In this document: piece by piece, positions 1 to 53,023 of the stretch | How positions within the stretch are numbered: position 1 is the first letter of the stretch | Layout: each line of letters opens with the position of its first letter | Origin: an uncultured Schlesneria sp. | GTDB lineage: Bacteria; Planctomycetota; Planctomycetia; Planctomycetales; Planctomycetaceae | Direction: 5' to 3' | NCBI GenBank assembly: GCA_903911795.1 | Contig: CAIWEX010000821.1 | Location: 1 to 53,023, forward strand | DNA length: 53,023 bases | The notes under the pieces: model-generated | Database searches by the model: none | The model's input: only the letters and a program-made list of their open reading frames with translations | Told to the model about the DNA's origin: nothing | Program-made: the position numbers and the translations under genes

Positions 1-1413
1 AATCTGCAGGCTCGCCTGGTACAGGTTCATCTGCTGCTGCAGACTCACAACGGCCGCTGCGGTGTCTGTTGATTCCAAGCTGTCTGTCGATTGACCAAGC
101 CCGAGTTGCAATGTTGTCAGATGATCTTTCAGATTGTTGAGTGATTGCGCCTGAACCGATTGGGAACCGATCGAGTCTCCGATACTGTTCTGTGATCGAT
201 CGAGTTCCGCGATCTGCTTCTGCAGTACTGCCGAGCGGTCTTTTCCCGACAGATTCTGCGTATTTGCAATCGTATCGCGGAGTGAGATCAGGGTTTGGAA
301 GATATCGGATGTCCCCTGGTATTCGATCTGGTCCGTGCCCGCCCGGCGAATGTTTGTACTGTTGACGTTGGTAATTTTTCCTGACGCACCATCCACCACG
401 ATCTGGTTTCCGCTGAAATCGATCGGGGTCGACGTCGTACCACCGTCAACGGACAGAGAACCAGTAGCAGTCATATCGACGCTACCGCTGAAACCCGGCG
501 AAATCCCAGTGGTGTTGAGGTAAACAATCTCCCCTGCCGGTCCGGTGACTTTCAAATCGGAATCAAGATTCGTAAACGCGACTGCGGGGCCGCCATTTAA
601 TGAGACGGTTCCAGACGTCCCTGTCCCACTGGTGTCGTTGATCACGAGGGAATTGGCACCTGCAGCGCCGATCACGGTATCTTTGGCATCCGAAGATGTC
701 CCTGCGGCGACTCCGGATGCTCCTGCGTAGCTCGTTATCAGATGCTGGACAAGCAACTGTCCTTGCCCGGTGGCATTGTCCGTTCCTGTGCCCGATGTCG
801 CACCTGAATTGCCGATGAATGCAGTTGAGGCTCGAACGCGCGACTGGAAGACTTCCTGTCCGGAAATCATGGTGCTGGCCGTCACGGAGTGACTGACGAT
901 GACTTCCGAGTTCTGATTCGAACCGTTGTAAGTGATCGCCGTCGGCTGACCTGCCGCATTCGTTGACGTGATCGAGAAGGGAGTGGTCTTGCTCGCCGTT
1001 CCCGAAAACAGAAAGGACCCGTCCGGCAGAGTCTGATTGGCGAACTGCAGCAATTGATCGATGGCCGTGTTCACCTGCTTTGCCAGGGTCGCGTTCGTAG
1101 CAGCGGGGGTTGTGACGTTATTGGCCTGCAATGCCAGGCTTTTGACGTTTGTCAGCAGATCTTGAACACTTGTCAGGGAGTCGACACTGGTTTGCAACTT
1201 TGATGAGGCATCCTGAACCTGGGCAATGTCACTTGTATATCGCGTGTCCTGGACTTTGTTTCCCATCACAATTGCCATGGCGGTGGGATCGTCTGAGGCA
1301 ACCTGCAGTCGTTTTCCGGAAGTGATCTGGATCTGCAGCTTGGCAATCCGTTCAAAGCTCGACTGCATGTTGAGCAGCGTCTGCTGATAATTAAAATCGG
1401 ATGAAACACGCAT
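1..1413 (-). CDS. flgL: Flagellar hook-associated protein 3 FlgL (3' end off the window)
   Basis: FlgL is the second hook-filament junction protein, secreted through the flagellar export apparatus and placed between FlgK and the filament. The frame is open from an ATG at 1413 to the window edge, giving 471 visible residues. The N-terminus (MRVSSDFNYQQTLLNMQ) and the following SGKRLQVASDDPTAMA stretch are the flagellin-like D0/D1 signature. The last visible residues (LQQQMNLYQASLQ) read as the C-terminal D0 helix, so only a short tail should be missing. Enteric FlgL is about 317 residues; the extra length here is a low-complexity Gly/Ser/Thr-rich central region. It starts 21 bp after the flgK stop, so it is the last gene seen of this operon. 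Flagellin is an alternative, but the position directly after flgK argues for FlgL. Confidence 0.9.
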   Translation of the reverse strand, partial: MRVSSDFNYQQTLLNMQSSFERIAKLQIQITSGKRLQVASDDPTAMAIVMGNKVQDTRYTSDIAQVQDASSKLQTSVDSLTSVQDLLTNVKSLALQANNVTTPAATNATLAKQVNTAIDQLLQFANQTLPDGSFLFSGTASKTTPFSITSTNAAGQPTAITYNGSNQNSEVIVSHSVTASTMISGQEVFQSRVRASTAFIGNSGATSGTGTDNATGQGQLLVQHLITSYAGASGVAAGTSSDAKDTVIGAAGANSLVINDTSGTGTSGTVSLNGGPAVAFTNLDSDLKVTGPAGEIVYLNTTGISPGFSGSVDMTATGSLSVDGGTTSTPIDFSGNQIVVDGASGKITNVNSTNIRRAGTDQIEYQGTSDIFQTLISLRDTIANTQNLSGKDRSAVLQKQIAELDRSQNSIGDSIGSQSVQAQSLNNLKDHLTTLQLGLGQSTDSLESTDTAAAVVSLQQQMNLYQASLQI

Positions 1414-1434
1414 GATCGCCCGTCGCCTCATTCA

Positions 1435-3411
1435 TCAGATGGAGTGGAACAATTGCTGGTACATTTCATTCACCGCGCTGACGTACTTCGCGGCTGATTG
1501 AAACATCTGCTGGTACTTGATGATATTCAGCATTTCTTCGTTGATATTTACACCCGACAAACTCTGCTGCTGCTCTTGAAGCCGCGTTGTCAGGACCTGA
1601 TTGGTGCTGCTCTGCTGATCCAGTGACGAGACCTGTGTCCCGACATCGGCTACCATCTGGTTGAAGAACGATGCCATCGTTTCCCTGCCAGAGTCCATTC
1701 GCTGCTGGTCCTGCAGATTGACAAATCTCTGCAGGTTTGAAGTGTCACCCGGCAGGCCCGTGCGAGATGTGGCAAGAGCATTCGGATTCGATGTCAACAG
1801 CTTGTTGACCTTGAGTGTTCCCGCGTCAACTCCACTGAAAAATGTGTTCAAACCGAGCGTCGTCAGGATCCCGGCCGAGTCAGGCTGGCCAACGACCTTG
1901 GACGTCAGAGAATCGCCCGCAGTCACATCCCCTGCACTCAAGGCCAGTGTGACTCCATTGGGGCCTTCAATCGGCTGGCCCGCTTCGTATCCCTGTCCAA
2001 TATTGAATGTCCCCAGCACATTCCCCGACTTGTCGGTCACTCGAGCTTGCAGTCCAGGTGTGACTCCGACCGTCCCACTGGAAAGGAATGTATAGGTATA
2101 GGCATCGTTCGTATTGCCCGTGAATTCTCCTCCGGTGGTTGCGGTCGCAGTGGTTCCGGCTGAAAACGATGTTGTCGGAGTTTGATCGATTCCACCTGAG
2201 AAGTCGACTTTGTAGCCCGGCGCTGCCAGCAGCGTTACCGTGCCCGATTCCTTACTGACGAACACCTGTAAGTTCGGGACCGCACTTCCAATTGCGGCTC
2301 CCACATCGTTCAGGCTTTGTGTCGCTGGATCAATCGGAACCTCAGTCATGGTTCTCTGACCGGTCGAGGTATTTGTCATCGCGACAAATAAAGATCCTGC
2401 ACGCGGAGGAAACGATGCTCCTGCGACGTTCAGTGGGACGGTGACATCCAGCACCGAACGCTGCCCTGTCAATTGCGTGAATCCGCCGTCGACCCCGACT
2501 CCCGTCGATTGAACTTCGTCAAAGGCCTGAGCGACTGAACGAGCCAGAGTGTCCAGACTCTGGCGGACATCCGGAAGTCGGTGATCACGAACGTCCAGCA
2601 GTCCCCCCAAGGCTCCTTCGGTGATGGTCAGTGGGACCTTTCCCCCCTGGGTGCTGACCACCATCTTCCCCGCCGAATTCAAAGCAAGATGCAACTTCTG
2701 TGCATCACCACCGATGACCAGTGGCGACCCCGACTGCAATAATGTCACTTGCCCCGACACACCTGGTTGCACTTCAATCGGAATCTTCTCTGCGACGGTG
2801 TTGATTAGCTGGCCACGTGTGTCAATCAGATCGTTCGGAGAAATCCCCTGATCCTTGATGCTCGCAATCTGCGTATTCAAGTCGGCAATCTGGCTGAGCA
2901 ACGGATTGATGCCATCGATCGTGGCATTAATCTCGGAGTCGACACTGGATCTCATCTGGTCCATGTTGGTAGCCAGCGTGTTGAACTGTTGAGCCAGCAC
3001 AGTGGCGTCTGCAATCACCATCTTGCGGGATGCGACGTTGCCCAATTGTGACGACGCCTGTTGCATTCCGTTGAAGACGTTTCCCAGCAGACTGGAAATC
3101 GAAGAAGCGTCGGTGGGAAGGTTTGACTGCAATTGTGTCAGTGACGTTTTCAACGAATCGACATAGCCATTACGAGTCGTCTGGGCTGTGATCGCGGTTT
3201 CCAATTGTTCGCTGTAGGCGCGATGAATATCGGTGATTTCCACACCACGCCCAAACGACTGGCCGTCGAGTTCCATCGGCTGTTGCGCGGCAAGTTTCAG
3301 GACCTGCCGGTGATAGCCAGCAGTGTTGGCATTCGCCACATTGTTCCCGGTGACCTGCATTCCTCGTTGCGAGGCGAGCAGCATCGAGTTGGCGATGGAG
3401 ATTTCCAGCAT
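1435..3411 (-). CDS. flgK: Flagellar hook-associated protein 1 FlgK
   Basis: FlgK is the first hook-filament junction protein. At 658 residues it is longer than the enteric protein (about 547). The N-terminal rod/hook signature (NSMLLASQRGMQVTGNNVAN then NTAGYHRQ, residues 8-36) and the C-terminal FlgK helix (VNINEEMLNIIKYQQMFQSA, ending in YQQLFHSI) are both present, so the protein is complete. The central region (about 300-560) is Gly/Thr-rich, as expected for surface-exposed D2/D3 domains. It lies 115 bp downstream of the flgN-like gene, whose product would be its export chaperone, and 21 bp upstream of flgL. The Shine-Dalgarno sequence is weak (GAG, 7 nt before ATG). Confidence 0.95.
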   Translation of the reverse strand: MLEISIANSMLLASQRGMQVTGNNVANANTAGYHRQVLKLAAQQPMELDGQSFGRGVEITDIHRAYSEQLETAITAQTTRNGYVDSLKTSLTQLQSNLPTDASSISSLLGNVFNGMQQASSQLGNVASRKMVIADATVLAQQFNTLATNMDQMRSSVDSEINATIDGINPLLSQIADLNTQIASIKDQGISPNDLIDTRGQLINTVAEKIPIEVQPGVSGQVTLLQSGSPLVIGGDAQKLHLALNSAGKMVVSTQGGKVPLTITEGALGGLLDVRDHRLPDVRQSLDTLARSVAQAFDEVQSTGVGVDGGFTQLTGQRSVLDVTVPLNVAGASFPPRAGSLFVAMTNTSTGQRTMTEVPIDPATQSLNDVGAAIGSAVPNLQVFVSKESGTVTLLAAPGYKVDFSGGIDQTPTTSFSAGTTATATTGGEFTGNTNDAYTYTFLSSGTVGVTPGLQARVTDKSGNVLGTFNIGQGYEAGQPIEGPNGVTLALSAGDVTAGDSLTSKVVGQPDSAGILTTLGLNTFFSGVDAGTLKVNKLLTSNPNALATSRTGLPGDTSNLQRFVNLQDQQRMDSGRETMASFFNQMVADVGTQVSSLDQQSSTNQVLTTRLQEQQQSLSGVNINEEMLNIIKYQQMFQSAAKYVSAVNEMYQQLFHSI

Positions 3412-3526
3412 GATTTAGCTCATTTCGGCGATCAGCAGTAATCGCCTGATCCAACTTGGTTTGCAGTCTGCATCGCACGGATCACAGGTTTGGTACGGCA
3501 ATGTGCAAGATTAAAAACTTCTGAAT

Positions 3527-4054
3527 TCAGCCGCCCCAATTGACTAGCGAGCCTACGTGTGCTTCGTCACGAACTCCGCCTGCGTTATACGATTCCCCAT
3601 GCCCCGCTGTTCCCGTCAAGTGACTGACGATCCCGCGAATGATTGATGTCGACTGATCTGCCATGGCGTGATTCTGGCGATTCAGCCGATCCATCTCTGC
3701 TGCCATTTCGGACAGCTTCTGGCGGCTGGCAATGACGGAATTCTGCAGTTCCCCACCTGACTTACGTGCCAGTAGCCCCAGCGTGAATTCGTGAGGAGAA
3801 AGTCCCAACTCGGATGCGGCGTCGAATCGTAGCTTCTGCCTGCGCTCCTGCAACTGTTTGGCTTCCGTTAATGCTGCCAATTCCATGTGTAGAGCCTGCT
3901 GCAGTGCCGCGCCGTCCAATTGACGTAGCGACCGGTGCAATTCACGCACAGCCTCCAGCACAGCAATCAGGCTGCGTTCTTCGTCATCCAGATGCACTTT
4001 CACGCGTTCCGCCATCGCTGGCGAAATCGTTGGTTCGTTACCCTGACCCATCAT
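3527..4054 (-). CDS. flgN: FlgN-like flagellar export chaperone
   Basis: FlgN proteins are small, all-helical cytoplasmic chaperones that keep FlgK and FlgL export-competent. This 175-residue protein is almost wholly helical, with Leu/Glu/Gln-rich heptads (residues about 15-75), a linker, and a second helix around 100-135, the expected two-part arrangement. Its place between flgJ and flgK supports the call. Two starts are possible: a GTG at 4063 that overlaps the flgJ stop as GTGA, or the ATG at 4054, which has AGGG 8 nt upstream; I used the ATG. Sequence conservation in this family is low, so the name depends on size, helicity and context. Confidence 0.7.
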   Translation of the reverse strand: MMGQGNEPTISPAMAERVKVHLDDEERSLIAVLEAVRELHRSLRQLDGAALQQALHMELAALTEAKQLQERRQKLRFDAASELGLSPHEFTLGLLARKSGGELQNSVIASRQKLSEMAAEMDRLNRQNHAMADQSTSIIRGIVSHLTGTAGHGESYNAGGVRDEAHVGSLVNWGG

Positions 4055-4059
4055 GGCAA

Positions 4060-4467
4060 TCACCCTGTAATGGCTAGTGACGTGGCAGCGTCAGTTGCGG
4101 GAACGGACATGACTGGAGACGCAGGTTGTGCCTGTGGCGAGGCGTGCGATCCCGCTCTTTGTAATTTTTCAACCGACGCTTCGACCATTTTCGCCAGCCC
4201 CAGGCCCGGCCCTTTGGTCATCTGCTCTCCCATGAACCGGTCAAAAAGTCCGCCATAAACGTCGCCGGAATCCTGTCCAAACATCGAACCGGGTTCGAGC
4301 GACTGCCGCATCTGCTTAAGCATTGTCGATGCAAACACGCTTTCGAACTCATGGCCGACCTTGGAGGCCGTCGCTTGAGACCGCGGGCTACCTGAAGAGG
4401 AATGGCTGCTGCCAGCAGATTCAGGTAGTGGCAATGAATTTGACATCGGGGCTTGAATCGCTGACAT
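4060..4467 (-). CDS. flgJ: FlgJ-type rod-binding protein without muramidase domain
   Basis: This 135-residue protein corresponds to the N-terminal rod-binding half of FlgJ, which caps or scaffolds the growing rod in the periplasm. The family core is at about residues 38-95: GHEFESVFASTMLKQMRQS, then a Gly/Asp segment and LFDRFMGEQMTKGPGLGLAKM. Enteric FlgJ (313 residues) has a C-terminal peptidoglycan hydrolase domain that is absent here, so wall opening must come from another enzyme. The ATG at 4467 has GAAGGAAA 4 nt upstream. The gene overlaps the GTG alternative start of flgN and follows flgI after a 133-bp gap holding a repeat copy. Confidence 0.85.
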   Translation of the reverse strand: MSAIQAPMSNSLPLPESAGSSHSSSGSPRSQATASKVGHEFESVFASTMLKQMRQSLEPGSMFGQDSGDVYGGLFDRFMGEQMTKGPGLGLAKMVEASVEKLQRAGSHASPQAQPASPVMSVPATDAATSLAITG

Positions 4468-4526
4468 CGTGTTTCCTTCGTAGTGGAGACCTTCGCTAAA
4501 CAGATGGCCTGGGCTTTGGTGTATTT

Positions 4527-4577
4527 GGGAGACCTTCGGTCGGGCGTTTCGGCGGGGTCGGGAGACCCGCGCCGAAC
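4527..4577 (+). repeat. GGGAGACC/GGTCTCCC intergenic repeat, copy 1
   Basis: The flgI-flgJ gap holds a GC-rich block that recurs in reverse complement at 27479-27537. Read on the minus strand it goes GTTCGGCGCGGGTCTCCCG, then ACCCCGCCGAAACGCC, then CGACCGAAGGTCTC. A direct duplication of GCGCCGAACATT follows at about 4569-4595. It interrupts an otherwise tightly packed flagellar operon. Confidence 0.75.
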
Positions 4578-4600
4578 ATTGCCGCGCCGAACATTAGGTA

Positions 4601-5803
4601 TCAGTTGGCGATCAGCTCTGCGTGGAGAGATCCTGAGTCCTTTAGGGTTTGGAAAATGGCGATCAGGTCACGTGGTGAAACTCCGAGTGCGTTCAGGACT
4701 CGAGCGAGTTCACCCACAGTGAACGTCTGTTCAACGGGTAACAGTGCCGATGGGCCCGGAGGCACTTGGGGACGTGGGCGAATCGCTTCCAAAATGTCGT
4801 CGACTTGATCGCGCGGAGCACTGCCTCGCGGGGTGATGGATTCGGTTAATGATGGAGGTTCCCCAGGTAACGCAGTCAAACCGCCCGGTCCCGCAAGGGG
4901 GGCTGCTCCCACGTTGGGCTTGATGACCAGATTTCCATGTGCAATCGCGACAGACGAAATCCGAACGTTGTGACCGACAACCACCGTTCCTGTTCGCTCA
5001 TTGATGATCACCCGCGCCTTGGTGTCGGGCATGATCTTGATCTGACCAATTTCACTCGCGAATTCCGATGCCGAACGGCTTTGCTTCTGGGGAATCCGAA
5101 TTTGAATCGTGCCCGGATCCAAAGTAATGGCTGTATGCGGGTACTTGGCATTGATGGCATTGGTAATCAGGGTTGCCGTCGCAGCATCTGCATCCTGCAG
5201 CAGTAGCCGCAGAAATCCTCCTTGATCGATTTCACCCAAGGCTTCCTTTTCAACGATTGCTCCGCCGGGAATTCGTGAGTTCGTCGGATGGTTCGTCTGC
5301 CCGCCAGGCGTATTACTGCGAACTCGGAAACCACCGATCGAGATATTACCTTGTGCCAATGCATAGACCTGACCATCCGCACCGCGCAATGGGGTCAACA
5401 GCAACGTTCCCCCTTCCAGGCTTGATCCATCGTCCATCATGGAAACGACGAGATCCAGACGAGATCCTCGGCGCGAAAACGGCGGGATCTCTGTCGTTAC
5501 CATCACATGTGAAATGCTCGTCGATTTGTAGACGTTGTCAAGTTGGGTCTGACGCTGCAATTTGGTGGTCATTTCCAGCTTGCGCAGCATGTCGATCGCC
5601 ATTTGCTGCGTCGACTGTGATTTGGCACCGGTTCCATTGAGCCCGACGACCAGTCCCGTTCCATAGAGCTGGTTCGCGCGCGCCCCTTCAACCATCGTGA
5701 TGTCTTTGATCCGAACTTCGGCGTGACTAAATGATGCGCCGAGGGACAGGACCATCCCTATGATTGCCGTTCGATAACAGATTAATCTTCGAAAACCGGA
5801 CAT
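4601..5803 (-). CDS. flgI: Flagellar P-ring protein FlgI
   Basis: FlgI forms the periplasmic P-ring, the bushing around the distal rod in the peptidoglycan layer. The protein is 400 residues, near the usual 365-370 plus a leader. It has a signal peptide (hydrophobic AIIGMVLSLGASFSHA) followed by EVRIKDITMVEGARANQLYG, the FlgI N-terminal signature, then GLNGTGAKS and the C-terminal segment LNALGVSPRDLIAIFQTLK. The start at 5803 is fixed by GGAAGGAGA 7 nt upstream; a longer frame reaches 5884 but its extra 27 residues are not family-like. With flgH and flgA upstream in the same operon this gives a complete ring-assembly set, implying a diderm envelope with a peptidoglycan layer. Confidence 0.97.
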   Translation of the reverse strand: MSGFRRLICYRTAIIGMVLSLGASFSHAEVRIKDITMVEGARANQLYGTGLVVGLNGTGAKSQSTQQMAIDMLRKLEMTTKLQRQTQLDNVYKSTSISHVMVTTEIPPFSRRGSRLDLVVSMMDDGSSLEGGTLLLTPLRGADGQVYALAQGNISIGGFRVRSNTPGGQTNHPTNSRIPGGAIVEKEALGEIDQGGFLRLLLQDADAATATLITNAINAKYPHTAITLDPGTIQIRIPQKQSRSASEFASEIGQIKIMPDTKARVIINERTGTVVVGHNVRISSVAIAHGNLVIKPNVGAAPLAGPGGLTALPGEPPSLTESITPRGSAPRDQVDDILEAIRPRPQVPPGPSALLPVEQTFTVGELARVLNALGVSPRDLIAIFQTLKDSGSLHAELIAN

Positions 5804-5890
5804 CACGCAGTCTCCTTCCGAATGGCAGCCATCGGAACCTGCCGGGTAAAACACTCCATCGCAGGAATTACGATAGAGAAACATTCACTG

Positions 5891-6532
5891 CTAAAACGGC
5901 CAGACCTTGTTGCCAATGCGACCAAGCCAGCCCTGGTTGGTAAAGCGTGATTCCACGCCAGATCCTTCGTACGACACATTGAAATTTGCGATGAAGCGCG
6001 ATTCGATGACGTTGGGAGTTTCAATATCGTTCGGACGAATCACTCCGGAAACCCGCAGCATCCGTACTTCGTTCTGAACCAGTCGCTTTCGATAACCTTC
6101 GATCACCAGATTTCCGTTGGGCAGAATGTCGACGACAGTCACGGTCATCTGGTCCACCAATTGTCGTTCGCTCGCGAAGTCGGCCGATCCCTGGAAGGAA
6201 CGATCAGATGAGTTGCTGCCGTTCATCTGACCTGATGCCGAACGGCCAGTCCCGCCCGCCGCACCACTTGCAGCAAGGTTCAACTTCGCCGAAGCGGCGG
6301 TATCCTTCTTCAGGTTTCGTTCTTCCTTGTTTGTCGCACCCGTATTTTCGTTGACCGAGACGGTCAAAAGGTCGCCCACTCTGCGTGCCCGGTTATCCAT
6401 GAACAGGTAGCCACTGCGCTGATCACGCCGTTCCCAGATCGAATCTGCCAGCAGATGACTCGGCAGTACCAGTGGGGCTGCTGCCACCGGTGTCAGGCAG
6501 AGCATGATCCATTGTCGTCGGTTTGTTTTCAT
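5891..6532 (-). CDS. flgH: Flagellar L-ring protein FlgH, apparently not a lipoprotein
   Basis: FlgH forms the outer-membrane L-ring. This 213-residue protein has the family core: RSGYLFMDNRARRVGDLLTV, then VNENTGATNKEERNL, and later GNLVIEGYRKRLVQNE and GVIRPNDIE, ending in WLGRIGNKVWPF. Enteric FlgH is a lipoprotein; here the leader (hydrophobic up to SHLLADSIW) has no cysteine at the cleavage site, and the only leader Cys (in MLCLTP) is preceded by Leu, not Gly/Ala/Ser. The ATG at 6532 has GGAAGGAA 6 nt upstream; a frame extension to 6553 would include that ribosome binding site and is unlikely. Confidence 0.95.
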   Translation of the reverse strand: MKTNRRQWIMLCLTPVAAAPLVLPSHLLADSIWERRDQRSGYLFMDNRARRVGDLLTVSVNENTGATNKEERNLKKDTAASAKLNLAASGAAGGTGRSASGQMNGSNSSDRSFQGSADFASERQLVDQMTVTVVDILPNGNLVIEGYRKRLVQNEVRMLRVSGVIRPNDIETPNVIESRFIANFNVSYEGSGVESRFTNQGWLGRIGNKVWPF

Positions 6533-6628
6533 ATTCGGTTCCTTCCAACTCAAGCGATCTATGGCACGTCTCGAGCCCTTACGTCGTCCTTCAACTTGCC
6601 TCTGGCCCCGAGATCGCCTCGGTGGACG

Positions 6629-7822
6629 CTAATTCAAAATCTCGACTTCGGTGGGGCTGACAACTCGTCCAGGCACAATATTCTTGGATGCGGAATTCAT
6701 GACTTGAATCACATCGCCGATGCGACCGCTTTGCATTGCTTCCGCACTAATGGTGAATTCAAAACCCGCTTGTCTGGAAACCAGTTTTACACGGTCCTGT
6801 CGTTTAATTGCGAAATCACCTGTCCGAGCTGCAGGTTGCGAACTTGTCACCGCATCAAAATCGTCGTCTTTGACAATATGCAGTTCAGGCAATGGTTTGG
6901 TGGGAATTCGTCCCACGATCTGAGCCGCCTGAGTACAATAGCCCGCCAAGCCTGTCACATCGCGACGACTCAGGCAAAGATCGTCTCTGGTAACGGCACG
7001 CCCTCGGGCCAGTGGTCGGATCGTCGTGACGACTTGTTCAAAGTGCCGCACGTCCATTGTCACAGGGATCGTTTTCGACGGATGCTCACGCGATGAAATC
7101 GTGACGTCGAGAATCACTCGCCCGATGGCCGGGCCTGACCCCTTCAACTGAGCTTCAAACGAGCAGGACTTCCAGGCTAACGGTGTCTCACCTTGTGGAA
7201 AGAAACTGTTTGAGACAGATGCAAGCTCACGTGTCATCGGAGCCCCGATTCGGACAGAAACGTTCTCTTCGGGCCAGGGGAGCTGACTGAGAATCACTTT
7301 TCGAGCGGCTGCTACGATGGCTTCTTCCAGTCCATCAGCTTCTGCGACGAGTGGATACGGCTGCGATCCGGCACCGGTTCTGACAGGGACTGGATTCCTG
7401 GCCAGGGCGACTTCCGTGCGTCGACCGGATGCTGAGTCAGGATACGTGACTCGTTCAATCATGGCGGTCCGTTGCGGCAACGGGCTCGTGACCGTCGCCT
7501 GCTTGCCGTGAATCACGATCGCATTCGACTCGATACCCGCCAGGCGCAACCGGAATTCAACCAGTTTTGCGGTGATAACCGTGGAGCCCTCGGCAGACGG
7601 CGAGTCTGCCAGGTCAAGTTGCTCGATCTGTCGCTTCAGGACCGGATTGCGACTCTCAACAATTGCGACGTTTCGTACCAAAACGTCAGGACCTTCAGCG
7701 GCTGTCGAGGGACGCAATGTGATGACAACCGTTGATGATTCGGCTGCGTACAATGATCCAGAACCCGTCATGACGACGGTGAGAATCACGGAATAGCAGC
7801 GGAATGAAAGGAGCGATTGCAT
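6629..7822 (-). CDS. flgA: Flagellar P-ring assembly chaperone FlgA, long form
   Basis: FlgA is the periplasmic chaperone for P-ring (FlgI) assembly. The protein has 397 residues, far longer than the enteric protein (about 219). The signal peptide ends near residue 27 (GSGSLYAAESS). The C-terminal half, about residues 255-397, is the SAF/FlgA core: PLARGRAVTRDDLCLSRRDV, then GRIPTKPL, VKLVSRQAGFEFTISAEAM and GDVIQVMNSASKN, ending VEIL. The N-terminal 230 residues are an extension with no motif I recognise, probably extra beta domains. GAGGT lies 6 nt before the ATG, and the gene begins 4 nt after the flgG stop, so the two are likely translationally coupled. Confidence 0.92.
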   Translation of the reverse strand: MQSLLSFRCYSVILTVVMTGSGSLYAAESSTVVITLRPSTAAEGPDVLVRNVAIVESRNPVLKRQIEQLDLADSPSAEGSTVITAKLVEFRLRLAGIESNAIVIHGKQATVTSPLPQRTAMIERVTYPDSASGRRTEVALARNPVPVRTGAGSQPYPLVAEADGLEEAIVAAARKVILSQLPWPEENVSVRIGAPMTRELASVSNSFFPQGETPLAWKSCSFEAQLKGSGPAIGRVILDVTISSREHPSKTIPVTMDVRHFEQVVTTIRPLARGRAVTRDDLCLSRRDVTGLAGYCTQAAQIVGRIPTKPLPELHIVKDDDFDAVTSSQPAARTGDFAIKRQDRVKLVSRQAGFEFTISAEAMQSGRIGDVIQVMNSASKNIVPGRVVSPTEVEILN

Positions 7823-7826
7823 TGGA

Positions 7827-8615
7827 TTACCTCACCATATCATTTCCGGTTCGCAGCATTTCATCACTTGTTAAGACTGCACGCTGGCTGGCTTCAAAGG
7901 CTCGTTGAGCCGTAATCAGTCCAATCATTTCATTCACGACTTGGACGTTGGAAAGTTCCAGAAACCCTTGTCGCAACGTACCGAAACCGTTTGCCCCCGG
8001 AATTCCTTGCAGTGGAGGTCCCGATGCGGTGGTCTGCGAATAGAGATTGCGTCCTTCCGATGACAAACCACTGGGATTGGCAAATCGAGTCATCGCGATA
8101 TTTCCGATCGTGACCGATTCGGAATTGCTGCCGGTGATCACCGAGACGGTGCCATCGGTACCAATCGTGATGGAAAGGGTGTCGTTCGGGATGTTGATGG
8201 GGGGTTGCAGCAACAGTCCATCTGCTGTGACCAGTTGTCCCGTTGAATTTGGTCTGAAGCTTCCGTCGCGCGTATAGCCGAACTCGCCACTGGGCAACAG
8301 GACTTGAAAGAAGCCCTGCCCATCGATCGCGACGTCGTAATTGTTCCCGGTATTCTGTTCGACACCTTGAGTGAAGACTTTTGTAATCGCTGCTGTACGA
8401 ACACCGCTACCGATCTGAATGCCGGTGGGAACTTCGTAACCGGTCGCTCCCTGCGTCCCAGGAGCACGTACGGTTTGATAGAGCAGATCCTGAAATTGAA
8501 CCTCGCTGCGTTTGAAGCCGGTGGTATCGACGTTGGCCAGGTTGTTGGCCGTCGTATCGACGACCGTCTGGTTCGCGATCATTCCCGTGGCAGCGGTATA
8601 CAGCGATTTCATCAT
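7827..8615 (-). CDS. flgG: Flagellar distal rod protein FlgG
   Basis: FlgG builds the distal rod. Its length, 262 residues, matches the family. The N-terminus MMKSLYTAATGMIANQTVVD followed by NNLANVDTTGFKRSEVQFQDLLYQT is the canonical FlgG rod signature, and the C-terminus (LELSNVQVVNEMIGLITAQR, then AFEASQRAV, LRTGNDMVR) is the matching D0 helix. The central GFFQVLLPSGEFGYTRDGSF motif is also present. It lies 8 bp after the flgF-like gene and 4 bp before flgA. A second, divergent FlgG-like protein is at 9918; this copy is the closer match to canonical FlgG. Confidence 0.97.
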   Translation of the reverse strand: MMKSLYTAATGMIANQTVVDTTANNLANVDTTGFKRSEVQFQDLLYQTVRAPGTQGATGYEVPTGIQIGSGVRTAAITKVFTQGVEQNTGNNYDVAIDGQGFFQVLLPSGEFGYTRDGSFRPNSTGQLVTADGLLLQPPINIPNDTLSITIGTDGTVSVITGSNSESVTIGNIAMTRFANPSGLSSEGRNLYSQTTASGPPLQGIPGANGFGTLRQGFLELSNVQVVNEMIGLITAQRAFEASQRAVLTSDEMLRTGNDMVR

Positions 8616-8623
8616 GATTCAAA

Positions 8624-9322
8624 TTACCTGTTGAGCGGTCGCGTGTTGAAAGCAATGGCGTCACCAAGAGCACGTAACGCGCGTTGGGCCGCTTCAAAGT
8701 GCCGAACGCCTGCAATCATCTGCACCATCTCTTCGACCTGGGTCGAGTTGCTCAGTTCGCGATATCCCTGAAAGACATCTGGTAAAACGGTTGACGTCTT
8801 CAGATTCGCAGGGGCTTGAAAATACGTGGCACCGACACGCTGTAACGCATTGGGGTCTTCGAAGGCCACAACGCGCAGTTGGTCCACTTCCACTCCGTCA
8901 GCGATCACCGCGCCGTTTCCAAGAACTTCGATTTCTGCGGTTCCAGGTGGCAGGTCAATCATGCCGCCTGATCCCATCGCAGGAAGTCCGTCCATCGTCA
9001 CAACGCGCCCTTCCTGATTCATCTGGAACACGCCGTTGCGGGTATATACTGGCCCGTTTGGCCCCTGAATGGTGAAGAAACCCGGTCCATCCAGTGCCAG
9101 GTCCAGCTTATGTCCCGTGAACTGCATCGTTCCCGGAGTGTGATCCGTATGGACAGTTGCCGTTGGTCCCTGAATCTCGTTTGTCGTACCGGGAGCATCG
9201 AATCGGACCAGTTGACGAAGGTAGCCCGGCTTGACGGAATGACTGAGGTTCTGCGCAATGGCGTCCTGCTGCAACGCCGTTGCATTCATTCCGCTCGCAG
9301 CACTGTAAAGGCCTCGAATCAC
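8624..9322 (-). CDS. flgF: FlgF-like proximal rod protein
   Basis: This flagellar rod/hook-family protein begins VIRGLYSAASGMNATALQQD and ends with the D0 helix EEMVQMIAGVRHFEAAQRAL, with a central GPGFFTIQGPNGPVYTRNGVF motif. At 232 residues and directly before flgG it fits FlgF, the proximal rod protein. Two in-frame GTG codons sit at 9328 and 9322; GGAG is 3 nt before the first and 9 nt before the second, so 9322 was taken. An ATG at 9385 would add 21 residues that do not look like the family. It is the first gene of the flgF-G-A-H-I-J-N-K-L operon. FlgG-type assignment is possible but less likely. Confidence 0.82.
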   Translation of the reverse strand: MIRGLYSAASGMNATALQQDAIAQNLSHSVKPGYLRQLVRFDAPGTTNEIQGPTATVHTDHTPGTMQFTGHKLDLALDGPGFFTIQGPNGPVYTRNGVFQMNQEGRVVTMDGLPAMGSGGMIDLPPGTAEIEVLGNGAVIADGVEVDQLRVVAFEDPNALQRVGATYFQAPANLKTSTVLPDVFQGYRELSNSTQVEEMVQMIAGVRHFEAAQRALRALGDAIAFNTRPLNR

Positions 9323-9917
9323 GGTCACTCGCTCCGTTGGAACAGTCAACCGGCAAGTCCTGCCGATGTCTGTATGACGTCTCACGCTTCTGTTTCAGGA
9401 AATTCAGGGCACACTTGGACGATCCCAGAATTCCCCTGTTCGAAAAGCATCGGACTGTTCGGGGCGTAACGATAAATCTGACTGTTCCAGCCGGGTCGAC
9501 TTATCCCAACTTCGCAGTCTTAGCGGGCTGGTAAGAAGTCTGGGGGCAAAATTCGGTCAAAAGGCGTTCATGCTGGCGGTAGACTCAACGCAGTCTCTGC
9601 ATTTTACGTGACGGGAGATGTCGTCCTAATTTGCGGAATCGTTCGGTGCGAAGTAGTAGGGATTGTGACCTTATGTGCGTGTCGTTTGGTGGAAGTGATC
9701 GAAACGAATGATTTGGTTCGACGTTAAATCAAAGCAGCTTCGAGGTTGCTGACGTGATTTGTCAGCCACAAGACGCTGGAACAGTCAAAACCGGACGCTA
9801 GTGCGTTCCGGCTGATTGATCAAACTTGAAAAACAGGTTGTGACACTCGTGCTGTGAGGCCTCGATCCAGATTGGAGCGAGGTACCAGATTCCACCAATC
9901 GATCGTAAGTTTGTCCT
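9323..9917. other. Divergent intergenic region between the flagellar operon and the second flgG-like gene
   Basis: About 590 bp without a credible gene. It must carry the promoters of the minus-strand flagellar operon and of the plus-strand flgG-like gene, but I found no convincing sigma-70, sigma-28 or sigma-54 box on either strand. It contains one copy of the CCGG hairpin repeat (9787-9817). Confidence 0.6.
9787..9817 (+). repeat. CCGG hairpin repeat, copy 1
   Basis: The block AAAACCGGACGC-TAGT-GCGTTCCGGCTGAT can fold as CCGGA-CGC / GCG-T-TCCGG with a four-base loop TAGT and a single bulged T. The same block occurs at 24016 and 26060 with loop TAGC. The loop base is the only difference inside the core of the three copies, which are all on the same strand. 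Confidence 0.8.
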
Positions 9918-10667
9918 ATGTTGATGACTGGAATGACTACCGCGTCATCGGCGATGGATGCCTTCCAGACATCGCTGGAAGCGTCCGCCAATAACATGGC
10001 GAACGCCAACACGACCGCGTTCAAGCGGAGCATTGTTGATTTTCAGGACCTGCTGTACACGGGGCAACCGAATCAACAGATCGGGACCGGCGTTAAAGTC
10101 TCTGACATTTCCACGCGAGACTTTAAACAGGGGGCCGAGGAAAGCACTGGCCGTGAGCTGGACCTGTTCATTTCCGGAAACGGCTTCTTTGCTGTACAGC
10201 ACGCAGACGGAAGCACGAAGTACACGCGCGACGGTACGTTTCAACGCGATGCCCTCGGGCAACTTGTCACGTCAACCGGAGATGTCGTACAGCCGCCGAT
10301 CACGTTTCCGTCCGATACGGTTTCGACGTCGATCAGTTCCGATGGTGTGGTATCGGTCGTAACCAGTGGCGGGCAAGTCAAGGTTCTGGGGCAACTGCAA
10401 CTGACGACCTTTCCGAATCCGGCAGGACTGAATCAGGAAGCGAACAATCTCTTCAGTGCGACCGTGGCATCAGGAACCCCAACGACGGGAATTCCCGGCA
10501 CGAATGGAATCGGGGCCGTCAAGCAAAAGTCGGTCGAGCAGTCCAACGTCGATCTGACCTCTGAAATGACGGCACTGGTGACGGCTCAACGGGGTTTCGA
10601 TGCAAACTCACGCGTGATCAAGACCGCCGATCAGATTGTGTCCTCATCGCTGGACCTCGTCCGATAG
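9918..10667 (+). CDS. Second FlgG-like rod/hook-family protein
   Basis: This 249-residue protein aligns end to end with the FlgG at 7827-8615. The N-terminus MLMTGMTTASSAMDAFQTSL, then NNMANANTTAFKRSIVDFQDLL, matches the rod signature position for position, which supports the ATG at 9918 despite a poor ribosome binding site. The C-terminus (VDLTSEMTALVTAQRGFDAN, then KTADQIVSSSLDLVR) is the D0 helix. It is transcribed away from the operon that holds flgF and flgG. It may be a proximal rod protein (FlgF type) or a specialised rod segment; which of the two minus-strand and this copy is FlgF cannot be settled by eye. Confidence 0.85.
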   Translation: MLMTGMTTASSAMDAFQTSLEASANNMANANTTAFKRSIVDFQDLLYTGQPNQQIGTGVKVSDISTRDFKQGAEESTGRELDLFISGNGFFAVQHADGSTKYTRDGTFQRDALGQLVTSTGDVVQPPITFPSDTVSTSISSDGVVSVVTSGGQVKVLGQLQLTTFPNPAGLNQEANNLFSATVASGTPTTGIPGTNGIGAVKQKSVEQSNVDLTSEMTALVTAQRGFDANSRVIKTADQIVSSSLDLVR

Positions 10668-10817
10668 TCAACGTCGCCATCTTTACTCCGCCGGATGAGC
10701 CTTCGTCGTTGAATTCAAGTAAAGCATCTGAAAGTTCTTCGTTCGCCGATTGACGCGTAAGTCTGGATTGCGTGCAAAACCGTTGCAATCGCTCCAACAA
10801 GCCAGTCGAACAATCCC

Positions 10818-10836
10818 CATGAGCGAACGGCTCATG
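10818..10836. repeat. Inverted repeat upstream of the HDOD gene
   Basis: CATGAGC-GAACG-GCTCATG has perfect 7-bp arms and a 5-base loop, 91 nt before the HDOD start and about 150 nt after the flgG-like stop. It has no T-run, so an operator is at least as likely as a terminator. The rest of the 259-bp gap shows nothing recognisable. Confidence 0.4.
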
Positions 10837-10926
10837 AATTTCGCAAGTTTTACATATGCGATTCGATACGAGATCAGGATAGACCCTGAAGTTCCTTTTT
10901 GCTTACCGCGGTGAAGGAAGTTATCG

Positions 10927-11841
10927 ATGGAAGCCCTTCTGAGCCAACCCGAGACGATGCGCATGAGCCCTCCTGAGGAGTTACGGACTCGGCTTTTGCA
11001 TCAGACGTCAGGCTGGCAGATGCTGCCCGATATTGCCGTCAAGGCGCTGGCCATGGCGCGTGATCCAAATTGCTCAATCAAAGAATTTTCGTCTGTCATT
11101 GAGCGCGATCCCAAACTCGCGACGGAAATCCTGCGAATTACCAATAGCGCTTTTTATGCGGCTCGTTCACCGATCATGAACTTGAAGCAGGCAGTCACCC
11201 GCCTGGGCTTCGCTCATTGTCGCAATGTGATCCTGGCTGCCAGCCTCGGCAGCGCGATGCGTAAGCTGCCGCTGGCCGAAGCCTGGATGCAACTTGTCCT
11301 GTGGCGACATTCCGTTTTGACAGGCATCATTTCGATGTCTATCAATCGAGAATTCAGTCTGGGATTCCTGGGTGAAGAGTTCACGGCAGGTTTGATTCAT
11401 GATGTGGGCCGATCTCTGTTCGGTGTGATTGCTCCAACGAATTTCGCTGCTGCAGATCCACTGGACTTCGAAGAATCTGGTGATTTTCTGCAGCGAGAAC
11501 GCGATGTTTTGCATACCGATCATTGTGAACTGGGTGCCTGGTTCATCGCTCACAACAAGCTTCCCGATGCATTGATTGCCGTCGTTGCCTGTCATCATGC
11601 CCCGACTGCATCTCCAGAAGAGCATTTGAAACTCGTCGCGGCAACCGCAGTTGCGGATCATATGGCGAACTATCTGCAGCGGCAGGGTTCTGCAGAGGGT
11701 TACGATCCAGAGACGAATCTGGCCGTTGAGTCCCTGTTCAGTGATCGTCGCCGCGAAGACTACTGCCGAGTGGCTCATGTGATCATGTCAGACGCGTTGA
11801 GGGAAGCGAATTCCCCCAACGGAGCATTCGCACTTCATTAG
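10927..11841 (+). CDS. HDOD domain signalling protein
   Basis: The protein has 304 residues. An HDOD domain (a relative of HD phosphohydrolases that usually lacks full metal ligands) covers about residues 25-225: LLHQTSGWQMLPDIAVKALA, then DPKLATEILRITNSAFYAAR, LKQAVTRLGFAHCRNVIL, and the helical core FTAGLIHDVGRSLFGVIAP with an HDVG remnant of the HD motif. HDOD proteins act in chemotaxis, motility and regulatory signalling in the cytoplasm. GAAGG lies 6 nt before the ATG. The TAG stop shares one base with the GTG of the next gene (TAGTG), so this gene and the receiver gene are probably translationally coupled. Position beside flagellar genes suggests a role in motility control, which is inference. 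Confidence 0.9.
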   Translation: MEALLSQPETMRMSPPEELRTRLLHQTSGWQMLPDIAVKALAMARDPNCSIKEFSSVIERDPKLATEILRITNSAFYAARSPIMNLKQAVTRLGFAHCRNVILAASLGSAMRKLPLAEAWMQLVLWRHSVLTGIISMSINREFSLGFLGEEFTAGLIHDVGRSLFGVIAPTNFAAADPLDFEESGDFLQRERDVLHTDHCELGAWFIAHNKLPDALIAVVACHHAPTASPEEHLKLVAATAVADHMANYLQRQGSAEGYDPETNLAVESLFSDRRREDYCRVAHVIMSDALREANSPNGAFALH

Positions 11842-12380
11842 TGAATTCTGTTCAGATTCCACCCGGGTTCGAAGACTTTCGAACCGGAGACCCACCCGTG
11901 CGTCAGCCAATCCGAGTGATGATCGCGAATGATTCGGCCGTGATCCGCCGTCTGGTTTCAGAGGCGCTTCTCGATGCGGAAGGGTTCGAGGTTTACCCTG
12001 CGATCAATGGATCTGATGCCGTCAACCAGCTTCAGACTGCTCGCCCCGACGTTCTGGTTCTGGACACAGAAATGCCGGTGATGAACGGCGTGCAGGCAAT
12101 TCGTGCCATACGCGAACTGGATACCATTCTCCCGATCATCATGTTGTGCCTGTCGACGGAATCGAGTCTGCTGGCAATGGCTCAGGCAATTCCCGCGGGG
12201 GCAAATGACGTGGCGAAATTCACTTTGCGAATGGGGCATGTCGCATCCGCCAAGAAAATGCTACGCGACGAACTGCTTCCCAAGATTCGCTTCTGGGCTG
12301 ATCTTCATACGCAAAAGCTCATCGACAGTCCAACAACGAATACTGTCGCACTTTCGTCGCTTGAGACGGGGCAGCAATAA
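11841..12380 (+). CDS. Single-domain response regulator, CheB-type receiver
   Basis: The 179-residue protein consists of one receiver domain (about residues 24-145) and a short tail with no output domain. The domain begins IRVMIANDSAVIRRLVSEAL, like CheB receivers. The phospho-acceptor is Asp in VLVLDTEMPVMNG; the conserved Ser is in LCLSTES and the conserved Lys in DVAKFTLR. One residue of the usual acidic pair is replaced (AND instead of DD), which could lower metal affinity. The start is a GTG overlapping the HDOD stop; an internal GTG at 11899 is an alternative. It probably acts by protein contact, either with the HDOD partner or as an acceptor for the downstream kinase. Confidence 0.85.
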   Translation: MNSVQIPPGFEDFRTGDPPVRQPIRVMIANDSAVIRRLVSEALLDAEGFEVYPAINGSDAVNQLQTARPDVLVLDTEMPVMNGVQAIRAIRELDTILPIIMLCLSTESSLLAMAQAIPAGANDVAKFTLRMGHVASAKKMLRDELLPKIRFWADLHTQKLIDSPTTNTVALSSLETGQQ

Positions 12381-12656
12381 GTGACGATCGAATCGTAGTT
12401 GGCTGTCCGCAGAATCCGGAACTTCAGCATAGTCACCGCAATCGTCTGAATCGTCGTGACAGTGCAACTTCAGCCGCGAATCACTGCTCCGTGAGACATT
12501 GGTGCGAATCCATACGACACATCTGCGTGACCTGCCGATCTGTATTGAAAGCTGCCATTTGATTTGCTGCTGGAATCCGAACCCGCCGAAAACTGCCAAC
12601 CTGAGGTCTTTAATGACCAGCCTCCAGACCGCGATCAGGCTGACTCGGAGTCGCTT

Positions 12657-15600
12657 GTGAAAAATTTGTTTCAACGCATCTTTGAGCCCGCGATTCAGTT
12701 TCTGAACCGATATCCGTTTCCGCGCAAATTCGCGATCACGGGGACGCTCGTTGTATTGCCGCTGGTATTCGTGACCTGGCAATACATGGCGATGTTGAAT
12801 CACGGAGTCGAGCTATCACAGGAAGAATTGGCAGGGAACCATACAATTCGACAACTGGTTCCGTTATGGCGTTCGCTCCGCGAGTTTCACCTGGCGATGC
12901 TTGTTGCCACATCCCAGGGACACCCGCGTCGTGACGATGTGATTGCTGGCCTGAAAACTCAGGTCGAAATCCATCTGAATGAAATTGTAGCGGCAGATGC
13001 TGAGTATAAACTGCTTCATTATTCGTCACGCTGGAGTACATTCCAGGCGAAACTACGAATCTTGCTTGATTCGCCTTCAGGCGAACAGCCCATGTTTGCT
13101 GAGCCCGCGGTTGTGTCGGACCTGATTGATGACATCAGGACCGTGTTGCGACAGGTCGCGGATATCTCCACCCTTTCTGTCGATCCGCATCTCGACAGTC
13201 AACATCTGTCGAACAGCATCACGTCATTGATTCCTGATCTCGTCGACAGGGAAGATCGGTTGCGAGATCAGATCGCCCAGACAACAGGCGACAACGATCA
13301 TCAACTGTTGGACCTGAAGCTGGCTGAGTTCAATGGTGGAGTCAATGTCCTTTTCGACAGTGTCAATCAGAACCTGAATCAGGCGATGTTGAACAACGGC
13401 CAGGTTCGGTCACGGCTGAGCGTCTTGCTGAACGTGGTCAGGAACGAAGTTCGGCGGATTGATTCCGGGATACGCCAGCGTCATTTCCAGACGGACGATG
13501 CCCCCTCTCTTGGTGAACTCGATTCGCAAGCAGCCGCCGCAATTCGCGAAACGGTTTCTCTGCTCGTCGCATGTCAGGATGCATTTGAAGAGACTGTCGA
13601 ATTGAGAACTCATCAGGCCCGCCAATGGCGGTGGTTTCTACTGCTGGCGGCGCTGGCACCGTTGTCACTGGCAGCCTATCTTGTCGTCGGACTTTGCATG
13701 GCCATTGTTCAGACGGCTGACCGGATGCGTGATGTTACAAACAACATTCTTTCCGAAGACCGGACCGCTCCTCTCAATCTTACCATTGATGCTCAAGATG
13801 AACTGGGGCGGATGATCGATCATTTTGGCAGACTGGCGGTCCGACTGCGTGAAGAATGGGCCCTGGCTCATGCGGAAGCGGTTCGAGCATCGCAGGCCGA
13901 AGAGTCATTGCGTGTGAATCAGGAACGATTCAACCTGGTTTTGCAGGGTGCCAATGACGGGATCTGGGACTGGGACTTGCAGACGGATCGTGTCTTCTAC
14001 TCGGATCGATTCAAGGAACTGCTCGGTCACGAGAACGGTGAGTTTGACGTCTGGCTTTCAGCGCTCGCTGATATCTTGCATCCCGATGATTTCGACATGA
14101 CATGGCGCGCAGTTGAGCGACACTTTCATGACCGCGAGCCTTATCACATTGAACATCGACTGCGAACAAAAAGTGGCGAATATCGCTGGTTTTTGGAGCG
14201 TGGGCAGGCGGTCTGGGATGAGAAGGGTGTACCGATCCGGATGGCCGGATCGATCAAGGATATCACGACGCGAAAGGCGACCGAAGCACGTGAACGCGTT
14301 CGTAACCGCGTGCTGGAACTGCTCGCAGCAGGTGCCTCGCTGGCCGAGGTTCTTGAGCCTCTGGTTCGCAGTGTCGAAGCCGAGAATTCCCAACTGCGCG
14401 GATCAATCCTGCTGTTGGACAAGGAACGGAAGCGACTGCAGACGACTGCTGCTCCGAATCTTCCAGAATTCTATTCAAAGATCATCAACGGCGTCGAAAT
14501 TGGAATGGGCGTCGGCAGTTGTGGAACGGCGGCGTTTCTTGGCCAGCGTGTGATCGTCGAAGACATTTCTACGCATCCCTACTGGGGCGGATACCGGGAA
14601 CTCGCCGCTCGAGCAGGCTTGGCGTCCTGCTGGTCCGAGCCGATCCGGGACAAGTCCGGGGCGGTTCTGGGAACCTTTGCCATCTATGGAACGACCCCAG
14701 GGGCTCCTACGGAAAGTGACATTCGGTTGATCGAAGTTGCTGCGAATCTGGCTGGAATTGCCATCGAGCGAAAGCAGGTCGAAGCGGCCCTGCGTGAAAG
14801 TGAAGAACGTTGGAAGTTTGCGCTGGAAGGTGCCGGAGACGGAGTCTGGGACTGGAACATTCAGTCGGGTGAAGTCGTCTTTTCGCGCCGATGGGCCGAA
14901 ATGCTGGGGTTCGAAGAACACGAACTCGAAAATACGATGGAGAGTTGGAGAAACAGGATCTACCCCGAAGATCTTCCCGCAGTCCTTTCGAGCCTGCAGG
15001 ACTACCTGGAAGGAAAAACGGTCACCTATACGCATGAACACCGGATGGTCTGTCAAAACGGAAACGTGAAATGGATCTTGAGCCGGGGAATCATTGTCAG
15101 TTGTGATACATCAGGTGCGGCCATGCGCATGATCGGAACGAATTCCGACATCACTGACCGCAAACGAATGGAAGAAGACTCACATCGTTATCTCCAGCAA
15201 GTGGAAGCGTCGCGTGATCGAATTACCGAACAGTCGATCCAGTTGATTCGTCAATCGGAAGAACTGGCGCGCGCCCGCGACCAGGCAGAAGCCGCCGCTC
15301 GAGCGAAAAGCGAATTCCTGGCGAATATGAGTCACGAGCTACGAACACCACTCACCGCCATTCTGGGCTACGCAGATCTGATCTACGATGAAGATGGCGA
15401 AGGGACTGATAATCCTCACCGCGAGACGATCGACATCATTCGAAATAATGGACGGCATCTGCAGGAATTGATCGACGACATCCTGGATCTTTCGAAGATT
15501 GAAGCGGACCGGATGACGTTGGAACTGGCCGAAGTTTCGCCGCGAGAACTTGTTGAAGATGTACTGCGATTGATGCAATTGCGTGCTCGCGAGAAAGGGT

Positions 15601-16496
15601 TGGTCCTGCAGGCCGAGTATCTTTTCCCGATGCCAAAACACGTCACGACAGATGCGCTTCGCGTGCGCCAGATTTTGGTCAACCTGATTGGAAACGCCAT
15701 CAAGTTTACCGAACGCGGCAGTATCCGTGTCACCGTAAGATATGACGATGTCACTCGGCGTCAGATCTTTTCGGTCGCCGACAGTGGGATCGGAATCAAG
15801 CCCGAGCAACTGGAACGACTCTTCACACCGTTCTCACAAGCCGACGCATCAATGTCGCGCCGATTTGGGGGAACAGGACTAGGGCTTTCGATTTCCAAGC
15901 GTCTGGCTCAGATGCTGGGCGGAGACATTTCTGCCAGCAGCACATTCGGCGTGGGAAGCGACTTCACACTGGAGATCGCAGCGGGCTCAGAGGCCATCAT
16001 GGTGATGGCGGAGCCCTCAAATACTGTTGAGCCATCGACTCTTGTTCGACCCGTGACCACTTCGCCCATGAAATTATCGGGGCGAATTCTGCTCGCAGAA
16101 GATGTCTTGGCAAATCAAAAACTGATTGCGTTCCTGCTGCAAAAATGGGGCGCGGTCGTTCAGGTGGTCGACAATGGACTGCTGGCGGTCAACGCAGCAC
16201 TGCTTGCCAGCAACGCCGGACAGGCGTTCGATCTGATCCTGATGGATATCCAGATGCCTGAAATGGATGGCTACACCGCTACGGCAACACTGCGTCGCCA
16301 GGGTTACGCAGGCAGAATTATTGCATTGACGGCACATGCCTCAGATGACGACCGCGACCGGTGCCTCACTTCTGGATTCGATAGCTTTGCTGTGAAGCCG
16401 ATTCAGAAAGACCAGCTCTTCGCCGTATGCCGCACGCAACTCGAATTGAGTTCCAATTCAAGTGCCCCAGTGACGCACGAGACATCCATTACGTAG
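12657..16496 (+). CDS. Hybrid sensor histidine kinase with PAS-GAF-PAS and receiver
   Basis: This 1279-residue inner-membrane kinase reads in order: TM1 (about 24-45), periplasmic sensor region (46-324), TM2 (325-352), HAMP (352-405), PAS (423-540, GANDGIWDWDL), GAF (545-705), second PAS (718-836, GAGDGVWDWNI), coiled coil, HisKA with the phospho-His in NMSHELRTPL (His 893), HATPase (NLIGNAIKFTERG; DSGIGIKPEQLERLFTPFSQ; GGTGLGLSISKRL) and a C-terminal receiver (LLAEDVLANQ; LILMDIQMPEMDG, Asp 1197; conserved Lys in FAVKPI). The GTG at 12657 has GGAG 6 nt upstream; the frame extends to a TTG at 12564 without a ribosome binding site. The 276-bp gap before it shows nothing else. The signal sensed is unknown. 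Confidence 0.95.
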   Translation: MKNLFQRIFEPAIQFLNRYPFPRKFAITGTLVVLPLVFVTWQYMAMLNHGVELSQEELAGNHTIRQLVPLWRSLREFHLAMLVATSQGHPRRDDVIAGLKTQVEIHLNEIVAADAEYKLLHYSSRWSTFQAKLRILLDSPSGEQPMFAEPAVVSDLIDDIRTVLRQVADISTLSVDPHLDSQHLSNSITSLIPDLVDREDRLRDQIAQTTGDNDHQLLDLKLAEFNGGVNVLFDSVNQNLNQAMLNNGQVRSRLSVLLNVVRNEVRRIDSGIRQRHFQTDDAPSLGELDSQAAAAIRETVSLLVACQDAFEETVELRTHQARQWRWFLLLAALAPLSLAAYLVVGLCMAIVQTADRMRDVTNNILSEDRTAPLNLTIDAQDELGRMIDHFGRLAVRLREEWALAHAEAVRASQAEESLRVNQERFNLVLQGANDGIWDWDLQTDRVFYSDRFKELLGHENGEFDVWLSALADILHPDDFDMTWRAVERHFHDREPYHIEHRLRTKSGEYRWFLERGQAVWDEKGVPIRMAGSIKDITTRKATEARERVRNRVLELLAAGASLAEVLEPLVRSVEAENSQLRGSILLLDKERKRLQTTAAPNLPEFYSKIINGVEIGMGVGSCGTAAFLGQRVIVEDISTHPYWGGYRELAARAGLASCWSEPIRDKSGAVLGTFAIYGTTPGAPTESDIRLIEVAANLAGIAIERKQVEAALRESEERWKFALEGAGDGVWDWNIQSGEVVFSRRWAEMLGFEEHELENTMESWRNRIYPEDLPAVLSSLQDYLEGKTVTYTHEHRMVCQNGNVKWILSRGIIVSCDTSGAAMRMIGTNSDITDRKRMEEDSHRYLQQVEASRDRITEQSIQLIRQSEELARARDQAEAAARAKSEFLANMSHELRTPLTAILGYADLIYDEDGEGTDNPHRETIDIIRNNGRHLQELIDDILDLSKIEADRMTLELAEVSPRELVEDVLRLMQLRAREKGLVLQAEYLFPMPKHVTTDALRVRQILVNLIGNAIKFTERGSIRVTVRYDDVTRRQIFSVADSGIGIKPEQLERLFTPFSQADASMSRRFGGTGLGLSISKRLAQMLGGDISASSTFGVGSDFTLEIAAGSEAIMVMAEPSNTVEPSTLVRPVTTSPMKLSGRILLAEDVLANQKLIAFLLQKWGAVVQVVDNGLLAVNAALLASNAGQAFDLILMDIQMPEMDGYTATATLRRQGYAGRIIALTAHASDDDRDRCLTSGFDSFAVKPIQKDQLFAVCRTQLELSSNSSAPVTHETSIT

Positions 16497-16576
16497 GTGT
16501 GTTCAACGGTTGCCGCAGTCGCTGTAGAATGGCGTTCCGACGTGGTCAAGCAGATGACAACCAGGAGAACGTGGTC

Positions 16577-18370
16577 ATGCGGCTGCTATTTTTCTACGCA
16601 TGCCTGTCTGCCACCATTGCGTTGACGCAAACGGCTGGTGCTCAGCAGTTCACCGGCTTTGCGACGGTTGAGCCGTTTTCCGAGCGGTTGCGCTGGGAAC
16701 GGCGTACAAATGGAATCAAGGTCCTGACCAACCTTCCCGCTATCTCGAAGCCGGACAAGCGAACACTGGTGATCTATGCGACACCGAATGGAAGTACGAT
16801 CGAACAGACGTTCGGAGCCGCCGCTGCGCCAGGTCAGGACTTTCGATTTGATATTCAGCACGTCGCAGCTCAGATCCGCTGCTGGCGCGATCTGACTGCG
16901 GACAAGGATCTCCTTCTGGCCATTGTGCAGGCTCCCAACCTCAGTTGGCCGGCGTTCCGCGCCGAGCGGCCCGATGCAGGAACGTTAATTCGACAATTGG
17001 TTTCTGCGCTCGCCGCGGAGTTTAAAGCTGACAACATTGTCCTGGCCGGCCACAGTGGCGGTGGAGCTTTTTTGCTTGAGTACATTGCTGCCGACGCCAC
17101 GATTCCGTCCTCGATTGAACGAATTCTGTTCCTGGACGCGAACTACTCGTATTCAGATGAAAAGCATGCCGACAAGTTGTTGGCCTGGTTACGGGGTGAT
17201 ACCACTCGGCACCTGATTGTTATTGCGTACGATGATCGCGAGGTCGTGCTGAACGGTAAGAAGGTTGTTGGTCCTGACGGTGGTACGTTTCGTGCGACGA
17301 AGCGGATGACATCGAAATTCGCAAAAAGTATCGAACTGACGGATGGTATCTCGGGGCCATTCCAAACCACCCGCGGATTGTCGGGACAACTCCAGGTGTA
17401 CGTTCATCCGAATCCCGACAAAAAGATTCTCCACACCGCTCTGGTGGGTGAGATGAATGGCCTTTTGCAGGGGCTGACGGCCGGGACTACGGACGAAACC
17501 CGCTGGCGAACGTTTGGAGGGCCTCGTGCCTATACGAAATGGATTCAGCAGCAACCCCTGAAGGAACCTGTTGTTCCGCTCGCGGTGATCGTCGAAGAAC
17601 CAGTCGAGCAAATCCTGGCGATTCCGGCACGTCACGAAAACGCTCCTGCGGGTCGACAATTTCGAGATCAAATCCTCACCATGCCACGTCAGGCACGCGA
17701 AGCGGCGATCGTGAAAGAGATTACCAGCGGTAACATTCCAGCGTTTCTACGGCAACTGGTAACGATTCGCGTCCACTGGACGGATGCCACCGGAAGCAAG
17801 CATGTCGCAGATTATCGAGTTATGGCAGATTATCTCGCGGTTGGTACCGACGACGATTTCTTTCGAGTCCCGATGACACCTCAGAGTGCTCTGGCGATTG
17901 CTGAAAAGTGTAATGCGTCACTGATCACCGCCAAGGTCTCTGATGATCTCTATTCTGCCGCCCCCAACAGGCTCGCTCCCAGGCCTCTGACGAAAGACCG
18001 CGACGCTGTCCAGGCATTCTATCAGCATCACGAATTGATCGAGACTCAGCTTCAAGGAAAGAAACGAGCCTTGACGGCTGGGATCAAGAAAGACGTCGTA
18101 CTGAGCAATCGCCTGCGGGAGAAGCCGCATAAGGTCGCAATTTATGGTTGGCACCAGGCGGACGCGATTCCGATTCAGCCGCTTTATGTGGGACACGTCG
18201 ACTGGTATGTCGACTACAGCCACGGAGTGCGATTGATGTCAAACCAGGTGGTCGTTGACGGCGAAATGATGAACGTCAGTGATGTCTTGCAGCACCCTGT
18301 CTTGAATTGGTTGTTGAGTAACGAAGGTGCGATCAATACTCTCGAGATTCGTCGTGCAGCACAGTGGTGA
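16577..18370 (+). CDS. Secreted alpha/beta-hydrolase-like protein
   Basis: The protein has 597 residues with a signal peptide (MRLLFFYACLSATIALTQT, cleavage near AGAQQ). The N-terminal half looks like an alpha/beta hydrolase: a beta-strand LVIYATPNGSTIEQTFG, then the nucleophile elbow IVLAGHSGGGAFLLEYIAA (Ser near residue 160) and ILFLDANYSY, where the Asp may be catalytic. The second half (about 330-597) shows no family I recognise. AGGAGA lies 8 nt before the ATG, so the frame upstream of 16577 is not coding. It starts 80 bp after the kinase stop. Substrate unknown; an esterase or amidase is possible but not shown. Confidence 0.7.
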   Translation: MRLLFFYACLSATIALTQTAGAQQFTGFATVEPFSERLRWERRTNGIKVLTNLPAISKPDKRTLVIYATPNGSTIEQTFGAAAAPGQDFRFDIQHVAAQIRCWRDLTADKDLLLAIVQAPNLSWPAFRAERPDAGTLIRQLVSALAAEFKADNIVLAGHSGGGAFLLEYIAADATIPSSIERILFLDANYSYSDEKHADKLLAWLRGDTTRHLIVIAYDDREVVLNGKKVVGPDGGTFRATKRMTSKFAKSIELTDGISGPFQTTRGLSGQLQVYVHPNPDKKILHTALVGEMNGLLQGLTAGTTDETRWRTFGGPRAYTKWIQQQPLKEPVVPLAVIVEEPVEQILAIPARHENAPAGRQFRDQILTMPRQAREAAIVKEITSGNIPAFLRQLVTIRVHWTDATGSKHVADYRVMADYLAVGTDDDFFRVPMTPQSALAIAEKCNASLITAKVSDDLYSAAPNRLAPRPLTKDRDAVQAFYQHHELIETQLQGKKRALTAGIKKDVVLSNRLREKPHKVAIYGWHQADAIPIQPLYVGHVDWYVDYSHGVRLMSNQVVVDGEMMNVSDVLQHPVLNWLLSNEGAINTLEIRRAAQW

Positions 18371-18411
18371 ATGTGAACTTGATCGCAATCACGGGAAACA
18401 CGAACGAAAAA

Positions 18412-18876
18412 TCAGATCCCGTCGCCACCGATAAAGACGCTCGAAAAGACTTCCTCTTGAGTCACCGGGGCTGATCCATAGACCTGTTCCAGTGTCGCGG
18501 CATCCATCTTTTGAGCTGTATAGTTACGAATGTCGAGCAGCACACGGCGAAAGCGGCAGATCGCTTCCTGAGAGCAGGATTCGTGACTGGAAACTGAGAC
18601 ACATCCGATCGGGGCGAGCAATCCGTCGAAATGACGAACGATCTGTCCCATGGTAATCTCGGCGGGGGACCTCGCGAGAACGAACCCGCCAATCCGGCCT
18701 GCGATACTGTTGACAATCCCCTGAGATTTGAGATCGAGCATAATATGCTCGAGAAAACCACGAGGAATATCGTTTTTCTCGGCCAACTCGCGGATCGAAA
18801 CCGGGCCCTTGCCGAATCGTTCTACCAGCGTCATCAAGGCGCGCAGGGCGTAATCGGACTTGCGAGAGAGCTTCAT
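18412..18876 (-). CDS. Rrf2-family transcriptional regulator with putative Fe-S cysteines
   Basis: This 154-residue protein has the N-terminal winged helix of the Rrf2 family: MKLSRKSDYALRALMTLVER, then IRELAEKNDIPRGFLEHIML and VNSIAGRIGGFVLARSPAEI. Three cysteines in a short span (GCVSVSSHESCSQEAICRF, about residues 91-108) match the cluster-binding loop of IscR/NsrR/RsrR-type members, so it may sense iron-sulfur status, nitric oxide or redox. No isc, suf or nitrosative-stress genes are in the window; the nearest gene is the secreted CxxC protein transcribed in the same direction. It may be autoregulated from the AT-rich stretch at about 18890-18905. Confidence 0.92.
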   Translation of the reverse strand: MKLSRKSDYALRALMTLVERFGKGPVSIRELAEKNDIPRGFLEHIMLDLKSQGIVNSIAGRIGGFVLARSPAEITMGQIVRHFDGLLAPIGCVSVSSHESCSQEAICRFRRVLLDIRNYTAQKMDAATLEQVYGSAPVTQEEVFSSVFIGGDGI

Positions 18877-18997
18877 GGGTGTCGTCTGTCAGTTCAAAAA
18901 ATATGACAATCGCGGTGATACTACTGACCGGGTGATAAACCGTCAACGATTTGCGAGCATGACAACAAGCAGCCGTAACGCTGTCATTTCGCATCCG

Positions 18998-19040
18998 GCA
19001 CCAAGAACAAAGAACATAGCACCAAGAACCAGAACGACGT
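18998..19040 (-). repeat. GTTCTTGG minisatellite-like repeat, copy 1
   Basis: On the minus strand the sequence reads GTTCTGGTTCTTGGTGCTA then TGTTCTTTGTTCTTGGTGCC, a short degenerate array. A related array is at 46036-46075 on the plus strand. It lies just beyond the hairpin that follows the secreted CxxC gene. Confidence 0.55.
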
Positions 19041-19046
19041 AACACG

Positions 19047-19080
19047 AACACCCCACGTTTCCATCGAAACGCAGGGTGTT
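19047..19080 (-). terminator. Candidate terminator hairpin after the CxxC protein gene
   Basis: Read on the minus strand: AACACCCTGCGTTTC-GATG-GAAACGTGGGGTGTT, a 15-bp stem with two mismatches and a four-base loop, 76 nt past the stop of the 19156-19713 gene. The downstream sequence is only mildly T-rich, so this may be a weak intrinsic terminator or a transcript-end stabiliser. Confidence 0.5.
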
Positions 19081-19155
19081 GACGTAGAGGCTAAACCTTG
19101 AAAATCACGATCATGAGCGCTTCGATCGCGATCACAGGGACAGAGCCATTTTGGA

Positions 19156-19713
19156 CTACTCGAGGATCGACTTCGTTTCGCCAACGAGCTTGGAAATCGC
19201 GGCAGAATTCAATTCGCCCTTGTTGAAGCCTTCACTGACCTTGACGGTACCTTCGACCCAATACATGACGGTAACATCGGCCTTGTCATTGATCTTGTAT
19301 CCCTTGGGGCCGGCAGATCCCTTGAAGGTGGTCAGTGGCAGTTGTTCGATCTTCTTGTCTTTGGCGACCTTTTCCAGTGTGGTCGCAGCCTTAGCTTGAT
19401 CGCTGGCGAGGATCACCACAAAGCCTGCCATTTTCTGATCGCGGTTCTTCGCGACGACAGCATCCAGTTCCTTCGTCAAGGCAGCGACTTCGTCAGTCAT
19501 TTCCTTGGCGAAAATTGTGACTACGGGCTGATTCCCGTAACGGCAGCGATAACAGAGTTCTTCGCCATCCTTGTTGGGGCCGGTCACGTCCTTAACATAG
19601 AACGCGGGAACCTTCGCACCCTTTTCCAAACCCGATACGACCTTTTCCGCAGCGCTTGCCAGGCCAACCGACGCAACGACCAGCGCGACACACGCCATCA
19701 GGGACTTCTTCAT
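19156..19713 (-). CDS. Small secreted thioredoxin-fold-like protein with CxxC
   Basis: The protein has 185 residues with a signal peptide (MKKSLMACVALVVASVGLAS, cleavage near AAEK). A CxxC pair follows in EELCYRCRYGNQPVVTIFAK (about residues 51-70): Cys-Tyr-Arg-Cys, then a strand, as in thioredoxin or peroxiredoxin folds. The rest alternates helices and strands (VVILASDQAKAATTLEKVAK; DVTVMYWVEGTVKV). A periplasmic redox role is likely but the substrate is unknown. AAGGAGAG is 7 nt before the ATG at 19713; the longer frame to 19773 is not needed. The lysine-rich composition differs from the neighbours and suggests a highly expressed gene. Confidence 0.7.
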   Translation of the reverse strand: MKKSLMACVALVVASVGLASAAEKVVSGLEKGAKVPAFYVKDVTGPNKDGEELCYRCRYGNQPVVTIFAKEMTDEVAALTKELDAVVAKNRDQKMAGFVVILASDQAKAATTLEKVAKDKKIEQLPLTTFKGSAGPKGYKINDKADVTVMYWVEGTVKVSEGFNKGELNSAAISKLVGETKSILE

Positions 19714-19871
19714 CGAGGCTCTCTCCTTGGAACAGACCAAAACAGCGAGGTGTCCGCACGACAGCGGGGACACCGGAACTCCCTTACACTATACCGGTCG
19801 ATTTCGGCCAGACAAGGTGGTAGCAGGTTTTGGATACGTTTCGGCCGATCGGGTGAAACCATGAAATGACG

Positions 19872-19905
19872 CACCCCTCATCCGCGAATTCACGGATGAG
19901 GGGTG
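19872..19905. repeat. Perfect 13-bp inverted repeat
   Basis: CACCCCTCATCCG, an 8-base spacer CGAATTCA, then CGGATGAGGGGTG. The arms pair without mismatch. It lies 159 bp upstream of the secreted CxxC gene start and 439 bp upstream of the VWA gene, so it is at the 5' side of both. No T-run follows on either strand. It could be a 5'-leader hairpin of the minus-strand gene or an operator. Confidence 0.7.
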
Positions 19906-20300
19906 GTCCGATCGCCCCGAAATGCCAAATCTGAACTGCCAGAACTCCGTCCACCGGAAGGTGGACGAGACGCGATTGCTGCGTCATCTTTCGATCAGAC
20001 TTGATGTCTAAGTCTGTTGAAGACAGGAGTCGAGTCAGGATTGACAGTGGATTTATCGGCAGTCCGGTCACGCAAGATGAGACAGACCTTAACGATTACG
20101 TAGACTGGTTCGAGTCGGTCCAAACCATTCTCGATCGGCGGAATCTGCCAATCACCCTTTTCTCAAGGATTTAACTGGCGCTTCGTCTGTAAGTCATTCC
20201 GACGCTGGAATTGACGGAATCCCCTGTCAGGCATAGAGTTCGCGCAGGGAATGCCGTCCCGCTGAGTGATTGCGATGCATCTCTTCGCGGGGAATCTGTC

Positions 20301-20306
20301 TATAAT
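20301..20306 (+). promoter_or_regulatory. Possible -10 box of the VWA/ExbBD operon
   Basis: TATAAT, an exact sigma-70 -10 consensus, stands 37 nt before the ATG at 20344. No TTGACA-like -35 is at 16-18 bp spacing, so the assignment rests on the -10 alone. Confidence 0.35.
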
Positions 20307-20343
20307 CGAATCCTCACAAGGTGGTCGGTCGCGGGAGGTATCT

Positions 20344-21381
20344 ATGACTTCTCTCAAAATGACGTCGAAAAACCGGTTCCAGCTTCCTGACTGGATGCCG
20401 CACAGCATCGCCATGCCATGCATTCTTTCGATGGTAGCCCACGCGTGTCTGCTGGTGATCTTTTCAACCACCATGCACAGTTGCCAGCAGGCTCCGGTTG
20501 GCTTCTCGGATGAACCGACGCGCGAAGTCGGGATTTTTGTTGAACGTGAAGGTGATCGCGTTGATTCGCAGATGACTGATGAGCCGAACGAGGCCGAACA
20601 GACGGATGTTGCTGTCGATCCCGCGCCGAACGAGTCGTTTGCCCCCACGCAGGCCACATCGGAAGCTCCTCCCGCAGAAGTGACTCTTCCCAAGATCGAT
20701 GCCCTGCCGCAAATCGGTGTCGGGGTCAATCTGCCGAATGGAACGGGAGCTACCGACACGGGAGTGCCGGTGAAGTCGACGGGTAATGTTCGACCGGCTA
20801 CGGGGACACCTGGCGGGCGACCGGGCGCCGCATTCATGGGGGCACGCGATGAAGGGATGAAAGTCGTCTTCGTTATCGATGCTTCAGGAAGCATGGGTGG
20901 CAATAATGCCATGCAGGTTGCGAAGAATGCCCTGATGAGCAGTCTTCAGGCGCTGGATGAACGACAACAATTCCTGATCATTTTCTACGATGATAAACCG
21001 CACGTCATCAGGCTGCGGGAAGAAACCCGGCCGACGCTTGCCATGGCGACGGATCTTAACAAGACGCTTGCACGTCAGAAGATTTCAGGGATTTCGTCGG
21101 GCTCTGGGACTGATCACCTTCCGCCACTCGAAATGGCGATGCAATTGAATCCCGATGTCATCTTCTTCCTGACGGATGCGCTTGAGCCCCCGCTCTGGCC
21201 TAAAGATCTGGATCGGATCAAGACCATGAATCGTGGAAAGATCAGGATTCATGCGATCGAATTTGGTCAGGGACCGGAATTGCCTCCTGCCAACGACAAT
21301 GGCAATTTCCTGCGAAAGCTCGCCCGCCAGAATGGTGGGACCTACCGTTATCACGATGTGACCCGATTCAAAGCTCAGTGA
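20344..21381 (+). CDS. Membrane-anchored VWA domain protein
   Basis: The protein has 345 residues. One transmembrane segment lies near the N-terminus (MPCILSMVAHACLLVIFSTT, about 25-45), followed by an acidic, Pro/Glu-rich linker (about 55-170) and a von Willebrand A domain (about 180-335). The MIDAS metal site is intact in its first motif: VVFVIDASGSMGGNNAM (DxSxS), with later Thr and Asp candidates in SGSGTDHLPPLE and IFFLTDALEP. GGGAGGT is 4 nt before the ATG. It opens the operon VWA / TPR-like / ExbB / ExbD, so it probably works with the proton-driven ExbB-ExbD pair at the cytoplasmic membrane. Confidence 0.88.
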   Translation: MTSLKMTSKNRFQLPDWMPHSIAMPCILSMVAHACLLVIFSTTMHSCQQAPVGFSDEPTREVGIFVEREGDRVDSQMTDEPNEAEQTDVAVDPAPNESFAPTQATSEAPPAEVTLPKIDALPQIGVGVNLPNGTGATDTGVPVKSTGNVRPATGTPGGRPGAAFMGARDEGMKVVFVIDASGSMGGNNAMQVAKNALMSSLQALDERQQFLIIFYDDKPHVIRLREETRPTLAMATDLNKTLARQKISGISSGSGTDHLPPLEMAMQLNPDVIFFLTDALEPPLWPKDLDRIKTMNRGKIRIHAIEFGQGPELPPANDNGNFLRKLARQNGGTYRYHDVTRFKAQ

Positions 21382-21423
21382 CGGACCGTTTGCCAATTGT
21401 TGACCACTTACAATCACCGAAAG

Positions 21424-22524
21424 ATGAACTGTGATCCATCGGTCCCGGTGGCGGGCTGTTGTCGTACGTGGGGTCTTGCGCTGATCGCGCCGATGTTGCT
21501 GGGAAGCGTTTCAGCGTATGCCCAGGATCGAGTGATCCTGCAGCAACCCGGTGGAAGCCGCTTTCCAATTTCTGGCATCGTCGATGACTATACGGGTCGC
21601 GAAGTGACGGTCATCGTTCGAGCAGGCGAACAATCGCGCCGGTACCCTCGGCAGGATGTCATTGAAGTTCAAACCGCCTACACCGCTCACCACGAAAAGG
21701 GGCGGCAATGGCTGGCAAAAGGTGATGTGGCTCGGGCGAAGCCCGAATTAACCCTGGCGTTGAAGGAAGAAGACAGGGCGTGGGTCCGACGATTGATACT
21801 GGCCGATCTGGTTCGGTGTGCCCTGTGGAATGGCGATTACCTCGCAGCCGCACCGAACTTTCTGGCGATCGTGGAATCGGATCCGGAAACAATGCATTTC
21901 GGCCTGGCCCCGCTGGCCTGGACCGACCAGTCATCGGATGCCAACGTGATATTCGAAGCCCGTGCCTGGGTCACAGAAAAGTCATTGGTTGCTCAGTTGA
22001 TCGGTGCCAGCCATCTCCTCTTCGATCGAGAATCCAATGATCAGGCGGAAACGGTCCTGCGTCGACTGGCCCGAGAATCGAACATCCGTCTACAGCGGCT
22101 AGCGCAAATGCAGTTGTGGCGAGTCCGTTCTGTAAGCGGAACTGCCACTCCATCTGAGTTGCTGCGTTGGGAATCAGCGATTGATGATCTTCCCGAGGAA
22201 TTGCGAGCGGGTGGTTACTATGTTCTCGGACAGACCTTTCGGCGGCAGCAACAGCCTGAACGAGCTGCGGCCACGTTATTGTGGCTCCCTCTGGTTTACG
22301 ACTCGGACCGCCATCTGGCGGCTCGCGCCTGTTTTGAAGCCGCTGAAATGGTGGAATCGTTTGGCGACCGCGCGCAGGCTACCAATTTGTACAGCGAAGT
22401 TGTTTTCCGCTTCCCTGACACACCGGTTGCAGGCAAAGCCGAAGAAAAATGGAAAATGCTGAAGGGCGAGACTGGCCAGAGTGGTAAGGGCCAACCAGCG
22501 AACCGCAAGGATTCTGATCAATAA
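21424..22524 (+). CDS. Secreted or periplasmic TPR-like helical protein
   Basis: The protein has 366 residues with a signal sequence (hydrophobic GLALIAPMLLGSVSAYAQD). A small N-terminal beta unit follows (RFPISGIVDDYTGREVTVIV, about 40-65), then TPR-like helix pairs to the C-terminus: KGRQWLAKGDVARAKPELTL, GGYYVLGQTFRRQQQPERAA, and ARACFEAAEMVESFGDRAQA then FRFPDTPVAGKAEEKWKML. The last repeats resemble the YbgF/CpoB type tail that accompanies Tol-Pal systems. The ATG at 21424 is preferred; an upstream TTG at 21397 exists in frame. It is placed 42 bp after the VWA stop and 34 bp before exbB, so it is co-transcribed. Confidence 0.75.
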   Translation: MNCDPSVPVAGCCRTWGLALIAPMLLGSVSAYAQDRVILQQPGGSRFPISGIVDDYTGREVTVIVRAGEQSRRYPRQDVIEVQTAYTAHHEKGRQWLAKGDVARAKPELTLALKEEDRAWVRRLILADLVRCALWNGDYLAAAPNFLAIVESDPETMHFGLAPLAWTDQSSDANVIFEARAWVTEKSLVAQLIGASHLLFDRESNDQAETVLRRLARESNIRLQRLAQMQLWRVRSVSGTATPSELLRWESAIDDLPEELRAGGYYVLGQTFRRQQQPERAAATLLWLPLVYDSDRHLAARACFEAAEMVESFGDRAQATNLYSEVVFRFPDTPVAGKAEEKWKMLKGETGQSGKGQPANRKDSDQ

Positions 22525-22558
22525 CGACGCGGTGGCGGCATAAGGAGGAAGCCGATCG

Positions 22559-23374
22559 ATGTTACGAAATCATTCCCGTATTCTGATGCTCGTCATGACA
22601 GTTGTTGTCAGCTTGTGGTGGGCATTGCCTGTCGGAGCCGCTAATCCCGCGCAGCCTGCGGCAGATCGACCTGCCGCACCCGTCGTAGATATCGGGCAGA
22701 TGTTCAAAGATGGGGGGGCGATCGGATATGTCATCGTTGCGTTGAGTCTGGTCATGCTGGCTTTGATTTTTGAACACTTGTTGACCATTCGTCGCGGCAC
22801 TTTGATGCCTCGGGGGATGGCCGAAGATATCGAACGTCTGATTGTCGCGGGGCAATTCAAAGTTGCGGAAGAGCGTTGCCGGGCCAGTTCCAGCCTGTTG
22901 GGATATCTTCTGGGGGCCGGGATCTCGGAAGTGGAACTGGGCTATTCGGCAGTAGAGAAAGCGATGGAAGACGCGGCGGCTGAACAATCGGCACGCCTGA
23001 TGCGTAAGATCGAATACCTGTCGATTATCAGTACGGTCGCCCCCATGCTGGGGCTGATGGGAACTGTCTGGGGTATGATCCTGGCCTTCATGGAATTTGA
23101 GCGCAAAGCCAATCCGCAAGTGAGCGAACTGGCTCCCGGGATCTACAAAGCGCTGGTGACCACCCTCTTCGGCCTGATCGTGGCGATCCCGGCGATTTCT
23201 GCCTTCGGGTTCTTCCGCAATCGCATCGACGAACTGATTGCCCAGACGGCACTGACTGCTGAACATGTGTTTGCCGATTTCAAACGATCGATCCTGTTGC
23301 GTAAACGAGAAGAACGAAGAACTCACGCGGCCGAAGGGGTTCCTGTCGCTCGTCGAGATCCCAAGGCGACCTGA
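22559..23374 (+). CDS. exbB: ExbB/TolQ/MotA-type proton channel protein
   Basis: The 271-residue protein carries a signal-like leader (MLRNHSRILMLVMTVVVSLW), a first transmembrane helix (GAIGYVIVALSLVMLALIF, about 52-70) and the paired C-terminal helices of the family: EYLSIISTVAPMLGLMGTVW then GMILAF (about 143-170) and YKALVTTLFGLIVAIPAISA (about 193-215). The TVAPMLGLMGTVWGM and the Thr/Pro pore residues are typical of ExbB/TolQ. It forms the proton-motive-force engine with ExbD. AAGGAGGAA is 8 nt before the ATG. It precedes exbD by 36 bp. Confidence 0.93.
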   Translation: MLRNHSRILMLVMTVVVSLWWALPVGAANPAQPAADRPAAPVVDIGQMFKDGGAIGYVIVALSLVMLALIFEHLLTIRRGTLMPRGMAEDIERLIVAGQFKVAEERCRASSSLLGYLLGAGISEVELGYSAVEKAMEDAAAEQSARLMRKIEYLSIISTVAPMLGLMGTVWGMILAFMEFERKANPQVSELAPGIYKALVTTLFGLIVAIPAISAFGFFRNRIDELIAQTALTAEHVFADFKRSILLRKREERRTHAAEGVPVARRDPKAT

Positions 23375-23410
23375 TTTCCGTTAAATCTCTCGTTCACTCA
23401 CGAGTCTGAT

Positions 23411-23830
23411 ATGCGTCTTCCCAGCCAGAATGTTCAGCGAGGTCTGCAGTTCAACATCACGCCGCTAATCGACGTGGTGTTTCTGCTGATCATCTTTTTT
23501 CTGGTGGCCAGCCATTTCATTCGCAACGAGCAGGTCGAGCAGGTCGAACTACCGGTTGCGACTCAGGGGCGCGACGAAGAGGAATCTGCAAGTCGTGTGG
23601 TGATCACGATTGCAACCGACCAGCGACTCTTACTGGGGTCTCAGGAAATCAGCCTCGAAGACTTTGAACGCAAACTGCAAGTCGTCGCTGAACAATATGG
23701 CCCCGGAGCGACAGAGCTGCGCATTCGTGCTGATCGAACAATTCCCTATTCCGTCGTCGAGCCGCTGCTGCTGGCTGCGGCTCGACTGGGGGTAAACAAG
23801 GTACGGTTCGCAGTGCTTCCCAAGACGTAG
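23411..23830 (+). CDS. exbD: ExbD/TolR-type protein
   Basis: The 139-residue protein has one N-terminal transmembrane helix holding the essential membrane Asp: FNITPLIDVVFLLIIFFLVA (about 14-33). The periplasmic domain ends with the ADRTIPYSVVEPLLLAAARL element and VRFAVLPKT, as in ExbD/TolR. With ExbB it converts proton motive force into mechanical work across the periplasm. No TonB, Tol or Pal gene is in the window, so the VWA and TPR-like proteins upstream are the likely partners. Confidence 0.93.
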   Translation: MRLPSQNVQRGLQFNITPLIDVVFLLIIFFLVASHFIRNEQVEQVELPVATQGRDEEESASRVVITIATDQRLLLGSQEISLEDFERKLQVVAEQYGPGATELRIRADRTIPYSVVEPLLLAAARLGVNKVRFAVLPKT

Positions 23831-24015
23831 TTTACCCGCACCTTGGGATGCATACGTAGGGAGGAGTCAATGTGACCCACATCTTTTTCTCTCGGTTGGG
23901 TGGCGGGGGCGCACTGGCTTTGCAGAAGCCCCCGAAATGGAACGCATTTGAACGGGTGCTTCCCAAAAGCGGACCCCGTCGGTTCCGATGGACGACTGGA
24001 GACACGCATCGCCAG

Positions 24016-24048
24016 AAACCGGACGCTAGCGCGTTCCGGCTGATGGTC
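24016..24048 (+). repeat. CCGG hairpin repeat, copy 2
   Basis: AAACCGGACGC-TAGC-GCGTTCCGGCTGATGGTC. It is identical to copy 3 (26060-26093) over 33 bases, same strand, and sits 38 bp past the stop of the ArnT-like gene. The 255-bp gap 23831-24085 shows nothing else. Confidence 0.85.
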
Positions 24049-24085
24049 TCAGGTTATTCGACGGTTTCACCCCAGTTGATGACTC

Positions 24086-25783
24086 TCAATTCGGCCGCGA
24101 TGCGACCTGGGGCGACCGGATTCTTCGCCCGACGATCATCGTATCGACGGGGTTCGAACGCCGATTGCGATCGCACGAGATCACTGCAACCTGTTCCCAT
24201 TCAAACGGGATATCTGCAGGTTTCACCCCGCCAGACCAGACCCAGAAGCAGAAATAATCCGTGCCGATCCGATCCAGTTCTTCAGGATGATCGACCGCGA
24301 GTTGCTTGACGGGTTCGCCGTAGAGCAGCAGGAACAAGTGGTGTGCCGGGCCCAGGCTGACTAATGGTTGGTCTGCAGGTAACTGCTGTCGCAATTGAAC
24401 AATCGCTCCCGGAGCATCTTCGCTGATTTTCTGTCGGACATAGACCAGCAGAGTACTGTACGTCAAACCGAGGAAGCAGGCGGTTGTGGTCATTCCAATC
24501 ATGATATTCCGCGGCGTCAGTCGTTCTGCAGCGTACCAGCCTACCCCGGCAATGATGCCGCATGCCGCGAAGTAGCAGAGTGAAAACGTCACCGTTTGCG
24601 ACCAACTGACAGATGGCCAGCCGACACTGACAACCAGCACGACCAGTGCTGTTCCCACAGGGACCAGCGCCAATGTTTTCTGATAGCGGACAAACAGATT
24701 CGGCCAGAATGAGCCGGGTGCATAGGCCGCGATTCGTTCCACGGCAATTCCGGCCAGGCAGGCAAAAATCGGAAACATCGGCATGTAGTATCGCAGGCTG
24801 GCCGTTGCCGGGATCCAGACCGAGGGAAAGCTGATCGCGGCACAGAGTGCCAGGAAAAGTACATCTTCTCGCAGTCGCCCCAAGTCCTCGCGAAATCGGC
24901 GATTGGCGTAACAGAGCATTAACAGTGACCACGGCAGCAGTGATCCAAACACGATTTCCAAGGGGAATGAGACCAGGTGCTTGATGACGGTCATCGCCTT
25001 CATGTCACCAAACCGCGACGCCACGTCGCCCACATAGACTTTGAAGGACGTCGCCAACCCCATCTGCATGGCATAGGGGACCTGCCACAAAGCCAGGACG
25101 CTGAGTGCCACACCAATCCCCGCCAGATGTGGCAACGTCAGCAACAGCTTCCAGCGGCGGGTCACGATCAAGAACAACCAGACTCCGCCGACAAAGTACA
25201 TCGGAGCCTGCGGCCCTTTGGTCAATGTCGCGGCGGCAGCCAAAGCATAGCTGCTGGTCCACATCACCCACGGTGACGTCCCGGCATTCCAGCACCAGCG
25301 CCAGGTTAACAGGCTGCCGGCGACAAACAGCGTAAAGACCGCTTCCGTCTCACCCAGTCGGCCAAGCTCAAGCACCTGACCCATCGAAGCGAACCCGAGA
25401 GCCGCGGCAAAGGCCCCCAGCCGCGATAGGAAACTTCGCCCATAACCGTAAATCACGATTACGGTCAGCAGTATGGCAATCACGCTGGGAATTCGCAGAG
25501 ACCACGCATCCACTTCACCATGGACAGTCGCCACCGTCGCGATCAACGCATTCTGGAGTGGAGGTCTGAAGAAGACCGGACGATCTTGCATGGTTGGGAC
25601 GTACCAGTTCCCGCTGTGTAACATTTCCCAGGCGATACGACCACGGCGCGATTCTTCTCCACGGATCGTGATCCCATCCAGATTGGTGAGATACATTCCG
25701 CAGAGCAGCAGTAGCAGCAGCCACAATTCCTTTTCACGCCACCAACCCGATGATCGTTCCTGCAGCTTCAGGTCTGAGTCCAT
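24086..25783 (-). CDS. ArnT/PMT-type membrane glycosyltransferase (GT39/GT83-like)
   Basis: The 565-residue integral membrane protein has about 11-13 hydrophobic segments and the N-terminal catalytic-loop motifs of lipid-linked-sugar transferases: IRGEESRRGRIAWEMLHSGN (acidic pair in place of the usual DE) and FRPPLQNALIA, then LGRLGETEAVFTLFVAGSLL and TLTKGPQAPMYF. Such enzymes transfer a sugar from a polyprenyl-phosphate donor to lipid A or proteins on the periplasmic face. A C-terminal soluble tail of about 110 residues follows the last helix. The ATG at 25783 has GGGGAG 8 nt upstream; the longer frame to 25873 is unlikely. The gene stands alone between two direct repeats and is opposite in strand to both neighbours. 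Confidence 0.85.
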   Translation of the reverse strand: MDSDLKLQERSSGWWREKELWLLLLLLCGMYLTNLDGITIRGEESRRGRIAWEMLHSGNWYVPTMQDRPVFFRPPLQNALIATVATVHGEVDAWSLRIPSVIAILLTVIVIYGYGRSFLSRLGAFAAALGFASMGQVLELGRLGETEAVFTLFVAGSLLTWRWCWNAGTSPWVMWTSSYALAAAATLTKGPQAPMYFVGGVWLFLIVTRRWKLLLTLPHLAGIGVALSVLALWQVPYAMQMGLATSFKVYVGDVASRFGDMKAMTVIKHLVSFPLEIVFGSLLPWSLLMLCYANRRFREDLGRLREDVLFLALCAAISFPSVWIPATASLRYYMPMFPIFACLAGIAVERIAAYAPGSFWPNLFVRYQKTLALVPVGTALVVLVVSVGWPSVSWSQTVTFSLCYFAACGIIAGVGWYAAERLTPRNIMIGMTTTACFLGLTYSTLLVYVRQKISEDAPGAIVQLRQQLPADQPLVSLGPAHHLFLLLYGEPVKQLAVDHPEELDRIGTDYFCFWVWSGGVKPADIPFEWEQVAVISCDRNRRSNPVDTMIVGRRIRSPQVASRPN

Positions 25784-26285
25784 GACCAACGCTCCCCAAT
25801 TCAACAAACGGCGCAAGAACCGTATTTGACTTCCCTTACGCACGAAAACCAGCAATTGGTGAATTATTCTCAATTGTCAATCTGCGCGAAGACCATTTCC
25901 GCACTTCAGCAGGGTTCTTAAACCCATTTTGGGAGAAGAGGTGATCAATGTCTCCAACAATCCATCAGAGATTTTCGCGTCCTCCGCGTTTCTAATTCGA
26001 ATTATTGATGAACGAACCTCGACGTTTTGATGAGGACATCGGCCACCAGGGCCACGGTTAAAACCGGACGCTAGCGCGTTCCGGCTGATGGTCGATTTCC
26101 AAATCATGTCGTGGCACCGTACCACGTGTGCTCATTTGCCGCGTTCATTCGTCACTTGCTCATATCGTGGTTTTTGCCCGCCGGACAAGAAACTCGTCGT
26201 TCTCCAATTCTTCACGATTGAGCAATCACGTCTGATTGTCCAGAATGTTCCTGTCAGATGTTGTTCCTTTCGGCGGAGATCATCC
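25784..26285. other. Divergent intergenic region with repeat copy 3
   Basis: About 500 bp without a gene. It contains the CCGG repeat copy 3 and a stretch at about 25970-25995 with TTTTCGCGTCCTCCGCGTTT. It must hold the promoters of the ArnT-like gene and of the AlkP gene; none was recognised. Confidence 0.55.
26060..26093 (+). repeat. CCGG hairpin repeat, copy 3
   Basis: Same 33 bases as copy 2 and in the same orientation. Copies 2 and 3 lie 38 bp past the stop and 276 bp before the start of the ArnT-like gene, so they bracket it as direct repeats about 2.0 kb apart. Confidence 0.85.
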
Positions 26286-27395
26286 ATGCGGCGGTGGCTT
26301 GTTGGAATTGGTAGTGTCGTTTGTCTGATCGCGGGAATGAGTTCACGACTGATTGCCGCCGATCCGCCGGGCCGATCGGATAGCAACGTTATCTATATCA
26401 CTTGGGACGGATTCCGCTGGCAGGAGTTCTTCGGCGGGGCACAGGAACTCTACATCAGTAAAGACGCTGGAGTCACCGATGTCGCGGGAGTCAAAAAACG
26501 ATTTCTGCGCGAGACTGAACAGGAACGCCGGGAAGTGTTGTTGCCGTTTGTCTGGACGGTGATTGCCAAACAGGGGCAGATTTTTGGCGACCAGTCACAG
26601 AACTCGCCCGCCAGGATCGAGAACAAGCATAAGTTTTCGTATCCCGGCTACAGCGAAATGTTTTGTGGTTTTCCGGATGACGAGAGAATTGCCTCCAATG
26701 GAAAATTCCCGAACCCCAACGTCACAGTCCTCGAATTCCTGAACGGTCGACCAGGGTTTGAAGGGAAGGTAGCCGGAATCGCCACATGGGATGTCTTCCC
26801 GTTTATCCTGAACGAAGGGCGAGCCAAGATTTATGTTCATGCGGGGATCACGCCGATTCCAGGCAATGACCTGTCGGACCGGCAACTGCTTTTGAATGAC
26901 ATGATCGCAGACACTGTCACGCTCTGGCCTGATAACCAGATCGATGCCATCACGATCCAGGCGGCCCGGGAATACCTGATTCGAAAGAAGCCACGCGTTC
27001 TCTTTATCGGCCTGGGTGAAACCGACGAATGGGGGCACGGTCGACGTTACGACCGATACCTGAACGCGGCTCATCGAGCCGACGATTTCCTCCGTCGACT
27101 CTGGGATTTGCTGCAATCGATGCCAGAATACAAAGGGAAGACCTCCATCGTAATCGCCCCCGACCACGGTCGCGGTGGAACGATTCGCGACTGGACAGAC
27201 CACGGCGCAAAAGTGGAAGGTGCCGAATACATCTGGTCCGCCGCTCTTGGCCCAGACATCCCGGCTCTCGGCGTCCGAAAAGAGACGGAAGCAACACTCA
27301 GCCAGATCGCCGCATCACTGGCAAAACTCGTCGGAGAAGACTTCAACGCCGCCAGCCCGAAGTCGGCAAAACCGCTGTCCGGCCTCATGAAGTAA
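26286..27395 (+). CDS. Secreted AlkP-superfamily hydrolase (phosphatase/phosphodiesterase-like)
   Basis: The 369-residue protein has a signal peptide (MRRWLVGIGSVVCLIAGMSS, cleavage near LIAAD). Alkaline phosphatase superfamily metal ligands are visible in order: Asp 41 in YITWDGFRWQEFFGG; a Ser/Thr nucleophile region in SYPGYSEMFCG (about 118-128); GLGETDEWGHG with Asp and His (about 240-250); APDHGRGG (about 291) and WTDHG (about 304). Substrate class (phosphomonoester, diester or sulfate ester) cannot be told, and no sulfatase CxPxR motif is present. GGAG is 7 nt before the ATG; the frame upstream to 26088 runs through the repeat and is not coding. Confidence 0.85.
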   Translation: MRRWLVGIGSVVCLIAGMSSRLIAADPPGRSDSNVIYITWDGFRWQEFFGGAQELYISKDAGVTDVAGVKKRFLRETEQERREVLLPFVWTVIAKQGQIFGDQSQNSPARIENKHKFSYPGYSEMFCGFPDDERIASNGKFPNPNVTVLEFLNGRPGFEGKVAGIATWDVFPFILNEGRAKIYVHAGITPIPGNDLSDRQLLLNDMIADTVTLWPDNQIDAITIQAAREYLIRKKPRVLFIGLGETDEWGHGRRYDRYLNAAHRADDFLRRLWDLLQSMPEYKGKTSIVIAPDHGRGGTIRDWTDHGAKVEGAEYIWSAALGPDIPALGVRKETEATLSQIAASLAKLVGEDFNAASPKSAKPLSGLMK

Positions 27396-27478
27396 GTGAG
27401 CCGAGAGCGCGCATTATCGGCACAACAAACGACACGAGCCATAGTCGCGTACTGACCAGCAGGATTCGGCGGGATTTT

Positions 27479-27537
27479 GTTCGGCGCGGGTCTCCCGACG
27501 TCTCCCGACCCCGTCGAAACGCCCGACCGCAGGTCTC
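27479..27537 (-). repeat. GGGAGACC/GGTCTCCC intergenic repeat, copy 2
   Basis: On the plus strand: GTTCGGCGCGGGTCTCCCGA, an extra GTCTCCCGAC unit relative to copy 1, then CCCGTCGAAACGCCCGACCG and CAGGTCTC. It is the reverse complement of the block at 4527-4577 apart from the 10-bp duplication and about two substitutions. It lies between the 3' ends of the AlkP gene and the winged-helix gene. The 206-bp gap holds nothing else recognisable. Confidence 0.75.
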
Positions 27538-27601
27538 TGCCGTCTTCTACTCGAACGGAGTTACGCCGTTTGGTCCAGGGTTGCGGCGATGTCTGGCGAG
27601 A

Positions 27602-28111
27602 TCAGAATTTGATGATGCCTTCGAGGGGCGGAATCAATTCGGAATCGATGACAATCTCAATCGCGCGTGCCTTGCCTGGTTCACGGCGGATAAACCCTCG
27701 CTGTTCGAGTCGAATGAGCATCGAGTTCACCGAGGGTGGTGTCAGGTTGAAAAACCGCTGTAAGTCTGCGTGACTCGGTGCCTGTCCAGTTCTGTTCCGC
27801 ATCATGTATTCGCGAATAAAGGCCAGGAATTGCCCCTGTTGCCGAGTCGGACCTTCACTGCCACTGCTACCACTAGGCAAAGTCGCGCTGGGCTTCTCTG
27901 AACGGCTGACCATTGAAAGAATTCGACGTGCCGCAGCGATCGCCTGGGCCGTGGTCTCCATCGCTGTCGATGCCTCCAGTGGCGTTTCCAAGATGATCGG
28001 CTCGTCGTCGAGGATATTGCGAAGCCTTTTAGCAGCGCCGTCGAGCAACGTTTTTGCTTCAGCACACGCCTGGCGAAGTCGACTGTTTTCGTCTGCAGGA
28101 TTCGATGTCAT
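27602..28111 (-). CDS. LexA-type winged-helix DNA-binding protein without peptidase domain
   Basis: The protein has 169 residues. The N-terminal half is helical and Ala-rich (about 5-70). The C-terminal half is a winged helix like the LexA DNA-binding domain: GQFLAFIREYMMRNRTGQAP, then SHADLQRFFNLTPPSVNSML and IRLEQRGFIRREPGKARAIE. There is no autoproteolytic S24 domain. It is the last gene of the minus-strand polysaccharide run, so it may regulate it, but the link is positional only. MarR-type fold is an alternative. No ribosome binding site is obvious before the ATG. Confidence 0.7.
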   Translation of the reverse strand: MTSNPADENSRLRQACAEAKTLLDGAAKRLRNILDDEPIILETPLEASTAMETTAQAIAAARRILSMVSRSEKPSATLPSGSSGSEGPTRQQGQFLAFIREYMMRNRTGQAPSHADLQRFFNLTPPSVNSMLIRLEQRGFIRREPGKARAIEIVIDSELIPPLEGIIKF

Positions 28112-28207
28112 GGGATCAAACTTTGCAATTTCGGGAACGACTGGCTTTCGGCGGCGGACAACGTAGACCGCTGGCGCTACAGGAGTTAGCCGAGGCGTAC
28201 GAGCTAG

Positions 28208-29353
28208 TCAAGCCGCAGCGCGAAAGCATTCCGTTCGCCCGGTGGCCAGCAATAGTTGTTGAACCGTTTCTTCCATCGTGCGCTGCCACGAGAACTCAGC
28301 GGCTCTGCGGCGGGCGGCGGATTGTTGACTGTAGCGCTGGGCGACGTCCAGGCCCAAGGCGGCGTCGACCTGGCGGGCCAGTTCTTCATTGTTGCCGGCG
28401 CGATACAGGAAGGCGGTCTCACCGTACATTTCTGGCATGGGGGCACTGGTGGTCGAAATGCTCAGGCATGATTGGGACATCGCTTCCAGGACAGTGTTCG
28501 GACACGCTTCGACCCGGCTGGTCATCAGAAAGGCTTCGCACTGACGGAAGCACCAGGCCATTTCGGCTTGCGACAACTTTCCAACCCAGTGGATGCGATC
28601 GGCGCAACCGAGTTCTTCGGCCTGACGCTGCAATCGATTGCGGTACGGCTGCATGGCAGGTTCGGTCTCGCCCCCGATCACAAGCGACAGTTCACTGCGA
28701 CTGTTCAAGATCTGCGGCATCGCACCGACGGCATCTTCCAGGCCGCGATACGGGCGGACCGATCCTGCGGTAAACAGAAATCGGTGGTTGTGGTCGAGAA
28801 GTCCCTGCGGGCGACGGGTGTCGTCATCCCCGTTCGGAAGTTCGATCCCGTGATAGACGGTAGCGATCTTTTCGGTTGGTAGCTTCCACGTATCGACCAG
28901 GAAGTCCCGGACAAAGTTCGAAACCGCGATAATCCGGTCAGCCTTCCGACAGGCACGTTTGGCGACCCAGCGACGAGCGAGTGTTCTCAGTGTTTCCAGC
29001 CAGGGATTGCCGGCGAACGGGACCGCCAGCGGTTCCATGTTGCGGACCATCGCGACTACGGGGGCTGATCCACAATCGATCCAGCGCGCGGAGGGGATAA
29101 AAACCACGTCAGGACGACGCTTCAAGATTTCCCGACGCAGACCTCGAAAGCCGTGTGAGACATCATTGTGTAGCCACGATTCCCATTCCAGACGCGTACT
29201 CTTGTGCAGGGCTTCGACCGCCTGAGGGGGAACGAACAGGTCCAGTCGCGAAATTGCCGGGTGGCGAACGAGCATCGGGGCAAGCACTTCCAGGTACTTG
29301 CGGCTGCCGCCACTGAGGCCTCCGTTTGTTAAATTTGCCAGGACAACGTGCAT
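28208..29353 (-). CDS. Family 4 glycosyltransferase
   Basis: The 381-residue GT-B protein begins MHVVLANLTNGGLSGGSRKY. The C-terminal nucleotide-sugar domain shows the GT4 features: FLFTAGSVRPYRGLEDAVGA, then IHWVGKLSQAEMAWCFRQCE and the E-x7-E motif within TSRVEACPNTVLEAMSQSCL. It would add one sugar to the lipid-linked repeat at the cytoplasmic face of the membrane. It follows the asparagine-synthase-like gene after 54 bp. Donor and acceptor cannot be read from sequence. Confidence 0.9.
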   Translation of the reverse strand: MHVVLANLTNGGLSGGSRKYLEVLAPMLVRHPAISRLDLFVPPQAVEALHKSTRLEWESWLHNDVSHGFRGLRREILKRRPDVVFIPSARWIDCGSAPVVAMVRNMEPLAVPFAGNPWLETLRTLARRWVAKRACRKADRIIAVSNFVRDFLVDTWKLPTEKIATVYHGIELPNGDDDTRRPQGLLDHNHRFLFTAGSVRPYRGLEDAVGAMPQILNSRSELSLVIGGETEPAMQPYRNRLQRQAEELGCADRIHWVGKLSQAEMAWCFRQCEAFLMTSRVEACPNTVLEAMSQSCLSISTTSAPMPEMYGETAFLYRAGNNEELARQVDAALGLDVAQRYSQQSAARRRAAEFSWQRTMEETVQQLLLATGRTECFRAAA

Positions 29354-29407
29354 GAAGGAATTCCGAATGTAAGTCGGCCACGTTCGTGGTTTGTCAGTTT
29401 TAAGTTG

Positions 29408-31264
29408 TCAGATTTCGACGCCGTAGTGCCGTCGCCAGAGTTCAAAGATCGTCAGCGAGAAAATGCGGCTGGTATTGTTCCGGCCCTTACGTTGTCCTTC
29501 GAGCAGCGACTGAATCGCCTTCTGCGAAAAAAGTCGAGAATCAGCATCTCGCAGAACATCCCCAACAAAATCGCCCCAGCCCCCCTTGAACCAGGCGTCC
29601 AGGGGCATCGAGAAGCCTTGTTTGCGTCGCAGATCGAGACTGGCTGGCAGCAGTTTTGCCCCCAGTTTTCTTGGCAGAATTTTCCGTTCGTTCGCTGTGG
29701 CCTTCAGACGATCAGGGACCCGGCCAAATGCGAAGTCGATCAGGCGATGGTCGAGAAACGGGGCTCGTACTTCCAGCGAGGCCAGCATGCTCGATCGATC
29801 GACTTTCACCAGAATGTCGTCCACCAGGTACGTCATGAAGTCGACACCCGTCGCCTTGAGTAGCGTGGAGTCGAATCGCGACGCCAGATCGACTTTGAAT
29901 CGTTCAGGGGTTGAACGGGATGGAACCGCCGACGGTATGAGCAATTCGCGCCGGGTTGCGGCGTCGAAATACAGGTTGAACTGAGCGATCCCGTCAGGAA
30001 CGTTCTGCAACAAGGCGAGCAGATAATTCCGGCCGCGCATCCCGGTCGGGATCAGATGTTGAGCAGGATTGCGCAGCAGATCAAACAGGAACTGCGGGAC
30101 AAATCGTCGGCGCTGCTCCAGTTGCTGAATCCAGGAATGCTGGAAGTACCCACCGAACAACTCATCACCGCCATCGCCGCCGAGGGCGACAGTCGCGTGT
30201 TCGCGGATCATTTTCGAAACAAGATACGTCGGGATCATCGAATGATCCGCCAGGGGTTCATCGAATTGCTGGGCCAGCATCGGCAGTAGGTCAACCGACG
30301 CACTTTCACCTACCAGCTCGATGTGTTCGGTTCCAAAGTGGTTGGCGACCTGTCGTGCGAATGGGGACTCGTCGTACGATCCGTGTCCGGGGAACGTGAC
30401 TGTAAACGTCTTGACGGGCTTCGAAGAAGCGCGGGCCACCATTGCCGTCACGAGGCTGGAATCGAGGCCCCCGCTCAGCAGGACACCTACGGGGACGTCC
30501 GCAACCAGTTGTCGCCGGACGCTGTCTTCCAGCAGCGATTCGAGTTCATCGACCAATTCGTCATCGTTGACGTTAGGATCAGCGTGATGTTCAGGAAGCT
30601 GCCAGTAGCGCCAGATTCGCAGGTCATCCTTGGCCAGGTCATACAGCATCGCATGACCCTGCGGAAGCTTTTTGATTTCCTGCAGCATGCACATGTCGCC
30701 CGGCACGTAACCATAGGCGAGATAAAATTCGAGCGCCTCGTAATTCAGGCGTCGTGAAACTCCTGGTAGCTGCAGCAGCGCTTTCACTTCGGAAGCGAAG
30801 ATCAGTCGGCCGTTTGCATGCCGATAAAATAACGGCTTCTCGCCTGCGCGATCGCGGGCCAGAAACAGCTTCTGGCGTTGCGTGTCATAGATGCAGAACG
30901 CGAACATTCCATTAAGACGTTTCGGACATTCCTCGCCCCATTGGCGATAGGCGGCCAACAGAACTTCTGTATCAGAACGGCTGCGAAAGTGATGTCCGAG
31001 TGATTCGAGTTCACGACGCAGTTCGAGGAAGTTGTAGATCTCACCGTTGAAGACGATCGTCATTTCCTGCTGGGAATCGGCCATCGGCTGGTGACCTGCC
31101 GGGGAGCAGTCGATGATGGCCAGCCGACGCTGGGCCAGTCCGACATCATGTTCGCCGGTCGAGCCCCAGGTCAGCCCGGCATCGTCCGGTCCGCGATGGC
31201 GCATGCTGTCACGCGCCAACGTCAGTTCGGCCAAGGTCTCGGTACATCCCACAATGCCACACAT
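29408..31264 (-). CDS. asnB: Asparagine synthase (glutamine-hydrolysing) type amidotransferase
   Basis: The 618-residue protein has the class II glutaminase domain with nucleophile Cys2 (MCGIVGCTETLAEL) and RHRGPDDAGLTWG, then the ATP-pyrophosphatase domain with the P-loop VGVLLSGGLDSSLVTAMVAR (about 250-270) and GGDGGDELFGGYF. It converts a carboxylate to an amide using glutamine and ATP. In polysaccharide clusters such genes often amidate uronic acids or act on glycan carboxyls, so it may be specialised rather than housekeeping asparagine synthesis. AGAGGC stands 6 nt before the ATG. Confidence 0.95.
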   Translation of the reverse strand: MCGIVGCTETLAELTLARDSMRHRGPDDAGLTWGSTGEHDVGLAQRRLAIIDCSPAGHQPMADSQQEMTIVFNGEIYNFLELRRELESLGHHFRSRSDTEVLLAAYRQWGEECPKRLNGMFAFCIYDTQRQKLFLARDRAGEKPLFYRHANGRLIFASEVKALLQLPGVSRRLNYEALEFYLAYGYVPGDMCMLQEIKKLPQGHAMLYDLAKDDLRIWRYWQLPEHHADPNVNDDELVDELESLLEDSVRRQLVADVPVGVLLSGGLDSSLVTAMVARASSKPVKTFTVTFPGHGSYDESPFARQVANHFGTEHIELVGESASVDLLPMLAQQFDEPLADHSMIPTYLVSKMIREHATVALGGDGGDELFGGYFQHSWIQQLEQRRRFVPQFLFDLLRNPAQHLIPTGMRGRNYLLALLQNVPDGIAQFNLYFDAATRRELLIPSAVPSRSTPERFKVDLASRFDSTLLKATGVDFMTYLVDDILVKVDRSSMLASLEVRAPFLDHRLIDFAFGRVPDRLKATANERKILPRKLGAKLLPASLDLRRKQGFSMPLDAWFKGGWGDFVGDVLRDADSRLFSQKAIQSLLEGQRKGRNNTSRIFSLTIFELWRRHYGVEI

Positions 31265-31344
31265 AACGATGCCTCTAATTCATGCGATTCCAGAGAACGT
31301 CGTGCCTCGTCGTGACTTTCATTTCAGGCACAGTTCGAATCGTG

Positions 31345-32115
31345 TCATCCCACCTTTTTGCCGATGGCCCAGAGGTACGAATTCCATCCCAATTGAGGTG
31401 GAACCAGCACGGCACCCGCGTTCCAGACTCGACCCGCCGTAGCGAAGGCGCGTGATAGAATGTCTTGCCGCGAAATCACCAGGTGCATCTGTGTCCCGCC
31501 ATCGCCACCCACTCGCACATCTTGAAGTCCGGCTGCTTCCATCGCGGCTTTAAGTGCGGACAGATTCATGATCTGCAGATTGTGAATCGCCAGGTTGTCG
31601 GCACAGAATCGGCTGGAAAAGAATTTCACAACAGGAGACGTAAAATTCGGGACAGTGATCGCGACGGTTCCACCGGGACGACAGAACCGGCCATGGCAGC
31701 GGATGATTTCGGCAGGGTCGTCGAAATGCTCAATGAGACCAAATGACGTGACGAGATCGAACTTCGTCGGTAAATCGAGCGTGCGCACATCACCGACGTG
31801 CACATTCTTGGGAAGTCCCAGGCTGCCCAGGATCGCCGCGGTCGTTTTCGCACCTTCCTCGGCATAGTCGATCCCACTCAGTCGCAATTGCGGCCGCAAG
31901 CGGTGAATCCGCTGCAGCATGCTTCCCGGGGCACACCCCAGTTCCAAAACCTCGGCACGTGCGCTGTGCGCCTCATCCAGCATCTGGCAAATCATGCGAT
32001 CAAACTTCCATTGCGAGATCGCACGCAATGGTGCCAGGCGATCACGACCAACACCGGTCGCGGCCCATTCCTTTTCCCAATAGTTTGCACTGGTCAAATC
32101 GCCTGTTGCTGCCAT
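31345..32115 (-). CDS. SAM-dependent class I methyltransferase
   Basis: The protein has 256 residues. The SAM-binding motif I is in EVLELGCAPGSMLQRIHRLR (about 55-75), followed by LSGIDYAEEGAKTTAAILGS and VHVGDVRTLDLPTKFDLVTS (motifs II-III) and the GLIEHFDDPAEIIRCHGRFC block typical of UbiE/Coq5-like enzymes. In this cluster a sugar O- or N-methyltransferase is likely. AAAGGAA lies 4 nt before the ATG. The gap to the polymerase gene is 58 bp. Confidence 0.9.
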   Translation of the reverse strand: MAATGDLTSANYWEKEWAATGVGRDRLAPLRAISQWKFDRMICQMLDEAHSARAEVLELGCAPGSMLQRIHRLRPQLRLSGIDYAEEGAKTTAAILGSLGLPKNVHVGDVRTLDLPTKFDLVTSFGLIEHFDDPAEIIRCHGRFCRPGGTVAITVPNFTSPVVKFFSSRFCADNLAIHNLQIMNLSALKAAMEAAGLQDVRVGGDGGTQMHLVISRQDILSRAFATAGRVWNAGAVLVPPQLGWNSYLWAIGKKVG

Positions 32116-32173
32116 CTGATTCCTTTCAACTCGGGCGTCTCAAATACGATTGCCTTCGGATGCTTGTTCTTAT

Positions 32174-33724
32174 TCACGTCAGGGCGGTGACTGGCTTTTT
32201 CTGCGACTGACTAATCGTTGGTCTGGAGGACTGACCAGATGCGGGTCGTACGCGAGGCCGATCGTAACCTCTGAAGGGGCGATGTGCTGTGAAAATGTGG
32301 ATTACGTACACAATCCCCCACATCATCACGGTACGGATAAAATTCATATCCCCGTACCAGTACCAGAGCATGCAGGAGGTGGCGATCGATCCGTAAAGTA
32401 ATCGCGATGCCAGCGTTCCGGTTTCGTTGTACGTTTCACAGAAGCAGATGAACGCGCCTTCCAGGATCAGGATGATCAACACCCCCCAGATCCCGAAATT
32501 ACGGAACGGAACGACGGCAGGATGCATGCCACCTGCGGCAATCAAACCGTGATACCACATCGACGGATTCGACTCGTTCGACTCCATCGGACGTTCGTAC
32601 CCAAGTGCCACCGTGATCGCACCGGGGGGAAGCGACAGAAAATAGTCGACGTATGTCTGTCCGTAGAGATACGTAATCGTCTTGTAGTTGTAGTCCGCAC
32701 ACAGGCCGAGGTTGTTCAATGCCACTGCGGTCCAGGTGTTTTGTGTCGCTCCTTCAACGAGAGTATTCCAGATTCCTGAGACTTCCGCAGACTTCTGACT
32801 GGCAGAATGACGCAGCGAACCCATGGCAATAAATGCCGCCACACAGACGGCCAGAGGGACGAAGATCTTGAGAGTTCTGGAAAATTGAACCAGACCACGC
32901 TGGATACGACCACGTGCCGCCTCCATCGACGGACTGGTGATGTACAGCATCACGAGTGCCGCCAGCAGACCCGCACACTCACGGTCGCCACGCAACAACT
33001 GCAGGACGACAACAATGTAGGATGTCACCAACATTGTTGACCCCAGTTTCAGCATTCGACGCGAACTTCGCGGCGCTTCACGTTCTGCATCCACGATCAA
33101 CAGCATCAACAGCAAATACGAGATAAGATAGGACGAGTTCATCCCGACATCTTTGTACATCCCGTGTCCGGCGTCTGCGGATGCGTAGGCTGCCGTGAAG
33201 ATGCTTTCTTCCGGAGCATAAAGCCATGAGCAAAGGTAAGCGACGTACAGCAAGACGACGTAAATCGGCAATGACATCACTGTCTGGTTGCCGGGAATGT
33301 CGGTCGCGGGCCGCCGATTTGTTTGAAGACGATGACAGGCTGACATCGCGACCCATTCAATTCCGGTCATCAGGCCACACAAGCCAACCAGAACCATCGT
33401 CAGCATTTCGTTGATCAGCGTGTGATTCTGGCAAAGGAGAACATTAGTGGGGGTCTGCCACCAGACAAAGTTGCGATCAAACAGGTAACCCATGTTCGCG
33501 CTGAATGGGAGAATGTACAGCAGGACATACAACCGAGTCATGATCGATAACGCGGTAATCTGCAGTGATGCGATGCCAAACACAGAAAGGGCCGCAAGGA
33601 CACAGATTGTCAGACGCATCGGCATCAGTTGCCCTGTCCAGAACAGCCCGGAAACGATCACTCCTGCCGCCAACCAGCAGGTTGCCAGCAGTGCATGATT
33701 CGTTGAGGAACTGTTCCGATTCAT
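32174..33724 (-). CDS. Wzy/O-antigen-polymerase-like membrane protein
   Basis: The 516-residue protein has about 11-12 hydrophobic segments and a large periplasmic loop in its second half (about 300-420: SGIWNTLVEGATQNTWTAVA, then TITYLYGQTYVDYFLSLPPG and MWYHGLIAAGGMHPAVVPFR). Multi-span proteins of this shape in polysaccharide clusters are usually Wzy polymerases, which join lipid-linked repeat units in the periplasm. Sequence is poorly conserved in that family, so the call is by topology and context. The ATG at 33724 is preferred; an in-frame TTG at 33736 is possible. No Wzx flippase or Wzz regulator is in the window. Confidence 0.7.
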   Translation of the reverse strand: MNRNSSSTNHALLATCWLAAGVIVSGLFWTGQLMPMRLTICVLAALSVFGIASLQITALSIMTRLYVLLYILPFSANMGYLFDRNFVWWQTPTNVLLCQNHTLINEMLTMVLVGLCGLMTGIEWVAMSACHRLQTNRRPATDIPGNQTVMSLPIYVVLLYVAYLCSWLYAPEESIFTAAYASADAGHGMYKDVGMNSSYLISYLLLMLLIVDAEREAPRSSRRMLKLGSTMLVTSYIVVVLQLLRGDRECAGLLAALVMLYITSPSMEAARGRIQRGLVQFSRTLKIFVPLAVCVAAFIAMGSLRHSASQKSAEVSGIWNTLVEGATQNTWTAVALNNLGLCADYNYKTITYLYGQTYVDYFLSLPPGAITVALGYERPMESNESNPSMWYHGLIAAGGMHPAVVPFRNFGIWGVLIILILEGAFICFCETYNETGTLASRLLYGSIATSCMLWYWYGDMNFIRTVMMWGIVYVIHIFTAHRPFRGYDRPRVRPASGQSSRPTISQSQKKPVTALT

Positions 33725-33779
33725 CGCGTGGCTCAAGTACTAATCCCGTTGGTTTTCGTGAATGATCTGTTGGATCGCG

Positions 33780-34409
33780 TCAGGCGGCTTTGCGAACCTT
33801 TTCCTGACCTGCCTGAGCGATTCCGTCGCGCCGCAAGACTTTGACAAACGTCAGGAGCAGGATCTTCAGGTCAAATACCAGCGACTGATGACGCATGTAG
33901 TATTCATCGAGTCTCACTTTATCGGGGATGCTCAATTCATCACGGCCGTTGATTTGTGCCCACCCGGTGAGTCCGGGCGGAATCTGACTGACTCCACACC
34001 CAGTTCGCAAATCAATCAGGTCGTCTTGATTGAACAGTGCCGGGCGAGGCCCCACGAAACTCATGTCACCACTCAGGATGTTGTAGAGTTGAGGCATTTC
34101 ATCCAGGCTGGTGACTCGCAGGAACCGCCCGACAGGGGTAATCCATTTGTCAGAATCTGTCAGCAGATGGGTGGCCAGTTGCGGGGTGTCGGTCCGCATG
34201 CTGCGAAACTTTGGCATCAGAAAGATCTGGTTATTGCGACCAACGCGGCGTGACCAGTAAAGTGCCGGGCCGGGTGAGGTACTGCGGACGATGAGCGCAA
34301 TCACCAGCATCGGTACTGCCAGGATGATCAGGGCCGTTAGTGCAATCATCAGATCGACGGCGCGTTTTACGCCGCTTTGGAATGTCGATACCACGCTGCC
34401 GCTCTCCAT
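33780..34409 (-). CDS. Initiating sugar-phosphate transferase (bacterial sugar transferase family)
   Basis: The 209-residue protein is the minimal PglC/WbaP-C-terminal type. One hydrophobic re-entrant helix is at the N-terminus (VDLMIALTALIILAVPMLVI, about 18-37), followed by PALYWSRRVGRNNQIFLMPK, KFRSMRTDT, FLRVTSLDEMPQLYNILSGD and the family hallmark MSFVGPRPAL, then PPGLTGWAQINGRD. It moves a sugar-1-phosphate from a UDP-sugar to undecaprenyl phosphate and so starts the repeat unit. The start at 34409 (GAGGG upstream) lies inside the epimerase gene: the two overlap by 43 bp, indicating coupled expression. Confidence 0.95.
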   Translation of the reverse strand: MESGSVVSTFQSGVKRAVDLMIALTALIILAVPMLVIALIVRSTSPGPALYWSRRVGRNNQIFLMPKFRSMRTDTPQLATHLLTDSDKWITPVGRFLRVTSLDEMPQLYNILSGDMSFVGPRPALFNQDDLIDLRTGCGVSQIPPGLTGWAQINGRDELSIPDKVRLDEYYMRHQSLVFDLKILLLTFVKVLRRDGIAQAGQEKVRKAA

Positions 34410-35419
34410 AATCCCTCTTCCACCGTGAATTCGGGGTGGAACTGGTAATCCCGTTCGAATTGCTCCCCAGGATAAATGTCGTCAGACAGCCACTTTCCGA
34501 GGGTGCGATTCAGCCGTGCGAAGGGGCCTCTGCCTGCCATACAGATCGTCAACCCACCCCCTACGGTCCGTACAAGCGGCGCGGGAATGTACCAGCGAGG
34601 GGTAGTGCGGCCAAGACCAATTGAGATTGACTCAACAATCCGTGCCACAGGCACTGCCGGAAGCGAAATGTTGTAGGTATTACCATTCGATCTGTTCGTC
34701 GGCTGCGTCGTTGCTGCCAGAACACACGCCCGAGCCGCGTCACCACGATAGATCAAACTCTTACGATTCGTTCCAGAACCGATCCAGACGAATCGCCCGG
34801 CATCGATCGATCGCATCAGGCGAGCGATATTACCGGGATCTTCTTCACCAAAGATGGTTGCCATCCGCAGAATTGTCAGCCGGATTCCTGCGTTCTGCGC
34901 GATCTCTGTTGCGACAGACTCCGCTTGATACTTGCTGATGCCATACGGTTCTGTCGGTCGGCAAGGGGCAGATTCGGTCGTTGGTTGCGTCCCCCCGCCG
35001 TAAACTGAGACGGAACTGACCAGGACAACATGTTCAACGCCCCCCTTGGCCGCCGCTCGCAAAACAGATTCGGTTCCCTGAACATTGACTCGCTGAAACG
35101 CATCCGGATTGGCTGCACTCTTGCCGAACTGATGCGCCAGCCCCGCACAATGGACGACTGTTCGGACTCCCTCAACAGCACTGACGATGCTGCCAGGCTC
35201 TGTGATATCGCCCGTCTGACGGTCGACATTGGCAGGAGTATTTTCAGCAGGCCAGGAACGAGCCAGACCCCGAACCGTCATGCCAGCGTCACTGAATTGG
35301 CGAACGATCTCCCGGCCCAGGAACCCGGTGGCCCCTGTGACAAGGACATCCGCAGGAAGGACGTTGCGGCGGAACGGAAGAATGTCGACGGTGCGACTAT
35401 TGTCCGGCTCGGATGGCAT
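34367..35419 (-). CDS. NAD-dependent sugar epimerase/reductase (WbpV/WreQ-like)
   Basis: The 350-residue short-chain dehydrogenase has the dinucleotide motif VLVTGATGFLGREIVRQFSD (about 25-44), HCAGLAHQF, SSVSVYGGG and the catalytic YGISK (Tyr-x3-Lys) with an upstream Ser. It acts on a UDP-sugar. Pairing with an initiating sugar transferase is the pattern of WbpV/WbpL and WreQ/WreU, where the enzyme reduces a 4-keto-6-deoxy-HexNAc; a 4-epimerase role is the alternative. AGGAG lies 9 nt before the ATG. It overlaps both neighbours (43 bp with the transferase, 23 bp with the WbuB-like gene). Confidence 0.85.
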   Translation of the reverse strand: MPSEPDNSRTVDILPFRRNVLPADVLVTGATGFLGREIVRQFSDAGMTVRGLARSWPAENTPANVDRQTGDITEPGSIVSAVEGVRTVVHCAGLAHQFGKSAANPDAFQRVNVQGTESVLRAAAKGGVEHVVLVSSVSVYGGGTQPTTESAPCRPTEPYGISKYQAESVATEIAQNAGIRLTILRMATIFGEEDPGNIARLMRSIDAGRFVWIGSGTNRKSLIYRGDAARACVLAATTQPTNRSNGNTYNISLPAVPVARIVESISIGLGRTTPRWYIPAPLVRTVGGGLTICMAGRGPFARLNRTLGKWLSDDIYPGEQFERDYQFHPEFTVEEGLWRAAAWYRHSKAA

Positions 35420-36659
35420 ATGATGTTACTCCTGAGCGATTCGGGCCAACCGTCTGTTCGAGCAACCGCTCGAATCGACCGATCTGCACCTGAGAGCAAT
35501 AGCGTTGGTCGAATGCGCGGCGACCATTGACTCCGAATTCCTCGCGAACCGCTGATGGCATATTGCGCAGTTTGACGACTGCAGCGGCCAGGCTCGTGGC
35601 GTTCGAAGGCTCGGCGGTAATTCCAAATTCGTTCTTCTCGATAAACGTTGCTCCGTCCCCGCGCACTGCCATCAGGACCGGGCGACCGCTGGCCATGTAG
35701 GCAAAAGTCTTCGAAGGAATGCTGACGTCCGACAAGCTGTCAGGCTTCAAATGGACCAGCAGAACACTCGCAAAAGCGTACATTCCAGGCATTTTCTCGG
35801 GCGGGAACCGCCCCGGCAGAACGACGTTCGTCAGCCCTTCGTTCCTGACTCGGGCGACGAGCTCGTCATGTTGAGTGCCACCGCCAACCAACACAAACTG
35901 AATGTCCGCTTCGTTACGAAGGTGTCGAGCAGCATCCAGAACTGTGTGCATGTCCTGCGATGCTCCCATGTTACCGGCATACATGACGACGAATTTGCCA
36001 ACCAGATCGAACTGGCGGGCAAACTCTTCGTCAGGTTGAGCCAATGCATAGGTCGCCGTCGGCATCCAGTTCTCGATGACAGACAGCTTTTCTTCGGGGA
36101 CACCCATTTTCATCAGGTTCTGGCGAAATCCTTCCGTTACGACATTCACATGCGAAGCCGCACCGTAAACGAACTTCGCGACACGCCTGATGGTGGAGAT
36201 GATCCATGGGCGATTCAATAAGCCGCTGGCAGTCACACTCTCCGGCCAGAGATCAACGACGTCCAGAACGAGGTGGGCACCGCGTAATCGGCTGAGCCAC
36301 CAGCCGGCGATTCCCACGGGCAATGCTGCCTGGTAGACAACGATGACATCCGGGCGCCGCAGGGCAAACGGCCCGATCAACATCGCACTCATCGCAAACG
36401 AGATGTAATACAGAATGCGGCGAACAACCGACCGGCTATGGTCCGGAAGCTGAGGAATCCGGCGAACGGTGACTCCGTCCATCTCTTCACGCGAGATCAG
36501 TCGCTGTCGAAACCCCGGATAGATCTTGCCATGCGGATAACAGGGAAAGCCGGTCAGAACTTCGACTTCGTGTCCGCTTCGCACCAGACCGCTGGCCAGG
36601 TCATGAACCTTTTCCACCGGTTCCGGCGAATAATATTGTGAAAGGATCAAGACACGCAT
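35397..36659 (-). CDS. WbuB-like family 4 glycosyltransferase
   Basis: The 420-residue protein begins MRVLILSQYYSPEPVEKVHD, the WbuB-type N-terminus, with GHEVEVLTGFPCYPHGKIYP following. The donor domain has FVVMYAGNMGASQDMHTVLD and VVLPGRFPPEKMPGMYAFAS; SIPSKTFAYMASGRPVLMAV replaces the classic E-x7-E region. WbuB-like enzymes are linked to transfer of N-acetyl-L-fucosamine or related deoxyamino sugars, which fits the nucleotide-sugar genes upstream. GGAGAAAG is 7 nt before the ATG. It is 4 bp downstream of the 2-epimerase gene. Confidence 0.9.
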   Translation of the reverse strand: MRVLILSQYYSPEPVEKVHDLASGLVRSGHEVEVLTGFPCYPHGKIYPGFRQRLISREEMDGVTVRRIPQLPDHSRSVVRRILYYISFAMSAMLIGPFALRRPDVIVVYQAALPVGIAGWWLSRLRGAHLVLDVVDLWPESVTASGLLNRPWIISTIRRVAKFVYGAASHVNVVTEGFRQNLMKMGVPEEKLSVIENWMPTATYALAQPDEEFARQFDLVGKFVVMYAGNMGASQDMHTVLDAARHLRNEADIQFVLVGGGTQHDELVARVRNEGLTNVVLPGRFPPEKMPGMYAFASVLLVHLKPDSLSDVSIPSKTFAYMASGRPVLMAVRGDGATFIEKNEFGITAEPSNATSLAAAVVKLRNMPSAVREEFGVNGRRAFDQRYCSQVQIGRFERLLEQTVGPNRSGVTSYAIRAGQ

Positions 36660-36663
36660 GGCG

Positions 36664-37803
36664 TTACTTTCTCCAGACCGTGCGATTGATGTAGTCGGTG
36701 TAGCTCAGGATGATCCGTACCATCTTTTTCGACACCGGGCCCCCTTCGTAGTCCTGAACCACTCGCATGACACGTCGGTTCTTGTCGAACTGCGATGTCA
36801 CGATGTCGACGGATTGAATGACACGATCAGGCTCAAGCCCGCTCATGATCAGCGTCCCCACATCCATCGCTTCAGGACGTTCGTGCGCCTGTCGCAGATT
36901 GACCGCGGGGAAGTTCAGCAGCGACGACTCTTCAGAAATCGTCCCGCTGTCCGAGAGAACACAGAACGCGTGCGTCTGCAGTTTGACATAGTCCAGAAAG
37001 CCAAATGGCTTGGAGGCTCGAATCTGCCCCTTGCCGGATTCATCCAGTTCACGCCCCAGTGCAGCCAGTCTTTTGCGAGTGCGCGGATGAACCGAAACGA
37101 TGATCGGCAGCTTGTAGCGTTCGACGAGGGTATCCAAAGTATTGAGCAGCGTTGTCAGCAATTCTGGAGAATCGACGTTTTCTTCACGATGCGTGCTGAC
37201 AACAAAATATCCACGTTCGGTCAGCCCCAGTTCTTCCAGGATACGTGAGCTTTCGATCCCCGGCCGGTAGTAATCCAGAACCTCTTCCATGCAGGAACCG
37301 GACTTGATGATCGTTTCCGGTCGGATCCCTTCCGCGAGCAGATAGCGGCGAGCATGTTCGGTCAACGGAAGGTTGATGTCGCTGATGTGGTCCAGGATGC
37401 GACGATTAATCTCTTCCGGAACACGATCATCAAAACAGCGATTTCCCGCTTCCATGTGAAAGACGGGAATCTTGCGCCGCTTGGCCGAGATCGCTGCCAG
37501 ACAGGTATTCGTGTCTCCATAGAACAGCGTCGCGTCAGGCCGCTCTTCCGCCATCGCAACATCTGCCAGCGCGATGACCTTGCCAATCGTCTCGGCTGGG
37601 GTTTCCCCTACGGCATTCAGAAAGCGGTCTGGAGGTCGAATCTGGAGTTGATCAAAGAAGACCTGATTCAGTTCATAGTCATAGTTCTGCCCAGAATGGA
37701 CCAGCACATGATCGACGTGTTGATCGAGTTCCGCGATCACGCGCGACAGCTTGATGATCTCCGGACGAGTGCCCACGATCGTCATGACTTTCAGGCGTTT
37801 CAC
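36664..37803 (-). CDS. UDP-N-acetylglucosamine 2-epimerase (non-hydrolysing), FnlC/WbvD-type
   Basis: The 379-residue GT-B-fold enzyme has the family motifs KVMTIVGTRPEIIKLSRVIA (about 5-24), HSGQNYDYELNQVFFDQL, FYGDTNTCLAAISAKRRKIP, FHMEAGNRCFDDRVPEEINR and VLSDSGTISEESSLLNFPAV. The GNRCFDDRVPEEINR form matches the L-sugar-pathway branch (FnlC, WbjD, CapG, WbvD) more than housekeeping WecB. It inverts C2 of a UDP-HexNAc. The GTG at 37803 has GGAG 6 nt upstream; a TTG at 37809 is the other choice. It is the third gene of the deoxy-amino-sugar set. Confidence 0.92.
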   Translation of the reverse strand: MKRLKVMTIVGTRPEIIKLSRVIAELDQHVDHVLVHSGQNYDYELNQVFFDQLQIRPPDRFLNAVGETPAETIGKVIALADVAMAEERPDATLFYGDTNTCLAAISAKRRKIPVFHMEAGNRCFDDRVPEEINRRILDHISDINLPLTEHARRYLLAEGIRPETIIKSGSCMEEVLDYYRPGIESSRILEELGLTERGYFVVSTHREENVDSPELLTTLLNTLDTLVERYKLPIIVSVHPRTRKRLAALGRELDESGKGQIRASKPFGFLDYVKLQTHAFCVLSDSGTISEESSLLNFPAVNLRQAHERPEAMDVGTLIMSGLEPDRVIQSVDIVTSQFDKNRRVMRVVQDYEGGPVSKKMVRIILSYTDYINRTVWRK

Positions 37804-37859
37804 AGTCAACTCCAGTTCCCGTCTTCTTCAGCAGCCAGAACAATTCCGCGCCGAGGTCG

Positions 37860-39005
37860 TTATGCCGCACGTTTTCCTGCCGCGGCTTCGAAGAGTTCGA
37901 TGCCATCGGCGGCTTCACTTTGACCCATCAACAGGTTGTGGCGACGCAGCAATTCGACGGTTTCTTCAAACCCGATCACGGTGTCTTCGGAACTGAATTC
38001 CTTCGTCAAACCGGCTGGTTTCGCATCGGTTGCTGGTTGCAGTTCCGGAAGCATGGCGCGGATCGCGAAGAAGTTGCCGCGACGGACGGTGTGATGACAT
38101 TCCTCCTCAGAAATCATCAGTTCGTGCATCTTTTCACCAGGGCGGATTCCCGTGACCTGAATCGGGATATTGCGATCACCAATCAGTGCCTTGGCGATGT
38201 TCATCACGGTCGTCGACGGGGCGGAAGGAACAAATGTCTCGCCCGGTTCCGCAAATTGCAGTGCTGCAAACACACAGTCGACGGCCTGATCAATACTCAT
38301 CAGGAACCGAGTCATTTCCGGAACTGTCAAAGTCACCGGGCCACCGTTCTTGATCTGGTCGTGGAACAACGGAATGACCGACCCGCGCGACGCCAGAACA
38401 TTGCCATAACGCGTGCAGATGAATCGAGTCTTGGGGCTCAGGATATTGGCCGAAGTGAAGATCCGTTCGTGGATCGCCTTCGTGAGTCCCATCACGTTGA
38501 CTGGCTTGCATGCTTTATCGGTGCTGATCCCGACGACCGTTTCCACGGGAAGCTGATGTTCGCGAATGCAGCGGACGATGTTAATCGGCCCCATGCAGTT
38601 CGTTTCGATCGCCTGCTCCGGGAAATATTCGCAGTTCGGGACCTGCTTCAAGGCCGCAGCATTAATGACAACATCAACGTTCTGCATCGCAGAACAGACA
38701 TCTGGAAAGCGTCGGACATCCCCCAGACGAAATTCCAGGCTGTTCAGGAAATTGCGGTAGATCACTTCGTCGGTCGAAACTTTTCGGTGCAGATACGACA
38801 TGCGCATGTCGTGCTGCTTGGCTTCGTCGCGTGACAGAACGATCACCTTCGCAGGCGTGCCGAGTTCATTGGAGAGGAGTCGGCGGACGAGGACCTTCCC
38901 CATCGAACCAGTACCACCAGTCACCAGGATTCGCTTGCCCTCCAGGATCGGCTGAGCGATGGCTGTCGGTCCATCGAAGGAAGAAAACATCTTACGCGGC
39001 TTCAT
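37860..39005 (-). CDS. UDP-GlcNAc 4,6-dehydratase/5-epimerase, CapE/FnlA-type
   Basis: The 381-residue SDR protein has a short leader (residues 1-20) and then the CapE core: KRILVTGGTGSMGKVLVRRL, AALKQVPNCEYFPEQAIETN, GISTDKACKPVNVMGLTKAI, RYGNVLASRGSVIPLFHDQI and MTRFLMSIDQAVDCVFAALQ. Those phrases match CapE/WbjB/FnlA rather than PseB. The enzyme makes the 4-keto-6-deoxy-L-arabino intermediate from UDP-GlcNAc. The ATG at 39005 overlaps the end of the RmlD-like gene by 14 bp and has GAGGAG 6 nt upstream. The 4,6-dehydratase Met/Lys variant (MGLTK instead of YxxxK) is the expected one for this subfamily. Confidence 0.93.
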   Translation of the reverse strand: MKPRKMFSSFDGPTAIAQPILEGKRILVTGGTGSMGKVLVRRLLSNELGTPAKVIVLSRDEAKQHDMRMSYLHRKVSTDEVIYRNFLNSLEFRLGDVRRFPDVCSAMQNVDVVINAAALKQVPNCEYFPEQAIETNCMGPINIVRCIREHQLPVETVVGISTDKACKPVNVMGLTKAIHERIFTSANILSPKTRFICTRYGNVLASRGSVIPLFHDQIKNGGPVTLTVPEMTRFLMSIDQAVDCVFAALQFAEPGETFVPSAPSTTVMNIAKALIGDRNIPIQVTGIRPGEKMHELMISEEECHHTVRRGNFFAIRAMLPELQPATDAKPAGLTKEFSSEDTVIGFEETVELLRRHNLLMGQSEAADGIELFEAAAGKRAA

Positions 39006-39876
39006 GCAGGGCTCCTCGTCCTTGAATTTGAGCGGCCAGTTCTTCAAGCATCCGGTCCCAATCCGGAACCCGGTAGCCGGTTCGCCGTGCGAAGTCCGAA
39101 CCATCCAGGCTGCGATCACAATGGAATGAGTGATCGGGGGTGATCGTGATGTCGCGCCGGCCCAGCAGCGCGGAAAGTTTGCAGAGCAAATCAAATTTCG
39201 TGATCGGGGCGGATGCGACCTGCCACAGGCCATGCAGTTCGGGTTCCTGGACCAGCACGTGTTCAATGATGCGTGCCATCTCAGCGGTCGTCACGCCGGA
39301 ATAGATTGCTCGCGTAAAGCCGCGAATCGGCCCCTGCTGTGCCAGAAACCACTCAATCAGGCTCTGCTTGCGAGACAACTCCAGGCCGATGATCGATGAT
39401 CGGATCGTGATTGCAGGACCTTCCGAGACTTCACCGAGATATTTACTGAGTCCGTACAAGTCTTCGGCGTCTGCATGGTCAGTCTGCTTATACATCCCGC
39501 GACGACCGTTAAAGACGCAGTCGGTGCTGAGGTGAACCAACCGGGCTCCGGCCGCAGCACACATCAGTCGCAACCGGTGTGGCAGCAGTGAGTTAACTTC
39601 CAGGCTGGGGATTGATTCCTTCGCAGCCGAACGTTGTTTGATGATCCCGACGCAGTTGATGACTGCGTCCGGTCGAAATTCACCGAGAACATCCAGAACC
39701 CGATCGGTTTCCTGGACATTGATGTGCGGGAACGTGTTTTCCTGGCGGAACAGGCCGTAATGAGCGTAAGCGGAAAGTGGGCCGCGCAGAGTCACGCGGA
39801 CATCGTGCCGCCCCAGCCAGCTCTTCAAGAGCTGATGGCCCAGCATTCCATCTCCACCAAGAATCAGGCAGCGCAC
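38992..39876 (-). CDS. RmlD-like sugar reductase (WbvR-type candidate)
   Basis: The 294-residue SDR begins MRCLILGGDGMLGHQLLKSW and has INCVGIIKQRSA, VHLSTDCVFNGRRGMYKQTD and the catalytic YGLSKYLGE (Tyr-x3-Lys), the RmlD pattern. In UDP-L-FucNAc pathways this step is done by the longer CapF/FnlB (SDR plus cupin, about 370 residues); no cupin part is present here. An RmlD-like reductase with CapE and a 2-epimerase is the arrangement known for UDP-L-QuiNAc (WbvB-WbvR-WbvD). The start is GTG at 39876 with GGGAGGGG 4 nt upstream. It is the first gene of the cluster, so its promoter must lie in the repeat-rich gap before it. Confidence 0.85.
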   Translation of the reverse strand: MRCLILGGDGMLGHQLLKSWLGRHDVRVTLRGPLSAYAHYGLFRQENTFPHINVQETDRVLDVLGEFRPDAVINCVGIIKQRSAAKESIPSLEVNSLLPHRLRLMCAAAGARLVHLSTDCVFNGRRGMYKQTDHADAEDLYGLSKYLGEVSEGPAITIRSSIIGLELSRKQSLIEWFLAQQGPIRGFTRAIYSGVTTAEMARIIEHVLVQEPELHGLWQVASAPITKFDLLCKLSALLGRRDITITPDHSFHCDRSLDGSDFARRTGYRVPDWDRMLEELAAQIQGRGALHEAA

Positions 39877-40262
39877 GGCACCCCTCCCTGCGTGTCGTCA
39901 ACGTCGATCAACATGACGAATCGGTGCAACCGCATTCCCAGAAATCAGTTCCGTCAAAGCCTTCATCAATTGCCAGTGCGAAGCCGTTGGCAAGGCTGAA
40001 TTGAATTTGAAAGAAAATCAAAAATCTGTTCTGCAGTATCCCATTCGCATACCTGCCTTTGCGGACTCCATTCCCGCAGGCGGACGATCATGTAGTGGAA
40101 ACCGGCAATTTCTGCAAGATGACGTAAACACGTTCAGAAAGTCGGGGGCCGTTCTGGCGAAATTGGCAGTGTACTTCGACCAATAAACGGCTTTTGTCAG
40201 GCTGGTCGGGCCTGGGTCGAATTGATGAAAAGTGTAACGCGTTGTTCGCCGTGTCTGTTCGA

Positions 40263-40379
40263 GTTTTTGACCACGAAGGTCACGAAGAGCACGAAGGGAT
40301 CGAAGAATGAAGCGTCAAATAATGAAGCAATTGGTCCTGGATACTCGCAGGCGTCGGTAAATCTCGACGGTGCGGCCAA
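40263..40379 (+). repeat. MITE-like element, left part, copy A
   Basis: It begins with the left terminal block GTTTTTGACCACGAAGGTCA then CGAAGAGCACGAAGG, continues through TCCTGGATACTCGCAG and CGTCGGTAAATCTCGA, and stops matching copy B after about 115 bases. Relative to copy B there is a short insertion after the terminal block and scattered substitutions. The right terminal arm is missing. Confidence 0.75.
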
Positions 40380-40450
40380 TACTCTTCCTGGCTAATGTTC
40401 GAGCTAAGCCGGCACGCGGTTGGGACTCGGCTTGAGCAATGGGTTAGACC

Positions 40451-40645
40451 TCACTCGCGCCGACCCGGCCGTTCCATCGCAATCTCAGAGAAGTTGAAGC
40501 CAAGCTTCTCGTAAAAGGTGGACACTCCCTCGCGGCCAGCGCAACATACGATTCGCGGCGATTTGTCGAAAGTCGCTGAGTTCGCGCGACGCTGTTCTTG
40601 TTCCGAGATCGAATGTCCGCCGTGTTTCGCAGACACCACAAACAT
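40451..40645 (-). pseudogene. C-terminal fragment of a GNAT-type acetyltransferase
   Basis: A 64-residue minus-strand frame contains RIVCCAGREGVSTFYEKLGF followed by FSEIAMERPG and a stop. The GVxxFYEKLGF...AMER arrangement is the usual C-terminal end of small GNAT N-acetyltransferases (acetyl-CoA-binding helix and last strands). The N-terminal two thirds, including the R/Q-x-x-G-x-G/A loop, is absent from any frame upstream, where palindromic repeats begin instead. It is most likely a gene remnant. Confidence 0.6.
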
Positions 40646-40676
40646 TCGAGCGGAAGCGTGTCACTGATGTCGCAGG

Positions 40677-40711
40677 GTAACCCCGGTTGCCGCTTCGGCT
40701 ACCGGGGTGAC
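40677..40711. repeat. Palindrome with ACCCCGGT arms
   Basis: GTAACCCCGGT, T, GCCG, loop CTT, CGGC, T, ACCGGGGTGAC. The outer arms pair over 11 bases with one mismatch and the inner GCCG/CGGC over four, separated by a T/T mismatch. It directly follows the N-terminal side of the GNAT remnant and is not tied to a gene end, so it looks like a repeat-type palindrome. Confidence 0.75.
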
Positions 40712-40755
40712 GAAGTCACAGGAAGTTTTGAAAGCCTAAAACGGGGTAAACTTCT

Positions 40756-40811
40756 CGTCGCGTTGCGACCCAGGTAGGCCGAGGACGGCCAGCCTGGGCC
40801 ACCCAGCGACG
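40756..40811. repeat. Long nested palindrome adjoining the MITE-like right half
   Basis: Outer arms CGTCGC (40756-40761) and GCGACG (40806-40811), middle arms CCCAGG (40769-40774) and CCTGGG (40793-40798), inner arms GGCCG (40777-40781) and CGGCC (40786-40790), loop AGGA. The right edge coincides with the left limit of the copy C repeat. Confidence 0.75.
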
Positions 40812-40900
40812 ATAAACCTCGAAGGTGCAATCAATCGCTCAATTGGAAAGCTTGTGGAATTCATCCTTCGTGCTCTTCGCGCCCTTCGTGGTGAATCATT
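40810..40900 (+). repeat. MITE-like element, right part, copy C
   Basis: It matches copy B from CGATAAACCTCGAAGG through CGCTCAATTGGAAAGC and then carries the intact right terminal block (40860-40892). That block is the reverse complement of the left terminal block of copy B (40988-41020) at 31 of 33 positions. The left part is absent. Confidence 0.75.
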
Positions 40901-40980
40901 CATGGGAGAATGGGTGTTCGACGACAGGACGTTTGTGAGTCCCCTTTTCTGGCCCCAAGTCGAGTTGGCAGACCGTTCGG

Positions 40981-41142
40981 GTTTTTGACCACGAAGGTCA
41001 CGAAGAGCACGAAGGATGAAGCATCACAGAATGAAGCACGTGATCCTGGATACTCGCAGCCGTCGGTAAATCTCGAAGGTGTAACCGATCGCTCAATTGG
41101 AAAGCTCGTGGAATTCAAGCTTCGTGCTCTGCATTTGCCCGC
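40981..41142 (+). repeat. MITE-like element, longest copy B
   Basis: It has the intact left terminal block (40988-41020), the middle shared with copies A and C, and a degraded right arm (about 41116-41142, where TTCGTGCTCT is still recognisable). Joining its left part to the right part of copy C predicts an element of about 160 bp with 33-bp inverted ends and no coding capacity. Confidence 0.75.
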
Positions 41143-41998
41143 AGTAAACAACGGGCTTCCAATCAACACGCCAACACTTTGAACCACCAGCGACTGCGGG
41201 TCAAGTTGACCACCTCGTTCGGCGCTGATCGGAAACGATCTCGAACGCAATTTTTCGGTCTTTGCGTAACGCCCCGGCTATTTTGTGATCGAAGGTTTCA
41301 CACTCTTGCCGGGCCAGAGAATCAGGTGTGCGGAGAGCAGCGCCACGGCAAGGGTCATCCACGAAAACGGAAATCTCCACAGCACGCCGTCATCAGCAGC
41401 GCGAGCCCTGTTTTTCGTCGCCAGGTGTCGAAGAAACCTTTCATGATTGCGATGCTGACGGAGTTCTTGGGGAACGCTTGTGTTCAACGGGCCGCGGCGA
41501 TCAGTTTTCCATTGTCATACCGCTCGGCTCCGTGTGCAACGCTTTATTCTGCCTTATTTTGCGAAGGGCCAACAACTGCGTTTTGATGCTTTTGTTGACA
41601 CGAACGTATGCGACGGTTGAGGATCGTCGGAGACGACGTCTTGATCATATCGCACACCGCCAAGACGAACAAACAGATTGATCGGAACATCAAAAATGTG
41701 TCAACTCCGTCGCCGTCGCTTTGTTGCAGGGACAGTTGTTGTTGACGAATTTCCGAATAGGCTGCAGGCACGTCGCCACGGGTTTCCAGATCGAGAATGC
41801 CCCTGTCGGAATCGTGGATGACGGCGGGGTGGACCAGGCGCTGAAGCAGCGTCTGGGTTCACAAGAGGAACTTGGGGCACGCATACTACGATGTTGCCTC
41901 TCATAAACCCAGACATCCAAAGCGACGTCTGCGCCACCCCGCGCCACCCCGCCGCAAGAATCGTGATGATAGGTGGCTCCTTATACAATTCCAGCCCT

Positions 41999-42652
41999 TC
42001 AATCGACGTCATCCAGCGAATATCGCTTCAGGCTCTGCACGATATGGCGAGGTCTGCAAACGACGATACCGATGTCATCCCACAGGTCGCCGGACGGTAG
42101 GCGGACCATTTCGACCAGCTTCCTCGGCAGGACTACGAAATCGTGCCAAAGGTATTCGCGAAGAAATCGTTCCTTGCGGATGTAATTGCAGAAGCCATCG
42201 GTTGAGACCACGATCAGTCCCTGCGATGTGGGATGCGAAAAGCCGACCGGCTCTGCCTGTCCTGATCCCAGCAGTGGCTTGCGAATTTGTCGTTTCGTTA
42301 AGTTTTCAATGCCGCCGTCATGAACGAACCACGCCTGGCTGTCACCAACGCTGGCACCAATGATCCCCTGGACAGTCACCGCGAGCACGACACAGGTCGA
42401 TTCTCCATCGCCGATACGATGGTCAATCTGGTGCAGCAGCGAGCACCAGGCTGATTCGTCAAGATCGACGGATGCCGTCCCCTTCAGCTCCGCGATGACG
42501 GCTCGCGAAGCCTGTGCTCCATTTCCAATCCCACCCGCTCCATCTGCAACCGCAAGGACAACACCCCCTTCGAATTCAAAGACGGCAACGTGATCTTCGC
42601 ACTTTGATTTCGCAGCGACGGTCACCTGCGCTGTTTCGAATGATGCGATCAT
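41999..42652 (-). CDS. PP2C-family serine/threonine protein phosphatase
   Basis: The 217-residue protein is a compact PP2C domain. The metal-ligand motifs are visible in order: SKCEDHVAVFEF (Asp), VVLAVADGAGGIGNGAQASR (DG), GIIGASVGDSQAWFVHDGGI, LIVVSTDGFCNY (DG) and GDLWDDIGIVVCR (final DD). It removes phosphate from Ser/Thr residues of partner proteins in the cytoplasm. No Ser/Thr kinase is in the window. It is 267 bp downstream of the 1018-residue SUKH/ankyrin gene on the same strand, so the two may be co-transcribed. There is no clear ribosome binding site. The 267-bp gap shows nothing else. Confidence 0.92.
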   Translation of the reverse strand: MIASFETAQVTVAAKSKCEDHVAVFEFEGGVVLAVADGAGGIGNGAQASRAVIAELKGTASVDLDESAWCSLLHQIDHRIGDGESTCVVLAVTVQGIIGASVGDSQAWFVHDGGIENLTKRQIRKPLLGSGQAEPVGFSHPTSQGLIVVSTDGFCNYIRKERFLREYLWHDFVVLPRKLVEMVRLPSGDLWDDIGIVVCRPRHIVQSLKRYSLDDVD

Positions 42653-42919
42653 ATGGGCAGTCCAGTTCTTCCATTTTCCATTTCCGGCCCAAGGGGCTGT
42701 TCACCCTGCCGTTTACCCCGCCAACGGCGAACCGGATGGCAACTCGAACTGACCTTGTCGATGCGGTTGGGTAGCGGGGTCAGGAGCGAAGCGGATGGCC
42801 TCGTGAATGGCGGACGCGGTCACATCAAGCATTCCGGGCCTTCCGCAAAGCCTACAGACCCGGCCACCCTGCCGCGAACAGACCTGGTGTCGATGCGGGA
42901 TTTTCACGAACATACTCCA

Positions 42920-45900
42920 TCATTTCTCCAATTGAATTCTACGCAAAGCTGCCTCATGAGCGTCGAAGCCCTGTTCCAAGGCAGAACGGGCCGCTTCGAT
43001 CAGATCGTTGCGAGGAGAGGGTTGATAGGTTCGTTTCTTGATCGCTTTCTGAATGTCGAACTCAGAGACTTCCAGTGTCTCCCAGATCGGTTTCAGGTCA
43101 GGCCATTGCAGGATCGGAGCAAACAGGTATGTCGGCCAATTTGCACATCTCAAGTAATCTTGACGGGCAGATCGCATATCGTTGAATGTCACTTGCGGTC
43201 TTCGCACGTACAAGGTGAGTCGATAATGGCAGTCCTCACCATAGGCCTTTTCTACTCGAGTCACCGCAGGTGTCTGGATTTGAATCGTGATCATGATGTC
43301 AAGGTCCTGAGGCAGTTGGTCGGCGGCCGCTTTGAGAATCGCAATGCCTGCAGCGTCGGGTGATGGTTCTCCGGCAGGTGGTGGAATCTCATCCCTCCCT
43401 TCAAGAATTGGCAGACAGGAAAAGCCGAGTCCATGTTCCGCCCAGATGAATGCTGTGCGACGATACTTGTCTGCTTGATGTGGATCCGCGCCATGCTTGA
43501 TCAGCCACTTGACAGCATCCCGAGATCCATACTGCACGGCCAGATGGATCGGAGGAGCTCCGTCTTCGTTCACGGGAGCGTTAAAGTTGGTTCCCGCTTC
43601 AGCCAGTCGTTCCCACACGTCAGGGTGCTGCCAGACCTCGGGCGACTTCATCACCGCGGGCCAGAGGGAATGCGGTAGAACTTGCATCAATTCCCGAAAT
43701 CTCGCGATGTTCATCAACTGGTATCGCTCCCAGCTCTCTTTCAACTGCCGGGGCTTCAAGAGACGCTCGGCCAGCACGGCCTTTAACAGGTCCGTTTTCG
43801 CGTCCATCGTCAAGTAATCGACGACTGTCAAGGAGACATGAGCACCGTATTCCTGGTGTGTCTGGGATAGCTTTCCCCCAGCGTCCAACCACTTCTTCAG
43901 GCGTTCGAAGTTGTTATCTCGAATGGCAAGCAGCCATTCGGGAAGATTTGCATCCGGCCTCATCCCCAAGCCGTCAAGAAACTTGTTCACGGATCTGGCT
44001 GTGGGAATTCCCATTTCGAGGATCGAGTCGGCCGTCATTTTCAACATCTCGCCTGACATCGCTCGTGAAAATGACCCAAGGACAGATTTGAAGTCCATCG
44101 AGACCAACTGTCCTGCTTTTTTTCCTTCAGTAACAAGCATCAAAGTCGACGGTGCTGGTCGTCCCATGGGATCGACTGTCGTGAGACGACCTATCGGCAA
44201 TAAGAATGATGGAACAGATTCAGCCCGTGCCGATTCAATCTGTGCTTCAAGGCTGTCCGGGTTTTCGCCAGAATCGGTACCCGCGACAGCAAAGAATTTC
44301 ACGACGTCCATCGGGACCAGCATTCCGGAGCTTTTCGTAACCAGATGATTGGGGGTCGGCTTGCCTCCATTGGTTTCAAGAAGAAAATAACGGTACTCGG
44401 GCGGCAGAACAATCTGAAATCGCTGCTCCAATTGAGTCAGTTCATCGGACGTCAGTTTGCGGCCAGCATCTGTCCACACAATCCGTCCCGAGATGTCGTT
44501 CGTTTTTATGGAGGGTGACAAGGGCGGTTCATCGTCCCATAGGATTTCCAACCCGTGTTCTTCATCCCAGTCGATTGAAAAAAAGACTCGACCAACGACA
44601 CGTTCGTCGAGTGATTGCAGGGCGATCTGGCCACTTGAAACATGCTGAAGAATACTTTCAACGGTTACTTCACCGCTTAAGTCGTGCTCGTAATCCTCCA
44701 GTTCGAACTCGTCCATCTGCGACTCGTAGTTGCGGAAGCTGTCGACCAGTTGAAGTTGCCAGCCTGGCACCAATGTCTTCAGTTCCTGCTTCAAACGATC
44801 AACTCCAGAAAGCAGTTCTTTGAGGCAGTTCAGTTGTTTGGACGGGAATTCCAGTCGCAGCGAAAAACTCGACCAATCACAAGCTAGCACTGGATCTTCC
44901 CACGTGATGGAAGCCTGTCCACGCGATGACTGGAATTCGTATTCACCGAGGTCCTTCAATCGCTCATTGATGGCGGAGTCGCCAATCGGATCGACCGCAA
45001 TCAATTCAGCATGGTCAGCCAGAAACGTGTTCGTCTCAGAAATTGCAGTCTGCATTTCTGGTTCCAGTTCGGAGACCGGGCGACGTTTGTACGCCTTGTT
45101 GAGCTTCAACAGCTTGCGCTTGGTTGACTCGACATTCGGAACAGTTCCCGACCGGGCCGCCTTCTTCAGCTTCTTCTGGATTTCGTTCAAGTAGTCATGG
45201 ATTTTTGCGGCGTCATCAATCTGCACGGCGAGGTCCGATTGATGGGCACGTATCGCGTCGAGTTCCTGTAACCGCTTCTGGCGTGTATATCCTGCAATCG
45301 TCCGAGGATCACCGTGTCGTTTGAGATCCTGTTGAAGATCCAGAAGATTTGCCGTCACATATCGTTCCAGTTGTTGCGAGATTTCTTCGCGCGATTCGTG
45401 GTCGCCGGAGGAAGCCGATGCGGCCTCGTTCACGGGGGCTGACCTGGTCCAACCGTGTGCCGATGCCAGCTCTGGAAGGTTCTGGATCAGGTTGTCTCTC
45501 ATGTGGTTGATCAAGTCCGATCCTTTGAGGTTGCTGAGGCTGTTCAAAAGATCATCGGGGCCGCGTGCTTCGCCCAATTGAAAGACATCGAACGGATTGG
45601 CACTTCTGGCAGACCTGATGGCAGTGGCGATACGTGGTGCTCCGACTGTCTCCAGAGCCTTTGCGGTAAGTTCGATGCGGTCTTGTTGCTGTCCACCGAA
45701 CTCGTAAACAGAATGAGTGCGCCAATTGACGGGATCAACGCCATCACGGTTATCTTGCAGGAATTCTGCCACGATGAGCGTATTCAAGCCCGCAGGCGAA
45801 ATCAGCGGGCGAAACGTCTGGTAGCGATCCAGATGCGATAAGTTTCGCACGTATAACCCGGATAGCTCAGCCCACTCGGAATAGTTGCGCGCGTCCATGA

Positions 45901-45976
45901 AAGTGACCTCGATTTGAAGCAACGCGGGATTCGCTTGGCGAGACGACATGAGAAATGATTTGGACGGAACGCCCAT
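42920..45976 (-). CDS. Giant multidomain protein with SUKH (SMI1/KNR4) domain and ankyrin repeats
   Basis: The 1018-residue soluble protein appears to be a string of immunity-type domains. Residues about 27-165 (ELSGLYVRNLSHLDRYQTFR; ELTAKALETVGAPRIATAIR) recall DUF4375/DMP19. About 195-340 is charged and helical (coiled coil). About 345-485 is beta-rich, ending VFFSIDWDEEHGLEILWDDE, a DUF6985-like phrase. About 505-640 is a SUKH domain (LTQLEQRFQIVLPPEYRYFL, LETNGGKP). About 675-760 and 790-850 are ankyrin-like (PPIHLAVQYGSRDAVKWLIK, HGADPHQADKYRRTAF). The last 150 residues are unassigned. SUKH, DUF4375 and ankyrin domains occur in immunity proteins of polymorphic toxin systems, but no toxin gene is in view. 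An internal ATG at 45898 with GAGG upstream could be the true start. Confidence 0.75.
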   Translation of the reverse strand: MGVPSKSFLMSSRQANPALLQIEVTFMDARNYSEWAELSGLYVRNLSHLDRYQTFRPLISPAGLNTLIVAEFLQDNRDGVDPVNWRTHSVYEFGGQQQDRIELTAKALETVGAPRIATAIRSARSANPFDVFQLGEARGPDDLLNSLSNLKGSDLINHMRDNLIQNLPELASAHGWTRSAPVNEAASASSGDHESREEISQQLERYVTANLLDLQQDLKRHGDPRTIAGYTRQKRLQELDAIRAHQSDLAVQIDDAAKIHDYLNEIQKKLKKAARSGTVPNVESTKRKLLKLNKAYKRRPVSELEPEMQTAISETNTFLADHAELIAVDPIGDSAINERLKDLGEYEFQSSRGQASITWEDPVLACDWSSFSLRLEFPSKQLNCLKELLSGVDRLKQELKTLVPGWQLQLVDSFRNYESQMDEFELEDYEHDLSGEVTVESILQHVSSGQIALQSLDERVVGRVFFSIDWDEEHGLEILWDDEPPLSPSIKTNDISGRIVWTDAGRKLTSDELTQLEQRFQIVLPPEYRYFLLETNGGKPTPNHLVTKSSGMLVPMDVVKFFAVAGTDSGENPDSLEAQIESARAESVPSFLLPIGRLTTVDPMGRPAPSTLMLVTEGKKAGQLVSMDFKSVLGSFSRAMSGEMLKMTADSILEMGIPTARSVNKFLDGLGMRPDANLPEWLLAIRDNNFERLKKWLDAGGKLSQTHQEYGAHVSLTVVDYLTMDAKTDLLKAVLAERLLKPRQLKESWERYQLMNIARFRELMQVLPHSLWPAVMKSPEVWQHPDVWERLAEAGTNFNAPVNEDGAPPIHLAVQYGSRDAVKWLIKHGADPHQADKYRRTAFIWAEHGLGFSCLPILEGRDEIPPPAGEPSPDAAGIAILKAAADQLPQDLDIMITIQIQTPAVTRVEKAYGEDCHYRLTLYVRRPQVTFNDMRSARQDYLRCANWPTYLFAPILQWPDLKPIWETLEVSEFDIQKAIKKRTYQPSPRNDLIEAARSALEQGFDAHEAALRRIQLEK

Positions 45977-46035
45977 ATCTCATCACTCAACGGCTTCATT
46001 GACAAGTCGGAGCTTCAATGGGGCCAGCGTGGATG

Positions 46036-46075
46036 ACAGGTTCCTGGTTCTTGGTTCCTAGTTCTTGGTTGAAAA
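46036..46075 (+). repeat. GTTCTTGG minisatellite-like repeat, copy 2
   Basis: GACAGGTTCCTGGTTCTTGG then TTCCTAGTTCTTGGTTG, a degenerate array related to the reverse complement of 18998-19040. It lies in the 236-bp gap between the divergent SUKH and ABC genes, where TTCCTGGTTCTG is seen again at about 46111. Confidence 0.55.
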
Positions 46076-46212
46076 CGCTTCAATGGGACCACGCTTGTTT
46101 AGCGCGAATGACGTTCCTGGTTCTGACACTGGACGGCGGTTGGCCGTTCCCGGTAGCCTCGTGAGACATCCCGTCTGCGAGTTGGTATTGCATTTCGAAA
46201 ATGAGGCGCGAC

Positions 46213-47145
46213 ATGTTGGCTGTTGACGTACAAGATCTACGTGTACGGTATGGGCGGTTCGAAGCCGTGAAGGGAATCACTTTGGAGATTCCTGCCGGCG
46301 AAGTCTTCGGATTTATCGGTCCGAACGGAGCCGGCAAGTCGTCTACCATTCGAGTTCTGGCAACGCTGCAACCGACGTTTGAGGGTGATGCCCACATCAC
46401 CGGACTGGATGTTCGGTCCAAGCCGCATCTGGTTCGCGAGAAGATTGGTTATGTCCCTGACTTCTTCGGTGTGTACGAAGACCTGACCGCTCGCGAATAC
46501 CTGCACTTTTTTGCCGCCGCGTACCGGTTGCCCATTTCGAAGCGAAAAGGGGTTGTCGACGATGTGCTGCAACTCACGGATTTGACCCACAAGATCGATT
46601 CCGCCGTCGATTCGTTGTCGCGCGGGATGAAGCAGCGCCTGTCGCTGGCTCGTGTGCTGCTACACGATCCGGCCGTGCTGTTGCCGGATGAACCCGCTTC
46701 AGGACTCGACCCCAGGGCTCGCATTGAAATGCGGGAACTTCTCAAGGCCCTGAAGGAGATGGGGAAAACCATCCTGATTTCCAGTCACATTCTGCATGAA
46801 CTGGCTCAGTTGTGTACCCGGATCGGAATCATCGAAGCGGGCAAGATGGTGACGCAAGGTTCCGTCGCTGAAATCTATCGTGAGCTTGGAGTGCTGAAGA
46901 TCATCCACGTTCAGGTGGCCAATCAGACACCAGAGTTGATTGCCAGCCTGAAGGGGCTGAGCGGGATCACTCATGTCGAAGACCAAGCCGACAGAATTTC
47001 AATCCGCTTCGAGGAAGGGAGTATTGAAGTCGAGGACATTCACGACTTCATTCACAATCAGGGGGTCAGGATCCGGATGTTCCAGCCCGAAGTGATGGAT
47101 ATGGAAACCGCGTTCATGAAGCTGACAGAGGGGCAGACGGCGTGA
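46213..47145 (+). CDS. ABC transporter ATP-binding protein (ABC-2/NatA type)
   Basis: The 310-residue ATPase has Walker A GFIGPNGAGKSSTIRVLATL (about 36-55), a Q-loop region near GYVPDFFGVYEDL, the signature LSRGMKQRLSLARVLLHDPA and Walker B AVLLPDEPASGLDPRAR, then the switch His in ILISSHILHEL. The residue before the Walker B Asp is Pro instead of the usual Leu. The C-terminal 80 residues (about 230-310) are the accessory domain of the NatA/DrrA group. The ATG at 46213 has GAGG 6 nt upstream; an ATG at 46201 is less good. It overlaps the first permease gene by 4 bp (GTGA), so the three ABC genes form one operon. Confidence 0.93.
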   Translation: MLAVDVQDLRVRYGRFEAVKGITLEIPAGEVFGFIGPNGAGKSSTIRVLATLQPTFEGDAHITGLDVRSKPHLVREKIGYVPDFFGVYEDLTAREYLHFFAAAYRLPISKRKGVVDDVLQLTDLTHKIDSAVDSLSRGMKQRLSLARVLLHDPAVLLPDEPASGLDPRARIEMRELLKALKEMGKTILISSHILHELAQLCTRIGIIEAGKMVTQGSVAEIYRELGVLKIIHVQVANQTPELIASLKGLSGITHVEDQADRISIRFEEGSIEVEDIHDFIHNQGVRIRMFQPEVMDMETAFMKLTEGQTA

Positions 47146-48836
47146 CGCTTTTCGCGAAGATTCAGGGACTGCCACTGCTGACCAAAGACCTGATCGAGCA
47201 GGCAGCGCAGCGGCGCACCTACGTCTTGCGCGTCGCCTATGCCATCGTCTTGTATGCTGCAGCACTTTGGGTCTACGCAGACATCGCCGGTAATGGAGCG
47301 CAGGCGGGTATCACGAATCTGGGACGCGGGCAGAGCATGTTCGCCATGCTCATGAGAGTTCAAATGCTGGCGATTCTCATTCTGCTGCCAGGGATCACTT
47401 GTGGTGCAATTACCACCGAAAAGGAACGAGATACTCTGGGGTTGCTTTTGCTGACGAAACTGAGCCCCGTGACGATCGTACTCGAGAAATACTTCAGTCG
47501 ACTGGTCACGATGGGGACCTATCAGCTTTTGTCCTTGCCATTGTTCGCGATCACCTACGGGCTGGGAGGGGTAGAACTCGTTCAGATCATAGGGGCGATC
47601 TGGTGCCTGGCCTGCTTGACTGCGGTTGTCGGTGCGTGGAGTCTTTTTTGTTCTGTCTGGCATCGCACGACGGCAGGAGCGTTCATCAATGCGTATCTGA
47701 TGATGCCCGTGGCGATGATATTCCTCCCTGTCATGCGAGCAATCACGCTTGATTCGGTATTCGAGTTGCAAGCGATGACGATACCGATGATCATTGCCAC
47801 GGTTGTCTGGATCAACATGGCGACTGTTCATCTGGTCTCCCGAGCGTTTGTCCCGCCGCGAAATCTGCTGCTGGAATTCTTTCGGAGCCTGGATCGCTTC
47901 TTCGAAGAACTCAATTCACAAACAACCCATGGTATCGTACTGATCCGCGATCACGACACGGGACCATTGTTCAGTCCGATCGCATGGCGTGAAACGCGGA
48001 AGAAATCGCTGGGGACGTTTCGCTACCTGTTCCGTTTATTGGTCGTTCTTCAGGTTCCGCTGATACTGGCAATCAGTTGGACAATCACGGACCAACAACA
48101 GAATTCGTTTGATGGTCCGACAACTTTTTTTCTGACGGTTCTCTGGCCGATTTCTGCATTGGCGATTACGGTTCATGCGACAAGCGTGCTGGCTTCGGAG
48201 CGTTCTCGGCAGACGCTGGATGTTTTGCTGGTGACACCACTCACCCCACGGGAACTTGTAACGCAAAAGCTGGCGGGCGTTCAGCGACTGATTTATGTTG
48301 TCTCAGTCCCACTCGGTTCACTGCTGATTTTTCAGTGGGTTTGGACGAGCTACGTGCTTCAAGGCCTGGGTCAGGTCACGATGGCGCGTCTTCTACTTCG
48401 ATACGAAGTTCTTGGTATGGCCCTGGCGCTGGTTGTCTACCCGCGCGTGCTTCAATGGATTTCGTTTCAGATGGCCTTGCGGTTCAAGAATCAGACTCAG
48501 GCCATTCTGTTCACTATTTCGCTTGTCGTCGCGATCTGCCTATTGCCGTACGCCTGTACATATCTGGCGGTCCGCCATTTCAATCTTCCCTTGCTCGACG
48601 CACGCATCGACTGGATGACGTGGTTGAGTCCCGTACGAGTTCTGTTTTTTCGTCGCGTGGGCGAATTGTCGCTGACAGAACTGGGTAATTTCTATCTGGA
48701 AGACTGGAGGCCGATTATCGGGTTGTCATTGCATGCATTGGTCTTCGTCGCATTCTGGTGGATGTTGCGCTTCACGGCCATGTGCAGTTTTTCACGCATC
48801 ATGGGGCGAACGGAACCGCCGAAAGGAACCCGATGA
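47142..48836 (+). CDS. ABC-2 type permease 1, internally duplicated
   Basis: The 564-residue membrane protein has about 12 hydrophobic segments. It contains two copies of the motif that follows a transmembrane segment in this permease family: TTEKERDTLGLLLLTKL (about 88-104) and ASERSRQTLDVLLVTPLTPR (about 350-370), both of the form E-x-x-R-x-T-L-x-x-L-L-x-T-x-L. It therefore reads as two fused half-permeases of about six helices. It starts with GTG overlapping the ATPase stop. Substrate unknown; this group includes exporters and gliding/NatAB-like systems. Confidence 0.88.
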   Translation: MTLFAKIQGLPLLTKDLIEQAAQRRTYVLRVAYAIVLYAAALWVYADIAGNGAQAGITNLGRGQSMFAMLMRVQMLAILILLPGITCGAITTEKERDTLGLLLLTKLSPVTIVLEKYFSRLVTMGTYQLLSLPLFAITYGLGGVELVQIIGAIWCLACLTAVVGAWSLFCSVWHRTTAGAFINAYLMMPVAMIFLPVMRAITLDSVFELQAMTIPMIIATVVWINMATVHLVSRAFVPPRNLLLEFFRSLDRFFEELNSQTTHGIVLIRDHDTGPLFSPIAWRETRKKSLGTFRYLFRLLVVLQVPLILAISWTITDQQQNSFDGPTTFFLTVLWPISALAITVHATSVLASERSRQTLDVLLVTPLTPRELVTQKLAGVQRLIYVVSVPLGSLLIFQWVWTSYVLQGLGQVTMARLLLRYEVLGMALALVVYPRVLQWISFQMALRFKNQTQAILFTISLVVAICLLPYACTYLAVRHFNLPLLDARIDWMTWLSPVRVLFFRRVGELSLTELGNFYLEDWRPIIGLSLHALVFVAFWWMLRFTAMCSFSRIMGRTEPPKGTR

Positions 48837-50722
48837 ATGCTTTGCTGTTGACCGGACAGCGATCCATCGAATACGTGACTTCGTTGTTTCCGCTGTTGAC
48901 TCGGGAATTGATCGAGCAGGCAGCGCGCAAACGAACGTTTATGCTGCGAGTGATCTATGCCGCGATCCTGTACAGTTTCACGTTCATTATGTTGTGGGAA
49001 GAAATGAGCCGCTGGTCAGGTCAGTCATTTGCCTTCATGGGGCGAGGAAAAGACCTGTTCGCAACGCTGGCTCGGTTGCAGTTTTACGGTTTGTACCTGT
49101 TTCTGCCAGTAATGGCCTGCGGTGTGCTGACCTCGGAAAAAGAACGTGACACCTTGTCGCTGTTGATGCTGTCGCGACTGGGTGGCTGGTCGATCATCCT
49201 GGGAAAGCTATTCAGCCGTCTGATTCCGATGGCGTCATTTATTCTGCTGTCGATGCCACTTGTCGCCGTAGCCTATAGCTTGGGTGGCGTGGAACAAGGC
49301 GACATCATGAACCTCGCCTGGGGTCTGTTGATCACAGCCCTGCAGGTCGGTTCACTGGCGGTCGCCTGTTCAGCGTGGTTCCGCACGACCGCCAGTGCCT
49401 TTATGGGGACGTATCTGATCGGAGTGATTCTGATTTCAGGGCCATCCTTCCTGACTCTTGATGGAAGTCAGGATTATGGGGGAATTGTTTTGGCCATCAG
49501 CCGCGTCGGTACCAAGTTCGGGCTGAGTGGAACGAACGGTTTTGGTGCTGACGAAGCGGTTTCGTTGTTCTCAGGGATCTGGGCCTGCCTGCATCCGTCA
49601 GCGGTTGGGTTGCCATTTTCGATCATCGTGCTGCGAACCATTCCGATGGCGACATTTGCCGCGTTTTGCCTGATATTCGCCCGCGTGATGATCTGGCGGC
49701 GGGCCTTCGTTCAACCGTCCAACCTGATGCTGAAGCTGTTACGGGGGCTCGACGGAATCTTTCATCGGCTCAATCAAAACAGAGTCACGCGCGGAATCAT
49801 TATCTTGCGCGACAATACGGCATTACCGTTGTACGAGCCGATCCGTTGGCGCGAAACGAACAAAAGATCGCTGGGCACAACGCGCTATCTGATTCGACTG
49901 CTATTGCTGCTGGAAGTTCCCCTGATGTTTGGGATGCTGATTCCGCTTGGTACTGGTTCCGAGAGCCATTTTTCTGTGCATGCCTCACCCTGGGTCTTAT
50001 GGATCGCTGCAACGCTGGTCCTGGTCATTCAGTCCACTGGCTTGATCGGCGCCGAGCGATCTCGACAGACGTTGGATGTTCTGCTGACAACTCCCCTGGA
50101 CAGCGAACAGATCGTTCGCGAAAAGTTTGCAGGGATCTGGCGAATGATCCGTATGCTGTGGATTCCGTTTGCGACGGTCTATCTGTTTCAGATTTATTGG
50201 ATCAGTAACGTCGTCAGCAGCCACAACGCAGCATTTTTTGCTCTGCGAGCACTGCTCGCCACCGCGATTTATCCGCCGCTGATCGCGTGGGTCGGATTTC
50301 ATTTCAGCATGCGTTGCCGTACTCAGACACAAGCGACCTTGGCAACTTTGGGGCTGATCTGTGGCATTTCGATCGGGCCGCTGTTACTGGCTGCTTTCCT
50401 GGGTGGTCCGGGTTCGTTGTTTGATGCGAGTTTGTTTCATTGGATCAGCCCGGCTACGGTAATCATGGCCGGTGGCGTTTTCGAGTACTACTCACCGATG
50501 ACATACGAAGAGTCATTGATCGCGTGGGTGCTCGTACATTTCGTATTTGCAGGACTGACGTTGGTCCTGTTGCGGTACCTGGGTCTGCGAATGTTTGCAC
50601 ATTACGTCAATCGCAATGACGGTCAGATCGTCGATGACGATGGAATCGAACAAATGTCCGCTCTACGGCAACATCTTCAATTGACCGGCAGGCTGCGACG
50701 AAACGATCGCGAGGAGTCGTGA
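48833..50722 (+). CDS. ABC-2 type permease 2, internally duplicated paralogue
   Basis: The 629-residue membrane protein is a paralogue of permease 1: it shares LLTRELIEQAARKRTFMLRV at the N-terminus, TSEKERDTLSLLMLSRLGGW (about 100-120) and the second-half motif GAERSRQTLDVLLTTPLDSE (about 428-448). Like permease 1 it is a fused double unit with about 12 segments. The ATG at 48833 overlaps the previous stop as ATGA and has AAAGGAA 4 nt upstream; a frame extension to 48758 runs inside permease 1. A hydrophilic tail follows the last helix (HYVNRNDGQIVDDDGIEQMS). With one ATPase gene, a heterodimeric permease is likely. Confidence 0.9.
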   Translation: MNALLLTGQRSIEYVTSLFPLLTRELIEQAARKRTFMLRVIYAAILYSFTFIMLWEEMSRWSGQSFAFMGRGKDLFATLARLQFYGLYLFLPVMACGVLTSEKERDTLSLLMLSRLGGWSIILGKLFSRLIPMASFILLSMPLVAVAYSLGGVEQGDIMNLAWGLLITALQVGSLAVACSAWFRTTASAFMGTYLIGVILISGPSFLTLDGSQDYGGIVLAISRVGTKFGLSGTNGFGADEAVSLFSGIWACLHPSAVGLPFSIIVLRTIPMATFAAFCLIFARVMIWRRAFVQPSNLMLKLLRGLDGIFHRLNQNRVTRGIIILRDNTALPLYEPIRWRETNKRSLGTTRYLIRLLLLLEVPLMFGMLIPLGTGSESHFSVHASPWVLWIAATLVLVIQSTGLIGAERSRQTLDVLLTTPLDSEQIVREKFAGIWRMIRMLWIPFATVYLFQIYWISNVVSSHNAAFFALRALLATAIYPPLIAWVGFHFSMRCRTQTQATLATLGLICGISIGPLLLAAFLGGPGSLFDASLFHWISPATVIMAGGVFEYYSPMTYEESLIAWVLVHFVFAGLTLVLLRYLGLRMFAHYVNRNDGQIVDDDGIEQMSALRQHLQLTGRLRRNDREES

Positions 50723-50735
50723 CTCCAGCCCAACG

Positions 50736-52850
50736 TCATTTCTTCGGTGCTTCCGTCACCGTGATCGTCAGGGGACGACTGGGAATCGAAACGAGTGTAT
50801 TGGGCTTGTCGGGCTTCGTGGCATCCTTGTTGAAGGGGACCTGTCCCAGGCCAAGAATTACCAGTGAATAGTCGGCCGGGCGAGTCCCCGCCTGGACCAT
50901 GATCGAAATCGAAACTTCGGTCTGATCGGCGTTGATGGTTCCGTTGCCAAGCTGAAACTGACCAGGAAAGTTCAATGGTTGGTAGTTGACCGCGTTCTTG
51001 AAGTCAGCCCAATTTCGGACCAGTCGCAGCTTGACCTCGGCCTTCTGGCCCGCTTCCACGGAAAGTCGCTCGGGCTCAATCGACATTTGAAACGGCGACT
51101 TTTCCCGAACCGCGAAAACATGCTCACGTGTCTCGCGACTGCCGACCTGATTGTAAACGCGACAAAACGCGCGGACTTCGCGACGTAGTGTTGTTTCGCC
51201 GACCTTCGCTGTGGCAAAGAGTTTGACTGGACCAGTCCAGGGGGCTGCGTTGTCGTCCGCCCAAAGTACAAGAGTCCCGCGCTGGTTATTGGAGATCGTC
51301 AGGGGGCCGGCATGCAGGCCTGCCGGCAATCCCTCAGCTGTAATTACAATCGATTCGGTAAACCCATCTTTCGCATGTACGATGATATCGAGTTGCTCGG
51401 CTCCCCCCTGCCAGATCGTTGTTCCCGCCATGTTGTTTATAGTCTGCATGGATGCCACAAAAAAATCAGGCTGCGGCTTCCGGATGCTCAAGACGTACTG
51501 ATAGCGAACGCCACCTCGCCCGTAGGCATCCTTGACCATCACACGGTACTTTGTTTTCGGGCTCAGGTTGATCGAGCCCGAGGGGTCTCGCAGATGCCCA
51601 TCGAAAGACGAGATACGATGACCGAAGTCGTCGAGTGATCCAGCCACGTTCCCTTTCTCGTCCATCACCGACAAATAGGCATCAGCACGCCCAGCGATTC
51701 GTTCGCAGTAAACGTCGAAACCGTAGGCCCCCCCTTTGTCATCGGTTTCGAACGAATACCAGTCGACATCCCGCTCCTTGTCGAACCGTCCACTGACGAT
51801 TGCGGGGAGGGTCAGCGACTGCGCCTGGTCACGCGTGTCATTCGGTTCCGCTTCGATCTGAGTGGGGGTTTCCGTGACCATCATGATTTGCGGATTGGCG
51901 TTCAGAGGGGCGATCTGCTCACCGACGAGGGTACAGGTCGCAGCGGTCGGCAGCACCGAATGTTGCGAGGCATGTTCAATGAACCGATAGGCCCCCGTCG
52001 GAAGGATGTTGGCGGAACCGGTGACAGGAATCTTGACCATGTCCAGCGGCAGATCCCCCAGCTTCCAGGGCGAAGGCTGTGCTCCGGCACCCAGGTTTCG
52101 ACCAACGACTGTCAGTTCAACCGTTTGACCTGCCTGAATGGCCCGCGGAAAGACGTTTTCGATGTGGGGACGATCTGAAACCACCAGTCGATAGGGATAG
52201 CCACCCCGATACGTCAGATCCCGGACTTCAATCACGTATTCCCCATCGGCAGGAGCGAGAAAATCAATCAATGGATCGCGGCCGTAGTAATCGCTGTTGC
52301 TCGAAAGCTGTTGACCCGACGGGCTGAACAGGACCAGCGTCGGGTCCATCTCGGTGTCCAGTCGAGCGGACTGACAATCGATGACAATTCGTTGCCCCTG
52401 TTTCAATGCGACTTTGAACAGATCCTGATTGTTTCCGTCCGATTGACCATTCATCACCGAATTGACGGTGATGGCTTGTGCCTTGTCGGCGGTGTTGTTC
52501 GGTTCGGTTTCGTTGAGTTCCTGCAATCCATGCGTCACTGCCAACAGCCGTGGATTGGTGACACCAAACCGTCCGACGGCACGCACATCGAACGTCCCTG
52601 CGGGCACTTCTGCCGCCGCGGTCACCTTGAAGACTTTGTCCTTGACGAATTCGGCCTTCAAACCCGGATGATCAAACATCAGGGCATCGACCCCTTCGAG
52701 ATCGGCCCCCAGGATCGTCAATTCTGTGACGCCTGGAGCATTGATGCCAATCGGTGTCATGCGATGCAACTGGGGTGACGGAAGATCGGCAAACGCGCTA
52801 ATTGGGAATGCGATCAATGCCGTCAACAGCAACGTGCGGAAAAGATTCAT
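50736..52850 (-). CDS. Secreted PPC-domain (bacterial pre-peptidase C-terminal) protein
   Basis: The 704-residue protein has a signal peptide (MNLFRTLLLTALIAFPISAF, cleavage near ADLPS). PPC-type domains follow: NETEPNNTADKAQAITVNSV, then QDLFKVALKQGQRIVIDCQS and GEYVIEVRDLTYRGGYPYRL (about 113-225), and a second set EAEPNDTRDQAQSLTLPAIV with RDVDWYSFETDDKGG and YRVMVKDAYGRGGVRYQYVL (about 330-455). IPT/TIG-like beta segments precede each. No protease or other catalytic domain is seen; proteins of this layout are typical planctomycete cell-surface or extracellular proteins of unknown function. The gene converges with permease 2, 13 bp apart. Confidence 0.85.
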   Translation of the reverse strand: MNLFRTLLLTALIAFPISAFADLPSPQLHRMTPIGINAPGVTELTILGADLEGVDALMFDHPGLKAEFVKDKVFKVTAAAEVPAGTFDVRAVGRFGVTNPRLLAVTHGLQELNETEPNNTADKAQAITVNSVMNGQSDGNNQDLFKVALKQGQRIVIDCQSARLDTEMDPTLVLFSPSGQQLSSNSDYYGRDPLIDFLAPADGEYVIEVRDLTYRGGYPYRLVVSDRPHIENVFPRAIQAGQTVELTVVGRNLGAGAQPSPWKLGDLPLDMVKIPVTGSANILPTGAYRFIEHASQHSVLPTAATCTLVGEQIAPLNANPQIMMVTETPTQIEAEPNDTRDQAQSLTLPAIVSGRFDKERDVDWYSFETDDKGGAYGFDVYCERIAGRADAYLSVMDEKGNVAGSLDDFGHRISSFDGHLRDPSGSINLSPKTKYRVMVKDAYGRGGVRYQYVLSIRKPQPDFFVASMQTINNMAGTTIWQGGAEQLDIIVHAKDGFTESIVITAEGLPAGLHAGPLTISNNQRGTLVLWADDNAAPWTGPVKLFATAKVGETTLRREVRAFCRVYNQVGSRETREHVFAVREKSPFQMSIEPERLSVEAGQKAEVKLRLVRNWADFKNAVNYQPLNFPGQFQLGNGTINADQTEVSISIMVQAGTRPADYSLVILGLGQVPFNKDATKPDKPNTLVSIPSRPLTITVTEAPKK

Positions 52851-53023
52851 GCGGAAATCTCAAGGTGGGATCAGGCGGGCGGGTCGATCGTCGTGGCGAA
52901 ACAGGTCTGCGATTGGTATCCAGACTTTGGTTGATCAATGAAACCGAATTGGATCCGCACCTATTGTCAATCAGCCCATGGGGAATCGCAATTGGGAACT
53001 GGAAAAATCTGGTTTTCGACACG
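52851..53023. other. Upstream region of the PPC-domain gene, to the window edge
   Basis: The last 173 bp hold the probable promoter region of the minus-strand PPC-domain gene. The Shine-Dalgarno before its ATG is weak (TTGAGAT). I see no other feature. Confidence 0.4.

Follow-up and report, generated by a model that had tools for sequence, protein, structure and literature searches.

An SUKH-ankyrin fusion protein of an uncultured Schlesneria as a candidate orphan polyimmunity protein

We examined a gene for a large fusion protein in a 53,023-nucleotide stretch of DNA from an uncultured Schlesneria sp. (hereafter the window). On balance, and with modest confidence, we favor the explanation that its product is an orphan polyimmunity-type protein that acts against toxins of neighbors and is exchanged as a single-gene cassette. 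The protein would serve as a cytoplasmic antidote, in which an N-terminal module is joined to SUKH and ankyrin-type parts and, in one subgroup of the family, to a C-terminal domain as well. Most likely, it would bind toxins delivered by neighboring bacteria and block their active sites, with separate domains covering different toxins; it would be kept without a partner toxin while the single-gene cassette passes between lineages. We infer the cytoplasmic location, the binding of toxins, the identity of those toxins, and the domain that binds them. For the binding and blocking of incoming toxins, SUKH would be the best-supported part, and the acidic DUF6985-like domain is a candidate.

The gene and its domains

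The gene is a single uninterrupted open reading frame of 1,018 codons on the minus strand, as an earlier sequence-only reading had described, with a start that we correct to residue 27 (position 45898). This is most likely the true start, giving a protein of 992 aa, because homologs begin at the position of Met27 and a Shine-Dalgarno-like GAGG lies a few bases upstream of its ATG. The frame is a real coding gene, because full-length relatives of 1,000 aa are present in two other genera and dN/dS is about 0.2. The gene is under purifying selection: dN/dS was ~0.20 between the full-length homologs in genomes G015 and G508 and 0.25 between G483 and G429, which are rough values from a simple Nei-Gojobori count at high synonymous divergence. 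Third-position GC was 57.8% in the fusion gene and 60-66% in its neighbors, a slight difference that fits a foreign origin. The features of the locus are as follows (window positions; residues numbered in the 1,018-codon frame):

42920-45976, minus strand: fusion-protein open reading frame as given, 1018 aa
42920-45898, minus strand: likely true coding sequence from Met27, 992 aa
45599-45898, minus strand: N-terminal helical domain, residues 27-126; helical model; conserved in 15 of 15 homologs, truncated in G502
45404-45598, minus strand: variable low-confidence linker, residues 127-191; pLDDT <50 in parts, lowest identity between homologs
45008-45403, minus strand: helical/coiled-coil segment, residues 192-323; near-invariant G-D-x-R motif (HGDPR in the window protein)
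44522-45007, minus strand: DUF6985-like alpha+beta domain, residues 324-485; PF22481, E 4e-7; pTM 0.76 when modeled alone; net charge -23 in 162 aa
44186-44455, minus strand: Pfam-matched part of the SUKH (SMI1/KNR4) domain, residues 508-597; PF09346, E 5e-9; PF14568, E 3e-6
43391-43945, minus strand: ankyrin-type repeat region, residues 678-862; PF13637, PF00023, PF12796; canonical repeats at 782-846
42923-43390, minus strand: C-terminal conserved domain of no known family, residues 863-1018; 60% identity to G015
41999-42652, minus strand: PP2C-type phosphatase gene, 217 aa; PF13672 (PP2C_2), E 1.5e-9

The first half of the protein forms a separate module, here called the N-module, which consists of the helical domain, the coiled coil, and the acidic DUF6985-like domain. 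AlphaFold models, built from five sequences, gave a helical N-terminus, then a long helix at residues 232-276 (206-250 in Met27 numbering) that fits the coiled coil proposed earlier, and then the alpha+beta domain. The DUF6985 assignment was upheld: residues 412-483 matched PF22481 at 31 bits (cut-off 24.5) over profile positions 63-136 of 148, and 12 of 15 homologs matched at E<=0.1. The domain carries a net negative charge in each of the 15 homologs (-5 to -32, two partial copies included). Foldseek and VIA-align matched neither the DUF6985-like model (best Z 3.9) nor the N-module model convincingly to a solved fold, results that do not imply a new fold in either case.

The N-terminus had also been likened to DUF4375, which we take to be equal to DMP19 (PF14300). 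Here the window protein scored 15.8 bits (cut-off 25; E 0.022), a match was seen in two of 15 homologs, and hhalign against 17 planctomycete DMP19 domains returned probabilities of 48-66% over part of the domain. The two are faintly alike around an ALxxIGA motif and, in a single comparison, over the helical end of the domain, whereas the window protein falls below the cut-off and lacks the DMP19 signature NGGxxQYFxN. A DMP19/DUF4375-like N-terminal domain is, by its sequence, a distant possibility at best.

In the second half, the SUKH domain was borne out by both superfamily profiles (PF09346, 37.2 bits against 25.4; PF14568, 28.3 against 27), and the proposed ankyrin repeats were borne out in part. 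PF13637 matched residues 782-846 at 34 bits (cut-off 22.7, E ~1e-8), and most of residues 678-781 is divergent ankyrin-type sequence. SUKH and ankyrin profiles matched all six fused homologs, among which the ankyrin-type region is conserved. Residues 870-1018, by contrast, are no part of the repeats and belong to a distinct domain (863-1018). Pfam returned nothing for this domain, and its best PDB match (E 0.37) is not convincing; among 170 genomes of the taxonomic family, the domain is confined to G000, G015, and G508.

A scattered family and a hypervariable slot

The N-module is carried by 15 planctomycete genomes, in nine as a stand-alone or partial protein and in six fused to SUKH and ankyrin-type repeats; three of these six fusions also have the C-terminal domain. 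Its distribution is sparse at every level: 15 of 398 genomes of the class (one match marginal), eight of 170 in the family, and one of 15 in the genus of the window. A profile search of genome contigs with the N-module returned four loci, all planctomycete, and a search of genome contigs with the whole protein returned nothing. Modules have been gained and lost within the family. The tree needs three changes of fusion state, a number that one gain plus losses in G273 and G638 could account for. In the G638 copy of the N-module (L065 8955-10058, minus strand), a large part of the coiled coil and the tail of the DUF6985-like domain are absent; this copy is possibly decaying or frameshifted.

Exchange of the gene can be followed in g38, a Gimesia-like genus in which a family member in G483, G429, and G273 is flanked by a small lipoprotein gene on one side and an esterase gene on the other (L057 9480-12470, with syntenic loci L058, L059, L099, L100, and L102-L110). 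This is a single-gene slot, the contents of which differ between close relatives. G483 and G429 are sister species that share 94-99.8% identity in the proteins of the flanks but 54.5% in the slot protein; on crossing either slot edge, DNA identity drops from ~94-97% to ~60%, and dS is 1.47 inside the slot and 0.13-0.21 in the flanks. One allele has been replaced by a distant one. We considered faster evolution in place as the cause of the low protein identity and rejected it, because synonymous divergence is raised in the slot as well. Between G483 and G273, synonymous divergence matches in slot and flanks, and the two N-modules are therefore ordinary orthologs; the G273 protein stops directly after the N-module, without the SUKH-ankyrin half.

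We surveyed 15 g38 species with an ortholog of the esterase, of which 14 had a readable slot. The family was present in three, an unrelated stand-alone SUKH protein in two (Pfam, 2e-8), a WD40 protein in three (one truncated), a membrane protein in one, three small unknown open reading frames in one, and a small 87-aa frame alone in one; one slot held no clear gene, and two were empty. As a separate observation, a conserved family of 87-103 aa proteins, with no confident Pfam match, occurs at the slot in five species:

L103 6995-7258, minus strand: 87-103 aa slot family
L104 7078-7341, minus strand: 87-103 aa slot family
L108 5310-5573, plus strand: 87-103 aa slot family
L099 6246-6557, plus strand: 87-103 aa slot family
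L058 8879-9145, minus strand: 87-103 aa slot family

Gene surroundings and rival explanations

In agreement with the earlier remark that no toxin lies nearby, we recognized none beside any carrier, using the gene lists of the 15 carriers and Pfam scans of selected neighbors. The scanned neighbors were ordinary, for example a sulfatase, FtsK, an MFS transporter, a GDSL lipase, and a beta-lactamase-like protein. Outside g38 the carriers share no gene context: no specific neighbor gene was common to two of them, even between carriers whose proteins share 70-72% identity, and the few neighbor matches, at 30-35% identity, were an ABC ATPase and a type of gene that starts with a prepilin-like segment. 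Within the genus of the window, an ABC transporter on one side of the fusion gene is conserved; the left flank is non-syntenic in five genus relatives, in which none of the genes of that flank was found next to the transporter. The swap slot itself was seen in the g38 relatives only. RHS repeats were found in 12 of 13 genomes searched, which settles little, and the fragmented genome of the window gave no match.

Three further observations concern the window and its genome. Contig C137 (L004, L006) carries two adjacent SUKH genes, a possible small immunity locus, and the genome has ten SUKH matches in all. Degenerate direct and inverted repeats of the CACGAAGGTCACGAAGAGCACGAAGG type lie at 40257-41130 of the window, within a stretch without called genes (39877-41998).

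SUKH and ankyrin domains serve other processes too, and we weighed three other explanations, given here in falling order of probability. Anti-phage action is unlikely, although the observations offer it some footing: a phage-defense or other intracellular defense protein, with SUKH and ankyrin domains that sense or bind a viral protein, would sit well in a hypervariable single-gene slot with a scattered distribution, both of which are also typical of defense genes, and PADLOC gave a weak match to the candidate defense protein PDC-M72A (3e-4). That match is confined to the ankyrin region, however, and the protein has no recognizable effector domain (nuclease, NADase, or pore). Phages, plasmids, and viral contigs yielded no relatives, which says little about the target. 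An accessory regulator unconnected with toxins is more doubtful still. One example would be a DNA-mimic regulator in the style of DMP19, which binds HU (PMC5722371); the possible remote similarity of the N-terminus to DMP19 and the strongly acidic domain in all homologs point in this direction. Yet the DMP19 match is partial and below cut-off, the acidity lies in the DUF6985-like domain rather than in the DMP19-like one, and no regulator gene is conserved nearby.

The least probable of the three is a protein-protein interaction scaffold for Ser/Thr signaling with the adjacent phosphatase. The sequence-only reading had correctly pointed out a PP2C gene downstream on the same strand; it lies 267 bases from the fusion gene and has the expected PP2C aspartate motifs. 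It had proposed repeated PP2C adjacency as a check, and the adjacency did not recur: PP2C was a neighbor in none of the 13 other carriers searched, the nearest being a different PP2C at 7.5 kb (G070) and one at 13 kb (G015), and two close homologs of the window PP2C (in G013 and G036) adjoin unrelated genes. Nor would a housekeeping scaffold be expected to show allele swapping. The non-conserved adjacency largely refutes a signaling scaffold already. We rejected the PP2C partnership, which is seen only in the window, and we judge from the gene comparisons that the phosphatase lies outside the system, in a pairing local to the window. The PP2C of G015 belongs, with a vWA protein and a kinase, to a TerY-P-like cluster (L132 683-4274) that looks unrelated to the fusion gene. 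The earlier alternative that the domains had been recruited for intracellular signaling thus found no support, no other examined homolog having a PP2C neighbor; its other half, an orphan defense against the toxins of neighbors, fits the domain content, the scatter, the lack of recognized toxins nearby, and the allele swap in g38.

Relation to known immunity proteins

We compared the fusion protein with three characteristics of polyimmunity proteins: (i) at least two different immunity-type domains, (ii) no adjacent toxin gene or cassette, and (iii) locus content that differs between close relatives. The protein combines SUKH and Imm-Ank, with the role of DUF6985 unassigned; the gene lists of 15 carriers agree with the second characteristic, and the g38 slot shows the third. 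Against the polyimmunity explanation, we found a toxin partner nowhere for the N-module family and no tested function for the N-module or DUF6985 in the literature, and the g38 slot also houses WD40 and membrane-protein genes, which are not immunity-type. To us the fusion protein is real and unusual within a known class; its N-module appears uncatalogued, and its relatives show clear cassette exchange. A bolder version, which we offer tentatively and think may well be wrong, is that the N-module is an undescribed Planctomycetota immunity family, which acts alone and as a platform for block-wise addition or loss of SUKH-ankyrin and C-terminal antidote modules, with whole alleles swapped at a single-gene slot.

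If the polyimmunity explanation is right, planctomycetes hold a natural set of one-gene immunity cassettes, and what each module contributes could be tested directly in sister species that are otherwise nearly alike at this locus, by contrasting the N-module alone (G273) with the full fusion (G483, G429). The N-terminal domain and DUF6985, both of unknown function, would also gain a likely immunity context.

The protein is probably a new variety of polyimmunity protein, a class reported in 2012 (Zhang et al., PMC3482391). Members of this class combine SUKH and ankyrin-type domains, usually without associated toxin genes, and SUKH and Imm-Ank are among the commonest polyimmunity partners (PMC3482391). 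The missing toxin is expected, because that work already described polyimmunity proteins that have no toxin beside them. The window protein resembles them in having several immunity-type domains, SUKH and ankyrin included, and no toxin gene; it differs in that its N-module and C-terminal domain matched no catalogued immunity domain, and in being encoded by a solitary slot-exchanged gene rather than in a small immunity-gene operon. A second parallel is the rAID-encoded orphan SUKH proteins of Bacteroidales, which use an acidic interface to bind a nuclease effector with an affinity in the nanomolar range; E. coli is protected by orphan SUKH proteins that share only 37.7-39% identity with the cognate immunity protein (PMC12247911). 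The SUKH domain, the orphan state, and divergent alleles are common to both, whereas here a single gene stands without a recombinase array, its SUKH domain fused to unrelated domains.
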